Part shown: piece after piece, positions 1 to 64,000 of the stretch | Position numbering within the stretch: position 1 is the stretch's first letter | Layout of the letters: every line of letters begins with the position of its first letter | From: Labia minor | Lineage: Eukaryota > Arthropoda > Insecta > Dermaptera > Spongiphoridae | Assembly: GCA_963082975.1 (NCBI GenBank) | Contig: OY720345.1 | Coordinates: 79,329,034-79,393,033 of the forward strand | DNA length: 64,000 nucleotides | Reading direction: 5' to 3' | Position numbers and translations under genes: made by a program | Notes under the pieces: generated by a model | Databases searched by the model: none | The model's input: the letters and a program-made list of their open reading frames with translations, nothing else | Told to the model about the DNA's origin: nothing

Positions 1-249
1 ATTACAGTTTGATTGGGACGTTCTATCTCATCCTCCATACTCCCTATACCTTCCTCCATCCGAGTATTACTTGTTCCTCTCCTTAAAAAACTCTCTCCGT
101 GGTAAATCTTTCAAATCCAAAATCGAAATAAAAACGCACCTAAATGAATATTTTGAAAGTAAGCCTCAACTATTTAGAAACAGGGCATAATGAGGCTTTC
201 TGGGAGATGGAGGAAGGTTATAGATCAGAATGGTTCATACATAACATAA
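1..249 (+). pseudogene. mariner transposase C-terminal fragment
   Basis: The reading frame from base 3 carries the mariner signature around the third catalytic acid: SHPPYS, then PPSEYYLF where the family normally has SPDLAPSDYHLF, then a helix like NSLRGKSF. The catalytic D is replaced by E. The frame breaks near base 180; the end resumes in another frame as a match to the family C-terminus (GIMRLSGRWRKVIDQNGSY) and stops at 247-249. The element starts outside the window. A GAAGAAACTTATGGGA-like stretch at 303-318 is the probable right terminal repeat. It cannot encode active transposase. Confidence 0.72.
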
Positions 250-381
250 TAAATCAACCTTAAACAACAAATATCGTGTATTCATTTCGCATCAAAAAAA
301 GCGAAGAAACTTATGGGAACCCCAAGTACTTTAAGATTTCGAAAGCTTTTCGTCCGCCCGTAGTGGCAGGATATTTTGAAA

Positions 382-1560
382 GAAATCATGTAAAAATCCC
401 TAAGAAAAAATCCCTAAATACAAATATCCCTAAGAGAATAAATCCCTAAATAAAAAATTTCCCTAATTTTTTTTACTTATTTAATAATGAATAGCCGAAG
501 AGACTTGAATGAGGTAGTTATACATCATGCTTGGTGTTATCACATCTGTTCCATCTGGTTTTTTAGCGTCCCATTATTCATGGTTTGCCTTCATTATGGT
601 CAGAAGCTCATCATGCGAGTCGCTGAATCGTTTCCTTGGTGGATCAGGCTTCTTTCAACGAACATCACGACAGATTTCCAAAGAGATAAGGTTATGCTTA
701 ATATGGATTTGCTTAATCAGGTCCCAAACTGATGACTTGTAACCTCCTAAGCGTGAACGAAGAGCATTGTTGTAACCTTCCAATGCATTGTTTGTTCGAG
801 GCAAACCCATCAAAGTGGCATCGTAGATGTTCCAATGTTCCAATGTCGAATTCGGGGTCATAAAAGCCAGCCAAAAATTGTTCACCTAACCAAGTAAGAA
901 AAAAGATCACGAAGTTTTACCCTGTTGGTCGTCCAGCTAATGCTTGGTAGGGTACAATGACTTTTGATGGTGGTATCAAAACCAAAGCTGCAAGAGTTCG
1001 TAAATGAGTGCAGTTGTCAGGATTATCTATATCATTATAGAGCTTCAAAACTTCTGGCATTGATTTGATGTTTCTATAAATGGATTGAGCAAAATGAAAA
1101 AGACAACCTCTGATGATTGTAAATTTCACAAATTGCGTTATATATTCCCTGGTGAAATATACGGTGCAAATGGGGTATTTTGTATTTGGAATCATTAAGC
1201 TATTAAAACGTATGCTAATAAACGAAATTTGAGTAAATTCCCTTTATTTTACATACGAATTTGACACCCCTATTTTTTGGAAAAATCACGTGTCTGGGCC
1301 ATATGTATGTATTTTTTGACCTATTTTTCCCTACTTTCGGTCCAGGCTCGATTACCTCCTTGGGAGGTCGTGTCTCAGGCAACTGGGTGTCATGCTCACC
1401 TTGTAATTAAATTTTCTTAATCACAATTAAAATTAATACAAAAATGAAAAATTTTGTTTTTAGTGATTTTTCTTTTTAGGGATTTTTGACTTTTATGGAT
1501 TTTTTCCTTTAGGGATTGACTTTTATGGATTTTTTCCTTTAGGGATTTTTACCCGTTTCC
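382..1560 (-). mobile_element. MULE (Mutator-like) DNA transposon, degenerate
   Basis: The ends are imperfect inverted repeats sharing GTAAAAATCCCTAA, followed by subterminal runs of the short repeat AATCCCTAA (left 390-470, right 1475-1550). A perfect 9-bp direct repeat, ATTTTGAAA, flanks the element at 373-381 and 1561-1569, the TSD length expected for MULEs. Minus-strand transposase remnants lie inside. Between 1200 and 1470 I see no coding signal. Confidence 0.8.
655..1195 (-). pseudogene. MULE transposase remnant
   Basis: Two overlapping frames carry conserved MULE transposase blocks: GCLFHFAQSIYRNIKS and LAALVLIPP in 1195-917, then EHWNIYDATLMGLPRTNNA and LEGYNNALRSRLGG in 885-655. These match the C-terminal part of insect MULE transposases (C/H motif, then the LPRTNN..E motif). 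A frameshift near 890-915 separates them. The upstream catalytic part is missing. Its position inside a TSD-bounded element supports the assignment; it is not functional. Confidence 0.75.
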
Positions 1561-1991
1561 ATTTTGAAAAAATTAGTCTTCGCTTCATAATTTTTATGAA
1601 ATATTTAGAATTTGAGTAATATTTTTATTTATTTTATATTTAAATAATAGTCAAATTGAAAAATTTCACAATCATCTAGTAATCTTATGTTAAGTCTTTT
1701 GTTTTTTATGATTTAGGAGAAATAATAAAATAATTTTTGAAGTGAAACTTCTTTAGCGGCGTCCTGACATTTGGTCGAGAATGGAGAGTGAATTGAGAGA
1801 AATGTAACGTTTTGAGATTTCGTAACGCAAGAGAGAAAAAAGATATATAACGAGTGAGAATGAGAAAGAGAGCTATACAGTTTAGGCTATCTGCGTCTCC
1901 CTTTTGTGCGGTCTTTCGTTCTAATCCCCACGAGCAACAGAGAAGAGAATATAGTATGACGCGCATGCGCGCGAGTACGTATAGCCTAGAC

Positions 1992-3188
1992 CAGAGGTGG
2001 GGAACCTGCGGCCTCCGCGAGGTTCTTGTGCGGCCCTTTGCCTCCTAGTACAAAATGGTAGAGTTCGTTTCAAACAACTAGTGTACATCAACACCAGGAC
2101 AGTTGCGCGAAAAATCTGTCCAAAAATAGTCATATTGTAACATGACATCAGAATACTAGTCTGAAACCGACTTTAACACGCATAAACGAGGCTCTGGCTC
2201 ATAGACCATCCGTTTTAGACTTGGACACTAAATGTTAATTTTTTAAACAGTTGCAATAAGAATGAACTAAACGAAAAAAAGCCGGCTTATGTGTCTGTGT
2301 TTTTTCTTTTTTTATTTAGAAGGATTATTAAGAATTAAAAAAATGTAAAATTTTCAGGCAAGTGAAAAAATTATTTATCGGAGATTTCAGAATTCCAGAA
2401 ATCAATTATGCTTTTTTCAGAGTATTGCCGAAATATTGGTTTTATATTTAAATAAATAATTTTTTACTTTACCGAAAATTACACAATGTTTATCTAATTT
2501 ACATATCTAAAAGAAACGAATAATGTTTTATGTGAACATAGAAAATATTTATTTGAAAATAAATTAAAATTACAAGATACTATTTACAAAATCTGTCATA
2601 TAGAGCAGTCACATGCAGGCATTTGAACCACATTTAATAGATATGTCCGCAGAACTACAAATGGAGTTAATTGATTTAGGGGAAGATAGTATCATCAAAT
2701 CCCTTTTTAACACTAAAAAGGATCCCATAGAAATCTGGAAAAATGCTGTTGAATATCCATGCCTTCGAAAACATGCTCGCCGTTTACTTTCCTGCTTCGG
2801 AAGTACCTACTGTTGCGAGACAACATTTTCTCTCATATCAAAATTAAAAACAAATTTAGAGGATCAATTAAAGCTGTGTGTTACGAAGCTTGATCCAAAT
2901 ATACAATTACTGTCAAACAAAAAACAAAGCCAAATAAGTCACTAACTTAGTGAAAAAAAAAATATTATTGTATTTTTTTATAATATTTTTATATTATTTT
3001 ATATGTATATTATATTTAAAATTTTGTAGTATTATATTTTGTTTTTTCTATATAATGCAATAAATTGTTAAATCTATTAGAAAAACTATACAAAAGTCAC
3101 TTTCTTAGGTCAATCAGCTTATGCGGCCTCTCTTATTGCTACCTAATTTAAATGTGGCCTCTAATGGTAAAAAGGTTCCCCACCTCTG
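1992..3188 (+). mobile_element. hAT (Charlie-like) transposon, deleted
   Basis: The terminal inverted repeat is CAGAGGTGGGGAACC at the left and its complement at 3174-3188. The perfect 8-bp TSD GCCTAGAC lies at 1984-1991 and 3189-3196. The termini (GGGGAACCTGCGGCC) resemble the Charlie group of hAT. Only the transposase C-terminus survives, at 2613-2945; the remaining AT-rich interior shows no other coding signal. Confidence 0.88.
2613..2945 (+). pseudogene. hAT transposase C-terminal (dimerisation) fragment
   Basis: This 110-aa frame reads like the end of a hAT transposase of the GTF2IRD2/SCAND3-related type: IWKNAVEYPCLRKHARRLLS, then STYCCETTFSLISKLKTNL, where the E of CCETTF sits at the position of the catalytic glutamate. 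It ends shortly after a typical DPNIQLLSNKKQ tail. The BED finger and the catalytic aspartate region are absent, so this is a deletion derivative. It sits inside the TSD-bounded hAT. Confidence 0.7.
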
Positions 3189-3219
3189 GCCTAGACCTTA
3201 GAATATCGTTACACCAAAC

Positions 3220-3740
3220 ATGGAAATTATTGCAAGGCAGTCACTGTCATATTCATCAACGGTGACACCAGTTGGCGATGTTTGCATTGCAGAATGTCAA
3301 ACTCACAATGGAAAAATTATTGTCATCGCAGCCATCTATATCTCACCAAATCAAAATTTAGACGATATTATTTATTTCATACACCGTTCACTACTGGTTT
3401 ATAGCCACACAGGTGCTAATGCACTTGAACGAGGCGAAGATAAAATCCCTCTAATTCTCGGGGGAGATTTTAATGTAAATTTTGGATCTGATGATTCGTT
3501 GCCGTTGATCATCTTTCTTCGAGAAACATTTGGTCTGCTTATAAATAACGAGATCCCAAGGAATCAACAACAAAATCTGGAACTACAATAGATGCTGTTT
3601 TTACACGTTATATAGAAAATATCGAATCACGAACATATATATCTTATTTTAGTTATCACAAGCCATTAATATCAGTATTACCAATTGAAGCACCAACCGA
3701 CAATAGTACAGGCAATGTAGATATGATGATAAAGTAGATA
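3220..3740 (+). pseudogene. Helentron-type endonuclease (EEP fold) remnant
   Basis: The open frame to 3591 and its continuation in another frame match the apurinic-endonuclease-like domain that Helentrons carry at the C-terminus of the Rep-helicase protein. Visible motifs are IAAIYISPNQNLDDI, ILGGDFNVNF (the catalytic GDFN), and after a frameshift TTIDAVFTRYIENIES and TYISYFSYHKPLIS. No Rep or helicase part is nearby. The start codon at 3220 follows the right TSD of the hAT, so the upstream part is probably lost or lies before the hAT. Confidence 0.66.
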
Positions 3741-4061
3741 ATAATAATAATAAAGCGAATATTTGTTACGAAAATTTTATACTGTTATATGTCTTTCGAA
3801 ATGATCCCTTTATTTTTCTCTATTTCTCTCTCACTCACACTCTCAACTAAAATTTATCTTATTCTCTAGATTGTAAGAAGTTTCACTTCCGCCACGTGTA
3901 CGATGCTGCACATGTTACTTTTTTATTTCTTATATTTAATTTTGTACGAAAAAATAAGCAATTTTTATTTTTGTTAAAATTTTTTTAAAATAAAATAAAC
4001 TTACTTATTATACACTAAGTTATACTTTAAGAATTATTTTTTTTTCAAATAAAAAGAAGGA
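3741..4061. other. AT-rich spacer, no gene seen
   Basis: No coding potential is visible. It contains a pyrimidine-rich stretch (3810-3845), the palindromic GAAGTTTCACTTC motif at 3881-3893 and A/T runs. Confidence 0.6.
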
Positions 4062-4183
4062 TTATATTTTTTCTTTTCTATTTGTAATATAGTACATAAT
4101 ATACAGCAATGTATATTTTTTTCTCTCCTGGGGGGGGGGGGGGGGTTTAACCCCCAAAACCCCCCCCCTGGTTGCGCCACTGC
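4062..4183 (-). repeat. hAT-like terminus with long G run
   Basis: Reading the minus strand from 4183, the sequence starts CAGTGGCGCAACCAGG and runs into G tracts (about 16 G). Termini of the CAGTGGCG type are common at hAT-like elements. It interrupts the minus-strand endonuclease remnant exactly at its GG of ILGG. The other end was not found. Confidence 0.45.
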
Positions 4184-4436
4184 CCCCGAGAATTAGAGGG
4201 ATTTTATCTTCGCCTCGTCCAAGTGCATTAGCACCTGTGTGGCTATAAACCAGTAGTGAACGGTGTATGAAATAAATAATATCGTCTAAATTTTGATTTG
4301 GTGAGATATAGATGGCTGCGATGACAATAATGTACGCGCGCATACGCTCTGCTGCTGTTTTAGCTACTTTTTTTATTCCGGGTACATTTTTTCCTCCTTT
4401 AGTCCCTTGTGGTTGGTCGTTATTTTTTTTCTGCAT
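4184..4436 (-). pseudogene. Helentron-derived deletion copy (N-terminal motif joined to endonuclease)
   Basis: The minus frame begins MQKKNNDQPQGTKGGKN, contains KTAAERMRAY, a basic motif found near the N-terminus of several Helitron/Helentron proteins, and then passes directly into the endonuclease segment IYISPNQNLDDI. The endonuclease part closely matches the plus-strand copy at 3316-3462 and is cut at ILGG by a hAT-like terminus. The join of a distal N-terminal motif to the endonuclease implies an internal deletion. Confidence 0.55.
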
Positions 4437-4454
4437 AGTGAAATCTGTGGAGCA

Positions 4455-4589
4455 AAATTATAAATGTAAAGTATATTGTGTCATTGTATGCTGTATGTTG
4501 TGAAAAATTCTGTTGAGAAAAGCAGTTTTAAATGCAATAATAAATTTAAAATTATAAATGTAAAGTATATTGTGTCATTGTATGCTGTA
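4455..4589. repeat. direct repeat next to a Helitron end
   Basis: About 42 bp beginning AAAATTATAAATGTAAAG occur at 4455-4497 and again at 4548-4589. The second copy ends precisely at the Helitron 3' terminus (A|CTAG on the plus strand). Confidence 0.7.
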
Positions 4590-4760
4590 CTAGCTGATCA
4601 GAGCGCCTTCCAGGCGCTCTTCACACCTAGACGGGGGCTCCGCCCCCTGTACCCCCGAGTGATACATAGTATTTGGTTGAAAGTTTCAATCAGTATAAGT
4701 AGATAAGACATATATTTGTTTTCTTGGAAAATATATTTTAATTTAATCAACAACAAATTT
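4590..4760 (-). mobile_element. Helitron 3' end (truncated copy)
   Basis: On the minus strand it ends with a GC-rich hairpin (GAGCGCC...GGCGCTC), then TGATCAGCTAG and a host T: the Helitron 3' signature of hairpin, about 10 nt, CTRR, inserted between A and T. The same end occurs at 20522, 39872, 51748 and 54884. Homology with the 51748 copy runs to about 4760, then stops; no 5' TC end was found. Confidence 0.78.
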
Positions 4761-4789
4761 TCCTAGTATACTAAGTAAGATTTATAAAT

Positions 4790-5340
4790 ATATTTCGTAA
4801 TTTGATTCTAAAATATTATTAATTTCGTAATTTGATTCTAAAATATTATTAAAATAAATATTTTTTATTCATAAAACTAACTTATACTTACATCTCAAAA
4901 ACAGCCTTTCTGGGAAATTGCAAAATGTGTTTATTTTTTTATATAAATAATGATCATGCAAATTACACTAAAAATTAAAAAAATTATTAGCTATAATAAA
5001 CTATTATTGGCTATAAATTAATTATAATTAATTAAATTAATAAAAATAATTTAAAGATACAACTCGTTGAGAAATGAACTTATAATTAACATTTCCTTTA
5101 AAACTGTTTAAAACCCCAGAGTGGACGCTGACAATTTGGGTTTTTCCTGGTAAGACTGTCCCCCCCCTGGTTTTTCCCAATAACAAAGTGAAAGAAAATT
5201 CCCTTATGTTGCCTCCCCTTCCGACCCCCTAAGAGGGGTTATTTTAAAGGAACAATCGGAAAATAATTTTAAATGAATGAATAAATGAAAATTCAAATTT
5301 TATATATAGTTTTTTATATATGTTTATTTATTCACAAAAA
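4790..5340 (+). repeat. AT-rich repeat with GC-rich core (copy 1)
   Basis: The same sequence recurs inverted at about 12235-12900 inside the hAT 5' region, and in part at 7295-7680. The core at 5110-5245 (GAGTGGACGCTGACAATT) is GC-richer. No coding frame; type unknown, probably a MITE or other non-autonomous element. Confidence 0.6.
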
Positions 5341-5574
5341 ATTAATTAAATTGTAATTTAAATTCTTATAGTTTTATTAAATAAATCATTTTTAGTTATA
5401 ATTTTATATAAGCATTTTTTAATTGAACCTATTCAATCTTGTCATTCCCTAATCAGCATACGCGGTTTCAATAACCCTTTTAATTATTCTAAATTCAATC
5501 TTTAATTAAATCTAATTTAACACACAACAATTCCGTCTCATTATTGTAATACAAAGTTAGAAATATTAAGTTAA

Positions 5575-5720
5575 TAGTACCGGGACCCCGAGCCTCGGCT
5601 CGGTACTTAAGTTAAAAAAAATGATTCATTATTATTGAATTTGGCTGGTAATATTAATACCTGAGACACCGAGCTATTGCTCGACCCTTTAAAAAATATT
5701 GATATACAATTTTTTAATAA
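5575..5720. repeat. hairpin repeat CCGGGACCCCGAGCC (copy 1)
   Basis: It contains GAGCCTCGGCTCGGTAC, a short perfect hairpin, then TTTGGCTGGTAATATTAATACC. Other copies are at 16318-16440, 23830-23945 (inverted), 26737-26860, 45597-45700 and 50790-50882 (inverted), with a partial one at 32640-32680. The surrounding 5341-6120 is AT-rich with no gene seen. Confidence 0.65.
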
Positions 5721-6139
5721 AATCTCATATCAAAAAAGAAAATTTATTAAAAATTAAAAATAAAAAAATATAAACAAAAAGTTTAATGTATGGATATATG
5801 TGTTCATGCAATGAAAACAGATATCGGTATAACAAATATTTTTAATTTTATTTAATAATTATAATATAAATAATAAGATATAAGAAGCGGTGGCTTGATT
5901 GAATAAATGTGTTAAAATTTAAACAAATTCAAATATTCTTTTATATACAATTGTAATAATAAATAATAATGATTTGATAAAGGATATAACTTTAATTTGG
6001 GCGCCAAGATAATAAGGGTTGATAAAAATAAACTTTCACAAAATATTTGTATATTGTTAACGGGTTTAATAGAAAGAAAGAAAACAAAAATAAAGATAAA
6101 TTTACCAAATATTTCAGAACATGGAACATATAAACATAA

Positions 6140-6360
6140 ATTTAAGGATTGAGTACCATGCCCTATCTCATCAGCTCAATGGTTTCACAACGACTCCAAC
6201 GACTGTCTATCATAGCGAGCCAAGGGCTGCTAAGATCTTTAGGGGAATCCCTTTTAGTTTTGGCGGGCTCCATCTGAGCAGCACCTCCTGGGACCCAATT
6301 CCAGTGGATGAGTTCACCAGGTTTAAATATAATTACAAATAAAATAAATGGTCCGCCCGT
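6140..6360. other. GC-richer island of unknown nature
   Basis: Within very AT-rich DNA this stretch has balanced composition and is open on the plus strand (6121-6342) and on the minus strand (6369-6163). Neither translation is a family I recognise. It could be part of an unidentified repeat or a captured host fragment. The following 6361-6590 is AT-rich with nothing recognisable. Confidence 0.35.
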
Positions 6361-6589
6361 TACACACACATATTATATACAATTTAATATTATTTTATAT
6401 ATATTTATATTATTGAATATATGTGTTAAAATTTAAACAAATTCAATTTTAAGAATATATATATATTAAAGAAAGAAATTGTTTTTAAAATATCCTAAAT
6501 AATATGTAACAATTTTCAAGATAGAAATTTATTACAATATTACTATTATTAAATGTTGCATCATTGCATCAATCTGATTAAAATGAATG

Positions 6590-7290
6590 GAACTTCGGGT
6601 ACTCAATAATAATAAATAAATAATATTAATAAATATTAAATGATATTTTAGTGAAGAAATATTAAAAATTATAAAACTATCTAAAAATTAATTAATAAAA
6701 TAAAATAAAAGAACAATGAATAAATAAATATAAAATAGTAATTTATTAAAAAATAATAGATTAAAAAAAAAAAAAAACTATTTTCCGCCGGTTTCGATCC
6801 TGCGAAGTTGAATTGTCAGACAGTCGCTCTACCCATTAGACTAATAATACTTAGATGATGAAAACGACATTTTTTACTCTCTTAGCAAGACGTATGTTTT
6901 TTTGTTTTTGTTTTTGTTTTTTTTTTGAGAGAGATTAATAAATATCTATATATATTTTATTAAAAATAAATATTTTTAATTTTATTTCGAAATTAAATAA
7001 TAAATTTTAAAATATTTTAAATAAAAAAAAATATTAATACAATTTCAGTTAAAAAATGGATGCCAATTTTGACGTTTTCCATATATAATTTTCAATTAAG
7101 AAATTAATAATGAAGCTGTATGTTTCAAGAGATATCATCAATAAAACTTAATTTTTCTTTATAAATACTATATCTATTGTGAATTTGAAAAAAATCGTTA
7201 GAGCGGTTTTTGAGAACCAATATATATAGATAAATAGATAGATAGATAGATATATACAATTTTAGCTAGCATAATAAGATAAGATTAATT
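6590..7290 (-). repeat. tRNA-like-module repeat, copy 1
   Basis: The body is shared with copies at 8335-8845, 27790-28335 and a split copy (45990-46222 plus 50441-50775). It ends on the plus strand with TTTTAGCTAGCATAATAAGA. At 6782-6850 the minus strand carries a tRNA-like stretch with an A-box-like TAGTCTAATGGGTAGAG and a B-box-like GGATCGAAACC, but the anticodon arm does not fold well. Possibly SINE-like; not a functional tRNA gene. Confidence 0.55.
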
Positions 7291-7294
7291 TATA

Positions 7295-7680
7295 TAATAA
7301 ATATATTTCGTAATTTGATTCTAAAATATTATTAAAATAAATATTTTTTATTCATAAAACTAACTTATACTTACATATCAAAAACAGCCTTTCTGGGAAA
7401 TTGCAAAATGTGTTTATTTTTTTATATAAATAATGATCAAGGAAATTACACTAAAAATTAAAAAAATTATTAGCTATAAGAATATAATAAGTATGAAAAT
7501 ATACTTTGAATTTATTTTGAATAAGATATTCTTTATCATTTTAAATGAATGTTTTAAATCATTTTAATAAATGTTTTAAATCATTTTAAATAAATGATTT
7601 TAAATGAATGAATGGATGAAAATTCAAATTTTATATATAGTTTTTTATATATGTTTATTTATTCACAAAAATTTAATTGA
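7295..7680 (+). repeat. partial copy of the 4790-5340 repeat
   Basis: It starts with the shared AATATATTTCGTAATTTG and ends with the shared TTTTTTATATATGTTTATT. The GC-rich core is missing, so this copy has an internal deletion. 7681-7970 is AT-rich; 7735-7830 matches the inverted stretch 21600-21710. Confidence 0.55.
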
Positions 7681-7974
7681 CATAATTATCAAAAAATAAT
7701 AAAAGTTGTTACCTAGCTAAAGAGAGAGTAATAGAAATTGTTACCTGCAGGTAGACTTGTGAGACAGATAAGAGAATATACGTATTCCGAAAACACTGTT
7801 AATTAAAATGTAATAACTATTAACAATTAATAAAGTAGAAATAATTTCCCAACAAATATTTCACTTTTAGTTTAACAAAAAATCAAAAAAACAATATTTT
7901 GCAGAATAAAAACGAAACAAAAAACAAATATGAATATAATATAAATATTTTTTTAATTTTATTTTTAGAATAAA

Positions 7975-8340
7975 TATTGTAATATATATAAATATAAATA
8001 TAAAAATGCTTGTTTTTTATGCTTATATATATTGGATATATTGGATGTATTATGATACTGAGCACATGGCAAAGACTTTCTAAAAATAATTGTTTAAAAA
8101 AAAAACCCAGAGAGAGAGGGGTGGACAATTTTGCCAAGTGGCAGAGGAGGGGATGATTGGCTTCGACATATTTTGAAAATTCTCAACAACTACACAATAT
8201 ACCAACTGTGGTCGACAATTGGTAATTAATAATTAATTATAAATTGCAATTGCTAAAATATAAATTAAAGTTCTTTTAATTTATATTTATATTTTTACGG
8301 TACCTTTCAATTATTCTATTTCATCTTAATTTAATAAAAT
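7975..8340. repeat. repeat shared with 51955-52330
   Basis: Both copies contain ATGCTTGTTTTTTATGC, a purine-rich GAGAGAGAGGGGTGGAC and TGGTCGACAATTGGTAATT. The 51955 copy has about 40 bp more in the middle. No coding potential. Confidence 0.6.
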
Positions 8341-8845
8341 AATATTAATAAATATATTAAATAATATTTTATTGAAAAAATATTAAAAATTATAAAACTA
8401 TCTAAAACTTAATTAATAAAAGAACAATGAATAAATAAATTAAAAAGTAAACAATAGATAAAAAGAAAAAAAAATAACAAAATCATTATTTTCATTTTTA
8501 AATAACGATTCACCCGGCGAGTTTCGAACCGACGAAATCCACTCGTTAAAACATCAGTCCAACCGCTGGACTATATGTATTTAGATAAAAAATTGTCATT
8601 TTTTTACTGTCTTAGCAGGCAGTATTAAAAATTTTGACGTTTTCCATATATAATTTTCAATTAAGAAATTAATAATGAAGCTGTATGTTTCAAGAGATAT
8701 CATCAATAAAACTTAATTTTTCTTTATAAATACTATATCTAGTGTGAATTTGAAAAAAATCGTTAGAGCGGTTTTTGAGAACCAATATATATAGATAAAT
8801 AGATAGATATATACAATTTTAGCTAGCATAATAAGATAAGATAAT
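8341..8845 (-). repeat. tRNA-like-module repeat, copy 2
   Basis: Same body as copy 1 but with a different tRNA-like module at 8510-8576: minus-strand A-box-like TAGTCCAGCGGTTGGAC and B-box GGTTCGAAACTCG. The copy at about 28000-28070 carries the same module. The anticodon stem does not pair, so this is not called a tRNA gene. It ends TTTTAGCTAGCATAATAAGA. Confidence 0.55.
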
Positions 8846-9044
8846 TAATATTATTTATTTATTAATACCAATTAATAATATTAATTACTTATAAATAATT
8901 CATAATAATAATAAATTGTGATACCAACTTATAGGAATATTAAAATAATATAATTATTATTTTACATATATATGAATATAATATAAATATTTTTAATTTT
9001 ATTTTAAGAATAGATATATATCTAAAAGGCGGTAACTGTGAGGT

Positions 9045-9395
9045 CACATACTAATTTTTATTCTTTGACCCAGTAGAGGCTGAGAAATATTATTCCGCGT
9101 CAACGTACTAGCGCGCATGCGCGCCATGGACTTTGGACCTAGCGAGTGGGTATTAGAACGAAAGACAGCACAAAAGGAAGACGCAGATAGCCTCTTTCTC
9201 AAGAACGAAAGACCGCACAAAAGGGAGACGGAGATAGAGGCTATCTCATTCTCACTCGTTAAATCTATATCTTTTTTCTCTCTTGCGTTACGAAATTTCA
9301 ATTTTTTTCTCTCTTGCGTTACGAAATTTCAATTTTTCAATTCACTCTCCATTCTCAACCAAATGTCAGGACGCCGCTAAAGAAGTTTCACTTCA
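9045..9395 (+). repeat. GC-richer block ending in GAAGTTTCACTTC palindrome
   Basis: This is an inverted relative of 1738-1985: both contain CGCGCATGCGCGC, CTCTCTTGCGTTACGAAATT, CCTGACATT-type sequence and the GCGGCG/CGCCGC plus palindrome end. A 31-bp unit (TTTTTCTCTCTTGCGTTACG...) is tandemly doubled at 9270-9330. No gene; probably the terminal part of a Helentron-like element. Confidence 0.45.
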
Positions 9396-9515
9396 AAAAA
9401 AGAAAATTTTGAATGATTTATATATTTATGCTTTTAAATTTAAAAGTTTTCTTTTTACAATATATATAAATAAATCAATCAAAATTTTATTATTCGTAAA
9501 TAAATGTTGAAAACA

Positions 9516-10275
9516 TTAAAATCTTGAGGAAATATTATAAGCATTTTGTAATTGTCCGTATACTTTTGATGATGGACTGCCAAGAATTAAACTACAAATT
9601 GCTCGTCTAGCAATTTGAATATTTTGAAAGGAACCCAAAATATGAATTTTTGAATTAGCTAAAGTGATTCGTGTTTTTGTTGAATTTTCAATTGTAAATT
9701 TAGTTCGGCCACTTTTGCCAGCCAAACGTCCAATTGCTCTTGAAACATGATCACCTTTCAATGGTCGAACATCTTGAATTTCAAACGATTCGACAAATAA
9801 ATCATCTAAACGTAATAAGGCTAGTGCATCTTCAATTGCAAATCCAAGAATAAATGCTTTTACAAAATCCGCTGCTTTTTGAAGATTGGCGATATTTTCA
9901 GTTTCTTCACATGAGCGAATTTCAACATTACGAGCTTTAACATTAAACCGAATTTGCAGGTGTAAATGCTCCACAATCGGGTTCACAATCTTAAGTCAAT
10001 TCTCTTTTAATGGTGTGAAGCGATTAGCAGGAACAGGTACTTTACGCATTTCATATTCTGATTTGGATTTAAAACGTTTTGCTGAAGAATCATTATTTCT
10101 TAATTCCGAATTAGCATCAGGCTCCATTGGATTGTCAGATGTACGTTTTCCTGACATTTTGAGAATAATCTAAAAATAAAATACCAATAAATAAAATATA
10201 TTTAAAAAATATATAAAAATATATTTAAAACCAAATAAAAAAAAACTAGATAAAAATAAAATAAAAATACTCACC
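9516..10275 (-). CDS. PNO1: PNO1/Dim2-type ribosome assembly factor with an in-frame TGA
   Basis: PNO1 is a KH-domain assembly factor of the small ribosomal subunit, acting in nucleolus and cytoplasm with Nob1. The ATG is at 10157; the frame to 9516 spells 213 codons, close to the family size. Visible conserved blocks: [15 protein letters not shown] (about 40-53), [57 protein letters not shown] (the KH GxxG) and HILGSFQNI. Codon 54, conserved tryptophan in the family, is TGA (9998-9996). Upstream, a canonical donor G|GTGAGT (10275/10274) and acceptor TTTTTAG (10170) define a 105-nt 5'UTR intron, arguing against a simple processed pseudogene. The rest of the frame is clean. Gene, recent pseudogene or base error cannot be separated from sequence alone. 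Confidence 0.78.
10170..10274 (-). other. 5'UTR intron of the PNO1-like gene
   Basis: Donor GTGAGTAT and T-rich acceptor ending TTTTTAG, 105 nt, lying 12 nt before the ATG. The upstream exon begins within a TTCTTTCG-containing stretch near 10290-10305; such pyrimidine starts are frequent in ribosome-assembly genes, but the start site is not known. Confidence 0.6.
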
Positions 10276-10329
10276 AAAATTATAGTAATTAAACGAAAGA
10301 ACACAATTAAATAGGCCCACGTGCACTAT

Positions 10330-10700
10330 GAACAATATGTGTACACAGTGGCGTACCTAGGGGGGTGCGGTGGGTGCGGTCCGCACCGGGCGGCACTTAT
10401 CTTGGGGCGGCATTTTTTATATTTAGTTATAGTTGTAAAAAGCAACTTATTCATTTCATATTTATTTTTTTTCTTTCTTGAATAATAAATGATTATTATG
10501 ATTATTATAAGTTTACTATTTGATTTATATAAATTATGATCAACTATATGATTTCGAATATTATTCCTCGGTGTATATAAATGCATTTTAGTGTAAATTT
10601 TGAATTCTAATTCCAAAAACAGGATAATAATTTTATTTTATTGTATTCATTAAAATTCGTTGAATTCGTAAACGCATCTTTACGATTTTTCTTTTGAAAA
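10330..10700. repeat. two hAT-like terminal sequences
   Basis: CAGTGGCGTACCTAGG starts near 10338, with a G/C-rich continuation, and CAGGGCCGGCG starts near 10703. Both look like left termini of hAT-like elements. Their partner ends and TSDs were not found. The interior is AT-rich with no transposase. Confidence 0.4.
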
Positions 10701-10704
10701 GCAG

Positions 10705-12017
10705 GGCCGGCGTTTCCTTTTGAAAAATACTCGGACGAATTTACCACCAAACTAAGCGAAATTCAAAATAGCTTGTCTCGTCTTCAACTCAAAGATACTT
10801 GTCTTAATCTCGAAATAAATAATGCAGGAAATGAGGAAGAATTATTGAACAAAATCCTAACCTTTTTATGTGACATTTACGGAGAAGAGGAGGAGGAGGA
10901 AACCGACGAGGAAGAACACACGAGTAGCGGAGAAAGAACAACGAATTCTGAAATAAATTATGAAACAACGCAGACGAGAGATGATCACCTGAAGCCAGTG
11001 AAAACGTTGCTAAACGCTGGAAAGGAACATAAAGAATACATTCTGATGAATGACCTAGTGTACAAATCACACAAAGGAAGAGACTTATTAGTTATTCCAG
11101 ACGTCGTAAAGAAATACCATGAAGAAAATGGGCACTTTGGTACTATCAAGACCAAAGATGTAATATTACGGGAATATTGGATCCCTCATTTGACGCCTAA
11201 AATTCAGGTTTGCATCAGTAACTGCATTCATTGTATCTTGGCGAACAGGAAGTCTGGAAAGGCTGAAGGATTTCTTAATCCGATATGTAAAGGCGAATCA
11301 TATCGACCATCTAGGGCCACTGCCTGCCACTTCTAGGTCTTACAACTATCTTTTTGTAGTGGCGGACGGATTTAGCAAGTTTGTTTGGTTGCACCCTACC
11401 AAAAGTCTGACTATTCAGGAGGTAATTTCTAAACTTGAAGTCCAAAAAAGCCTGTTTGGAAACCCAAAACGAATCATAGCTGACAGAGGAACCGCGTTCA
11501 CGTCAACTGAATTTCAAAATTAGTGCAAGAATGAGAAGATTGACTTAAACCACATAACTACAGGTGTACCTCGCGCGAACAACCAAGTCGAACGAACTAA
11601 TAGGATAGTGATCCCCGACCGAGTGCAAAAATTCATTAACACCACTTATCAGAGAGCGATAAATACTACACCGTTCGAATTACTGTTTGGAACTCGCTGT
11701 CGAGGAGCAGATGATCTACGACTTCAAGAAATAATTAAATCCGAATATTACCAATCTTTTAACGATGACCGCGAAGAATTACGAAAGAATGCTAGGGCCA
11801 GTATCCTTAAGCTCCAAGAAGAAAATAAAAGTACATATAATCGCAGAAGAAAAACAGCCCGAATGTACAGGCCCGATGACTTGTTTGCCATAAAAAGTAC
11901 CCAGTTAGCTAACAGAAGTACATAAATTGAAAACTCATTTCTTGGGCCCTATAGAGTTACCAGTCGTTGCGGTAAAGATCGGTATGAGGTGGAACGAGTG
12001 GAGCAAGTCTTTCATTT
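10705..12017 (+). pseudogene. Ty3/gypsy relic: gag head joined to integrase
   Basis: The open frame to 11336 starts with a SAP-like segment (LQLKDTCLNLEINNAG), an acidic stretch, then the integrase zinc-binding domain (YHEENGHFGTIKTKDVILRE, CISNCIHC). A frameshift follows near 11300. The core continues as HIDHLGPLPATSRSYN, IIADRGTAFTS and RANNQVERTNR, so the three catalytic acids D, D, E are recognisable, then RAINTTPFELLFGTR and a GPYRV-type tail. In-frame stops occur at 11521 and 11923. Protease, RT and RNase H are missing between gag and integrase, indicating a large deletion. The hAT at 12026 interrupts the 3' end. Confidence 0.75.
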
Positions 12018-12234
12018 GAATAGAGCAGTGGTTCTTAAACTGTGGTCCGCGGACCCCTGGGGGTCCGCGAAGCCTTTACTGGGGGTCCGCGGTCCTCGGA
12101 AAAAAATCATCGTAAAAATATATACATATATAAATATTTAAAGTTCATTGTGTAACTATATCCTCCTAGAGAATTACGGCTATAATTTAATACTATTAAT
12201 AATACTATTTTATTTTATTAAATTGATAATTATG

Positions 12235-12900
12235 TCAATTAATTTTTTGTGAATAAATAAACATATATAAAAAACTATATATAAAATTTGAATTTTCATC
12301 CATTCATTCATTTAAAATCATTTTTCGATTTTTCCTTTAAAATAACCCCTCTTAGGGACTCGGAAGGGGAGGCATATAAGGGAATTTTCTTTCACTTTGT
12401 TATTGGGGAAAACCAGGGGAGGGGACAGTCTTACCCGGAAAAACCCAAATTGTCAGCGTCCACTCTGGGGTTTTAAACAGTTTTAAAGCAAATGTTAATT
12501 ATAAGTTCATTTCTCAACGAGTTGTATCTTTAAATTATTTTTATTAATGTTAATTATAAGTTCATTTCTCAACGAGTTGTATCTTTAAATTATTTTTATT
12601 AATTTAATTAATTATAATTAAATTATAGCTAATAATAGTTTATTATAGCTAATAATTTTTTTTAATTTTTAGTGTAATTTGCATGATCATTATTTTATAA
12701 AAACACTAAACACATTTTGCAATTTCCCAGAAAGGCTGTTTTTGAGAGTAAGTATAAGTTAGTTTTATGAATAAAAAATATTTATTTTAATAATATTTTA
12801 GAATCAAATTACGAAATTAATAATATTTTAGAATCAAATTACGAAATTAATAATATTTTAGAATCAAATTACGAAATATATTTATTATATAAATTAATAT
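12235..12900 (-). repeat. AT-rich repeat inserted in the hAT 5' region
   Basis: This is the inverted counterpart of 4790-5340, including the GC-richer core (12340-12470) with TTGTCAGCGTCCACTCTGG. Internal direct duplications are visible (TTAATTATAAGTTCATTTC twice; TTAATAATATTTTAGAATC three times). It lengthens the 5' leader of the transposase gene; 12901-13080 carries further TTTAAAATGAT-type short repeats. Confidence 0.6.
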
Positions 12901-13106
12901 TCATTTAAAATGATATTAAATCATTTATTTAAAATGATTTAAAACATTTATTAAAATGATTTAAAACATTCATTTAAAATGATATTAAAACATTCATTTA
13001 AAATCATATTAAAACATAGCTAGTAAATAATAATTCGTTATATTTATATTATATTTATATTATATTTATATTATTGTAGTTCAATGTTAATAAATTACTC
13101 CATAAA

Positions 13107-14966
13107 ATGGATCGTTGGCTACAAACTGGTTCAACACAGAAACGGAAAGAATCAGATGATGAGGCATCAACAGCAAACTCTACCAAGAAACGCAAAACTA
13201 GAAAATATTCGGATGATTATTTATCATTTGGATTTACTTATATTTGCAACAATGATGTGGAAAGACCAGTCTGCGTTCTATGTCAGGAAAGTTTATCCAA
13301 TGAAAGTATGAAACCTGCTAATCTCAGACGTCATTTACAAACAAAGCACAGCGAGCATGTTAGTAAGTCTATCGAATTTTTTAAAATGAAAAAAGAAGAA
13401 CTTAATTCAAGTCAGAAATTGATGGTAAAGACGGGATCTGGTGGTATGAGTAAGAAAGCAGTAATGGCATCATATGAAGTAGCTCTACTTATTGCTAAAG
13501 CAGGAAAGCCGCATAATATAGCAGAGCAATTAATTCTTCCTGCTACAAAAGTAATTACAAATATAATGTTAGGAACTAAAGCAGCAAACGATATAAATTT
13601 GATTTCATTATCAAATGATACGGTTAAGAATAGGATTGAAGACATGTCATGTAATATAAAAGAAGAATTAATATCGAGAGTGCGCAAAAGTCACTATTAC
13701 TCATTACAATTGGATGAAAGTACTGATGTCACTAATAATGCCAATTTGTTAGCTTTCATTAGATATGAGTTTGAAAATCAAATACAAGAAGATGTATTGT
13801 TTTGTGATTCACTACCTTCACGAACGACAGCTAATGACATATTTAACAGTTTGAATAATTTTATAACCGAAAATGAAATAGAGTGGCCAAAATGTGTTGG
13901 AATTTGCACTGATGGTGCTCGTGCAATGTCAGGTACAAGAACTGGATTGATTGCTCTTATTAAAAATGTTGCGCCTCAGGTTGTTTGGAATCATTGCTGC
14001 ATTCACAGAGAATCATTAGCAGCCAAAAATATGTCACCAGATTTGAAAAGAACATTAGACGAAGTAGTTAAAATTGTCAATTTCATTAAGGCTCGTCCAC
14101 TTAATTCCAGAGTTTTTAAAATTTTGTGTGAGGAAATGGGTAGTCAACATACACATTTATTATTACATACAGATGTACGTTGGTTGTCCCGCGGGAAAGT
14201 ACTCATTCGCCTTTTTGAGCTTCGAGATGAAATACGATTGTTTTTAATAGATGCGCATTTTGAACTGACCGAATGTTTCAATGATTTTATCTGGTTAGCT
14301 AAGGTGGCTTACTTGACTGATATTTTTACAAAATTGAACGAACTTAATTTGAGCCTGCAAGGTACTGTTGTAAATATATTTAAAGTTGAAGATAAAATAG
14401 AAGCAATGATTAAAAAAATCGACTTGTGGTCGAAACGCATCCAGAACGGTGTATATGAGTCTTTTCCAACTCTCAATGATTTCATAGAAAGCTCCAGTGA
14501 AAAATTGCTTAATCAAACGCGTCAATTATTTGTTGAACATTTAATTACTTTGAAAAGCAACTTCAGGAAGTATTTTTCTACTCCTGATCCTTGCAATAAC
14601 TGGATCAGAGATCCATTTAATATGGAAATTACAAATACTAAACATTTATCTGCACCTGAACAAGATATTCTCGTGGAATTATCATGTGATACAACTTATA
14701 AACTAAAATTTAACAAAACTGAATTGAGCAACTTTTGGTTACTTCTCAGGTCAGATTATCCTGCGCTTGCAAATAAAGCACTTCAACACTTGATTCCATT
14801 CTGCACAACATATTTATGCGAACAAGCTTTTTCGGTACTATTTTATATTAAGTCTAAATATAGAAACAAATTAAATGTAGAGCCGGATCTTAGATTAAAA
14901 GTTTCCAATATTAAGCCAGATATTGAGATTCTTGTTTCAAGAAAACAACTGCATACATCTCATTAA
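13107..14966 (+). CDS. hAT transposase (BED finger, ZBED/SCAND3-like)
   Basis: Transposase of 619 aa, uninterrupted, which would cut and paste its own element by DNA hairpin-forming DDE chemistry. N-terminal basic segment (TKKRKTRKYS), a BED-type finger (CVLCQESL, then LRRHLQTKH, about 55-85), RNase-H-like core with LQLDESTDVTN (first D), GICTDGARAMSG (second D), the conserved NHCCIHRESL, and HTDVRWLSRG; the C-terminal dimerisation block TTYLCEQAFSVLFYIKSK contains the catalytic E. The ATG lies in CATAAAATGGA. Length and all key residues are as expected for active hAT proteins of this type. It lies inside a TSD-bounded element with AT-rich codons like the neighbourhood. Whether it is expressed is unknown. 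Confidence 0.9.
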   Translation: MDRWLQTGSTQKRKESDDEASTANSTKKRKTRKYSDDYLSFGFTYICNNDVERPVCVLCQESLSNESMKPANLRRHLQTKHSEHVSKSIEFFKMKKEELNSSQKLMVKTGSGGMSKKAVMASYEVALLIAKAGKPHNIAEQLILPATKVITNIMLGTKAANDINLISLSNDTVKNRIEDMSCNIKEELISRVRKSHYYSLQLDESTDVTNNANLLAFIRYEFENQIQEDVLFCDSLPSRTTANDIFNSLNNFITENEIEWPKCVGICTDGARAMSGTRTGLIALIKNVAPQVVWNHCCIHRESLAAKNMSPDLKRTLDEVVKIVNFIKARPLNSRVFKILCEEMGSQHTHLLLHTDVRWLSRGKVLIRLFELRDEIRLFLIDAHFELTECFNDFIWLAKVAYLTDIFTKLNELNLSLQGTVVNIFKVEDKIEAMIKKIDLWSKRIQNGVYESFPTLNDFIESSSEKLLNQTRQLFVEHLITLKSNFRKYFSTPDPCNNWIRDPFNMEITNTKHLSAPEQDILVELSCDTTYKLKFNKTELSNFWLLLRSDYPALANKALQHLIPFCTTYLCEQAFSVLFYIKSKYRNKLNVEPDLRLKVSNIKPDIEILVSRKQLHTSH

Positions 14967-15544
14967 ATATGTAAGTTATATTTAATGAGATAGATGCAGT
15001 TATTTTTTAAAATATTTCTTATTTAATATTTTCTGAAAAAAATTATAAAATATTTATATGAATTTAATGTAAGTACCCATTATAATTTGTGAGATTTGTT
15101 GCTATGACAATGTTTGTATTTTCTTTCTTCAATATTATAATTTCTAATAAAATGTGTTCTACAATATGCAAAAAAATCGTTATTCACCAATCACTGTTAG
15201 AAATATTCATCATATATCCTTGTCCTTATGAGATCGTAAGCCAGAAATTAATTAATAAAATGACGTAAAGTACCTAAAGTTGTGATGGGGGTCCGTCAAA
15301 AAAAATTTTTTCAAGTGGGGGTCCGTGGAGTACATAAGTTTAAGAACCTATGGAATAGAGGAAACTACGCAAATCTTACATACATATGAAATATCTTTTT
15401 TTATTTATTTTTAATATAAAAAAATATTTAATTTGAGATTAATTATATATAAAAATTTCTTGACCTAAAGCCAAACTTGGTTGAACGTATCGCCCTCTTG
15501 AGGACAATCATTTCTATCTCGGAACCATGGATGTAAATAATTAC

Positions 15545-15730
15545 CGAAATTAAAACTAATTTTTAAATAAAGCGCAAAATGTTTTTTTTATTGAATTGAA
15601 TTGTTGCTATCTTAAAGAAGATATTGTGTTATTATTTTGAGTGTCAATAAAAATCACAGAATATCGCTTTTAATACTTTTATAATACTTATTACCTTATA
15701 TATAATTTGTAATAGATTATACAATTAAAA
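15545..15730 (+). promoter_or_regulatory. 5' flank of zinc-finger copy (shared upstream region)
   Basis: This flank (TTGTTGCTATCTTAAAGAAG, then a TATATATAATTTGTAATAG stretch just before the ATG) is also found before the genes at 24240 and 28733 and, split, at 39755-39871 plus 42237-42254. It probably holds the family promoter; a TATATA stretch lies about 25 bp before the ATG. Element-level details are inference. Confidence 0.5.
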
Positions 15731-15958
15731 ATGGATCTTTATTCACACGAAGACATAAAATATCCAATATATAAAGGTAATTTTTAAATTTATCTAAATT
15801 ATTGTTAATTTTCACTAGTATTATATTTTTAAATATATTTCTAATGATATTCATTATATAGATTTTTAAAATAGTTAGAAAATAATTTAATATAATGAAA
15901 ATAAAATTGTTTTAGGTCCTTTATATCCTTGCGAATATTGCTACTCAAATTATATAAA
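15731..15958 (+). pseudogene. zinc-finger gene copy cut by a Helitron-like end
   Basis: Exon 1 (15731-15776, MDLYSHEDIKYPIYK) and donor GTAAT, a 139-nt intron ending TTTTAG at 15915, and exon 2 from 15916 (PLYPCEYCYSNYI) match the two downstream genes. Exon 2 is cut after ATATAAA at 15958, where a GC-rich hairpin terminus begins. All tandem fingers are missing here. The donor is GTAAT rather than GTAAG. Confidence 0.82.
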
Positions 15959-16080
15959 CAAGCTGTGAAGAGCGCCGAAGGCGCTCTTCACAGCTGGGCC
16001 GGGGCTCCGCCCCCTGTACCCCCGAGTGGTACATCGTATTTGGTTATTGCATTTGGTAATTGCAATTGCCATATCTCTTA
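15959..16080 (-). mobile_element. Helitron-like 3' terminus with CTTG end
   Basis: The minus strand ends with hairpin AAGAGCGCC...GGCGCTCTT, CACAG and CTTG, next to the host T implied by the intact paralogue (ATAAA|TGAGG). The downstream block GGGGCTCCGCCCCCTGTAC is shared with the CTAG-ended family, so this is a variant of that Helitron. Its 5' end was not found. Confidence 0.6.
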
Positions 16081-16317
16081 TAATATTTAAGACGTCTGCT
16101 TAGCCTAACTTTTCAATTTTTTTGTTTAATTGCGTTTCGAGTGATTTTTTCCCAATTTGTGTAATCACATACTCACAACATGCAACATATAATTGGCCGT
16201 GGGAAAAACATGGGGATTGCAAATGAGTGTCTGGCCCTGAGCTTTGTTGTTACTATGTTTGTTTCCTTAGAACCTTTACCTCCACAAAACATACCCACAT
16301 TGCACTTTTATAATATA

Positions 16318-16625
16318 TACCGGGACCCTGAGCCTTGGCTTGGTACTTAAGTTAAAAAAATGATTCATTATTTTTGGATTTGGCTGGTAATATTAATACC
16401 TGGGACACCGAGCTCACGCTCTACCCTTTAAAAAATATTGATATACAATTCTTTAATTATTTATTACAATTATTAAATGTTACACATTTGCATCAATCTG
16501 ATTAAAATGAATGAACTTGTGCTCCTCAATAATACATAAATATATAATAAATATATATATTTTTTTTTCTATAGTGTTTTTTTGAAAAACTGTTTAGCGC
16601 CCCAAGTGGTTATAAAACAAACAAT
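16318..16625 (+). repeat. hairpin repeat plus AT-rich body (copy 2)
   Basis: About 300 bp nearly identical to 26737-27050, from the CCGGGACCC hairpin to AGCGCCCCAAGTGGTTAT. No coding potential. 16626-16946 is AT-rich, with a second short CACCGAACTATCACTCG stretch near 16825. Confidence 0.6.
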
Positions 16626-17341
16626 TTTAGCTAGTATAATAAGATTAATCCAAGTAATATCGTCTATTTCTATTCGACACTATTTTCACTCCTTATGGTA
16701 GCGGCCCAGTCGATGATGTTATATGGATCGTTAATTAACCATTAACCATTCACCGAATCGCCATTCAAATAATAACATACAAACAGAAAAAAGTAGGCGT
16801 GTTGATATAAAATATATACCTGTGACACCGAACTATCACTCGACCCTTTAACCAATTTATTTATACAATTTATTTTTATATACTTTAAAAATTTTACAAT
16901 TTTTTAATTTAATCAATAAATTAATTATATATTATTATTATTATTTGTGTCCCTTCATACAAAATGTAAATTCTCTTTTTTGATATGTTTTCCTAACATA
17001 AACAAATATACATATTCTTTGAATGAAAATAAAAATAGATATTTATTTAAATGAAATAAAATTATATGAATAATTGATCTCATAATTGGATTTTCATTTT
17101 CAATTAACGATTTGAATTCATAAAATATTAAAAAAAAACTTTTAAAACTTTTTAAATTATTTTCAAGTAAGTAATAGGTTGTCAAATATCTCCCATCCGC
17201 TTTTTTGCTCTTTATTCAATGCTTTATAAAAAATGGGCTAAATTTTACTTTAGGGGCCTTTTTTCTAACACGTGTTTTTTGATTGATATAAACATATAAA
17301 ACATATCCCTTTCCTGTTTGAGTCAGTCTGAAGCGCGGAAC

Positions 17342-17497
17342 ATGGCGGAAACACTTAATTTAGTGAAAATTCATATGATTTGCAATAGTGATAATTTGGT
17401 TCAACAGTTGAAAGATTGGCAATTAATACCAACTGAACCGACATACAAGTGTCCCAAATGTGATGGCCCACTTAAATTAACAAGTGATACAACAAAA
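17342..17497 (+). pseudogene. Merlin/ISXO2-like transposase first exon
   Basis: The frame MAETLNLVKIHMICNSDN continues to YKCPKCDGPLKL, the N-terminal CxxC ribbon of ISXO2-like (Merlin) transposases, then ends at a candidate donor AAAGTAAG (17496-17503). No following exon with the catalytic core is present. The start codon at 17342 is the first ATG in a plausible context (AACATGGCGG). Assignment rests on the CPKC motif plus the element's TSD and TIR form. Confidence 0.55.
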
Positions 17498-17503
17498 GTA
17501 AGT

Positions 17504-17745
17504 TTTCGGTTTTTTAAATTCGGTTTATTTTATTTTAGAAATAGTTTTATCCATACTAGAGTTATTTAAAGACTTTTTCGGTTTTTTAAATTCGGTTTAT
17601 TTTATTTTAGAAATAGTTTTTATTTTATTTTAGAAATAGTTTTATCCATACTAAAGTTATTTAAAGACTTTTTCGGTTTTTTAAATTCGGTTTATTTTAT
17701 TTTAGAAATAGTTTTATTCATACCAAAGTTATTTAAACGCTTTTT
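17504..17745. repeat. tandem repeat within Merlin element
   Basis: A unit containing TTTTTTAAATTCGGTTTATT and AGAAATAGTTTTATCCATAC is repeated three times with small changes and one internal duplication. Confidence 0.75.
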
Positions 17746-17892
17746 CGCTTGTGATTTTGATTAGTTCCGCGCATTAATTTCAATAAATAATCATTTTTTT
17801 GAACATTATTTTGTGTTATTATTCATTTTTTTTAATTTTTAAAAAAGGCCCCTAAAGTAAAATTTGACCAAAAAATGTTACGGTGATCGGAT

Positions 17893-18919
17893 TTAGTTCA
17901 AATATGCGCCATTTTGTTCGATAATCTGTTTCCATCTAGACGGCAACTTCATAATTCCCCCCTCGTAGAAACCCCCTTCCTTATTTGCGAAGAACTCGGA
18001 CAGCCACTTTTCACAAGCCTTTTTGGAGTCTAACTTTACACCACCAAGGGCGTTCGCCATGGACAGGAACAGGTGGTAATTACTTGGCGCTATGTCCAGC
18101 CTATATGGTGGATGTGATAAATCCTCCCATCTGAGCTCCAGTAGCTTCTGACGAGTCATCAACGAAGTGTGTAGTCTTGCGTTGTCCTGGTGGAACACTA
18201 CACCCTTCCTTTTGGCCAATTCTGGACGCTTCTGGTGGATCTCCTTCTTCAAGCGGTCCAGTTGTTCGCAGTAGAATGGTAGAATTAAGCGTCTGACCAT
18301 ATGGGAGCAGCTCAAAGTGGATGATTCCCTTCCAATCCCACCAAACACACAGCAAAACCTTCCTGGCCGTCAAGCCCGGCTTGGCCACTGTTTGGGACGA
18401 TTCACAGGCCTTCGACCACGATCGTTTTCGCTTGATATTGTCGAATGTGATCCATTTTTCGTCGCCTGTCACCATCCGCTTAAAAAATGGGGCAAGTTCG
18501 CTCCGTTTCAGCAGCATTTCGCAGGCGTTGATTCGGTCCAGAAGGTTTTTTTGCGTCAAATCATGCGGCACCCAAACATCAAGCTTTTTTTTGTATCCAG
18601 CCTTCTGCAGATGGTTTAAAATGGTTTGGTGACTAACTCCCATCTCCTGGGCGATGTCACAAGATACCACATGCCGGTATAACTGGATGTTTTCCATGAT
18701 TTGATCGGTATTCGTCGTCACGGGTCTTCCGCCGGCTGGCTTATTCATGGTGTCGTTTTCACCGGCTCTGAATCGTCGAAACCAGTCCTCTGCGGTTCTA
18801 AGTGATAGAGTACCATCCCCCAAAACACCATTAATCTCACAGAACGTTTCTCTAGCGGATTTGCCTTTAACGAAGGAAAACTTTAAAATAGAGCGAATTT
18901 CGGCGTTAGTGAACTCCAT
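17893..18919 (-). pseudogene. mariner transposase, frameshifted
   Basis: The start MEFTNAEIRSILKF is at 18919. Helix-turn-helix region with RTAEDWFRRFRAGE and PAGGRPVTT; WVPHDLTQKN; first catalytic D in TGDEKWITF; a frameshift near 18283; then YCEQLDRL, second D in VFHQDNARLH, and IAPSNYHLF, where the third catalytic D is N. The C-terminus (WKQIIEQNGAY) is intact. The frameshift and the D-to-N change each remove activity. Family length (about 345 aa) is retained. Confidence 0.9.
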
Positions 18920-19319
18920 ATTTACACGTCTATAATTGTTGAACGCAATATCCAAACTAATCATGCATAGCGTCGTTTTGTAGATTATGTCAATACCTTT
19001 CAAATGATGTATAGTATTGCCAGATACGAGCTCTGTAGCGCTTTATACATAGCCGCGAAATTCATAAGACAAAAAGGCGGAAGGGAGATATTTGACAACC
19101 TAATATATAAGATATTATATTATGGGTGAATTCAAAATGTATGAAGGGACACATTATATAATATAGATAGATATAACATTTACAATAATAATATATATAA
19201 TTAATTTACTGATTAAATTAAAATATATTTTAAATAAGAACACAAAAACAAATAAATGTTTTATCTAATTGAATATTTGATACTGATTGAATATTTAGTA
19301 AATAATATTTTATAATATT

Positions 19320-19560
19320 TACCGGAGTATAATAAATTGATAACGACATTTAATTCTCCTACTATATATCGAATCGAATATAAAGATAAATCTTCTTTTA
19401 AACGTTGTGTGAAACAATTTCAAATAATTTAAATGTAAAACTATTAATGAAATTAAAAAATCAAATATATGAATTTAATATAAATATTTTAAATTTTATT
19501 TTAAGAATAGATATATATATCTCACAGGCGGTGGTTGTGACGTCATCCATATATTATAAT
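19320..19560 (+). repeat. repeat ending CAGGCGGTGGTTGTGACGTCA
   Basis: Copies lie here, at 53465-53700 (same strand) and at 43380-43605 (inverted). It contains ATAACGACATTTAATTCTCC and ends at a TGACGTCA-type palindrome. No gene. Confidence 0.6.
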
Positions 19561-20110
19561 TTTAAATTAAGAAAAAACTAATGAAGATGATTTTTCTCGA
19601 GGATTAAACCAATACAAAGTGCATAACACGTGGAGATATGTCCTCACGTGAAATTTGATATGAAAATAACCCTTCACTTCCTCTCTTCGATCGGCAATTC
19701 TAGCACTTCCGGTTTCCGGATTTGCACCAAAAGTTGATCAATTCATCCTACTGATGTATTAAGTAAATATACCAAATTTCATCAAAATCCGTTTGTCCGT
19801 TCAGGCTGTACACATCTATACGGACGGAAGGAAGGTAAAATGTCACTTCCGGTAGTCAGATCATGATGAAATTTGGTATCTCAATTTTTTTCATATTTTT
19901 AAATCTATATACAAAATATGAAGCAAATATCTCGAAGCAAACTGGTACTTTACTTGAAAGGTAAACGCAACCAGTGTAGGTAAAGTACCACTTCCGGTTA
20001 ACCGATTTTGACGAAATTTTGATAGAAATCTACAAACTGTGAATAATATCGGTGTACCAAATTTCGAAGTCCTAGCTTGATTAGTTTTTGAGTAAATTTG
20101 CTTACAGACA

Positions 20111-20141
<31 letters not shown>

Positions 20142-20300
20142 CATACACACACACAGACATAATTCGAAAAATGGTATTTTCCAACTCAGGGAGGTCTAAA
20201 ACGTCAAGATCTATCGAAATCTCGAAGTCGAAATTTTTGACGATTCCAATACTTCCCTTATACGAAGTATGCGGGAAAGTAAAAATAATGATATATAGAA
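19561..20300. repeat. diverged element with GGACGGA/CATA microsatellites
   Basis: It contains the family motif ATTTCATCAAAATCCG, CCGTTCAGGCTGTACAC and ACTTCCGGTTTCCGGA, as do 22790-23660 and 42540-43010, and a (CATA)n run at 20106-20145. This type of sequence resembles non-autonomous tails common in arthropod genomes. No protein. Confidence 0.5.
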
Positions 20301-20521
20301 TATATAGACTATAGGAATATAATTGAAACTCTTTCTCTCCTTCTATTTTAAATTTTAAATAAGTTGACCTGTGGCCAGGTCCGAACCGACCGACGGTTTG
20401 AAATAAATTAATTTCCAGTTACAGAAACAATTTCAAATAATTTTAATATATCTATTAATGTTATAAAAAACAGATATGGATATAACATAAATATTTTTAA
20501 TTTTATTTTATTTATAATATA

Positions 20522-20740
20522 CTAGCTGATCAGAGCGCCTGGAAGGCGCTCTTCACACCTAGACGGGGGCTCCGCCCCCTGTACCCCCGAGTGATACATA
20601 GTATTTGGTTGAAAGTCTGTATGTAAAAGGTTTTCATCCATTTTGTTTCAATCAGTATAAGTAGATAAGACATATATTTGTTTTCTTAGAAAATATATAT
20701 TTTAATTTAATCAGTAAATTAATTATATATTATTATTGTA
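20522..20740 (-). mobile_element. Helitron 3' end inside the long-inverted-repeat element
   Basis: Minus strand: hairpin GAGCGCCTTCCAGGCGCTC, then TGATCAGCTAG and host T. It matches the 39872 and 54884 copies, including the adjoining LINE 3' flank. Confidence 0.72.
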
Positions 20741-20744
20741 TATG

Positions 20745-20965
20745 TTATATTTATCTAACTCTGTGTCTATACAGTTTTCGAAAGTTCTTAGCCGCAGCAT
20801 CCACTTTTCTCTAAGAGTCCCTATCCTGAGCTACAACCAAATCCTACCCTGTCCCATCTCTCCCATGTCCCTTCCTTCATTGTCCACCCACCTTGATCTT
20901 TGGTCTTCCACCGGATGTTTCCCAATATTTGCATGTGTGTCTGCATACATATCTACGTATATGAT
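20745..20965 (-). pseudogene. LINE 3' fragment (RTE/CR1-like tail) carried by Helitron
   Basis: The minus strand reads degenerate forms of the LINE tail seen at 40100 and 55110: RWVDN, EMGQ and IGTL.EKW.L. It follows the Helitron 3' end in the same order as in the full copies, so it belongs to the Helitron. 20966-21340 is AT-rich with AAT-type microsatellites. Confidence 0.5.
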
Positions 20966-21529
20966 AACTGAACACTTAATAATAATAATAATAATAATGT
21001 ATTAAATGAATATAATTGAAATTTTAGTTTTAATTGCACTTTTTTTTTGGTTTTTATTTTTATTTATTTTTATTGGAATTATTACAAATAATAATAATAA
21101 TAATAATATACCGTTTAATACGTGAAAATAATAATAATAATAATAATAATTTATTAAATTAATATAATTGAAATTTTATTTTTTATTATTACATTTTTAT
21201 TTTTATTTTTTACCGACCGACGATAGTAAGGGAGGTATTGTTTTCACACCAAATTTCACATGTGGAGATTTTTACATATCTCCACGAATATTTCTTAATT
21301 TAAAATTATATATAAGTCACCCAGCCATTCATGACGTCACAGCCTGGTCTTACATATATATTACAAATAAAATAAAATTAAAAATATTTATGTTATGTCC
21401 ATATCTGTTTTTTTATTACATTAATAGATATATTAAAATTATTTGAAATTGTTTCTGTAGCTGGAAATTAATTTACTTCAAACCGTCGGTCGGTTCGGAC
21501 CTGGCCACAGGTCAACTTATTTTGTTAAT

Positions 21530-22035
21530 AATTTATTTTTATTTTTTATTTTTTTTGTTAATAATTATTACATTTTTATTTGTTCGAAAATTATTTCTAA
21601 TTTATTAATTGTTAATAGTTATTACATTTTAATTAACAGTTTTCGGAATAAGTATATACTCTTATTTTATAGAGATTTTTATTGTTTGTCTCAAAAGTCT
21701 ACCTACAATATTTCATTACCATTGTATGATTCAAAAAAAAATTCAAAATATTTAATAGGACATGACATGATCTTAGTATTTTTCCCATCCCAGAATATTT
21801 GCTAATATTACATGTTGGAGTTCCAATTACCTGCATATTTAATGGCAATTTCAATGCTGAATATACTTTTAAATAAAAAATTAAAAAAATTTGAAGTAAA
21901 TGGAATTATTATACTTAATAAATCTATATATAAATTTAATATATATTCAAACAATAATTGAAACAATATAAATAAAACGATTCAATATTTTACTTACATT
22001 GTGATTTATATTTCTATTTTTATTACAACTGTTAT
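21530..22035. other. AT-rich spacer, no gene seen
   Basis: 21600-21710 is an inverted match to 7735-7830 (TTTTCGGAATA...ATAGTTATTACATT). Otherwise only A/T runs and short repeats. Confidence 0.5.
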
Positions 22036-22040
22036 TATGT

Positions 22041-22640
22041 GTATGTTATTTTTGACAGTTTAAAAAAAATTAAAAATATTTGAATTTGGAAGATTATATG
22101 TAGCGCCATCTGTCGATAGTTTTGTGACACTATATAGACTTTTACCAAAATATTACTAATTAAATTAATTTTGGATTTAATTGAAACAATATAAATAAAA
22201 CGATACAATATTTTACTTACATTGTGATTTATATTTCTATTTTTATTACAACTGTTATTATGGGTATGTTATTTTTGACAGTTTAAAAAAAATTAAAAAT
22301 ATTTGAATTTGGAAAATTATATGTAGCGCCATCTCTCGATAGTTTTGTGACACTAAAGACTTTTAGCAATATATTACTAATTAAATTAATTTTGGATTTA
22401 ATTGAAACAATATAAATAAAACGATACAATATTTTACTTACATTGTGATTTATATTTATATTTTTATTACAACTGTTATTATGGGTATGTTATTTTTGAC
22501 AGTTTAAAAAAAATTAAAAATATTTGAATTTGGAAAATTATATGTAGCGCCATCTCTCGATAGTTTTGTGACACTAAAGACTTTTAGCAATATATTACTA
22601 ATTAAATTAATTTTGGATAAATTAATTTTGGATTTAACTA
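22041..22640. repeat. 222-bp tandem repeat, about 2.7 copies
   Basis: TATGTTATTTTTGACAG recurs at about 22042, 22264 and 22485. Each unit contains ATGTAGCGCCATCT and CGATAGTTTTGTGACAC. Copies are very similar, the first slightly diverged. Confidence 0.85.
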
Positions 22641-22778
22641 CACTAAAACCTTCCTTGGTATGCCCACAACAATTCCTGAAAGTTTCACCGTAATCGGACG
22701 GGTAGTTTTTGAGTCTATAAGAGACAGACAGACAGACACACAGACAGACACACAGACATTGCCTTTTATATATATAGA
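22641..22778 (-). mobile_element. Helitron 5' end
   Basis: The minus strand starts TCTATATATATAAAAGGC, followed by a (GTCT)n-like run; this is the same kind of 5' end as at 42236, 53983 and 63294. On its outer side lies CTACCCCAGC and a GCCGGC hairpin, which look like another element's 3' end. Confidence 0.65.
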
Positions 22779-22789
22779 TAGCTGGGGTA

Positions 22790-23660
22790 GCCGGCGTTGC
22801 CGGCGTTACCCAAGGCTGTGACGTCATGAAGGGCTGGGTGACGTCATATAATTTTAAATTAAGAAAAACATAATGAAGATGATTTTTCCCGAGGATAAAA
22901 CCAATACATTCGTGGTGATATGTAAAAAAATCTCCTTATGTGAAATTTGGTGCGAAAATAACCCTTCCCTTCTTATCGTCGATCGCTAATACTACCACTT
23001 CCGGTTTCCGGATTTGCACCAAAAGTTGATCAATTCATCCCACTGATGCATTAAGTAAATATACCAAATTTCATCAAAATCCGTTAAGCCGTTCAGGCTG
23101 TACACATCTATACGGACGGACAGACGGACAGACATCATGCTAAAAATACTTTTTTCTGTTAAGAAAATGCATGATTCGTGGAGATATGTAATAATCTCCT
23201 CATGTGAAATTTGGTGTGAAAATAACCCTTCCCTTCCTATCGTCGATCGCTAATACTACCACTTCCGGTTTCCGGATTTGCCCCAAAAGTTGATCAATTC
23301 ATCCCACTGATGCATTAAGTAAATATACCAAATTTCATCAAAATCGGTTGAGCCGTTCAGGCTGTACACATCTATAAGGATGGACGGACGGACGGACCAC
23401 TTCTGGTTTCCGGATTTGCACCAAAAGTTGATCAATTCATCCCACTGATGCATTAAGTAAATATACCAAATTTCATCAAAATCGGTTGAGCCGTTCAGGC
23501 TGTACACATCTATACGGACGGACGGACGGACGGACAGACATCATGCTAAAAATACTTTTTTCTGTTAAGAAAATGCATGATTCGTGGAGATATGTAAAAA
23601 TCTCCACATGTGAAATTTGGTGTGAAAACAATACCTCCCTTACTATCGTCGGTCGGTAAA
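22790..23660. repeat. tandemly rearranged CCGGTTTCCGGA repeat
   Basis: Three segments repeat ACTTCCGGTTTCCGGA, TTGATCAATTCATCCCAC and GAGCCGTTCAGGCTGTAC with GGAC/GACA microsatellites (22990-23130, 23250-23400, 23400-23540). The outer ends carry CTTACTATCGTCGGTCGG. Open frames here are repeat artefacts. Confidence 0.7.
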
Positions 23661-23829
23661 AAGCGGTCTTCAATTACAATTTTTTTACTCTCTACTGACT
23701 GTTCATTTCATAAATTGTTTGTTTGTATTACTGAGGACCCGAGATCCATTCATTATAATCAGATTGATGCAATAATGCAACATTTAATAATTATAATAAA
23801 TAATTAAAGAATTGTATATCAATATTTGT

Positions 23830-23945
23830 TAAAGGGTTGAGCGAGACCTCGGTGTCCCAGGTATTAATATTACCAGCCAAACCCAATAATAATGAATCAT
23901 TTTTGTTTAACTTAATTACCGAGCCGAGGCTCGGGGTCCCGGTAC
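23830..23945 (-). repeat. hairpin repeat, inverted copy
   Basis: Inverted copy of the CCGGGACCCCGAGCC family, ending in the GGGTCCCGGTAC arm. Confidence 0.65.
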
Positions 23946-23954
23946 TATATAAAT

Positions 23955-24239
23955 TTTAGCTAGCATAATAAGATGAGATAAGAACAGCCATTTATTAAAA
24001 TATCACATAAAAATAATAAAAAGATTTTAAATAAATATTAAAACTAATTTTTAAATAAGGCGCTTAATGTTTTTGAATGAATTGAATCGTTGCTATCTTA
24101 AAGAAGATTCTAGATTATTATTTTGAATGTCAATAAAAATCACTCATAGACAATCTGGACTATCTATTAAATTAAACTTTTAATACTTTTATAATACTTT
24201 TACCGTATATATAATTTGTAATAGATTATACAATTAAAA
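23955..24239 (+). promoter_or_regulatory. 5' flank of the zinc-finger gene
   Basis: Nearly identical to 28431-28732. Contains TTGCTATCTTAAAGAAGATT and a TATATATAATTTG stretch about 30 bp before ATG; the start context is AAAAATGG. It follows a TTTTAGCTAGCATAATAAGA repeat end at 23945-23965. Confidence 0.5.
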
Positions 24240-25476
24240 ATGGATCCTTATTCACAGGAAGACATAAAATATCCAATATATATAGGTAAGTTTTATATTC
24301 ATCTAAATTATTGTTACATTTCACTAGTATTATATTTTTAAATATATTTCTATTGATATTCATTATATAGATTTATAAAATAATTAGAAAATGATTTAAC
24401 ATAATTAAAATAAACATGTTTTAGGTCCTTTATATCCTTGCGAATATTGCTACTCAAATTATATAAATGAGGAATTTTTATCTAAACATTTAAAAAGATG
24501 TACTTTTAAACAAATATTTTCAATTTTAAAAAATAAATTAAAACTCGAAAATGATACAGTTGAATATTCCAAGGAAAACAGTCATGACGAAAAACTTGAA
24601 AATACTGATTCAAACAATATAGAGGCCAGACGTTTTGAATGTAATTATTGTGAAAAGAAATTTAATTGGAAATCTACTTTAAATACACATTTATTAATTC
24701 ATACAAGTGAAAAGCCTTTTGAATGTAATTATTGTAAAAAGAAATTTGATCAGAAATGTGATTTAAAGGGACATTTATTAATTCATACAGGCGAAAGGCC
24801 TTTTGAGTGTAATTATTATAAAAATAAATTTAATCAGAAATTTATTTTAGATAGACATTTATTAATTCATACAGGAGAAAAGCCTTTTGAATGTAATTAT
24901 TGTAAAAAGAAATTGAATACGAAATCTAATTTAAATAATCATTTATTAATTCATACAGGAGAAAAGCCTTTTGAATGTAATTATTGTAAAAAAAAATTTA
25001 ATACGAAATCACATTTAAAAGTACATTTATTAATTCATACTGGTGAAAAGCCTTTTGAATGTAATTATTGTAAAAAGAAATTTAATAGGAAATCATATTT
25101 AAAAGGACATATATTAATTCATACAGGTGAAAAGCCTTTTGAATGTAATTATTGTAAAAAGAAATTGAATACGAAATCTAATTTAAATAATCATTTATTA
25201 ATTCATACAGGAGAAAAGCCTTTTGAATGTAATTATTGTAAAAAAAAATTTAATATGAAATCACATTTAAAAGTACATTTATTAATTCATACTGGTGAAA
25301 AGCCTTTTGAATGTAATTATTGTAAAAAGAAATTTAATAGGAAATCATATTTAAAAGGACATATATTAATTCATACAGGTGAAAAGCCTTTTGAATGTAA
25401 TTTTTGTAAAAAGAAATTTATACAAAAAACACATTTTAATAATCATTTATTAATTCATACAGGTGAAAACTCTTAA
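24240..25476 (+). CDS. C2H2 zinc-finger protein, intact, one intron
   Basis: Probable nuclear DNA-binding protein of 365 aa. Exon 1 24240-24285 (MDPYSQEDIKYPIYI), intron 24286-24424 (GTAAG...TTTTAG), exon 2 24425-25476. The N-terminus has a CEYC...HLKRC motif (about 20-40), a C2HC-type finger, then a linker and ten C2H2 units (CX2CX12HX3H) joined by TGEKP linkers. Finger 3 of the array has Tyr for its second Cys (CNYYKNKF) and is likely misfolded. Fingers 4-6 and 7-9 are a near-identical 252-bp duplication. Nearly all Leu codons are TTA, in line with local AT content. A polyadenylation signal AATAAA lies at 25511-25516. The target DNA and role are unknown; many insect C2H2 arrays of this kind are repressors, but nothing here shows that. 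Confidence 0.85.
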
Positions 25477-26600
25477 TGTAATCATTGTAAAAAAATTTAA
25501 TGTTTGGTTTAATAAATATTATTTATTAATTTTAATTTATAATTTAATTTAAATATAATATATGTGTTAATTAATCCAATTCGAATTGCGAGATAGTCGA
25601 GTGGAGACACTCCAGATTCTTTTCATTTATAAATTAACTCAAATGTACGAAAATCAGTTGTTTGATAAACTTATATGTATATGTAGGGATAATTTTATTG
25701 TTAATTTTCATCTTGATGTATTGTATAAATTTGATCATTAATAAATTATGTTTAATGTATCAATACTGCCTTTTTGTTCAGATTTTTAATTAGATGCAAA
25801 AAAGAGCAACGCGTGATCGGGTACAGCTAGTTGTTTTATATATTTTAATTGTGATCTCCTTTGGTAATAATTTCAGCCCCTTTACTGCTGGATAACACGC
25901 GTTAATACCCGATTTCAACCCCCATTCAAATTCTTTTTGAATATTATTATTCTTCGTGATTACAGAACCTAAATATTTAAATTTTTGTTTATTTTCAAAT
26001 TCTAAGTTTCGTATGTTAATACTATTACTATTCCTCTCTGTTACTAAATATTAAATATTTAATTGATTCAGTGAGTAGAGCTCTCGAATAAGCTGGATGT
26101 GTTAAATCGGATACCTGCTCCCGACGTTCTAGCTCCTTTTATTTCAAGTCTGCCAATTTTGGTGAGATCTGATTCACTACGCATGTATATATATGTATAT
26201 TTACTTAAATTTAGCAAACTGAATTGTCAAATTTTGACAATTTTGTTGAGTTTTAGTAAAGATTTTATATATTTTTTCTATAATTTTCTTGCTAAATAAT
26301 AGGATTGTTATTTAAATACTCTTCTATTTTAGAATTTTATCCTTAAATCCCAAATCCTAGTTAAGGATTTTATTTGAATTTTAGTCTATTTTTAATTTTC
26401 CAAGGCTTTATCTCCTAAGGTCAGCCACACCCACAGGATCGGGGCTGTGTGAAGAAAATTATTTCCACACCTCCCCCTCAAATGTACGAAAATCAGTTGT
26501 TTGATAAACTTAGATGATTAAAAATGCGTTTGAATAATTATTCTTGGTTAATCAATGATTAATGGATTAATGGATTTTATAAATAATTTAAAAAGTTTTA
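25477..26600. other. 3' flank of zinc-finger gene with insertion
   Basis: The flank (GAGATAGTCGAGTGGAGAC) is shared with 30300-30420. The stretch TGTACGAAAATCAGTTGTTT occurs at 25641 and again at 26482, so about 0.84 kb has been inserted or duplicated between. Inside are a GGGTACAGCTAG|T end (25818-25831), typical of a Helitron 3' end, and a degenerate minus-strand LINE piece. Confidence 0.5.
25835..26070 (-). pseudogene. LINE fragment (same family as 40100 and 55110)
   Basis: The stretch resembles 40500-40640 and 55500-55690 (CTTTACTGC.GGATAAC..GCGTT, then TTGTGATTAC). It is too degraded to translate over more than a few residues. Confidence 0.45.
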
Positions 26601-26736
26601 AAAGTTTTTTTTAATGTTTTATGAATACAAAAATATTTTCAAAACGTCAATTGAAAATGAAAATCCAATTATGAGATCAATTATTTAAAATTATTTAATC
26701 ATATAATCTTGAATGTTTACGTGTTTTATAAATAAG

Positions 26737-27050
26737 TACCGGGACCCCGAGCCTCTGCTCGGTACTTAAGTTAAAAAAAATGATTCATTATTATTGGATT
26801 TGGCTGGTAATATTAATACCTGGGACACCGAGCTCTCGCTCTACCCTTTAAAAAATATTGATACACAATTCTTTAATTATTTATTACAATTATTAAATGT
26901 TACACATTTGCATCAATCTGATTAAAATTAATGAACTTGTGCTCCTCAATAATACATAAATATATAATATATAGGTACATATATTTTTTTTCTATAGTGT
27001 TTTTTTGAAAAACTGTTTAGCGCCCCAAGTGGTTATAAAACAAACTAAAG
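26737..27050 (+). repeat. hairpin repeat plus AT-rich body (copy 3)
   Basis: Closely matches 16318-16625, through CTCTCGCTCTACCCTTT and AGCGCCCCAAGTGG. No coding frame. Confidence 0.65.
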
Positions 27051-27118
27051 ACAAAAAAACGTGCTTTGCAGCTTTTCGGAATTAAAAAAGCAAAATTGGC
27101 AGTCGTGGGACTGGCCGA

Positions 27119-27602
27119 CAGAAGTGAAAACTTCTGCGTAAGAAATTTTAAAACAGACGAAATTCGCGCTATTTCACGAGAAAGATGAATTTCATATGCA
27201 TGTATATATATATAACTTATATATTATTTTAAACATATATTTTAAACAAATTTGTAACTTATATTTATATATATATAAATACACAACTTTGTTTAAAATA
27301 TTGCAATACGAACTGTTTTATAATTCTTATCTCTAACATAAAATATATATTTATTATGTGAAGTTCATTTCGTATAATTTTGATTATATATGTATATATG
27401 AAATGAACTTTACATAATAAATATATATTTATATGTTAGAGATAATTTATAAAACAGTTCTAATGACAATTCAAATTTCGCGCTCTGTTATAAGAAATTT
27501 GAAAGCAGATGGTTTCATGGTGTTGGTCACGATCACGCGAGTTCTATACTTTTTCCCCATCCCGCAAAAGTGCTCAACGCCGCTAAAGAAGTTTTCACTT
27601 CA
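27119..27602 (+). mobile_element. small element with palindromic ends (Helentron-like)
   Basis: The left end AGAAGTGAAAACTTCT and the right end GAAGTTTTCACTTC preceded by CGCCGCTAAA face each other. Length is about 480 bp; no protein. The right 25 bp match 9371-9393 and the complement of 1738-1762. Confidence 0.4.
27310..27460. repeat. large hairpin (inverted repeat)
   Basis: Arms of about 65 bp starting GAACTGTTTTATAA and ending in its complement face a short AT-rich loop around 27375-27395. It could fold as one long hairpin. Confidence 0.75.
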
Positions 27603-27659
27603 AAAATTATTTAATATTTGGAAATATATCTGACTTATAGAAAAAATGAATATTAATTA

Positions 27660-28335
27660 AAGAAAGAAATAGTTTTTAAAATATCCTGAATAATATGTAA
27701 CAATTTTCAAGATAGAAATTTATTACAATATTACAATTATTAACTGTTGCATCATTGCATCAATCTGATTAAAATGAATGGAACTTCGGGTACTCAATAA
27801 TAATAAATAAAATAATATTAATAAATATATTGAATAATATTTTATTGAAAAAATATTAAAACTTATAAAACTATCTAAAACTTTATTAATAAAAGAACAA
27901 TGAATAAATAAATATAGAATAGTAATTTATTAAAAAGTAAACAATAGATAAAAAGAAAAAAAAATAACAAAATCATTATTTTCATTTTTAAATAACGATT
28001 CACTCGGCGAGTTTCGAACCGACGAAATCCACTCGTTAAAACATCAGTCCAACCGCTGGACTATATGTATTTAGATAAAAAATTGTCATTTTTTTACTGT
28101 CTTAGCAGGCAGTATTAAAAATTTTGACGTTTTCCATATAATATATAATTTTCAATTAAGAAATTAATAATGAAGCTGTATGTTTCAAGAGATATCATCA
28201 ATAAAACTTAATTTTTCTTTATAAATACTATATCTAGTGTGAATTTGAAAAAAATCGTTAGAGCGGTTTTTGAGAACCATGATATATAGATAAATACATA
28301 TATACAATTTTAGCTAGCATAATAAGATAAGATTT
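27660..28335 (-). repeat. tRNA-like-module repeat, copy 3
   Basis: Same body and tRNA-like module as 8341-8845 (CACTCGGCGAGTTTCGAACC at 28001-28020), ending TTTTAGCTAGCATAATAAGA. The left part 27660-27790 also matches 6465-6600. Confidence 0.55.
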
Positions 28336-28732
28336 AAAAAGGCTAATATTAAAAAAATAAAATTATACACATAACATAAAAAATATAAACATTCTTTGAA
28401 TGACAACGTATAGAAATCAAATTTTAAATAAGATGAGATAAGAACAGCCATTTATTAAAATATCACATAAAAATAATAAAAAGATTTTAAATAAATATTA
28501 AAACTAATTTTTAAATAAGGCGCTTAATGTTTTTGAATGAACAGAATCGTTGCTATCACAGAGTATCCGTATGGTTGCTTTCATAAAGAAGATTCTTGGT
28601 TATTATTTTGAACATTTGAATGTCAATAAAAATCACTCATAGACAATCTGGACTATCTATTAAATTAAACTTTTAATACTTTTATAATACTTTTACCGTA
28701 TATATAATTTGTAATAGATTATACAATTAAAA

Positions 28733-30240
<1,508 letters not shown>

Positions 30241-30629
30241 GGTTGGTTTAATAAATATTATTTATTAATTTTAATTAATAATTTAATTTAAATATAATAT
30301 ATGTGTTAATTAATCCAATTCGAATTTGCGAGATAGTCGAGTGGAGACACTCCAGATTCTTTTCACTTATTAATTAATTCAAATGTACGAAAATCAGTTG
30401 TTTGATAAACTTAGATGATTAAAAATTCGTTTGATTAATTATTCTTGCTCAATCAATGATTAATGGATTTCTTGTGATCCTTATATTTATATATAAGATT
30501 TATTTATAGCCCTTTTTAATGGTTCAGACTTACATTATATAAACATTTACATACAATTTATTTACAATCATTATTCATTTCTATAACAACTATACAAATC
30601 ACACACTAAAATAAAAATATTTCATTTTT

Positions 30630-30840
30630 TTTTATTTTATTCTTTTACTTATGTGCAACCAGGCCTCTCCCATTTCTTTCCACACTCTTCTCCGTTTGGC
30701 AATTCTTTGCCATTCAACTCCTGTAGTACTAGTAATGTCGTTGGTCCATCTCATTCGCTGTCTTCCTACTTTCCTATTTTTATCTCGTTGGCACCATTCT
30801 GTATTATATTGGTCCATCTTTCGTCTTCGTCTCTTGCTCC
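30630..30840 (-). pseudogene. non-LTR retrotransposon C-terminal tail
   Basis: The minus frame reads RKVGRQRMRWTNDITSTTG and EWQRIAKRRRVWKEMGEAW, the C-terminal tail typical of insect LINE reverse transcriptases (RGRP..RW.DDI......W...A..R..W). The RT itself is absent. Copies: 34000-34190 and 35215-35430 on the plus strand. Confidence 0.65.
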
Positions 30841-31075
30841 ATTATATCGTTGCTAGAATAGGAGAGGAAAGAATGCGAAAAATATATTGGTGGGGTGACC
30901 GAGTGTGAAACGTCCGCTTGGAGGACCAAAGGACCGGTGGGTGGATAATTTAGGAAGGAACGTGTCAGAGATGGGTGAAAGGGTAGGGATTAAGGGTTGA
31001 GGCTCAGAATAGAGATACTTGGAGGAGTGTGGTTGCTGCGGTCAAGAACTTTCAAGTTCCGTATAGCCACAAAGA
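30841..31075 (+). pseudogene. second non-LTR retrotransposon tail
   Basis: The plus strand reads ARIGEERMRKIYWWGDRV and, after stops, EAQNRDTWRSVVAAVKNFQV, the tail of a LINE family whose other fragments are at 20745, 32800, 35040, 40100 and 55110. It is joined tail-in to the minus-strand fragment before it. Confidence 0.6.
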
Positions 31076-31276
31076 TAGATAGATATTGTATACTTATATA
31101 AAATTCATAAAGCATTTATTTTATTTAACCGTGTGATATAATTTGTTTTATTAAAATTATTTATTTAGAGATAAAACTAACATTTCAACTATGCTGCTAT
31201 TATGCTTTTCTTAGATCATACTTGGTACGTCATCCAGCCATTCATGACGTCACAGCCTGGTCTTACATATATATCA

Positions 31277-32320
31277 GGGCTTCGAACCGGAACTGAACCG
31301 AAAAGCGAAAACCGAAAAACCGGTATTTTTGTCGGAACGAAAACCGGAGCTGAACCGAAAAAAATATCGGTTTATTTCAATTCAGTACGTGTTCAAGCCA
31401 GTGTTGCCAGAAGTGGTATTTTGGCAACACAAAAGCCCGAATTGTTTTCAATTATTTATGCCTCGCACTGCATGTTATCACTAAAAACTTTGTTTCAAAA
31501 ATTAATATTGAGTGTCCTATTCTTACTCTCCCTTCGGTTGCGTTGGCAGCGTACGATGAAAAGGAAGACGATTTCGAGAATTTTAGACTCCCTATTTCTA
31601 CAGATGTTGACAAAGAATTTATATTGAATAACTTTGACCAAGTACGAAGATTAGACAGTAAAAAACTTATTTTAGAATATTGGGAGGAAAATAAAAATAC
31701 ATATCCTCATTTATACAAAATTGCAATGGTGGTTTTGGGAGCTCCTGCAACACAAGTTAGTGTTGAAAGAGCTTTCTCTGGTTTAAAGTTTATTTTACGA
31801 GACAATAGAAATAGTTTAAATGAAAATATATTGGAAGGTATTTTGATAATTAGAAGTAATTTTCATCTTTTATAATTATAGTTATAATTATAAGTAAATA
31901 TATCCAAGAATCCTGTATACTTTAACATTAAATATACGAATTTGTTTCGTTTGTTGTGTGTTTGAAAGTAGAGGGATGTAAAAAAATATTCATACATATA
32001 TGTTCCGTTTAATAAATTATATTAACATCTTATATTAAATACTTCTAATTATTATACCTTTAATTAATTATTATTATTTATATTATATTGTATCAATTCA
32101 TGTAGTATGATTTAGGGTCGTAGCAAGAAATATTTTTCGGGCGCTAATTTATGGCAGACACGGCATATCCAGACCTAAATTTCTAATACAAATAAAAGTT
32201 CTTTAAAATTAATTAATCGGAACTGAACCGAAAACCGAAAACCGAAAAAAAACATTATTTTTGCCGGAACCGAACTGATTTTTTTGTTATTGAACCGGAA
32301 CGAAAACCGAAACGAAAAAA
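31277..32320 (+). mobile_element. hAT relic with ACCGAAA-rich ends
   Basis: It begins CAGGGCTTCGAACCGGAAC and has ACCGAAAACCG-type simple repeats at both ends (31277-31400 and 32215-32320). A hAT C-terminus lies inside at 31543-31875. A TSD was not resolved. Confidence 0.45.
31543..31875 (+). pseudogene. hAT transposase C-terminal fragment
   Basis: The 110-aa frame ends with the hAT dimerisation block: LEYWEENKNTYPHLYKIA, then ATQVSVERAFSGLKFILRD, with the conserved E of VERAFS, and RNSLNENILEGILII. The N-terminal and catalytic D regions are missing. It differs from the other hAT proteins here, so it is a third hAT family in the window. Confidence 0.7.
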
Positions 32321-32677
32321 ATAACGGCCCGCAAGATCATTTGGGTTGGCCACCTCTGGGATAATGGCTCACTTCAATATAAAAAAATATTTAATAATAA
32401 TATATATGATATACGAGGTCTAGTCAAAAGAACAGGTGAATTTTGAATTTTCTTGAAATTACGAAATATATATTATTTTATATCCACTCTACATACTTTT
32501 GTCTTTCAGTGCATTAATAGGTACGTTTAAGGGCTGTTTATTACAATTTATTAATTTATGTTCTTTTAAATTTAAATTATTTGAAAACTGACTCAGTGAA
32601 CCAGTTATTAGTATTATCAGCCAAACTCGATAATTAGGAATCATTTTTGTTAAGACCGAGCGGCGGCTCGGTGTACC

Positions 32678-32990
32678 ATGTATGATCTAAGAAAAGCATA
32701 ATAGCAGCATAGTTGAAATGTTAGTTTTATCTCTAAATAAATAATTTTAATAAAACAAATTATATCACACGGTTAAATAAAATAAATGCTTTATGAATTT
32801 TATATAAGTATACAATATCTATCTATCTTTGTGGCTATACGGAACTTGAAAGTTCTTTCTCCCATCTCTGTCCTTCCTAAATTATCCACCCACCGGTTCT
32901 TTGGTCCTCCAAACGGACGTTTCACACTCGGTCTCCCCACCAATATATTTTTCGCATTCTTTCCTCTCCTATTCTAGCCACGATATAATA
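32678..32990 (-). pseudogene. LINE tail and 3' flank, inverted copy of 30841-31229
   Basis: The minus strand repeats ARIGEERMRKIYWWGDRV and the flank to TTAGATCATAC. Arms 31043-31229 and 32678-32865 are closely similar in opposite orientation. Confidence 0.6.
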
Positions 32991-33950
32991 TACTGAAACT
33001 TTCTTTTTTAATATATATATTATATATATGTGATTTTTCCTTTACTTTATACTAACTAATATAATAAATATTGTTCACGCTGTAGCATTAGAGATGAATA
33101 TTATGTAATTATATTAATGATATAAATAATCCTTCTTCTTCTTAAAAAGCTTTCTCCCTATAGAAGAAAGCGATCCATATGGTAAGACATCTTTTGGAAA
33201 CAGCAGCTCTAAAGATGTCAGTTGATGAGCACCCAAACCATCTACGCAGATCTCCAAGCCATGAGTTCTGGCCAGGCACTATGAACTAAGTGAAAAAAAA
33301 ATCGGGTTTGTCGGTGGGTGTTTTTACCGAGCGAAGATAGAGTAAGGGAGGTATTGTTTATTTTTCTTTTATTTTTTTTGAAAAAATATTGGGAATTAAA
33401 AAATTATTTATTGAGAGATAAAACTAACATAACAGCAATCAAATATGCTTCATTCAAAAATGTTAGTTTTATATCCAAATAAATAATTTTTAACTTAACT
33501 GGAAATTCTACCATCTTTCATGTAATTTACGTAAGTAAAAGAAACGAATAATGTTCTTGTTAAAATTTAATATTAATGTATTAAAAGTTTCATTCATTGT
33601 AAATATTTGAAACGAAAGAAACACATACAAATTGTTCTTAGCGAGAAAGTAATTTACAAAATAAATAAATAATCATTTCCATTACCATTAAGATACTAAT
33701 TATAAAGATGACAAGAAATCCATTAAGGGAAAATAATTAATCAAACGCATTTTTAATCATCTAAGTTTATCAAACAACAGATTTTCGTACATTTGAGTTA
33801 ATTTATAAGTGAAAAGAATCTGGAGTGTCTCCACTCGACTAACTCGTAAATTCGAATTGGATTAATTAACACATATATTATATTTAAATTAAATTATTAA
33901 TTAAGATTAATAAATAATATTTATTAAACAAACCATTAAATTTTTTTACA
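32991..33950. other. AT-rich spacer, no gene seen
   Basis: 33120-33290 is a GC-richer patch with no clear family. 33330-33360 is a piece of the AGTAAGGGAGGTATTG repeat. From 33720 the sequence is the inverted zinc-finger 3' flank. Confidence 0.5.
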
Positions 33951-33954
33951 ATGA

Positions 33955-34905
33955 TTACATTAAGAGTTTTCACCTGTATGAATTAATAAATGACTATTTA
34001 AAACAGATAAGACGAAAGATGGACCAAGTTAATTACAGAATGGTGCCCACGAGATAAAAATAGGAAAGTAGGAAGACAGCGAATGAGATGGACCAACGAC
34101 ATTACTAGTACTACAGGAGTTGAATGGCAAAGGATTGCCAAACGGAGAAGAGTGTGGAAAGAAATGGGAGAGGCCTGGTTGCACATAAGTAAAAAGAATA
34201 AAATAAAAAAAAAATGAAATATTTTTATTTTAGTGTGTGATTTGTATAGTTGTTATAGAAATGAATAATGATTGTAAATAAATTGTATGTAAATGTTTAT
34301 ATAATGTAAGTCTGAACCATTAAAAAGGGCTATAAATAAATCTTATATATAAATATAACGATCACAAGAAATCCATTAATCATTGATTGAGCAAGAATAA
34401 TTAATCAAACGAATTTTTAATCATCTAAGTTTATCAAACAACTGATTTTCGTACATTTGAGTTAATTAATAAGTGAAAAGAATCTGAAGTGTCTCCACTC
34501 GACTATCTCGCAAATTCGAATTGGATTAATTAACACATATATTATATTTAAATTAAATTATTAATTAAAATTAATAAATAATATTTATTAAACCAACCAT
34601 TAATTTTTTTTACAATGATTACATTAAGAGTTTTCACCTGTATGAATTAATAAATGATTATAAAAATGTCTTTTTTGTATAAATTTCATTTTACAATAAT
34701 TACATTCAAATGTCTTTTCACATGTATGAATTAATAAATGTGTATCTAAATGTGATTTCATATTAAATTTCTTTTACATTACATACAAAAGGCTTTTCTC
34801 CTGTAAGAATTAATAAATGTTTATATAAACTAATTTTATGATTAAATTTCTTTTTACAATATTACATTCAAAAGGCTTTTCACCTGTATGAATTAATAAA
34901 TGATA
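33955..34905 (-). pseudogene. zinc-finger 3' fragments on the minus strand
   Basis: Minus-strand repeats of [11 protein letters not shown]-type sequence are readable in 34905-34615 (several frames, GTGAAAAGCC...GAATGTAAT) and a short piece at 34000-33955 ending at the family terminus. A LINE tail (34000-34190) lies between. These correspond to the decayed 3' end of the gene at 28733. Confidence 0.7.
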
Positions 34906-35029
34906 AATTTCTTCTTTAATTTATACATTTTGATAATTTATTGATGCTCTTTAAAAAAAAAAAAATTTATCACACGGTTAAATAAAATAAATGGTTTATG
35001 TATTTTATATAAGTATACAATATCTATCT

Positions 35030-35440
35030 ATCTTTGTTTCTATACGGAAGTTCTTTACTAAAGAAAACACACTGCTCCAAGTATCCCTATTCTGAGCCAC
35101 CCTCCAATCCCTACATTATCCACCCACCGGTTCGTTGGTCTTCCAAGCGGATAATTCACACTCGGTCTCCCTACCAATATATTTTTTGCATTCTTTCCTC
35201 TCCTATTCTAGCCACGATATAATGGAGCAAGAGCCGAAGACGAAAGATGGACCAAGTCAATTACAGAATGGTTCCCAGGAGATAAAAATAGGAAAGTAGG
35301 AAGACAGCTAATGAGATGGACCAACGACATTACTAGTACTACAGGAGTTGAATGGCAAAGAATTGCCAAACGGAGAAGCGTGTGGAAAGAAATGGGAGAG
35401 GCCTGGTTCCACCTAAGTAAAAAGAATAAAATAAAAAAAA
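35030..35440. pseudogene. two LINE tails head-on
   Basis: 35040-35225 (minus) repeats the EERMQKIYW-type tail; 35215-35430 (plus) repeats RKVGRQLMRWTNDITSTTG. This is the same junction as at 30630-31075 in the opposite order. Confidence 0.55.
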
Positions 35441-35489
35441 ACAAAAGGAAATATTTTTATTAACATATATAACAATGTTTACTAGCATA

Positions 35490-35545
35490 AGAAGATAAGA
35501 TAAGATAAGAGCATCCATTTATTAAAATATCACATAAAAATAAAT
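35490..35545 (+). other. left piece of a zinc-finger 5' flank
   Basis: CATTTATTAAAATATCACAT matches 23980 and 28450. The rest of this flank resumes at 39755, so the gypsy element lies within it. Confidence 0.6.
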
Positions 35546-35565
35546 AAAATTTTATTTTATTATCA

Positions 35566-36630
35566 TTAAAACATACAAAATGGAAAATGTACAGTTCTTC
35601 CGGAGCGTTTTGTGGTGTATTGTGGCGTTGGAGTTGTATTGTGATTCAGTGGAATTGTAGCTGGACTCTGGGGTGGTGTAGGTGGAGATTGATCCTGTGC
35701 CTGTGGTCTAGGTTGAACTTCTTGAGGTCCTTCATCAAATTGACTTGATTGTAGAAAGGCTGGTTTCAGTCTGTCGATATTAATAGTTTTGTTTCCTCTC
35801 GGTATGTCGATATCGAAGGTCTTTTCACCTCGTTTTAGAACTTTGTACGGTCCATCGTAAACGGGTTGTAAGGACTTTTTCAAAGCATCGTGTCGAATGA
35901 AAACATGTGATGAATTCGCTAGTTCCTTATGAATGAATACATTTCTCTTAGAGTGGTGTTTTTCTAATATTGGCTGTAAATGTTTCATCTGTTGACGGAG
36001 TTGATAAAGAAATGTTTCCATATTTGAATCATCTTCCCTAGGTGGTTTATTATCTAAGAAATCGGTTGGTAAGCGTATTGGTATTCCGTAAAACATTTCT
36101 GCTGTAGTTGTATTATATTTTGGTATGATATATGAGCGTAATCCCATCATAACTGTAGGTAGTTTGACAGTCCAGTTGTCTGTAAGTTGTGTCCTGAGAG
36201 CGGATTTGAGACAGCGATGCCATCTTTCAATTTTTCCATTTGAAGCTGGATGATATGCTGTTGTTATGATTTGATGGATTCCTAGAATTTTGGTGAGTAT
36301 TTCAAATAGTTTACATTCAAATTGCTTGCCGCGGTCAGTTGTGATGTATTTAGGTATTCCAAATCGTGAGATCCCTGTGGTAAGTAGAACGGATGCTATG
36401 GTTTCGGCAGAAATGTCCACTACAGGTGTAGCTTCCGGCCATCTAGAAAACCTATCGATCATCGTGACAAGGTAAGTATAACCTTGGGATGGTGGTAGTG
36501 GTCCTACGATATCGATGTTAATGTGACTAAAACGTCCATCTACTTTATTGTATGAGCCAATTGCACTTGTTGTGTGTCTCCATATTTTTGATCGTTGACA
36601 TGGAATACATGCTTTTGCCCAAGTACACAT
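35566..36630 (-). pseudogene. gypsy integrase
   Basis: A 354-aa frame with [12 protein letters not shown], then [19 protein letters not shown] (first D), [15 protein letters not shown] (second D), [14 protein letters not shown] (E), a [10 protein letters not shown] loop, and a C-terminal [15 protein letters not shown]. All three catalytic acids are present. A proline/glutamine-rich tail ends [10 protein letters not shown], as in CsRn1-like integrases. The zinc-binding HHCC is partly in the preceding frame, so the polyprotein is broken near 36600. Confidence 0.85.
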
Positions 36631-37578
36631 CGCTTTTAAGGGATGGCCATACGAAACGTTGCTGTATTAAATCAACTGATGCTCTAATTCCTGAATGTGC
36701 GAGGTTGTGAAGAGCTTCAAAAACGGTATATCTCATTTCTGGGGGAATATACGGTCTCAGTTGATCCGTTGATTTGTCGCAAATTATTTCTGAATTATCT
36801 GGGAGGGTAAGTGTTACCAATTGTAGAGAACATGAGGATGAATTTTTCAGATGACTGAGTTCTTTATCTTCCTTTTGTAACTTAGCCACTTCTTCCAACG
36901 AAATAGCAGATGGAAAGGTAATGGAATTTATTCTTGAGAAAGTATCGGCTGGAATATTTTCTTTCCCAGGAAGATAACGTATATCGGTGGTGAATTGTCC
37001 GATGTAATCGAGATGCCGAAGCTGTCGTGGAGTTGCTTTGTTCGGATTTTGTCTGAAAGCAAAGGTAAGTGGCTTATGATCTGTATACAGGATAAATTCT
37101 CTACCTTCTAACATATGTCGGAAATGTTTGATGGCAAGGTAAGCCGCTAACAATTCTCTGTCATATGTGCTGTACTTGGTTTGAGTTTCAGTGAAGGTTT
37201 TCGAGAAAAAGCCAAGTGGTTCAGGAATACCTTGTCTGACCTGGTGCAAAGAAGCTCCGACTGCATAGTCTGATGCATCCACCATCATTGTGAAATGTAA
37301 GTTAGCTGAAGGGTGAGCCAACATTACTGCGTTAGCCAATTGCTCCTTTACTTTTTCAAAAGCTTGCTGGGCTTCCGATGTCCACTGAACTTTCCTCTTG
37401 TCTTTCTTTCTGGTATCTTTACACAGATTGAAAAGAATTTGTTGAGAACAAGCTGTATGTGGTAATGAACGTCTATAAAAATTAATAAGTCAAAGGAATC
37501 TGCGGAGTTCAGCAATTGTATCCGGTAAATGAAATTCTTTAACATTCTTAACTCAGTCTGGGAGTGGTGAAATTCCAT
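36631..37578 (-). pseudogene. gypsy RNase H and linker
   Basis: MMVDASDYAVGASLHQV (RNase H first D), PLGFFSKTFTETQTKYSTYDRELLA, FILYTDHKPLTFAF and RQLRHLDYIGQFTTDIRYL are clear; the connection ends LVTLTLPDNSEIICD and LHNLAHSGIRAS, the start of the integrase finger. Frame changes occur near 37345 (RT thumb) and 36600. Confidence 0.8.
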
Positions 37579-38142
37579 TTCGTGATATAGAATATCCTAA
37601 AAACGAAATTTCAGGCACGCCGAAAATGCATTTGGAAAGTTGAATATTAATGGAGTATTTGTTTAGTCCTTCGAATAGAGGATGTAAATGAGACACATGT
37701 TCTTCTTCTGTCTTTGAAGCTATTAATATGTCATCAATGTATGCATAAACAAAATCTAAATTTCGAAGAATTGTGTGAATATAGCGTTGAAATGACTGTG
37801 CCGCGTTTCTGATACCAAATGGCATTCTGAGAAACTCGAATAGTCCAAAAGGAGTTATAATAGCTGTTTTATGAATATCTTCAGGTGCTATTGGAATGTG
37901 ATGATATGCCTTAACGAGATCAATTTTCGAGAAAATTGTTTTCTCGCTTAGCTGACTATTAAAATTGGAATTGGGTAGCAATCTGGGACAGTAACAGCGT
38001 TGAGTGCTCGATAGTCGCCGCATGGTCTCCACGATCCATCCTTTTTAGTAACAATATGCAAAGGACTGGACCACGAGCTGTTTGGTGGTCTACATATTTC
38101 TAAATCAATCATATGTTGAAATTCGCGTTTCGCTTGAGCCAT
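37553..38142 (-). pseudogene. gypsy reverse transcriptase
   Basis: Frames carry [75 protein letters not shown] and [12 protein letters not shown], the YIDD catalytic motif. A frameshift lies near 37950-37970. Confidence 0.85.
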
Positions 38143-38690
38143 TTTTTCAGGGTGTAATCGTCTAGCTTTGGCAGTGACTGGGGGCCCTTTTTCGTTATCG
38201 TGTGTTGATAATTAACATCTTGAATGTCATGAAATTTTGGATTATCTTTCAGTAAATTTGGATAGTTTTTTATAATCTCTGAAAATTTATGATTAGGTTC
38301 AAGAAGATGAACTGATGTCGAAAATTCTTGCGAGAGAGATCCTAATACTGATAGTGATGTTTTTATGTCTATTAATTTTTTATTTTTCAAATCCACTAAT
38401 TGGATTTTGTACTTTTGCGAGTGTAAAAGGCCATCTAAACTTACATCGTAACCCGAAATCAAGATCAAAAAGTTTTTCGCCGTAGGTGTCAATACAAGTT
38501 CCGTTCGCCGCAAAAAGCTGGCGATTCTGCTTATGCTTTTTTTGTTCGTTGGGAGAAGCGGGAAAAACTGATATGTTCGCTCCTGTATCGATTAAGAATT
38601 TAAATCCCGTGGAACGATCGTTCAGAAATAAGCGACCCGAATTTTGTATAGGCATGTCGTGCGTTCTCCGCGTCAGCCGACGGCCCTAAG
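38109..38690 (-). pseudogene. gypsy protease and RT leader
   Basis: FLIDTGANISVFPAS is the retropepsin active site (DTG). ILISGYDVSLDGLL-type sequence follows in a shifted frame, then a linker to RT. Frameshift near 38400-38450. Confidence 0.8.
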
Positions 38691-39501
38691 AGTTTTCCTG
38701 TTGAGAGTTAATTGTTGTTTTATATGAACACGGTTGTAGACATTTTTTTGCCCGATCTTTAAATTGCCTATGATACCAACACATTTTATTGTTATTGGGT
38801 CTCGAAGTTCTCGAACATGAGCATGAATTTGAGCGAAAACGTAATTCCTGAATGGCTGAAGTTAATTTTTCGATATTAGCCTCTAATCAAGAAAGTCTAT
38901 CATTTGCATTTACGGCTCTCTCATCACTACTTGCTTGAGCGTTAATATATAGAGGATTTCCCGATATTTCGAAAATTTTATCAGCCATTGCCGCCAGGTT
39001 TTCTAATTTGTTATTATTCTTGGCTAAAATCGAACGAACGTTAATTGGGAGTCTTTATAAAAATAGCGTTTTTAAAAAATCTTCATTTACTTGCGTACCC
39101 GCTAATGATCGCATTTCCCGTAATAATTGGGACGGTTTTTTGTCTCCTAACTCCATTTCTTTTAATAATTTGTTTACTTTTTTCCCTTCTGATTCCTCAA
39201 ATTCCTGTATTAATCTATTTTTAATATCTGTATAGGGAGTATTGGAATTAGGAAGTGAAAGCATATCCGATATCATTTCAGCCACATCGCAGTCTAGTGA
39301 GGCGATAACGTGATTAAATTTTGTTATCTCCCTTGTAATGTTTGCCGTAGCGAATTGCGCTTCGACTCGGATAAACCAGACTTTAATATTTTTCCTCCAA
39401 ATAGGTGGTATTTTAATAGAAATGTGTGATATTTCACTTGCCTGTGTATGCGAAGCATGTGTTGAGGTTTGAGGCTTCTGATTTTCATCTTCGATTGGCA
39501 T
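38691..39501 (-). pseudogene. gypsy gag with CHCC-type finger
   Basis: The gag start (MPIEDENQK, 39501) leads to IKIPPIWRKNIKVWFIRVEA and the conserved KFNHVIASLD, LREMRSLAGTQVNE blocks. After a frame break at 39055 a motif CWYHRQFKDRAKKCLQPC (about 38730-38785) is readable; this C-H-C-C pattern is the unusual gag finger described for the CsRn1/Kabuki clade. A stop separates it from protease. Confidence 0.75.
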
Positions 39502-39754
39502 GATCGCAAAATTTTATTATATGATCTCAGATTTATAAAATTTAACGTTCGCGGGTCACCAATTTAGTTGATTTTAATTGAATCAAAAGTTTTATTTTAT
39601 CAACAGGAAAACATACAAAATAAATATAAAGAATTTACATCAATAACGTTTTTGTTTATATTTACATGAATTGATTAAATTATATGCTTAAAAGAGCAAA
39701 AATAATTAATTAATTTACACGGCGAGAGATTCTGATACTCTTCACCGCTACGCC

Positions 39755-39871
39755 TTGCTATCTTAGAGAAGATATTGGGTTATTATTTTGAATGTCAATA
39801 AAAATCAAACTCACAGACTATCTATTAAATTAAACTTTTTTTTTAATACTTTTATAATACTTATTACCTTA
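39755..39871 (+). other. middle piece of a zinc-finger 5' flank
   Basis: TTGCTATCTTAGAGAAGATA to CTTATTACCTT matches 15605-15695. It is cut at 39871|39872 by a Helitron and resumes at 42237. Confidence 0.75.
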
Positions 39872-42236
39872 CTAGCTGCTCAGAGCGCCTTCGGCGCTCT
39901 TCACACCTAGACGGGGGCTCCGCCCCCTGTACCCCCGAGTGGTACATAGTATTTGGTTGAAAGTAGTAAAAGGTTTACATCCATTTTGTTTCAATCAATA
40001 TATTTCATAAAACATTCATTTCTTTTTGTGTTCTTATTTAAAATATATTTTTATTTAATCAGTAAATAAATTATATATTTTATTATTGTATATGGTATAT
40101 ATATGTATGTGGCTCAAAGATACTCGAAAGTTCTTGGCCGCAACAACCACATTTCTCCAAGTGTCCCTATCCTGAGCCCTTGTCCCATCTCTCTTACGTC
40201 CCTTTCTACGCGTCATTGGTTTTCCAAGCGGACGTTTTCCAATCGGTCTCCCCACCAATATCTTTTTCCTCTCCCATTCTAGCCACGTGCCCTGCCTATC
40301 GCAGCTTTTTCCCTTTTATAATCCTAACTATTTCTGAAGATGCAGAGAGGCCATGCAATTTCTTGTTATGCAGTCTCCCCCATTCCCCGGTGACCTCATC
40401 TTTCTTTGGCCAATAAATGCAGGGAATAATCCTATCCTACAGGCAAAATAATTTTTTTATATATTCTCTTTGATATAATTTTGATGAGATAAACCTCTTT
40501 ATTGCAAGATAACAGGCGTTTCCCGATTGCAACCCCGATTTAAATTCTTCTCAAATATTATTATCCTTTGTGATTACATTCAATTTTTCAACATATTCAA
40601 ATTCTACATTTTGTATCTTAAGATTTTGTATGTTAATACTCTTCCTCTTTGTTACTAAATATTTTTTCTTATCACTATTAATTTCAAACCTCCATTAATA
40701 TTTCCTCGCTATCTGTAATTGCAATTGCCGAATCTCCTATTATATTTAAGTATTCTGGGTAACCTAATATTTTACAATTGATTTCCGTATCTTATTTTTT
40801 CTTTACTACCTTCAAGACAAATTTGAAGATCAAAATTTGAAAAAGTTTATGCTGATCTATATTGAGTCATGTGTATGTTTTACTAAAGTCTACAAATAAT
40901 TAGTGAACAGAAATATTGAATTCGCAGTTTTTGTCCTAATATCTGTCATAATGATAATATCTTAATTAATGTTGGTCGATTTGGCCTGAACCCGCAATGA
41001 TATCTCCTAATATTTCCTCCGCCTATGGTTCTTAAGTATTTTCTATGTTATAATAGTGAAATAGAGTATAATATTTCTTGATCATTACATTTTGATATTT
41101 TATTTTCATTGCTAGATTATTATTGAATATTTTTAATTATAATGAAACTTGAGAAAATGCAAAAATAGAGACTTGAGACAATTTATAAAAATTAACGGTA
41201 TAAAACTATAGATAAATTACCAATATATACATTCATTAATAGTATTAATTTAAATTAATTGATTTATTTGTTTTTTTATTATTAAGTTCATTTATTAATT
41301 TTTTTAGATCATAGTTATTTTCCTCCCTTAAAAGAAACTTATCTAATTCTGTGGTGCTAGGGGATTTGAAAATTATTAGTCGCAATATGAAGATTTCGCT
41401 TACAGTTTCTGTCATGTCCGACCTCCGTCCAACAGTTATTTTCTGTCAAGTTTCTTGCTTCACTTAATCATGTGATCTATATATTTAATTTTTTTTGATT
41501 CATTGTAATAAAATTTAAACAAATAAAAATTTTCACTTTGTTAATTTATAAAAATTTCAAATTAAACTGATTATGAGTGATACGCTTTGCCAATACTTTG
41601 AATAATTTGTGTATAGAAATATTGAATGTTCTTAGCGAGATTTTTTAACCTTTCACTTTCAAATAGAAAAGAAGAAATATATTCAAATATATAGAAAGAA
41701 TAAATAAAAATTAAGTTAATATAAATATGATCTAAATATTTTATTAAATTAATTAAAATGGGAACTTTTAGAATAAATTATCTAATTGAATTGATATTTG
41801 AATATTAGAATTTAAAATAAAAAGGGAAATATTATAATAATTCTTTGATTGGGAATAGCTATGATAATTCATTGTTTGAAATGATTCCGCTAGGCCGACA
41901 GTGAGCCGCGAGCTGCTCTTGAATGAACAACACGGAGAATTATATAAACTTTAAAAAATTAATTTCTGCGGTTATTGTTGACATATAAATAAAATTTATA
42001 GCCTATGTTACTCTAGGGGTATATAAGAATATTGTGATGTAATTTCAAAGAAATCGGTTCAGCCAATTCTGAGTCTATAAAATAGTAATTTTCCGGACAG
42101 ACAGACAGACAGACAGACAGACATGAAAAATTCTAAAGTCACTTTTGGATTCTAGAGGTCATGAAACGCGAAGATATGCAAAAATTTTTAAATTCTGAGC
42201 AATGTGCAGACAAAAACCTTTTTTTATATATATAGA
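39872..42236 (-). mobile_element. full-length non-autonomous Helitron with LINE segment
   Basis: The 5' end (minus, 42236) is TCTATATATATAAAAAAAGG; the 3' end has hairpin GAGCGCCGAAGGCGCTC then TGAGCAGCTAG. Insertion is between A and T: flanks CTTATTACCTTA and TATATAATTTGTAATAG are contiguous at 15683-15715 in the zinc-finger paralogue. Length 2,365 bp. It has a (GTCT)n run near the 5' end and no Rep/helicase. It includes a LINE 3' fragment in the same orientation. Confidence 0.92.
40085..40920 (-). pseudogene. LINE reverse-transcriptase C-terminal fragment captured in Helitron
   Basis: The minus strand reads, with stops, pieces of the LINE tail: VGRPIGKRPLGKP, then GTRAQDRDTWRNVVVAAKNF at 40258-40100. 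Upstream, NNI.EEFKSGLQSGNAC-like and GDSAIAITDSEE-like segments are readable, better preserved in the second Helitron at 55110-55920. RT motifs are absent. Confidence 0.6.
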
Positions 42237-42388
42237 TATATAATTTGTAATAGATAATGTAAAGTGTGGTCTTGGTTTTTTAAAATTCGTTTGGGAACAT
42301 GGTCAAATCGACGGTCAAAGTTGAAAATTCCCCATATATTATAACTACTGTAATTAGTATTATTATAATGTAAAATTATAAAGAAATA
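42237..42388. repeat. flank remnant and AT-rich repeat
   Basis: 42237-42254 is the last piece of the zinc-finger flank. 42255-42375 (TTTTTTAAAATTCGTTTGGG) is shared with 45130-45250 and, inverted, 51045-51135. Confidence 0.6.
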
Positions 42389-43183
42389 AGTTGACCTGTG
42401 GCCAGGTCCGAACCGACCGACGGTTTGAAGTAAATTAATTAGCAGCTACAGAAACAATTTCAAATAATTTTAATATATCTATTAATGTAATAAAAAACAG
42501 ATATGGATACATAAATAATAAATATAAACATTTTTAATTTTTACCGACCGACGATAGTAAGGGAGGTATTGTTTTCACACCAAATTTCACATGTGGAGAT
42601 TTTTACATATCTCCACGAATCATGCATTTTCTAAACAGAAAAAAGTATTTTTAGCATGATGTCTGTCCGTCCGTCTGTCCGTCTGTCCGTCCGTATAGAT
42701 GTGTACAGCCTGAACGGCTCAACCGATTTTGATGAAATTTGGTATATTTATTTAATGCATCAGTGGGATGAATTGATCAACTTTTGGTGCAAATCCGGAA
42801 ACCGGAAGTGGTAGTATTAGCGATCGACGATAGGAAGGGAAGGGTTATTTTCACACCAAATTTCACATGAGGAGATTTTTTTATATATTACCACGAATCA
42901 TACACTTTGTATTGGTTTTATCCTCGGGAAAATCATATTTATTAGTTTTTTCTTGATTTAAAATTATATGACGTCATCCAGCCATTCATGACGTCACAGC
43001 CTGGTCTTACATATATATTATAAATAAAATAAAATTAAAAATGTTTATATTTATTATTTATGTATTCATATCTGTTTTTTATTACATTAATAGATATATT
43101 AAAATTATTTGAAATTGTTTCTGTAGCTAGAAATTAATTTACTTCAAACCGTCGGTCGGTTCGGACCTGGCCACAGGTCAACT
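42389..43183. mobile_element. long-inverted-repeat element with TA target (copy 2)
   Basis: 795 bp; arms of about 150 bp start AGTTGACCTGTGGCC at both ends, with TA at 42387-42388 and 43184-43185. The middle (42540-43010) holds the CCGGTTTCCGGA repeat unit with GTCC/GTCT microsatellite. The terminal GGTCCGAACCGACC resembles a tRNA B box. No transposase. Confidence 0.75.
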
Positions 43184-43185
43184 TA

Positions 43186-44094
43186 TATCTTATCTTCTTA
43201 TGAGAGTAAAAATTGTCTGTTTCTCTCTGTTCTCAAAAACCGCTCTAACGATTTTTTTGAAATTCACACCAGAGATAGTATTTATAAAGAAAAATTGAGT
43301 TTTATTGATCACATCTCAGGAAAACTACATCTTTATTAGTTTTTTTCTTCTAAAGTTAAATGTATATATGTGACGTCACAACCACCGCCTGTGAGATATA
43401 TATATATCTATTCTTAAAATAAAATTAAAAATATTTATATTATATTCATAAAATTGATTTTTTTTTATTTCATTAATAGATATACATTTAAATTATTTGA
43501 AATTGTTTCACACAACGTTTAAAAGAAGATTTTTCTTTATATTCGATTCGATATATAGTAGGAGAATTAAATGACGTTATCAATTTATTATACTCCGGTA
43601 AATATATTTTTAATATTATATATTAGCTATTGATTATATTGTAAATAATATCTTATATACTTACTTGAAAATAATTTAAAAAGTTTTAAAAGTTTTTTTT
43701 TAATATTTTATGAATTCTCAAATCGTCAATTGAAAATGAAAATCCAATTATGAGATCAAAATTAAAACTATTTATTCATATAATTTTGAATGTTTTCGTG
43801 TTTTATAAATAAAAACAAATATACATATTCTTTGAATAACAAATTCCAATTTATATGATCTTAATATATTGTGAGAATTAGATAGATGTAGAATGTCTAT
43901 AATAAAGATATAAAGAATCATATTTTAATTTTTATATAAATAAATAAAAGCTGTCGCTCGGTCCTTTAAAAAATATTAATCTACAATTAATTATTTATTA
44001 CAATTATTAAATGTTGAATCATTGCATCAATCTGATTAAAATGAATTGAACTGGGGTCCTCAATAATACAAACAAACAATTTTAGCTAGCATAA
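43186..44094. repeat. mixed AT-rich repeats
   Basis: 43230-43330 matches the end of the tRNA-like repeats (AACCGCTCTAACGATTTTT). 43380-43605 is the inverted copy of 19320-19560. 43670-43860 matches 16980-17170. No gene. Confidence 0.5.
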
Positions 44095-45650
44095 TAAGAT
44101 TAATCCAAGTAATATCGTCTATTTCTATTCGACACTATTTTCAGATATGAAATGAACAGTCAGTAGAGAGTAAAAAAATTGTAATTGAACACCGCCGTTT
44201 TTTAAAATAATTAAATTATTTTATAGATTATAAAATAAAAATTATTGTATTAACATTAAAAATATTGAAATAAAAAAATAATAGTTTGATTTAATAAACT
44301 AAAATATTATAAACATTTTTAGTGGAAATTTCTCAGGGAGGTAGGGAGCCCAATTCATTTACCCATCCATGTTGCATAAGGCATCTTAATTTCTTATCAC
44401 TCCGTTTTTTAAAATTCAAAATAGAAGGAGAGAAAGAGTTTCAATTATATTCCTATAGTCTATATATTCTATATATCATTATTTTTTTTGTGAATTTAAT
44501 ACCACGTTGTTTTTCAAAATTTTCTATTCTTTATGCATATGATTGATTACATGTGCTAAAATTTAAACAAATTCAAATATTCTAATTTTTAAATTAATAT
44601 ACAATTTAATATTATTTATTCGAGACTAATGGCAAATACCGGTGGCCCTAGTCAGAGCAAGAGAAGCGGCTCAGTCGATGATGTTATATGGATCGGAGAT
44701 TTGGGCTCTACAACTATATTTTAAGTGAAAAAATGATTTCTTGGTTATATGATTCTTTATTATCGTGTTTGGCTGGTAATATTAATACCTTATTCACCGA
44801 ATCGATATTCAAATAATAACATACAAACAGAAAAGTAGGCGTGTTGATATAAAATATATACCTGGGACACCGAACTATCACTCGACCCTTTAACCAATTT
44901 ATACAATTTATTTTTATATACTTTAAAAATTTTACAATTTTTCAATTATTTATTATAATTGTTAAATGGGATTTCTAAAAATGACCCATTAAAAATTTGT
45001 TTCCTAAAATGATTCAAATTAATTAAAATAAAATGTAAAATGTTTGTTTATAAAATCTATATATCTGTGTGTCTGTTTTTCGATTTTTTAAATTTTGATT
45101 TTGGATTCGATTAGAGCTTAAAATGTGTAAATGTAAAGTGGACTTGGTTTTTTAAAATTCGTTTGGGAACATGTTCAAATCGGTGGTCAAAGTTCAAAAT
45201 TCCCCATATATTTATAACTACTGTAATTATTATAATTTAAAATTATAAAGAAAAAATGTTTAGATATTATTGTAGACATTTTCATTCTGTAAATTAAATA
45301 ATTTTATTTCATTTTAATAAATATATCTATTTTTAAATATTTTTTGTTCTCAACATTATTTATCAAATTCTCACAATATATGAAGATCATATTAATTGGA
45401 ATTATTTTTTAATTATTATTAATTATTTATGTTAACTTATTTAAAATTTGATTTCTATACGTTGTCATTCAAAGAATGTTTATATTTTTTGTTATGTGTA
45501 TAATTTTATTTGTTTAATATTAGCCTATCTATTTTTAAATATTTTTTTCTCTCTCTCTACATTATTTATCTAATTCTCACAATATATTAAGATCATACCG
45601 GGACCCCGAGCCTCGGCTCTGTAATTAAGTTAAAAAAAATAATTCATTAT
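44095..45650 (+). repeat. left arm of a large inverted duplication
   Basis: Segments 44095-44510, 44560-44760, 44790-44990, 45110-45270 and 45590-45640 recur in opposite order and orientation at 52890-50785. The patch 44630-44710 (CAAATACCGGTGGCCCTAG) is GC-richer. No coding frame. Confidence 0.7.
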
Positions 45651-45769
45651 TATTGGGTTTCGCTGGTAATATTAATACTTGGGACACCGAGCTGATATAC
45701 AATTCTTTAATTATTTATTACAATTATTAAATGTTAATCTGATTAAAATGAATGAAACTTGGGGTTATT

Positions 45770-46222
45770 AGGTATGTTTCTAAGTGCATGAATATTTTTT
45801 TTATTGGAAGAATGATAAATATATTATCGTAATTTATAATTATAAAATATTATTAAAATATATATTTTTAATTTTATTTCGAAATTAAATAAAAAATTTT
45901 AAAATATTTTAAATATAAAAAAATATTAATACAATATCCTTTAAAAAAAGGCGGGAGTCAAATTTCAATACAAATGTCATTTGTGACGTCATCAATATAT
46001 AAATTAATAATAAATAATATTAATAAATATTAAATTTAATAAAAGAACAATGAATAAATAAATATAAAATAGTAATTTATTAAAAAATAAACGCGAAAAT
46101 AGATAAAAAAAAAAATTAAAAAATTTATTATTTTATTTTTATTTTTAAATATTGATGCTCGAGTCAAGCTTCGACCCTCCGAACTCCACTCGGACTCAGT
46201 CAAAACAGTCTCTCTACCCCCC
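45770..46222 (-). repeat. tRNA-like-module repeat, left half, split by LINE
   Basis: Its body matches the other copies; the module at 46150-46222 (minus A-box-like TAGAGAGACTG, B-box-like GGGTCGAAGC) differs from both other module types. The right half continues at 50441-50775. Confidence 0.5.
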
Positions 46223-46749
46223 TTTTTTTTAAATGTGTTTATTAGCCAGAAGAAAAAGATACATAAATTTTACAATATATAAATATAAATCCTAAACACA
46301 GTGGGATTAAGTGATGCAATTAACAAAGAGTTAATAGAAGTAAGAAAAAAAACATATTTAACAGAATGTTATGATCATGTTTATTACTTATAAATTATTT
46401 AATAATTATTTTTTTTATTTTACTTATTCAATTATATAACTATTGAAAGAGAATCAAATAAATTATTTACAAAAGAAGCAAGTACATTCCAATCTTATTA
46501 GATGAAAGAAACGTGACAATTTTTTAATTATATATAATTTTTTTTAGTAAACTGGCTTTGGGAAAAAAACCTAAAAATAACATTACAAGAGGGGAAAGAT
46601 TTATATATTTACAGAAGGCAAGGAGATGAAGGGTGGGATAGGATGAGTGGAAAGATTGAGAGAATTAATAAATTATTACAATATTTTATATTTTAGTATA
46701 CACTATTAAATTTTTATATTATAAATTTATTGAAAAGCCCTAATTACAA

Positions 46750-49539
46750 TTAATTTTCAATCCACCAGTATTTTTTTTTCGCGATATTATCACTCTTATC
46801 TCTTTTTGAGATTGCCATATTGAAACGCCAGAATCTATAATGATCTTTTCCATCTAAGAAGGGATCGTAAGTTATGCTTCGGTCAGTACTTTTCCTAAAT
46901 ATATGATAAATAATTGGAATTTTGTTTGAGTCCTGGATGTAGCCATTTGCGTCCAAATAGGTAAATGCTTCAGGTGGGATAAAGCCTGAAATTAGGGTTC
47001 GCCTAAAGTACATGTCGTTAGGGTATGAAGCCCCGTAGATTAAGCTATTTTCTCGAATGTTGATTATTTTACTAAAGTAATTGCGGATTAATTTAATTAT
47101 AAATATGTCAATTCTGTTTAAATTAGAAAAGTTGTATATTATTTCGTTACTAAAATATTTTTTGTAATCTGATTCAGGGGATCTGTATTTACCCAGACAT
47201 GCTCTTAGGCAACTCCTTTCAAATTTTCTTATTGATTCCATTACTGAGGCTGTTTGGTTGAACCAAATGCAACATCCGTATGTAATTATTGGCCGAACAA
47301 ATAAGCTATAACATAAAATTTTTAATTTTGGGTCTAGATAAGGACAGTAGAATAACTTTTTTAATCCCATGAAAGCCGATCTAGCTTTATCTAATTGGTT
47401 TTTGACATGTTTATTGAATAGAAGACGTTCGTCTAAGTAAACTCCTAAGTATCTGACTAAGCTTTTGTGTGGAATATTTTGTCCGTTAATTTTAATTTGA
47501 AATTTTTTCTAATTTAATTTTGTGTTAAGATTACATCTAGCAATTAGGGGCCTAAATAGAATAGTTTCACATTTATTGATATTAATTTTTAATTTCCAAG
47601 AATGATAAAAAGAAAAGATTTTGCCTACTAAGATTTCAAGATCATGTTGTAGTTGTTTAGACTTTGTGCCCGACAGATAGACGATTAAATCGTCTGCGAA
47701 GGCAATTCCATATTTACCCTTTGTTTCGTTCAGGCCATATGCAGTGAGAATATCGCTAATAAATATGTTGAATAATACTGGCGAGTTTATTGTACCCTGT
47801 TGTAAACCATTTGTGACTTGGCATTGAATAGAAGACACAGTGTCATTGTTAAATGTAACGAAAGATCTTCCTTCGATCATATTCCAAATGAATTTAATCA
47901 GGTTTTCATCGAAACCTTTTGTTAACATTTTGTAAATAAGACCTTCACGCCATACAGTATCAAAGGCCTTTTCCACGTCGATCAGACAAGCTGCAACTAC
48001 TTCATTATTATTTAATGACCAGTAAATATCGGAGGTGAGTTTCGAAATAGCATGTACTGTTGAATGTTTAAAGCGAAACCCGAATTGTGATTCTGGGAGA
48101 ACATTTAAACTTTCCATAGCGGAGACCAGTCTTTTGTTTATCAACACTTCAAGGATTTTACCTACATTAGATAATAGGCTGATCGGACGAAGGTTTGACA
48201 TAGAGGAGGGGTTTTTACCTTTTTTAGGGATAGCAATTACATTGGCTTTTTTCCATTTTTCAGGAAAGTAGCCATTGTTAAGTGAGTTGTTGAATATAAT
48301 TGTGTATATTTTAATAATTTTCTTTGGCAGGCGTTTTAAAGCACAATTAGGTATCTTGTCCGGGCCTGTCGACTTTTTATTATTTAGATGTCTGATAATA
48401 TTCTTGACTTCATTGAATTGTGTTAAGAATGGGTCTTGGTGTTGGGTAGGAAATGTTGATTTATTGCTATGGGAGAAAGTGGTTATTGTTTTGTTGTTAT
48501 GAGCGTCCCTTACTATTTTTTCTTTGAGTTGGTTAATTTTGGAATTTATTATGTTAGAGAGACCTGGTTTTCCCATGTCTTCGTTTTGTTTATGGGTTAG
48601 AGAAAAGTGGCAGGCTATTATGTTAAGTTTATCTTTTGTGTCAAAAATTTCAAAGTTTCCAGATGAATTTTTGTTTTGTTTATGTATGTTAATATTTGCC
48701 ATTCTTATTAAATCGGAATTGTTTTTGTCAATTTCTATTTTATTGGGGAAAGAGTTTTTATTTTTATTTCTAAATAATGAATTTATTTTAGGGAAGGTCT
48801 CGAGGGAGTTATTTAACGGAATAGTTTCAATTTTGTCTTTCCAATATTTGTTTATTGCAAGCGAATATTCTTTGGAAAGTTTTTGCCTCGTAAGGGAAAG
48901 TAGATGTTTCAGTTCTTTGAATTCAGTGGAATTTATGTTTAAGTTTTTTCTATAGAAACTATTTATTTGTGAAACGAGGAAGCTTTTTGCTTTATTTAAT
49001 TTTTTAATTTTATTATTTAAATATTTATTAACTGAATTTTGATATTTAATTGGCGGAGTAGATTTGTGTAGAGCTTTCAGTATATGGTTTTCGATTAGAA
49101 TTATTGAGCTATCTATTTCATCATTATTTAGATTTTTTGTCTGGGATATGTTCAGAGGAATATTTTTGTTAAGAAGATCTTGGAAGTGATTCCAGTTGGT
49201 TTTATTGAAATTAAATTTAGTACTGAATTTCTCAATCAAAAAGTTTTTGGGTTGGGATAAATCTATTTTAAATAATGCTAATAAGCCAAGATGATCACTA
49301 TCAAAGTAAATAGTGGGTAGTTGATTTTCATTCAATGAGTTAAGAATATTGAGACGCGAATCCAAGAATATTAAATCCAGGTATGAAGAGCATCTGGGAT
49401 ATGAAGGAAAATCCGAAAAAACGAATTTCATTCTGAATTTAATTTGGTTTTCGGTGAACCAATTTCTAAGGCTTTTTCCTCTAAAATCATTTAATTTATT
49501 ATTCCAGAGACGATGTTTTGCATTGAAGTTGCCTGCCAT
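46750..49539 (-). pseudogene. Jockey-like ORF2 (endonuclease C-terminus, RT), one stop
   Basis: Encodes the enzyme that nicks the target and copies LINE RNA. MAGNFNAKHRLWNNKLND is the C-terminal endonuclease motif, then SYLDLIFLDSRL and DSDHLGLL; RT blocks KKANVIAIPKKGKNPS, NLRPISLLSNVGKILE, QFGFRFKHSTVHAI, CLIDVEKAFDTVWREGL, GLQQGTINSPVLFNIFISD and AFADDLIVYLSG (catalytic FADD). A single TAG (47511-47509) interrupts the frame, which then continues (INGQNIPHKS, then MGLKKLFYCPYLDPKLKI) to YRFWRFNMAIS and the stop at 46750. Apart from this stop the frame is intact over 2.8 kb. Confidence 0.88.
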
Positions 49540-49980
49540 AATAAAGAAGTTTTTATAATTCGAAAAGTTTAGTGATTCAAAGATTGTGTTAATTTCTTTA
49601 ATAAAATTACTGTTATTCCTATTTGTACTATATATTGATATTATAAAGAGATTTTCAATAGAATTAAGTTTAATTTTGATTATAGTGGATTCAAGAGATT
49701 TGTTGACTAATTTAAATTTAGTAATTTCCGTGAATTTTATATTTTTTTTACTAAAATAGCGGTACCGCCTCCAAATGTGTCACCTGGTCGATCAGTTCTC
49801 ACGACCGAGTAGTTGTGAAATTCAAGAAGGTGTTTAGCATTAAGCTTAGTCTCGCATAGGATGAGAATATCCGGATTGTGAGTTGAAATAATTTGTAAGA
49901 GGTCAGTTTTTTTTGAATTGAAATGAGGGAATTAACATTTAAGGAAATAATTTTTAGATTGTGAGAGTTTAGATCGTGTC
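49540..49980 (-). pseudogene. Jockey-like ORF2 N-terminal endonuclease region
   Basis: ISLNVNSLISIQ, DLLQIISTHNPDILILCETK and YSVVRTDRPGDTFGGGTAIL are standard endonuclease blocks. Two frame breaks lie in A8 runs (about 49742-49749 and 49907-49914), each consistent with one missing A. Confidence 0.8.
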
Positions 49981-50440
49981 TGAATGTGAAAGATTTAATA
50001 TTTGGGATATATTATTAATTTGAGTTGAGTGGGTTTGGAGGCCATTCAATATTTTGATCATATTTACTTCGATTCGTTGCAGCCTAACTGAAAGATCGTT
50101 GTTATCAACAGGGTTTATGATAGATTGACTAGAGTTAGTATTATTATCGTTATTATTAATGTGATTGTTATTATTGCCACTAGATTTGTGACCTTTTTTA
50201 ACGTTATTGTTTGCTACTTTACTTGCATAAGATGTGTTTGGGCTGACTAAGCTTTTAATTGAATTTAGTTTATTTTGAATATTGTTTTTTTGTTCTAATT
50301 GTCTATCAATTATTTTCTGGTTGATTTCAATTCGTTTAGGACATCCGTGATAAGAGGCTGGGTGCCCTTTACTTTTACAGTTAACACAATATATATCAAT
50401 TTTAGGAGACTCGGCTAGTAAATTGCATTCCCCGGGGGGG
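49970..50440 (-). pseudogene. Jockey-like ORF1 C-terminus with zinc knuckle
   Basis: The minus frame contains IYCVNCKSKGHPASYHGCPK, the last gag-like knuckle of Jockey ORF1 proteins (CxxC...HPA.Y.GCP), then an Asn-rich stretch and LSVRLQRIEVNMIKILNGL, ending at a TAA near 49978. The first knuckles and N-terminus are lost at the 5' truncation. Confidence 0.8.
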
Positions 50441-50775
50441 AAGATTAATAAATATATATATATTTTATTAAAGATAAATATTTTTTATTTTATTTCGAAA
50501 TTAAATAATAAATTTTAAAATATTTTAAATAAAAAAAAAATATTAATACAATTTCAGTTAAAAAATAAAAATGGATGTCATGTGACGTCTTCCATATATA
50601 ATTTTAAAATAAGAAATAAATAATGAAAATGTGCATTTCCTGAGATGTGATCAATAAAACTCAATTTTTCTTTATAAATACTATATCTAGTGTGAATTTG
50701 AAAAAAATCGTTAGAGCGGTTTTTGAGCACCCATGGCTAAACAAACAAACAATTTTAGCTAGCATAATAAGATAA
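50441..50775 (-). repeat. tRNA-like repeat, right half
   Basis: Continues the repeat interrupted at 46222 (compare 6927-7265) and ends TTTTAGCTAGCATAATAAGA. Confidence 0.6.
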
Positions 50776-51747
50776 GATTTATCAACTTGGTGTCCCAAGT
50801 ATTAATATTACCAGCCAAACCCAATAATAATGAATTTTTTTTTTAACTTAATTAATTGGCCTCGGCTCGGGGTCCCGGTATGATCTTAATATATTGTCAG
50901 AATTTGATAAATAATGTAGAGAGAAAAAAATATTTAAAAATAGATATTTATTTAAATGAAATAAAATTATTTAATTTACAGAATGAAAATGTCTATATTA
51001 ATGTCTAAACATTTTTTCTTTGTAATTTTACATTATAATAATACTAATTATAGTAGTTATAATATATGGGGAATTTTCAACTTTGACTGCCGATTTGACC
51101 AGGTTCCCAAACGAATTTTAAAAAACCAAGACCACTTTACTATTACACATTTTAAGCTCTAATCGAATCCAAAATCAAAATTTAAAAAATCGAAAAACAG
51201 ACACACAGATATATAGATTTTATAAATGAACATTTATACAATTTATTTTAATTAATTTGAAACATTTTAGGAAACAAATTTTTAATGAGTCATTTTTAGA
51301 AATCTCATTTAACAATTATAATAAATAATTAAAAAATTGTAAAATTTTGAAAGTATATAAAAATAAATTGTATAAATTGGTTAAAGGGTCGAGTAATAGT
51401 TCGGTGTCCCAGGTATATATTTTATATTAACACGCCTATTTTTCTGTATAATAAAGTTATAAAGAATAATATTTTAATTTTTATATAACCAAGAAATCAT
51501 TTTTTCACTTAAAATATAGTTGTAAAGCCCAAATCTCCGAGGAGTCTTCTCTTGCTCTGATTAGGGCCACCGGTATTTGCCATTAGTCTCGAAAAAATAA
51601 TATTAAATTATATATAAATTTAAAAATTAGAATATTTGAATTTGTTTAAATTTTAACACATGTAATCAATCATATGCATAAAGAATAGAAAATTTTGAAA
51701 ATCAACTTGGTATTAAATTCAGAAAAAAAAAACTCATATATAGAATA

Positions 51748-51955
51748 CTAGCTGATCAGAGCGCCTTCCAGGCGCTCTTCACACCTAGACGGGGGCTCCG
51801 CCCCCTGTACCCCCGTGTGATACATAGTATTTGGTTGAAAGTCTGTATGTAAAAGGTTTTCATCCATTTTGTTTCAATCAGTATAAGTAGATAAGACATA
51901 TATTTGTTTTCTTGGAAAATATATTTTAATTTAATCAACAACAAATTTTCCTAGT
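51748..51955 (-). mobile_element. Helitron 3' end (truncated copy)
   Basis: Hairpin GAGCGCCTGGAAGGCGCTC, TGATCAGCTAG, host T. The pre-insertion sequence survives at 52480-52510 (ATATATAGAATATATCG), confirming the A|T target. Homology with the 4590 copy ends at about 51955, followed by the 7975-type repeat. Confidence 0.78.
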
Positions 51956-52417
51956 ATAAATATAAAAATGCTTGTTTTTTATGCTTATATATTGGATGTA
52001 TTATGATACTGAGCACATGGCAAAGACTTTCTAAAAATAATTGTTTTAAAAAAAAAACGCAGGGAAAAACCCAGAGATATGCCTCTTCGTTTCCCCAATA
52101 GAGAGAGGGGTGGACAATTTTGCCAAGTGGCAGAGGAGGGGATGATTGGCTTAGACATATTTTGAATTCTCAATTCCTTAACTACACAATATACCAACTG
52201 TGGTCGACAATTGGTAATTAATAATTAATTATAAATTGAATTTGCTAAAATATAAATTAAAGTTCTTTTAATTTATATTTCTATTTTTACGGTACCTTTC
52301 AATTATTCTATTTCATCTTAATTTCTTGAGTTATCTATTTTAATTTAAATCCTTACAGTTTTATTAAATAAATCATTTTTAGTTATAATTTTATATAAGC
52401 ATTTTTTAATTGAACCT
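51956..52417. repeat. repeat shared with 7975-8340
   Basis: Contains TGGTCGACAATTGGTAATT and a purine-rich patch. 52320-52417 matches 5355-5440. Confidence 0.6.
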
Positions 52418-52969
52418 ATCAATCATATGCATAAAGAATAGAAAATTTTGAAAATCAACTTGGTATTAAATTCAGAAAAAAAATACTGATATATAGAATA
52501 TATCGACTATTCGAATATAATATTGAAACTCTTTCTCTCCCTCTATTTTAAATTTTAAAAAAGGGAGTGTTAAGACATTATTTTGCCTTATGTAACATGG
52601 ATGGTTAAATGAATTGGGCTCCCTACCTCCCTGAGAAATTCCCACTAAAAATGTTTATAATATTTTAGTTTATTAAATCAAACTATTATTTTTTATTTCA
52701 ATATTTTTAATGTTAATACAATAATTTTTATTTTATAATCTATAAAATAATTTAATTATTTTAAAAAACGGCGGTGTTCAATTACAATTTTTTTACTCTC
52801 TACTGACTGTTCATTTCATAACTGAAAATAGTGTCGAATAGAAATAGACGATATTACTTGGATTAATCTTATTATGCTAGCTAAAATTGTTTGTTTGTAT
52901 TATTGAGGACCCGAACTATCACTCGACCTTTTAACCAATTTATACAATTTATTTTTATATACTTTAAAA

Positions 52970-53420
52970 ATTTTAAAATTTTTTAATTTAATCAGTAAAT
53001 TAATTATATATTATTATTATTATTTTTGTCCCTTCATACAAAATGTAAGTTCTCTTTTTTGATATGTTTTCCTAACATAAACAAATATACATATTTTTTG
53101 AATGAAAATAAAAATAGATATTTATTTAAATAAAATAAAATTATATGAATAATTGATCTCATAATTGGATTTTCATTTTCAATTAACGTTTTGAATTCAT
53201 AAAAAATTAAAAAAAACTTTTAAACTATTTAAATTATTTTCAAGTAAGTATATAAGATATTATATTATGGGTGAATTCAAAATGTATGAAGGGACACATT
53301 ATATAATATAGATAGATATAACATTTACAATAATAGTATATATAATTAATTTACTGATTAAATTAAAATATATTTTAAATAAGAACACAAAAACAAATAA
53401 ATGTTTTATCTAATTTACTG
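52970..53420. repeat. MITE-like unit without mariner (empty-site copy)
   Basis: Inverted ends TGTCCCTTCATACA at 53029 and 53293-53306. It reads through the site occupied by the mariner at 17177. Confidence 0.65.
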
Positions 53421-53464
53421 AACAACTTATTAGTATAGTATAATATATAATATATAATATTTTA

Positions 53465-53982
53465 TAATATTTACCGGAGTATAATAAATTGATAACGTCA
53501 TTTAATTCTCCTACTATATATCGAATCGAATATAAAGATAAATCTTCTTTTAAACGTTGTGTGAAACAATTTCAAATAATTTAAATGTAAAACTATTAAT
53601 GAAATTAAAAAATCAAATATATGAATATAATATAAATATTTTTAATTTTATTTTAAGAATAGATATGTATATATCTCACAGGCGGTGGTTGTGACGTCAC
53701 ATATATACATTTAAATTTAGAAGAAAATAAGCGGGAGTGTCCTCTCCTAGACTTTCCCGCATATAAATAGGTATAAAGAGTTGTGAATGAATATTTAGAA
53801 TGTGTAAACTTGGTATTGATAAAGAGCCAGTTCGTATAAGTTAATGGTGTCAAATTTGATATTTGGTAACATTTATATATATATATATATATATAGAATC
53901 AAGTGCTACTTCCGGTTAACTGATATTTTAAATGTAAAAAAACAGATAGGTATATAATATAAATATTTTTAATTTTATTTTA
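53465..53982. repeat. AT-rich repeats before a Helitron
   Basis: 53465-53700 is the 19320-type repeat. 53940-53982 matches the inner end of the long-inverted-repeat arms. 53701-53930 shows nothing recognisable apart from an ACTTCCGGTTAAC patch. Confidence 0.5.
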
Positions 53983-54096
53983 TCTATATATATAAAAAAA
54001 GGTTTTTGTCTGCACATTGCTCAGAATTTAAAAATTTTTGCATATCTTCGCGTTTCATGACCTCTAGAATCCAAAAGTGACTTTAGAATTTTTCAC

Positions 54097-54127
<31 letters not shown>

Positions 54128-54746
54128 GGTCTGTCTGTCTGTCGGTCTGTCTGTCTGTTGGTCTGTCTGTCTGTCGGTCTGTCTGTCTGTCGGTCTGTCT
54201 GTCCGGAAAATTACTATTTTATAGACTCAGAATTGACTGAACCGATTTCTTTGAAATTACATCACAATATTCTTATATACCCCTAGAGTAACATAGGCTA
54301 TAAATTTTATTTATATGTCAACAATAACCGCAGAAATTAATTTTTTAAAGTTTATATAATTCTCCGTGTTGTTCATTCAAGAGCAGCTCGCGGCTCACTG
54401 TCGGCCTAGCGGAATCATTTCAAACAATGAATTATCATAGCGATTCCCAATAGAAGAATTATTATAATATTTCCCTTTTTATTTTAAATTCTAATATACA
54501 AATATCAATTCAATTAAATAATTTATTCTAAAAGTTCTCAATTTAATTAAAATATTTATTAGATCATATTTTTATCTTAAATTATTTTTTATTTAATTGA
54601 ATATTTCTTCTTTTCTATAATATATATATAATAATATATAAATTTTATCATTGAATAATAAAAAAAAATATTATTTAACCTGAATTAAAATGACTGAATT
54701 CTATTATCTTTGTTTTTTATTTTAATTTAATTACTCTATTATTAAT

Positions 54747-54785
<39 letters not shown>

Positions 54786-54883
54786 AAAATTAAAATATGA
54801 TGATATAAAGTTGTTTTAAATTTTTGACATTTTTAAATTGGGTATATTTTTTAAATTTATTAAAATGTCTTTTTTATTTATTA
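53983..54883 (+). mobile_element. Helitron 5' segment (plus strand)
   Basis: Starts TCTATATATATAAAAAAAGG after a host A, followed by TTTTTGTCTGCACATTGC and a long (GTCT)n run (54100-54205). It is nearly identical to 63294-64000. It is interrupted at 54883|54884 by the minus-strand Helitron. Confidence 0.75.
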
Positions 54884-55109
54884 CTAGCTGCTCAGAGCTC
54901 CTTCGTCGCTCTTCACATCTAGACGGGGGCTCCGCCCCCTGTACCCCCGAGTGGTACATAGTATTTGGTTGAAAGTAGTAAAAGGTTTTCATCCATTTTG
55001 TTTCAAACAATGTATAACATAAAACATTCATTTCTTATTGTGTGATTATTTAAAATATATTTTAATTTATTTAGTAAATTAATTATATATATTATTATTG
55101 AATATGTTA

Positions 55110-55920
55110 TATCTATCTACTCGAAAGTTCTTGGCAGCTACAACCACATTTCTCCAAGTGTCCCCGGTGACCTCATCTTTCTTTGGCCAATAAATGCTGG
55201 AAAGAATAATCTGAATCTACTCTCATCTCCCAGGGTCATAGACCATGCGTGGCTCAACGGTACTCGAAAGTTCTTGGCAGCTACAACCACATTTCTCCAA
55301 GTGTCCTTATCCTGAGCCTCTGTTCCATCTCTCGTACGTCATTCCCTGATGTACTCATCTTTCTTTGGCCCATAAATGCTGGGGAGAATCCTATTCTCAA
55401 ATACTCTGAATCCACTCTCATCTCCTAAGATCATAGACCATGTCTCACACTCATATAATACAACAGACAAAATAATTGTTTTATATATTTTAATTTTCAT
55501 TCCCTTTTATAATAATTTTGATGAGATAAGCCTCTTTACTGCATGATAACAGGCGTTTTCCGATTGCAACTTCGATTTCAATTCTTCTCAAATATTATTA
55601 TCCTTCGTGATTACATTCAATTTTTCTACATATTCAAATTCTACATTTTGTATGTTAATACTGCTCCTGTTTGTTTCTAAATATTTTTATTTATCATTAT
55701 TAATTTTAAACCTCATCTCTTTTCCTACCTCGATTAATTTTTCCTCGCTATCTGTAATTGCAATTGCCGAATCTCCTATTATATTTAAGTCGTCTGGGTC
55801 ACCTAATATTTTACAATTGATTTCCACATCTTACTCTTTCTTTACTACCTTCAAGATAAATTTTAAGATCAAAATTTGAAAAAGTTTATCCGGATCTATT
55901 GAGTCATGCGTAGGTTTTAC
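55110..55920 (-). pseudogene. LINE RT C-terminal fragment in the second Helitron
   Basis: The minus strand reads GDPDDLNIIGDSAIAITDSE, KIKIYKTIILSVVLYECETW, GFRVFENRILPSIYGPKKDE and AQDKDTWRNVVVAAKNFRV, the region after the catalytic RT motifs in RTE-like insect LINEs. Interrupted by several stops. The last block, AKNFRV, is doubled at 55255-55330 and 55110-55165. Confidence 0.72.
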
Positions 55921-56082
55921 TAAAGTCTACAAATAATTAGTGAACAGAGATATTGAATTCGCGGTTTTTTTAATATCTGTCATAATGAAAATATCTTAAT
56001 TAATGTTGATCGATTTGGCATGAACCCGCAATGATATCGTCTAATATTTCCTCCGCCTATAGTTTATAAGTATTGTATATGT

Positions 56083-56547
56083 CAGAGGTTCTTAAACCTT
56101 TGTACTCCGCGGACCCCCACTTGAAAAAAAAATTTTTGACGGACCCCATCCCAACTTTAGGTACTTTACGTCATTTTATTAGTTAATTTCTGGCTTACGA
56201 TCTCATAAGAACAAGGATATATGATGGATATTTCTAACAGTGATTGGTGAATAACGATTTTTTTGCATATAGTAGAACACATTTTATTAGAAATTATAAA
56301 ATTGAAGAAAGAAAATTCAGCTAAATATGAAGATGGAAACGGTAGCAATAGTTTTCTTGCACATTTCGTTGAATTTGGGTATTTGATCTCTGTTTCCTCA
56401 CAAAGCCATGCCATCGCTTCTTTTATATTAATTAAAGTTTTAACTGACTCATCATTTTCTCGTGCACCTGTACGATGGCTTTGCGGACCCCCAGTAAAGG
56501 CTTCGCGGACCCCCAGGGGTCCGCGGACCACAGTTTAAGAACCTCTG
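56083..56547 (-). mobile_element. hAT deletion derivative related to the 12026 element
   Basis: TIRs CAGAGGTTCTTAAAC at both ends, GGGGGTCCGC subterminal repeats, perfect TSD GTATATGT at 56075-56082 and 56548-56555. The part near 56160-56300 matches the 3' end of the 12026 hAT in opposite orientation. Confidence 0.88.
56166..56531 (-). pseudogene. hAT transposase residue within the derivative
   Basis: A minus frame ends with IKYPNSTKCARKLLLPFPSS and YLAEFSFFNFIIS, the hAT C-terminal block with its conserved E. The first 40 residues only translate the terminal repeat, so the ORF is not a gene. Confidence 0.5.
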
Positions 56548-56931
56548 GTATATGTTATAATAGAGTATAATATTTCTTGATCATTTCATTTCGATATTTT
56601 AATTTCATTGTTTGATTATTATTGAATATTTTTAATTATAATAAAATTAGAGAAAATGCAAAGTTAGAGACTTGAGACAATTTATAAAAATTAATTTATA
56701 AAAATTAACGGTATAAAAGTATTGATAAAACTAAAGATAAATTAACAATATATACATTCATTAATAGTATTAATTTAAATTAATGGATTTATTTGATTTT
56801 TTATTATTAAGTTCATTTATTAATTTTTTTAGATCATAGTTAATTCCCTCCCTTAAAATAAAAGAAGTACCTATTCAAATATGGAAAGAATAAATACAAA
56901 ATAATTTAAGTTAAATATGATTTAAATATTT

Positions 56932-57951
56932 TGTAACGCCGAGATTGAATATTAGAGGAAAAGTCGTACAAGCACAAACGGACATACCCGTGCCATCTAT
57001 CGGAATCAATATGATTGACTAATGGATGGGAGGGGATATAGCCTAGTGATAGGATGAAGTGAAAAGAAAGAGATATTCTCGCCTGTCCAATGGATGAAAT
57101 ATTATCGTCTCGCTATCGAATTAATTAATGTATTGCATCTTACCGAAAATTCTACCGTAAACGTTTCTCTCCAGTAGTGTCTGTAAGAATAAAATATATA
57201 TATTGTTGTGAAATTTACCTGCAATAAATACCGCCCATATCAGATATCGTACCGGTAAGAGTGAATTATAATATATGTCTTTATGAATAACGCTTATAAT
57301 AATACCCGTACCTGTTATTAATGAGTTATTACAGTTTTTAGGTTACGGCCAAGTTTTTAGGTTACGGCCAAGTTTTTAGGTTACGGCCAAGTTTTTAGGT
57401 TACGGCCAAGTTTTAGGATACCGCCAGTTCTAGGTTACCACAAGTTTCTAGGCTACCGCAAGTTTCCGGTTAGCTGCTATTTTAGACTACCGCAAGTTCA
57501 GGTTACGTGCAAGTTTTAAGTCATCGCCGTTTCCGGATATCGCTTTTCGTTATGCCTTTTTGTCTCTAGTTGGAAAACGGAGAAAATACACCTACTTCCT
57601 ATATCATCACAGCATTACCGTATCGTACTGACTTTTTCTATTAATAACGTCTATCTATTAAGTGTCTCGTATTAAAGGTTATAAAATAAATAAAAACCAG
57701 TAGATCCCCCCGTTGAGTTTCTATCCAGCAACCTAAGTTAAGCTTAGGCATTCGTGTAACTTAAATTGTACAATAAACATATGTGTACCGTAATATGAAT
57801 CAAAGTTTGTAAATATATCTTGTTTATTATTTGATATCTAAATATAATAAAATTTCTTTCTTTTTTTTTTATATAAATTATTCTTATATAATTTCCCTCT
57901 CTTATGTTATTTATTTAGTACCGATTGTACAATTAAGGTCGCATGAGTATA
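56932..57951 (+). repeat. 5' LTR
   Basis: Contains a 19-bp motif TTTTTAGGTTACGGCCAAG in four tandem copies (57335-57412), followed by degenerate copies, and AATAAA near 57685 and 57770. Confidence 0.92.
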
Positions 57952-57969
57952 TGGCGCCCGAACAGGGAC
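57952..57969 (+). promoter_or_regulatory. primer-binding site, tRNA-Lys type
   Basis: TGGCGCCCGAACAGGGAC immediately after the LTR is complementary to the 3' end of a tRNA-Lys. Confidence 0.85.
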
Positions 57970-58264
57970 GCTGGTTTTTGTTTTTTTATACATAAATATA
58001 TGACTGTTCAGCTGGGACATTGATTTTTCATTATACATAAATATATGGTCCCCAAACAGCTGGTACATTGGTTTTTCTTTTTATTGATTATTAATCACAT
58101 AAATATATCGATATTAATTATTAATATAGTTAAAAATAAACTAATTAATAAAATAAAATGAAAATAAGTATAAAATCATCTAAGTATATAAAATTAAAGA
58201 AATGAACTTGTAATTGATTTTGGATGATATAATTTATTTGGAGGTGTTTTTTTATATATTTAAT

Positions 58265-59510
58265 ATAGATTAAATTTAAGTATACCTATAATTATCGTTT
58301 GTTCTTAGAAAATATAACTAAGACACAGTAATTCATTTTGTATTTATAAACATAATAATATTAATAATAAGCTTGACAATTTTAAATGTTAATATTATTC
58401 CATTCTAAAATAATTATATTGAAAATAATTATTTTTATCTTTGAAGGTTTATAAAATTGCTATAAATAGGTTTATGATTTATTTAAAAATAATTCAGAGA
58501 TGATTTATTTAGTTTTTTTTATAAATAATATAAATTATTTGAAATTCCGTTTAGTTATAATAAATTTATTATTGAATAAATTTAAGTATACCTATAATAT
58601 AATTATCGTTTGTTCTTAGAAATTATAACTAAGACACATTAATGCATTTTGTATTTATAAATATAATAATATTAATAATAAGATTGATATTTTTAAATAT
58701 TAATATTATACAATTCTGATACAATTTTATTGAAAATAATTATTTTTATCTTCAAAAGTTTATACAATCATTATAAATAAGCTTATGACTTGTTTAAAAT
58801 TAATTCCGAAATAATTTATTTATTTTTATATAAATAAAATAAATTATTTAAAATTCCGTTTAGTTATTATGAATTTGTTATTGAATAAATTCAAGGATAC
58901 CTATAATTACCGTTTATACTTGGAAAATATATTCAAAACATTAATTCATTTTGTATTTTAAAACATAATAATGTTAAGAATAAGATTAATAGTTAGAAAT
59001 ATTAATAGTGTTCAATTCTAAAGTAATTTTATCGAAAATAATTATTTTTATCTTTAAAGGTTGTATAAACTTATGCTTATAAATAAGCTTATGACTTGGT
59101 TAAAAATAATTCCGAAATAATTTATTTAATTTTTTTATAAATAAAATAAATTATTTAAAATTCCGTTTAATTATGATAAGTTTATTGTTGAATGAATTTA
59201 AGTATTACCTATAATTATCGTTTGTTCTCTGAAAATGTAACCCCAATACATTAATTCATTTCGTATCTAGTAAACAAAATAATATTAATCATAAGATTCT
59301 AATAATTTTAAAAATTAATATTATTCAATTCTAAAATAATTATATTGAAAATAATTATTTTTATCTTTAAGGGTTTATACAGTTGTTATAAATAAATTTA
59401 TGATTTGTTTAAAATTAAGTCAGAAATTATTTGTTTATTTTTTTTTAAACAATATAAATGGTTTCAAATTTCGTTTGGTTATGATAAATTTATTATTGAA
59501 TAAATAATTC
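58265..59510. repeat. four diverged tandem repeats of about 305 bp
   Basis: ACCTATAATTATCGTTTGTTC recurs near 58284, 58590, 58900 and 59210, each followed by TTCATTTTGTATTTA and TTAAAATTCCGTTT. AT-rich and non-coding; diverged more than the LTRs. Confidence 0.8.
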
Positions 59511-59633
59511 AACAACTGTTTGTCTGTAGTATATGGTATTATACCTTATATAATAATTTCGTTATTGTAATTGATTATCTACTTGTTTTGTATTGTAAAT
59601 TTTTATTCTCTTTAATAATTATTTTGTACTGGG

Positions 59634-60436
59634 TTGCTGGTTATAATAGAGTTTTTCCTTAACGATGGCGGAAGAATTAATAGCTTATATTTATCTCGAA
59701 TTACCGAATTTCTACCGCTAACAAATTCATCCCATAGTAGCCTTCAACGATTTCTCAGTGGACATGTCAGCAATATGAGTGCCTTAATGTCCCTAAATTT
59801 ACCGGATGTGGGAGATTTTATTAAATTACAGATAGCATTAAATAACTTAGATTCTGGCACGAGGAGAGAGTTCGAGGACAAGCAGTCGTCGACAACCATA
59901 CCGACTTATGAGTTACTCATAGAGTTTGTAACGGAGCGTAGCCGTGTAGCGGAGCTCATGAAGATAGATAACAGTGGTTGTGGTGATGCTATTAGCAAAT
60001 CAGATTCTAAAGGTCCAGTTTCCTTTCCGTCCCGAGTTCCTAAAGTAATACCTTACCGCCCTTTGCGAAGATTTCCGTACCGCCACCAACCAATAATACC
60101 TTACCGCCCTCTGTGAAGATTTCCGTACCGCCACCAACCAATAATACCTTTCCTCCTTCTGTGAAGATTTCCGTGTCGCCACCAATCGATGATACCTTTC
60201 CGCCCTCTAAGAAGATTTCCGTGTCGCCACCAACCAATAATACCTTTCCTCCTTCTAAGAAGATTTCCGTGTCGCCACCAACCGATAATACCTTACTACC
60301 TACTGGGAAAACTTCAATACCGTTGCCGTTGGACAAAACTGTCTCGCTCTTTCGTGAACCTAAAGTGTCACCCTTGGAGAAGAGTGATGATATTCCGATC
60401 TCATCAGTGGAGAATGAGCCTACCTGTATGAATTAG
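59634..60436 (+). pseudogene. BEL/Pao-like gag remnant with proline-rich minisatellite
   Basis: The frame to 60116 reads LQRFLSGHVSNMSALMSLN, then FIKLQIALNNLDSGTRREFE and PTYELLIEFVTERSRVAE, which resembles the gag core (DUF1759 type) of BEL/Pao elements. An alternative ATG (MAEELIAYIYLE, 59665) is in another frame. From 60047 a 48-bp unit (16 codons, PPTNNTFPPSKKISVS) is repeated five times and is open in a different frame (60113-60436). No protease, RT or integrase follows. Confidence 0.6.
60047..60300. repeat. 48-bp minisatellite in gag
   Basis: Five units of CCGCCACCAACCAATAATAC plus AAGATTTCCGT, in phase with codons. Confidence 0.85.
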
Positions 60437-60517
60437 TAATTTTCTAAACTTGATATGAAGCAAGTCCTGCTACAAGTACCTGTTGCCGATGAAGAGTCAC
60501 GTAACATTACGCATAAA

Positions 60518-61560
60518 CGGGTAACGGGTGGATATTTTCTATTAAGCCAATAGAAAAGAAATCTACCTCAGGGACTGGCAACCCTGCCCTCGCGTGAGCC
60601 CATGGTTTCTCCATTTCACATGGAAGAACCATGTATCGTATCTTTGAGATCCCTTTGTAAGAACGGGTAACGGGTGGATTCTTTTCGATTAAGACAATAG
60701 AAAAGAAATCTACCTCAGGGATTGGCAACCCTGCCCTCACGTGAGCTCATGGTTTCTCCATTTCACATGGAAGAATCATGTATCGTTTCGTCTTGAAGTC
60801 TCTTTGGAATCGACGGGTAACGGGTGGATATTTTCTATTAAGCCAATAGAAAAGAAATCTACCTCAGGGATTGGCAACCCTGCCCTCGCGTGAGCCCATG
60901 GTTTCTCCATTTCACATGGAAGAATCATGTATCGTTTCGTCTTGAAGTCTCTTTGGAATCGAACGGGTAACGGGTGGATATTTTCTATTAAGCCAATAGA
61001 AAAGAAATCTACCTCAGGGATTGGCAACCCTGCCCTCGCGTGAGCTCATGGTTTCTCCATTTCACATGGAAGAATCATGTATCGTTTCGTCTTGAAGTTC
61101 TCTTTGTTGTAAGCGAACGGGTAACGGGTGGATATTTTCTATTAAGCCAATAGAAAAGAAATCTACCTCAGGGATTGGCAACCCTGCCCTCGCGTGAGCC
61201 CATGGTTTCTCCATTTCACATGGAAGAATCATGTATCGTTTCGTCTTGAAGTTCTCTTTGTTGTAAGCGAACGGGTAACGGGTGGATATTTTCTATTAAG
61301 CCAATAGAAAAGAAATCTACCTCAGGGATTGGCAACCCTGCCCTCACGTGAGCTCATGGTTTCTCCATTTCACATGGAAGAATCATGTATCGTTTCGTCT
61401 TGAAGTCTCTTTGGAATCGAACGGGTAACGGGTGGATATTTTCTATCAAGCCAATAGAAAAGAAATCTACCTCAGGGATTGGCAACCCTGCCCTCACGTG
61501 AGCTCATGGTTTCTCCATTCACGTGGAAGAATCATGTATCGTATCTTTGAAGTTCTACCG
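60518..61560. repeat. seven-copy 150-bp direct repeat
   Basis: CGGGTAACGGGTGGAT starts at 60518, 60664, 60814, 60964, 61118, 61272 and 61422, periods 146-154. Units include AATCTACCTCAGGGA, TTGGCAACCCTGCCCTC and a TTTCTCCATTTCACATGG block and are nearly identical. Minus-strand open frames here are by-products. Confidence 0.9.
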
Positions 61561-61648
61561 AGAGTCCCGTACCGATTGAAATCAAACACTTCCGTACCGG
61601 TCCATTCCGACAAAACTTTCTGTACGACGTTCCCTCTGGAAGGGGGTA

Positions 61649-62668
61649 TGTAACGCCGAGATTGAATATTAGAGGAAAAGTCGTACAAGCACAAACGGAC
61701 ATACCCGTGCCATCTATCGGAATCAATATGATTGACTAATGGATGGGAGGGGATATAGCCTAGTGATAGGATGAAGTGAAAAGAAAGAGATATTCTCGCC
61801 TGTCCAATGGATGAAATATTATCGTCTCGCTATCGAATTAATTAATGTATTGCATCTTACCGAAAATTCTACCGTAAACGTTTCTCTCCAGTAGTGTCTG
61901 TAAGAATAAAATATATATATTGTTGTGAAATTTACCTGCAATAAATACCGCCCATATCAGATATCGTACCGGTAAGAGTGAATTATAATATATGTCTTTA
62001 TGAATAACGCTTATAATAATACCCGTACCTGTTATTAATGAGTTATTACAGTTTTTAGGTTACGGCCAAGTTTTTAGGTTACGGCCAAGTTTTTAGGTTA
62101 CGGCCAAGTTTTTAGGTTACGGCCAAGTTTTAGGATACCGCCAGTTCTAGGTTACCACAAGTTTCTAGGCTACCGCAAGTTTCCGGTTAGCTGCTATTTT
62201 AGACTACCGCAAGTTCAGGTTACGTGCAAGTTTTAAGTCATCGCCGTTTCCGGATATCGCTTTTCGTTATGCCTTTTTGTCTCTAGTTGGAAAACGGAGA
62301 AAATACACCTACTTCCTATATCATCACAGCATTACCGTATCGTACTGACTTTTTCTATTAATAACGTCTATCTATTAAGTGTCTCGTATTAAAGGTTATA
62401 AAATAAATAAAAACCAGTAGATCCCCCCGTTGAGTTTCTATCCAGCAACCTAAGTTAAGCTTAGGCATTCGTGTAACTTAAATTGTACAATAAACATATG
62501 TGTACCGTAATATGAATCAAAGTTTGTAAATATATCTTGTTTATTATTTGATATCTAAATATAATAAAATTTCTTTCTTTTTTTTTTATATAAATTATTC
62601 TTATATAATTTCCCTCTCTTATGTTATTTATTTAGTACCGATTGTACAATTAAGGTCGCATGAGTATA
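61649..62668 (+). repeat. 3' LTR
   Basis: Same length and apparently the same sequence as the 5' LTR. Confidence 0.92.
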
Positions 62669-62879
62669 ATTTTATTATATTAATTAAAATGAGAACTTTT
62701 AGAATAAATTATTTAATTGAAATGATATTTGAATATTAGAATTTAAAATAAAAAGTTAAAATTTATAATAATTCTTTGATTGCTAGTTATATACATTGTG
62801 TAAAATGAGTCCGCCAGTCAGTGAGTGGGCCACGCCTGGCTCTTGAATGAACAACACGGAGAACTATATATAAACTTTA

Positions 62880-62945
62880 AATCTCTCTCTCTCCCGCTCA
62901 CACACACTCTCACCTCTCTCCTCATCCCCTCCACCTCTCATTTCT
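62880..62945. repeat. CT-rich microsatellite
   Basis: CTCTCTCTCTCCCGCTCAC and CACACTCTCACCTCTC runs in the 5' part of the second Helitron; no gene. Confidence 0.7.
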
Positions 62946-63293
62946 TAGTTATTTCAATTTCCACAAATTGTCTAATTTTTAAAATATTCACTAATTTACT
63001 TTCTATTTTTATTCTTTAATCCTTAAATAATATATTTTCTATTTTATGTTAAAATGTAAATAACTTACATTTTAACATATTAAACTATGACAGCAAAAAA
63101 GTAAACGAATTACATACATACATACAAACAGTCTCCTTTATATATATAGATGTTTAAAAGATTCATTTTTATTATGTGATATTAATAAAAAATAACGATG
63201 CTCTGTGCAAGTCGAATCATGTTGCACATAATTAAATAACAATTGCCAAACAAAGAATATAATATTTTTTTAAATTCTTATATTTATCTTTTA

Positions 63294-63407
63294 TCTATAT
63301 ATATAAAAAAAGGTTTTTGTCTGCACATTGCTCAGAATTTAAAAATTTTTGCATATCTTCGCGTTTCATGACCTCTAGAATCCAAAAGTGACTTTAGAAT
63401 TTTTCAC

Positions 63408-63438
<31 letters not shown>

Positions 63439-64000
63439 GGTCTGTCTGTCTGTCGGTCTGTCTGTCTGTCGGTCTGTCTGTCCGGAAAATTACTATTTTA
63501 TAGACTCAGAATTGACTGAACCGATTTCTTTGAAATTACATCACAATATTCTTATATACCCCTAGAGTAACATAGGCTATAAATTTTATTTATATGTCAA
63601 CAATAACCGCAGAAATTAATTTTTTAAAGTTTATATAATTCTCCGTGTTGTTCATTCAAGAGCAGCTCGCGGCTCACTGTCGGCCTAGCGGAATCATTTC
63701 AAACAATGAATTATCATAGCGATTCCCAATAGAAGAATTATTATAATATTTCCCTTTTTATTTTAAATTCTAATATACAAATATCAATTCAATTAAATAA
63801 TTTATTCTAAAAGTTCTCAATTTAATTAAAATATTTATTAGATCATATTTTTATCTTAAATTATTTTTTATTTAATTGAATATTTCTTCTTTTCTATAAT
63901 ATATATATAATAATATATAAATTTTATCATTGAATAATAAAAAAAAATATTATTTAACCTGAATTAAAATGACTGAATTCTATTATCTTTGTTTTTTATT
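63294..64000 (+). mobile_element. Helitron 5' segment, runs off the window
   Basis: Starts TCTATATATATAAAAAAAGG after host A and repeats 53983-54720 almost base for base, differing in the number of GTCT units. The 3' end lies outside the window. 63151-63293 is AT-rich with no gene. Confidence 0.78.

Follow-up and report, generated by a model that had tools for sequence, protein, structure and literature searches.

An in-frame TGA at a conserved tryptophan of a PNO1 copy in Labia minor: probable decay of a young duplicated pseudogene

Background

PNO1, or Dim2, is a KH-domain factor in the assembly of the small ribosomal subunit, and one publication (PMC3461026) reports that mice homozygous for a Pno1 knock-out die early. 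Unprocessed pseudogenes are gene copies made at the DNA level, introns included, that have been disabled by lesions such as premature stops. Among the literature matches listed for PNO1 and pseudogene, no such case was found in the titles or the openings of the abstracts.

The stretch investigated here, 64,000 nucleotides of Labia minor DNA to which we refer as the window, contains a PNO1-like gene with a single TGA in the place of a tryptophan codon. A first-pass annotation regarded this as a puzzle, as PNO1 is essential in known eukaryotes. Is the TGA a base error? Is it read through, or edited to UGG in the mRNA? Is it one allele of a working gene? Or, is the gene a young pseudogene with an intact copy elsewhere? 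Here we investigate the window copy together with the PNO1 copies found in the assembly.

Results and discussion

The PNO1 copy in the window

The coding region lies on the minus strand at 9516..10157 and comprises 213 codons, from an ATG at 10157 to a TAA (codon 214) that ends at 9516. Codon 54 is TGA (9998-9996), and no other in-frame stop precedes the final TAA, just as the first-pass annotation described. The two alternative frames of the same strand over 10157-9516 contain 9 and 26 stops, so the open PNO1 frame is not due to chance. The TGA is the only lesion in the coding region, and the splice sites and an AATAAA are intact. Reinitiation at a later ATG was rejected, since no in-frame ATG is present 3' of codon 54.

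The 5' UTR intron that had been proposed is predicted at 10170..10274 on the minus strand, where a 105 nt GTGAGT...TTTTTAG sequence was read by eye. It is preceded on that strand by the exon 1 region (10275..10341), in which the block in common with the intact copy described below starts; the two differ at 1 of its 67 nt. Upstream of exon 1 is the end of a high-copy repeat. No tRNA was reported in the window by ARAGORN with the bacterial code, and no structural RNA by Rfam at gathering scores.

The 159-codon part 3' of the TGA matches the Pfam family PF22891 (KH_PNO1_2nd; 1.1e-37) and the PDB chain 6g18_x, 'RNA-binding protein PNO1' (3.3e-72), which we take from its entry code to be human. The KH_PNO1_2nd match covers codons 121-205. 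With the intact copy as the query, PDB PNO1 chains are matched from codon 34 to 206 in the best chain. Codon 54 aligns to tryptophan in all five distinct eukaryotic PNO1 chain sequences matched in PDB, each of the five alignments having been inspected; judged from the entry codes, these chains are presumably from human, yeast and Chaetomium. The TGA does therefore replace a conserved tryptophan.

PNO1 copies in the genome

The search for a second PNO1 that the first-pass annotation had proposed was run on the whole assembly (604 Mb, 71 contigs). A six-frame search with PF22891 gave five matches at four loci, all five candidates being scored. A DNA search with window positions 9400-10380 gave 41 matches among the best 40 of 865 candidates, 4 long and 37 short. 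The four long matches are the same four loci, and 34 of the short ones fall on the first 38–60 bases of the query, the end of the common repeat upstream of exon 1. A further PNO1, strongly split by introns, may be present elsewhere in the genome.

One of the loci, L006 (C2:49748677-49749318, minus strand), is intact. It has 213 codons, TGG at codon 54 and the 5' UTR intron, and shares 208 of 213 residues with the window copy. Both are on one contig, 29.6 Mb apart. The second, L007 (C2:79478210-79478850, minus strand), is on this contig as well, 139.66 kb from the window copy; it has the same TGA at codon 54 and a 1-nt deletion at codon 55. The third, L008 (C1:51205184-51205820, plus strand), has TGG at codon 54 and a 5-nt deletion at codons 171-172; most of its exon 1 is missing, as judged by eye. 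The stop site (window 9996..9998, minus strand) thus already has G rather than A in two of the four genomic copies. The GT and AG of the intron are retained in all four, with the intron shortened in L008.

Codon 84 encodes lysine in L006 and in human and Chaetomium PNO1, and glutamate in all three damaged copies; in yeast PNO1 the aligned residue depends on gap placement. At least the change to Glu84 therefore falls on the damaged line. L006 differs from the damaged copies at three more sites; placing those changes needs an outgroup, codon 84 being the only one polarised. Together with its intact frame, Lys84 speaks for L006 as the parent copy and its location as the ancestral site; no gene was identified beside it.

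With an intact PNO1 elsewhere in the genome, the TGA looks like ordinary decay, not recoding or editing. Such an intact gene is one half of what the first-pass annotation had named as refuting evidence, the other being a lack of transcription at the window copy. We consider the window copy to be a young unprocessed, that is DNA-level, duplicated pseudogene of PNO1, with a probability of about 95%. It has an intact relative in the same genome and a disabling TGA followed by no ATG in frame. A retrocopy was rejected, since the intron is kept and no poly(A) tract was seen by eye at the end of the copied block. The argument from essentiality fails, since L006 is intact and can supply the function, and with it the puzzle disappears. 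L006 most likely makes the PNO1 protein.

A segmental duplication with the TGA

The sequence between a point 20 kb left of the window and C2:79543000 was divided at the window end, and the first portion was compared with the remainder. Window positions 9395-12025 and 15353-15958, and stretches left of the window, are collinear with C2:79473065-79481325, a segmental duplication of about 8 kb. Its in-window part (9395..15958) is interrupted at 12025-15353, and it continues beyond the window on the left of a large insertion. The six blocks contain 8112 aligned bases with 56 mismatches (0.69%) and 18 gap openings, in a count restricted to blocks of at least 400 columns and more than 95% identity. 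Since the TGA is found in both duplicates, it is older than the segmental duplication.

Two insertions in the window are absent in L007. The first, of about 12.65 kb, is directly behind the window PNO1, from about -3256 to 9394 (C2:79325777-79338427; window numbers below 1 are left of the window, with 0 counted). It breaks off the 3' flank of the window copy (9395..9515, minus strand) at 9395. The sequence GAAGTGAAACTTCTT is present near both of its ends, and its first 462 bases are repeated in inverted orientation within it, at insertion bases 6716-7179, with 97.8% identity. By eye we take its contents to be mariner-like and other transposon pieces; two of its open frames, at window 3220-3591 and 4062-4436, matched no Pfam family. 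The second insertion, at 12025-15353 (about 3.3 kb), contains an open frame of 619 codons whose match to hAT dimerisation is weak and below the Pfam cut-off. The matches that flank it overlap by 8 bases at the empty site in L007, which is what a hAT target duplication would give.

Open frames with C2H2 zinc-finger arrays are found near transposons at window 24913-25476 and 29412-29969 (Pfam) and at L008:2001-2459 (by eye). Upstream of PNO1, L007 and L008 are also 87% similar over a stretch that overlaps the L008 zinc-finger frame. The window's minus strand has two broken retrotransposon frames, both in transposon-rich surroundings. The one at 35566-38032 has reverse transcriptase, RNase H and integrase pieces, and the one at 47509-49539 has endonuclease and reverse transcriptase.

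Divergence, selection and other explanations for the TGA

Is the coding region of the damaged copies still under selection? Besides the TGA, the four coding regions together show 8 substitutions, 6 nonsynonymous (codons 3, 10, 20, 59, 84 and 185) and 2 synonymous (codons 136 and 210). Codons 3, 20, 59 and 84 distinguish L006 and codons 10, 136 and 185 distinguish L007, whereas the TCC at codon 210 is found only in the window copy and L007. The nonsynonymous share expected with no selection is 0.70 to 0.76, depending on transition weight, and 0.733 was used. The probability of at least 6 nonsynonymous changes in 8 is 0.64 at an omega of 1, 0.27 at 0.5, 0.027 at 0.2 and 0.002 at 0.1. For this small sample the result is near the expectation without selection and argues against an omega of 0.2 or less, while being compatible with moderate constraint (omega 0.5). 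It suggests no clear constraint at the protein level.

The coding regions are less diverged than the sequences around them when L006 is compared with the damaged copies. L006 and L008 differ at 4 of 637 coding bases versus 17 of 385 in the intron and 3' flank (Fisher P 1e-4); a second alignment gives 14 of 383 for the latter. They have no synonymous differences in the coding region, though L008 is broken. Transversions make up 10 of the 13 3' flank differences on the second alignment, and none of those in the coding region. Similarly, L006 and L007 differ at 9 of 641 coding bases versus 35 of 492 bases of 3' flank. Between L007 and L008 there is no difference in rate (coding 5/636, noncoding 5/394, P 0.52).

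The low coding divergence would be explained equally by constraint that lasted for some time after duplication, by gene conversion across the coding region, or by faster mutation in the A+T-rich flanks. It counts against the pseudogene reading, as do the single coding lesion of the window copy and its intact splice sites and AATAAA, and it hints that the copy line was in the past partly constrained or homogenised by gene conversion. There is a slim chance that transcription of the window copy continues and that low-level bypass of its UGA gives a second PNO1 with Glu84. If so, the low coding divergence would be left over from a recent time when two PNO1 genes worked and were kept similar by selection or gene conversion.

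It is very improbable that the TGA is read through, or the mRNA edited to UGG, in such a way that the window copy still gives PNO1. In its favour are a 213-codon frame that is otherwise open and has kept its splice sites and poly(A) signal, and the low coding divergence from the intact copy, which would fit continued constraint, but the substitutions themselves suggest no clear constraint and an intact PNO1 exists. UGA followed by C, as in the window, is a leaky stop context. Against editing, the target A is preceded by G, a context that ADAR disfavours. Either process would need maintaining, yet the open frame behind the stop is not kept in L007, the sole other copy found with the TGA, where the 1-nt deletion directly follows it; this counts against both. 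Neither of these options, which the first-pass annotation had raised, is needed.

We give equally little credence to the TGA as a segregating allele of a second PNO1 gene that still works. The window copy and L008 differ at only 2 of 637 aligned coding bases and one indel, which points to recent loss, but the TGA predates the segmental duplication and L007 has an additional frameshift. A base-calling or assembly error, the former another early suggestion, is hardly credible, because one contig has the same TGA at two loci that lie 139.66 kb from each other and are distinguished by three other coding bases, one coding indel and two large insertions.

A proposed history

The pseudogene reading suggests the following history. 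A block of about 1.3 kb, comprising exon 1, the 5' UTR intron, the only coding exon and some 500 bases of the 3' flank, would have been copied from L006, a direction that we infer. The copy line would then have gained amino-acid changes, including Lys84 to Glu at a conserved site, before codon 54 changed from TGG to TGA. Later, a segment of about 8 kb with the broken copy was duplicated 140 kb away. The duplicates have since diverged, the window copy probably by gaining the 12.65-kb transposon nest and the hAT-like element, and L007 through its frameshift. Translation of any transcript of the window copy would end after 53 codons, ahead of the KH_PNO1_2nd match, and the window copy probably yields no product.

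The whole-genome search shows how a premature stop in an essential gene can be resolved; otherwise the significance is mainly one of annotation. A gene caller may treat the window copy as a PNO1 that is truncated or recoded, overlooking the intact gene 29.6 Mb away.

Comparison with known systems

The resemblance to PNO1/Dim2 extends over codons 34-206 of L006 and, in the window copy, from codon 55 on. Unlike a working PNO1, the frame of the window copy is cut at codon 54, before KH_PNO1_2nd (codons 121-205), and has no later ATG. As in other unprocessed pseudogenes, the copy is a DNA-level one with its intron and has a premature stop; the other damaged copies have frameshifts, and there is an intact relative. 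The window copy is unlike them in having one coding lesion, and in a coding region less diverged from the intact copy than are its flanks.
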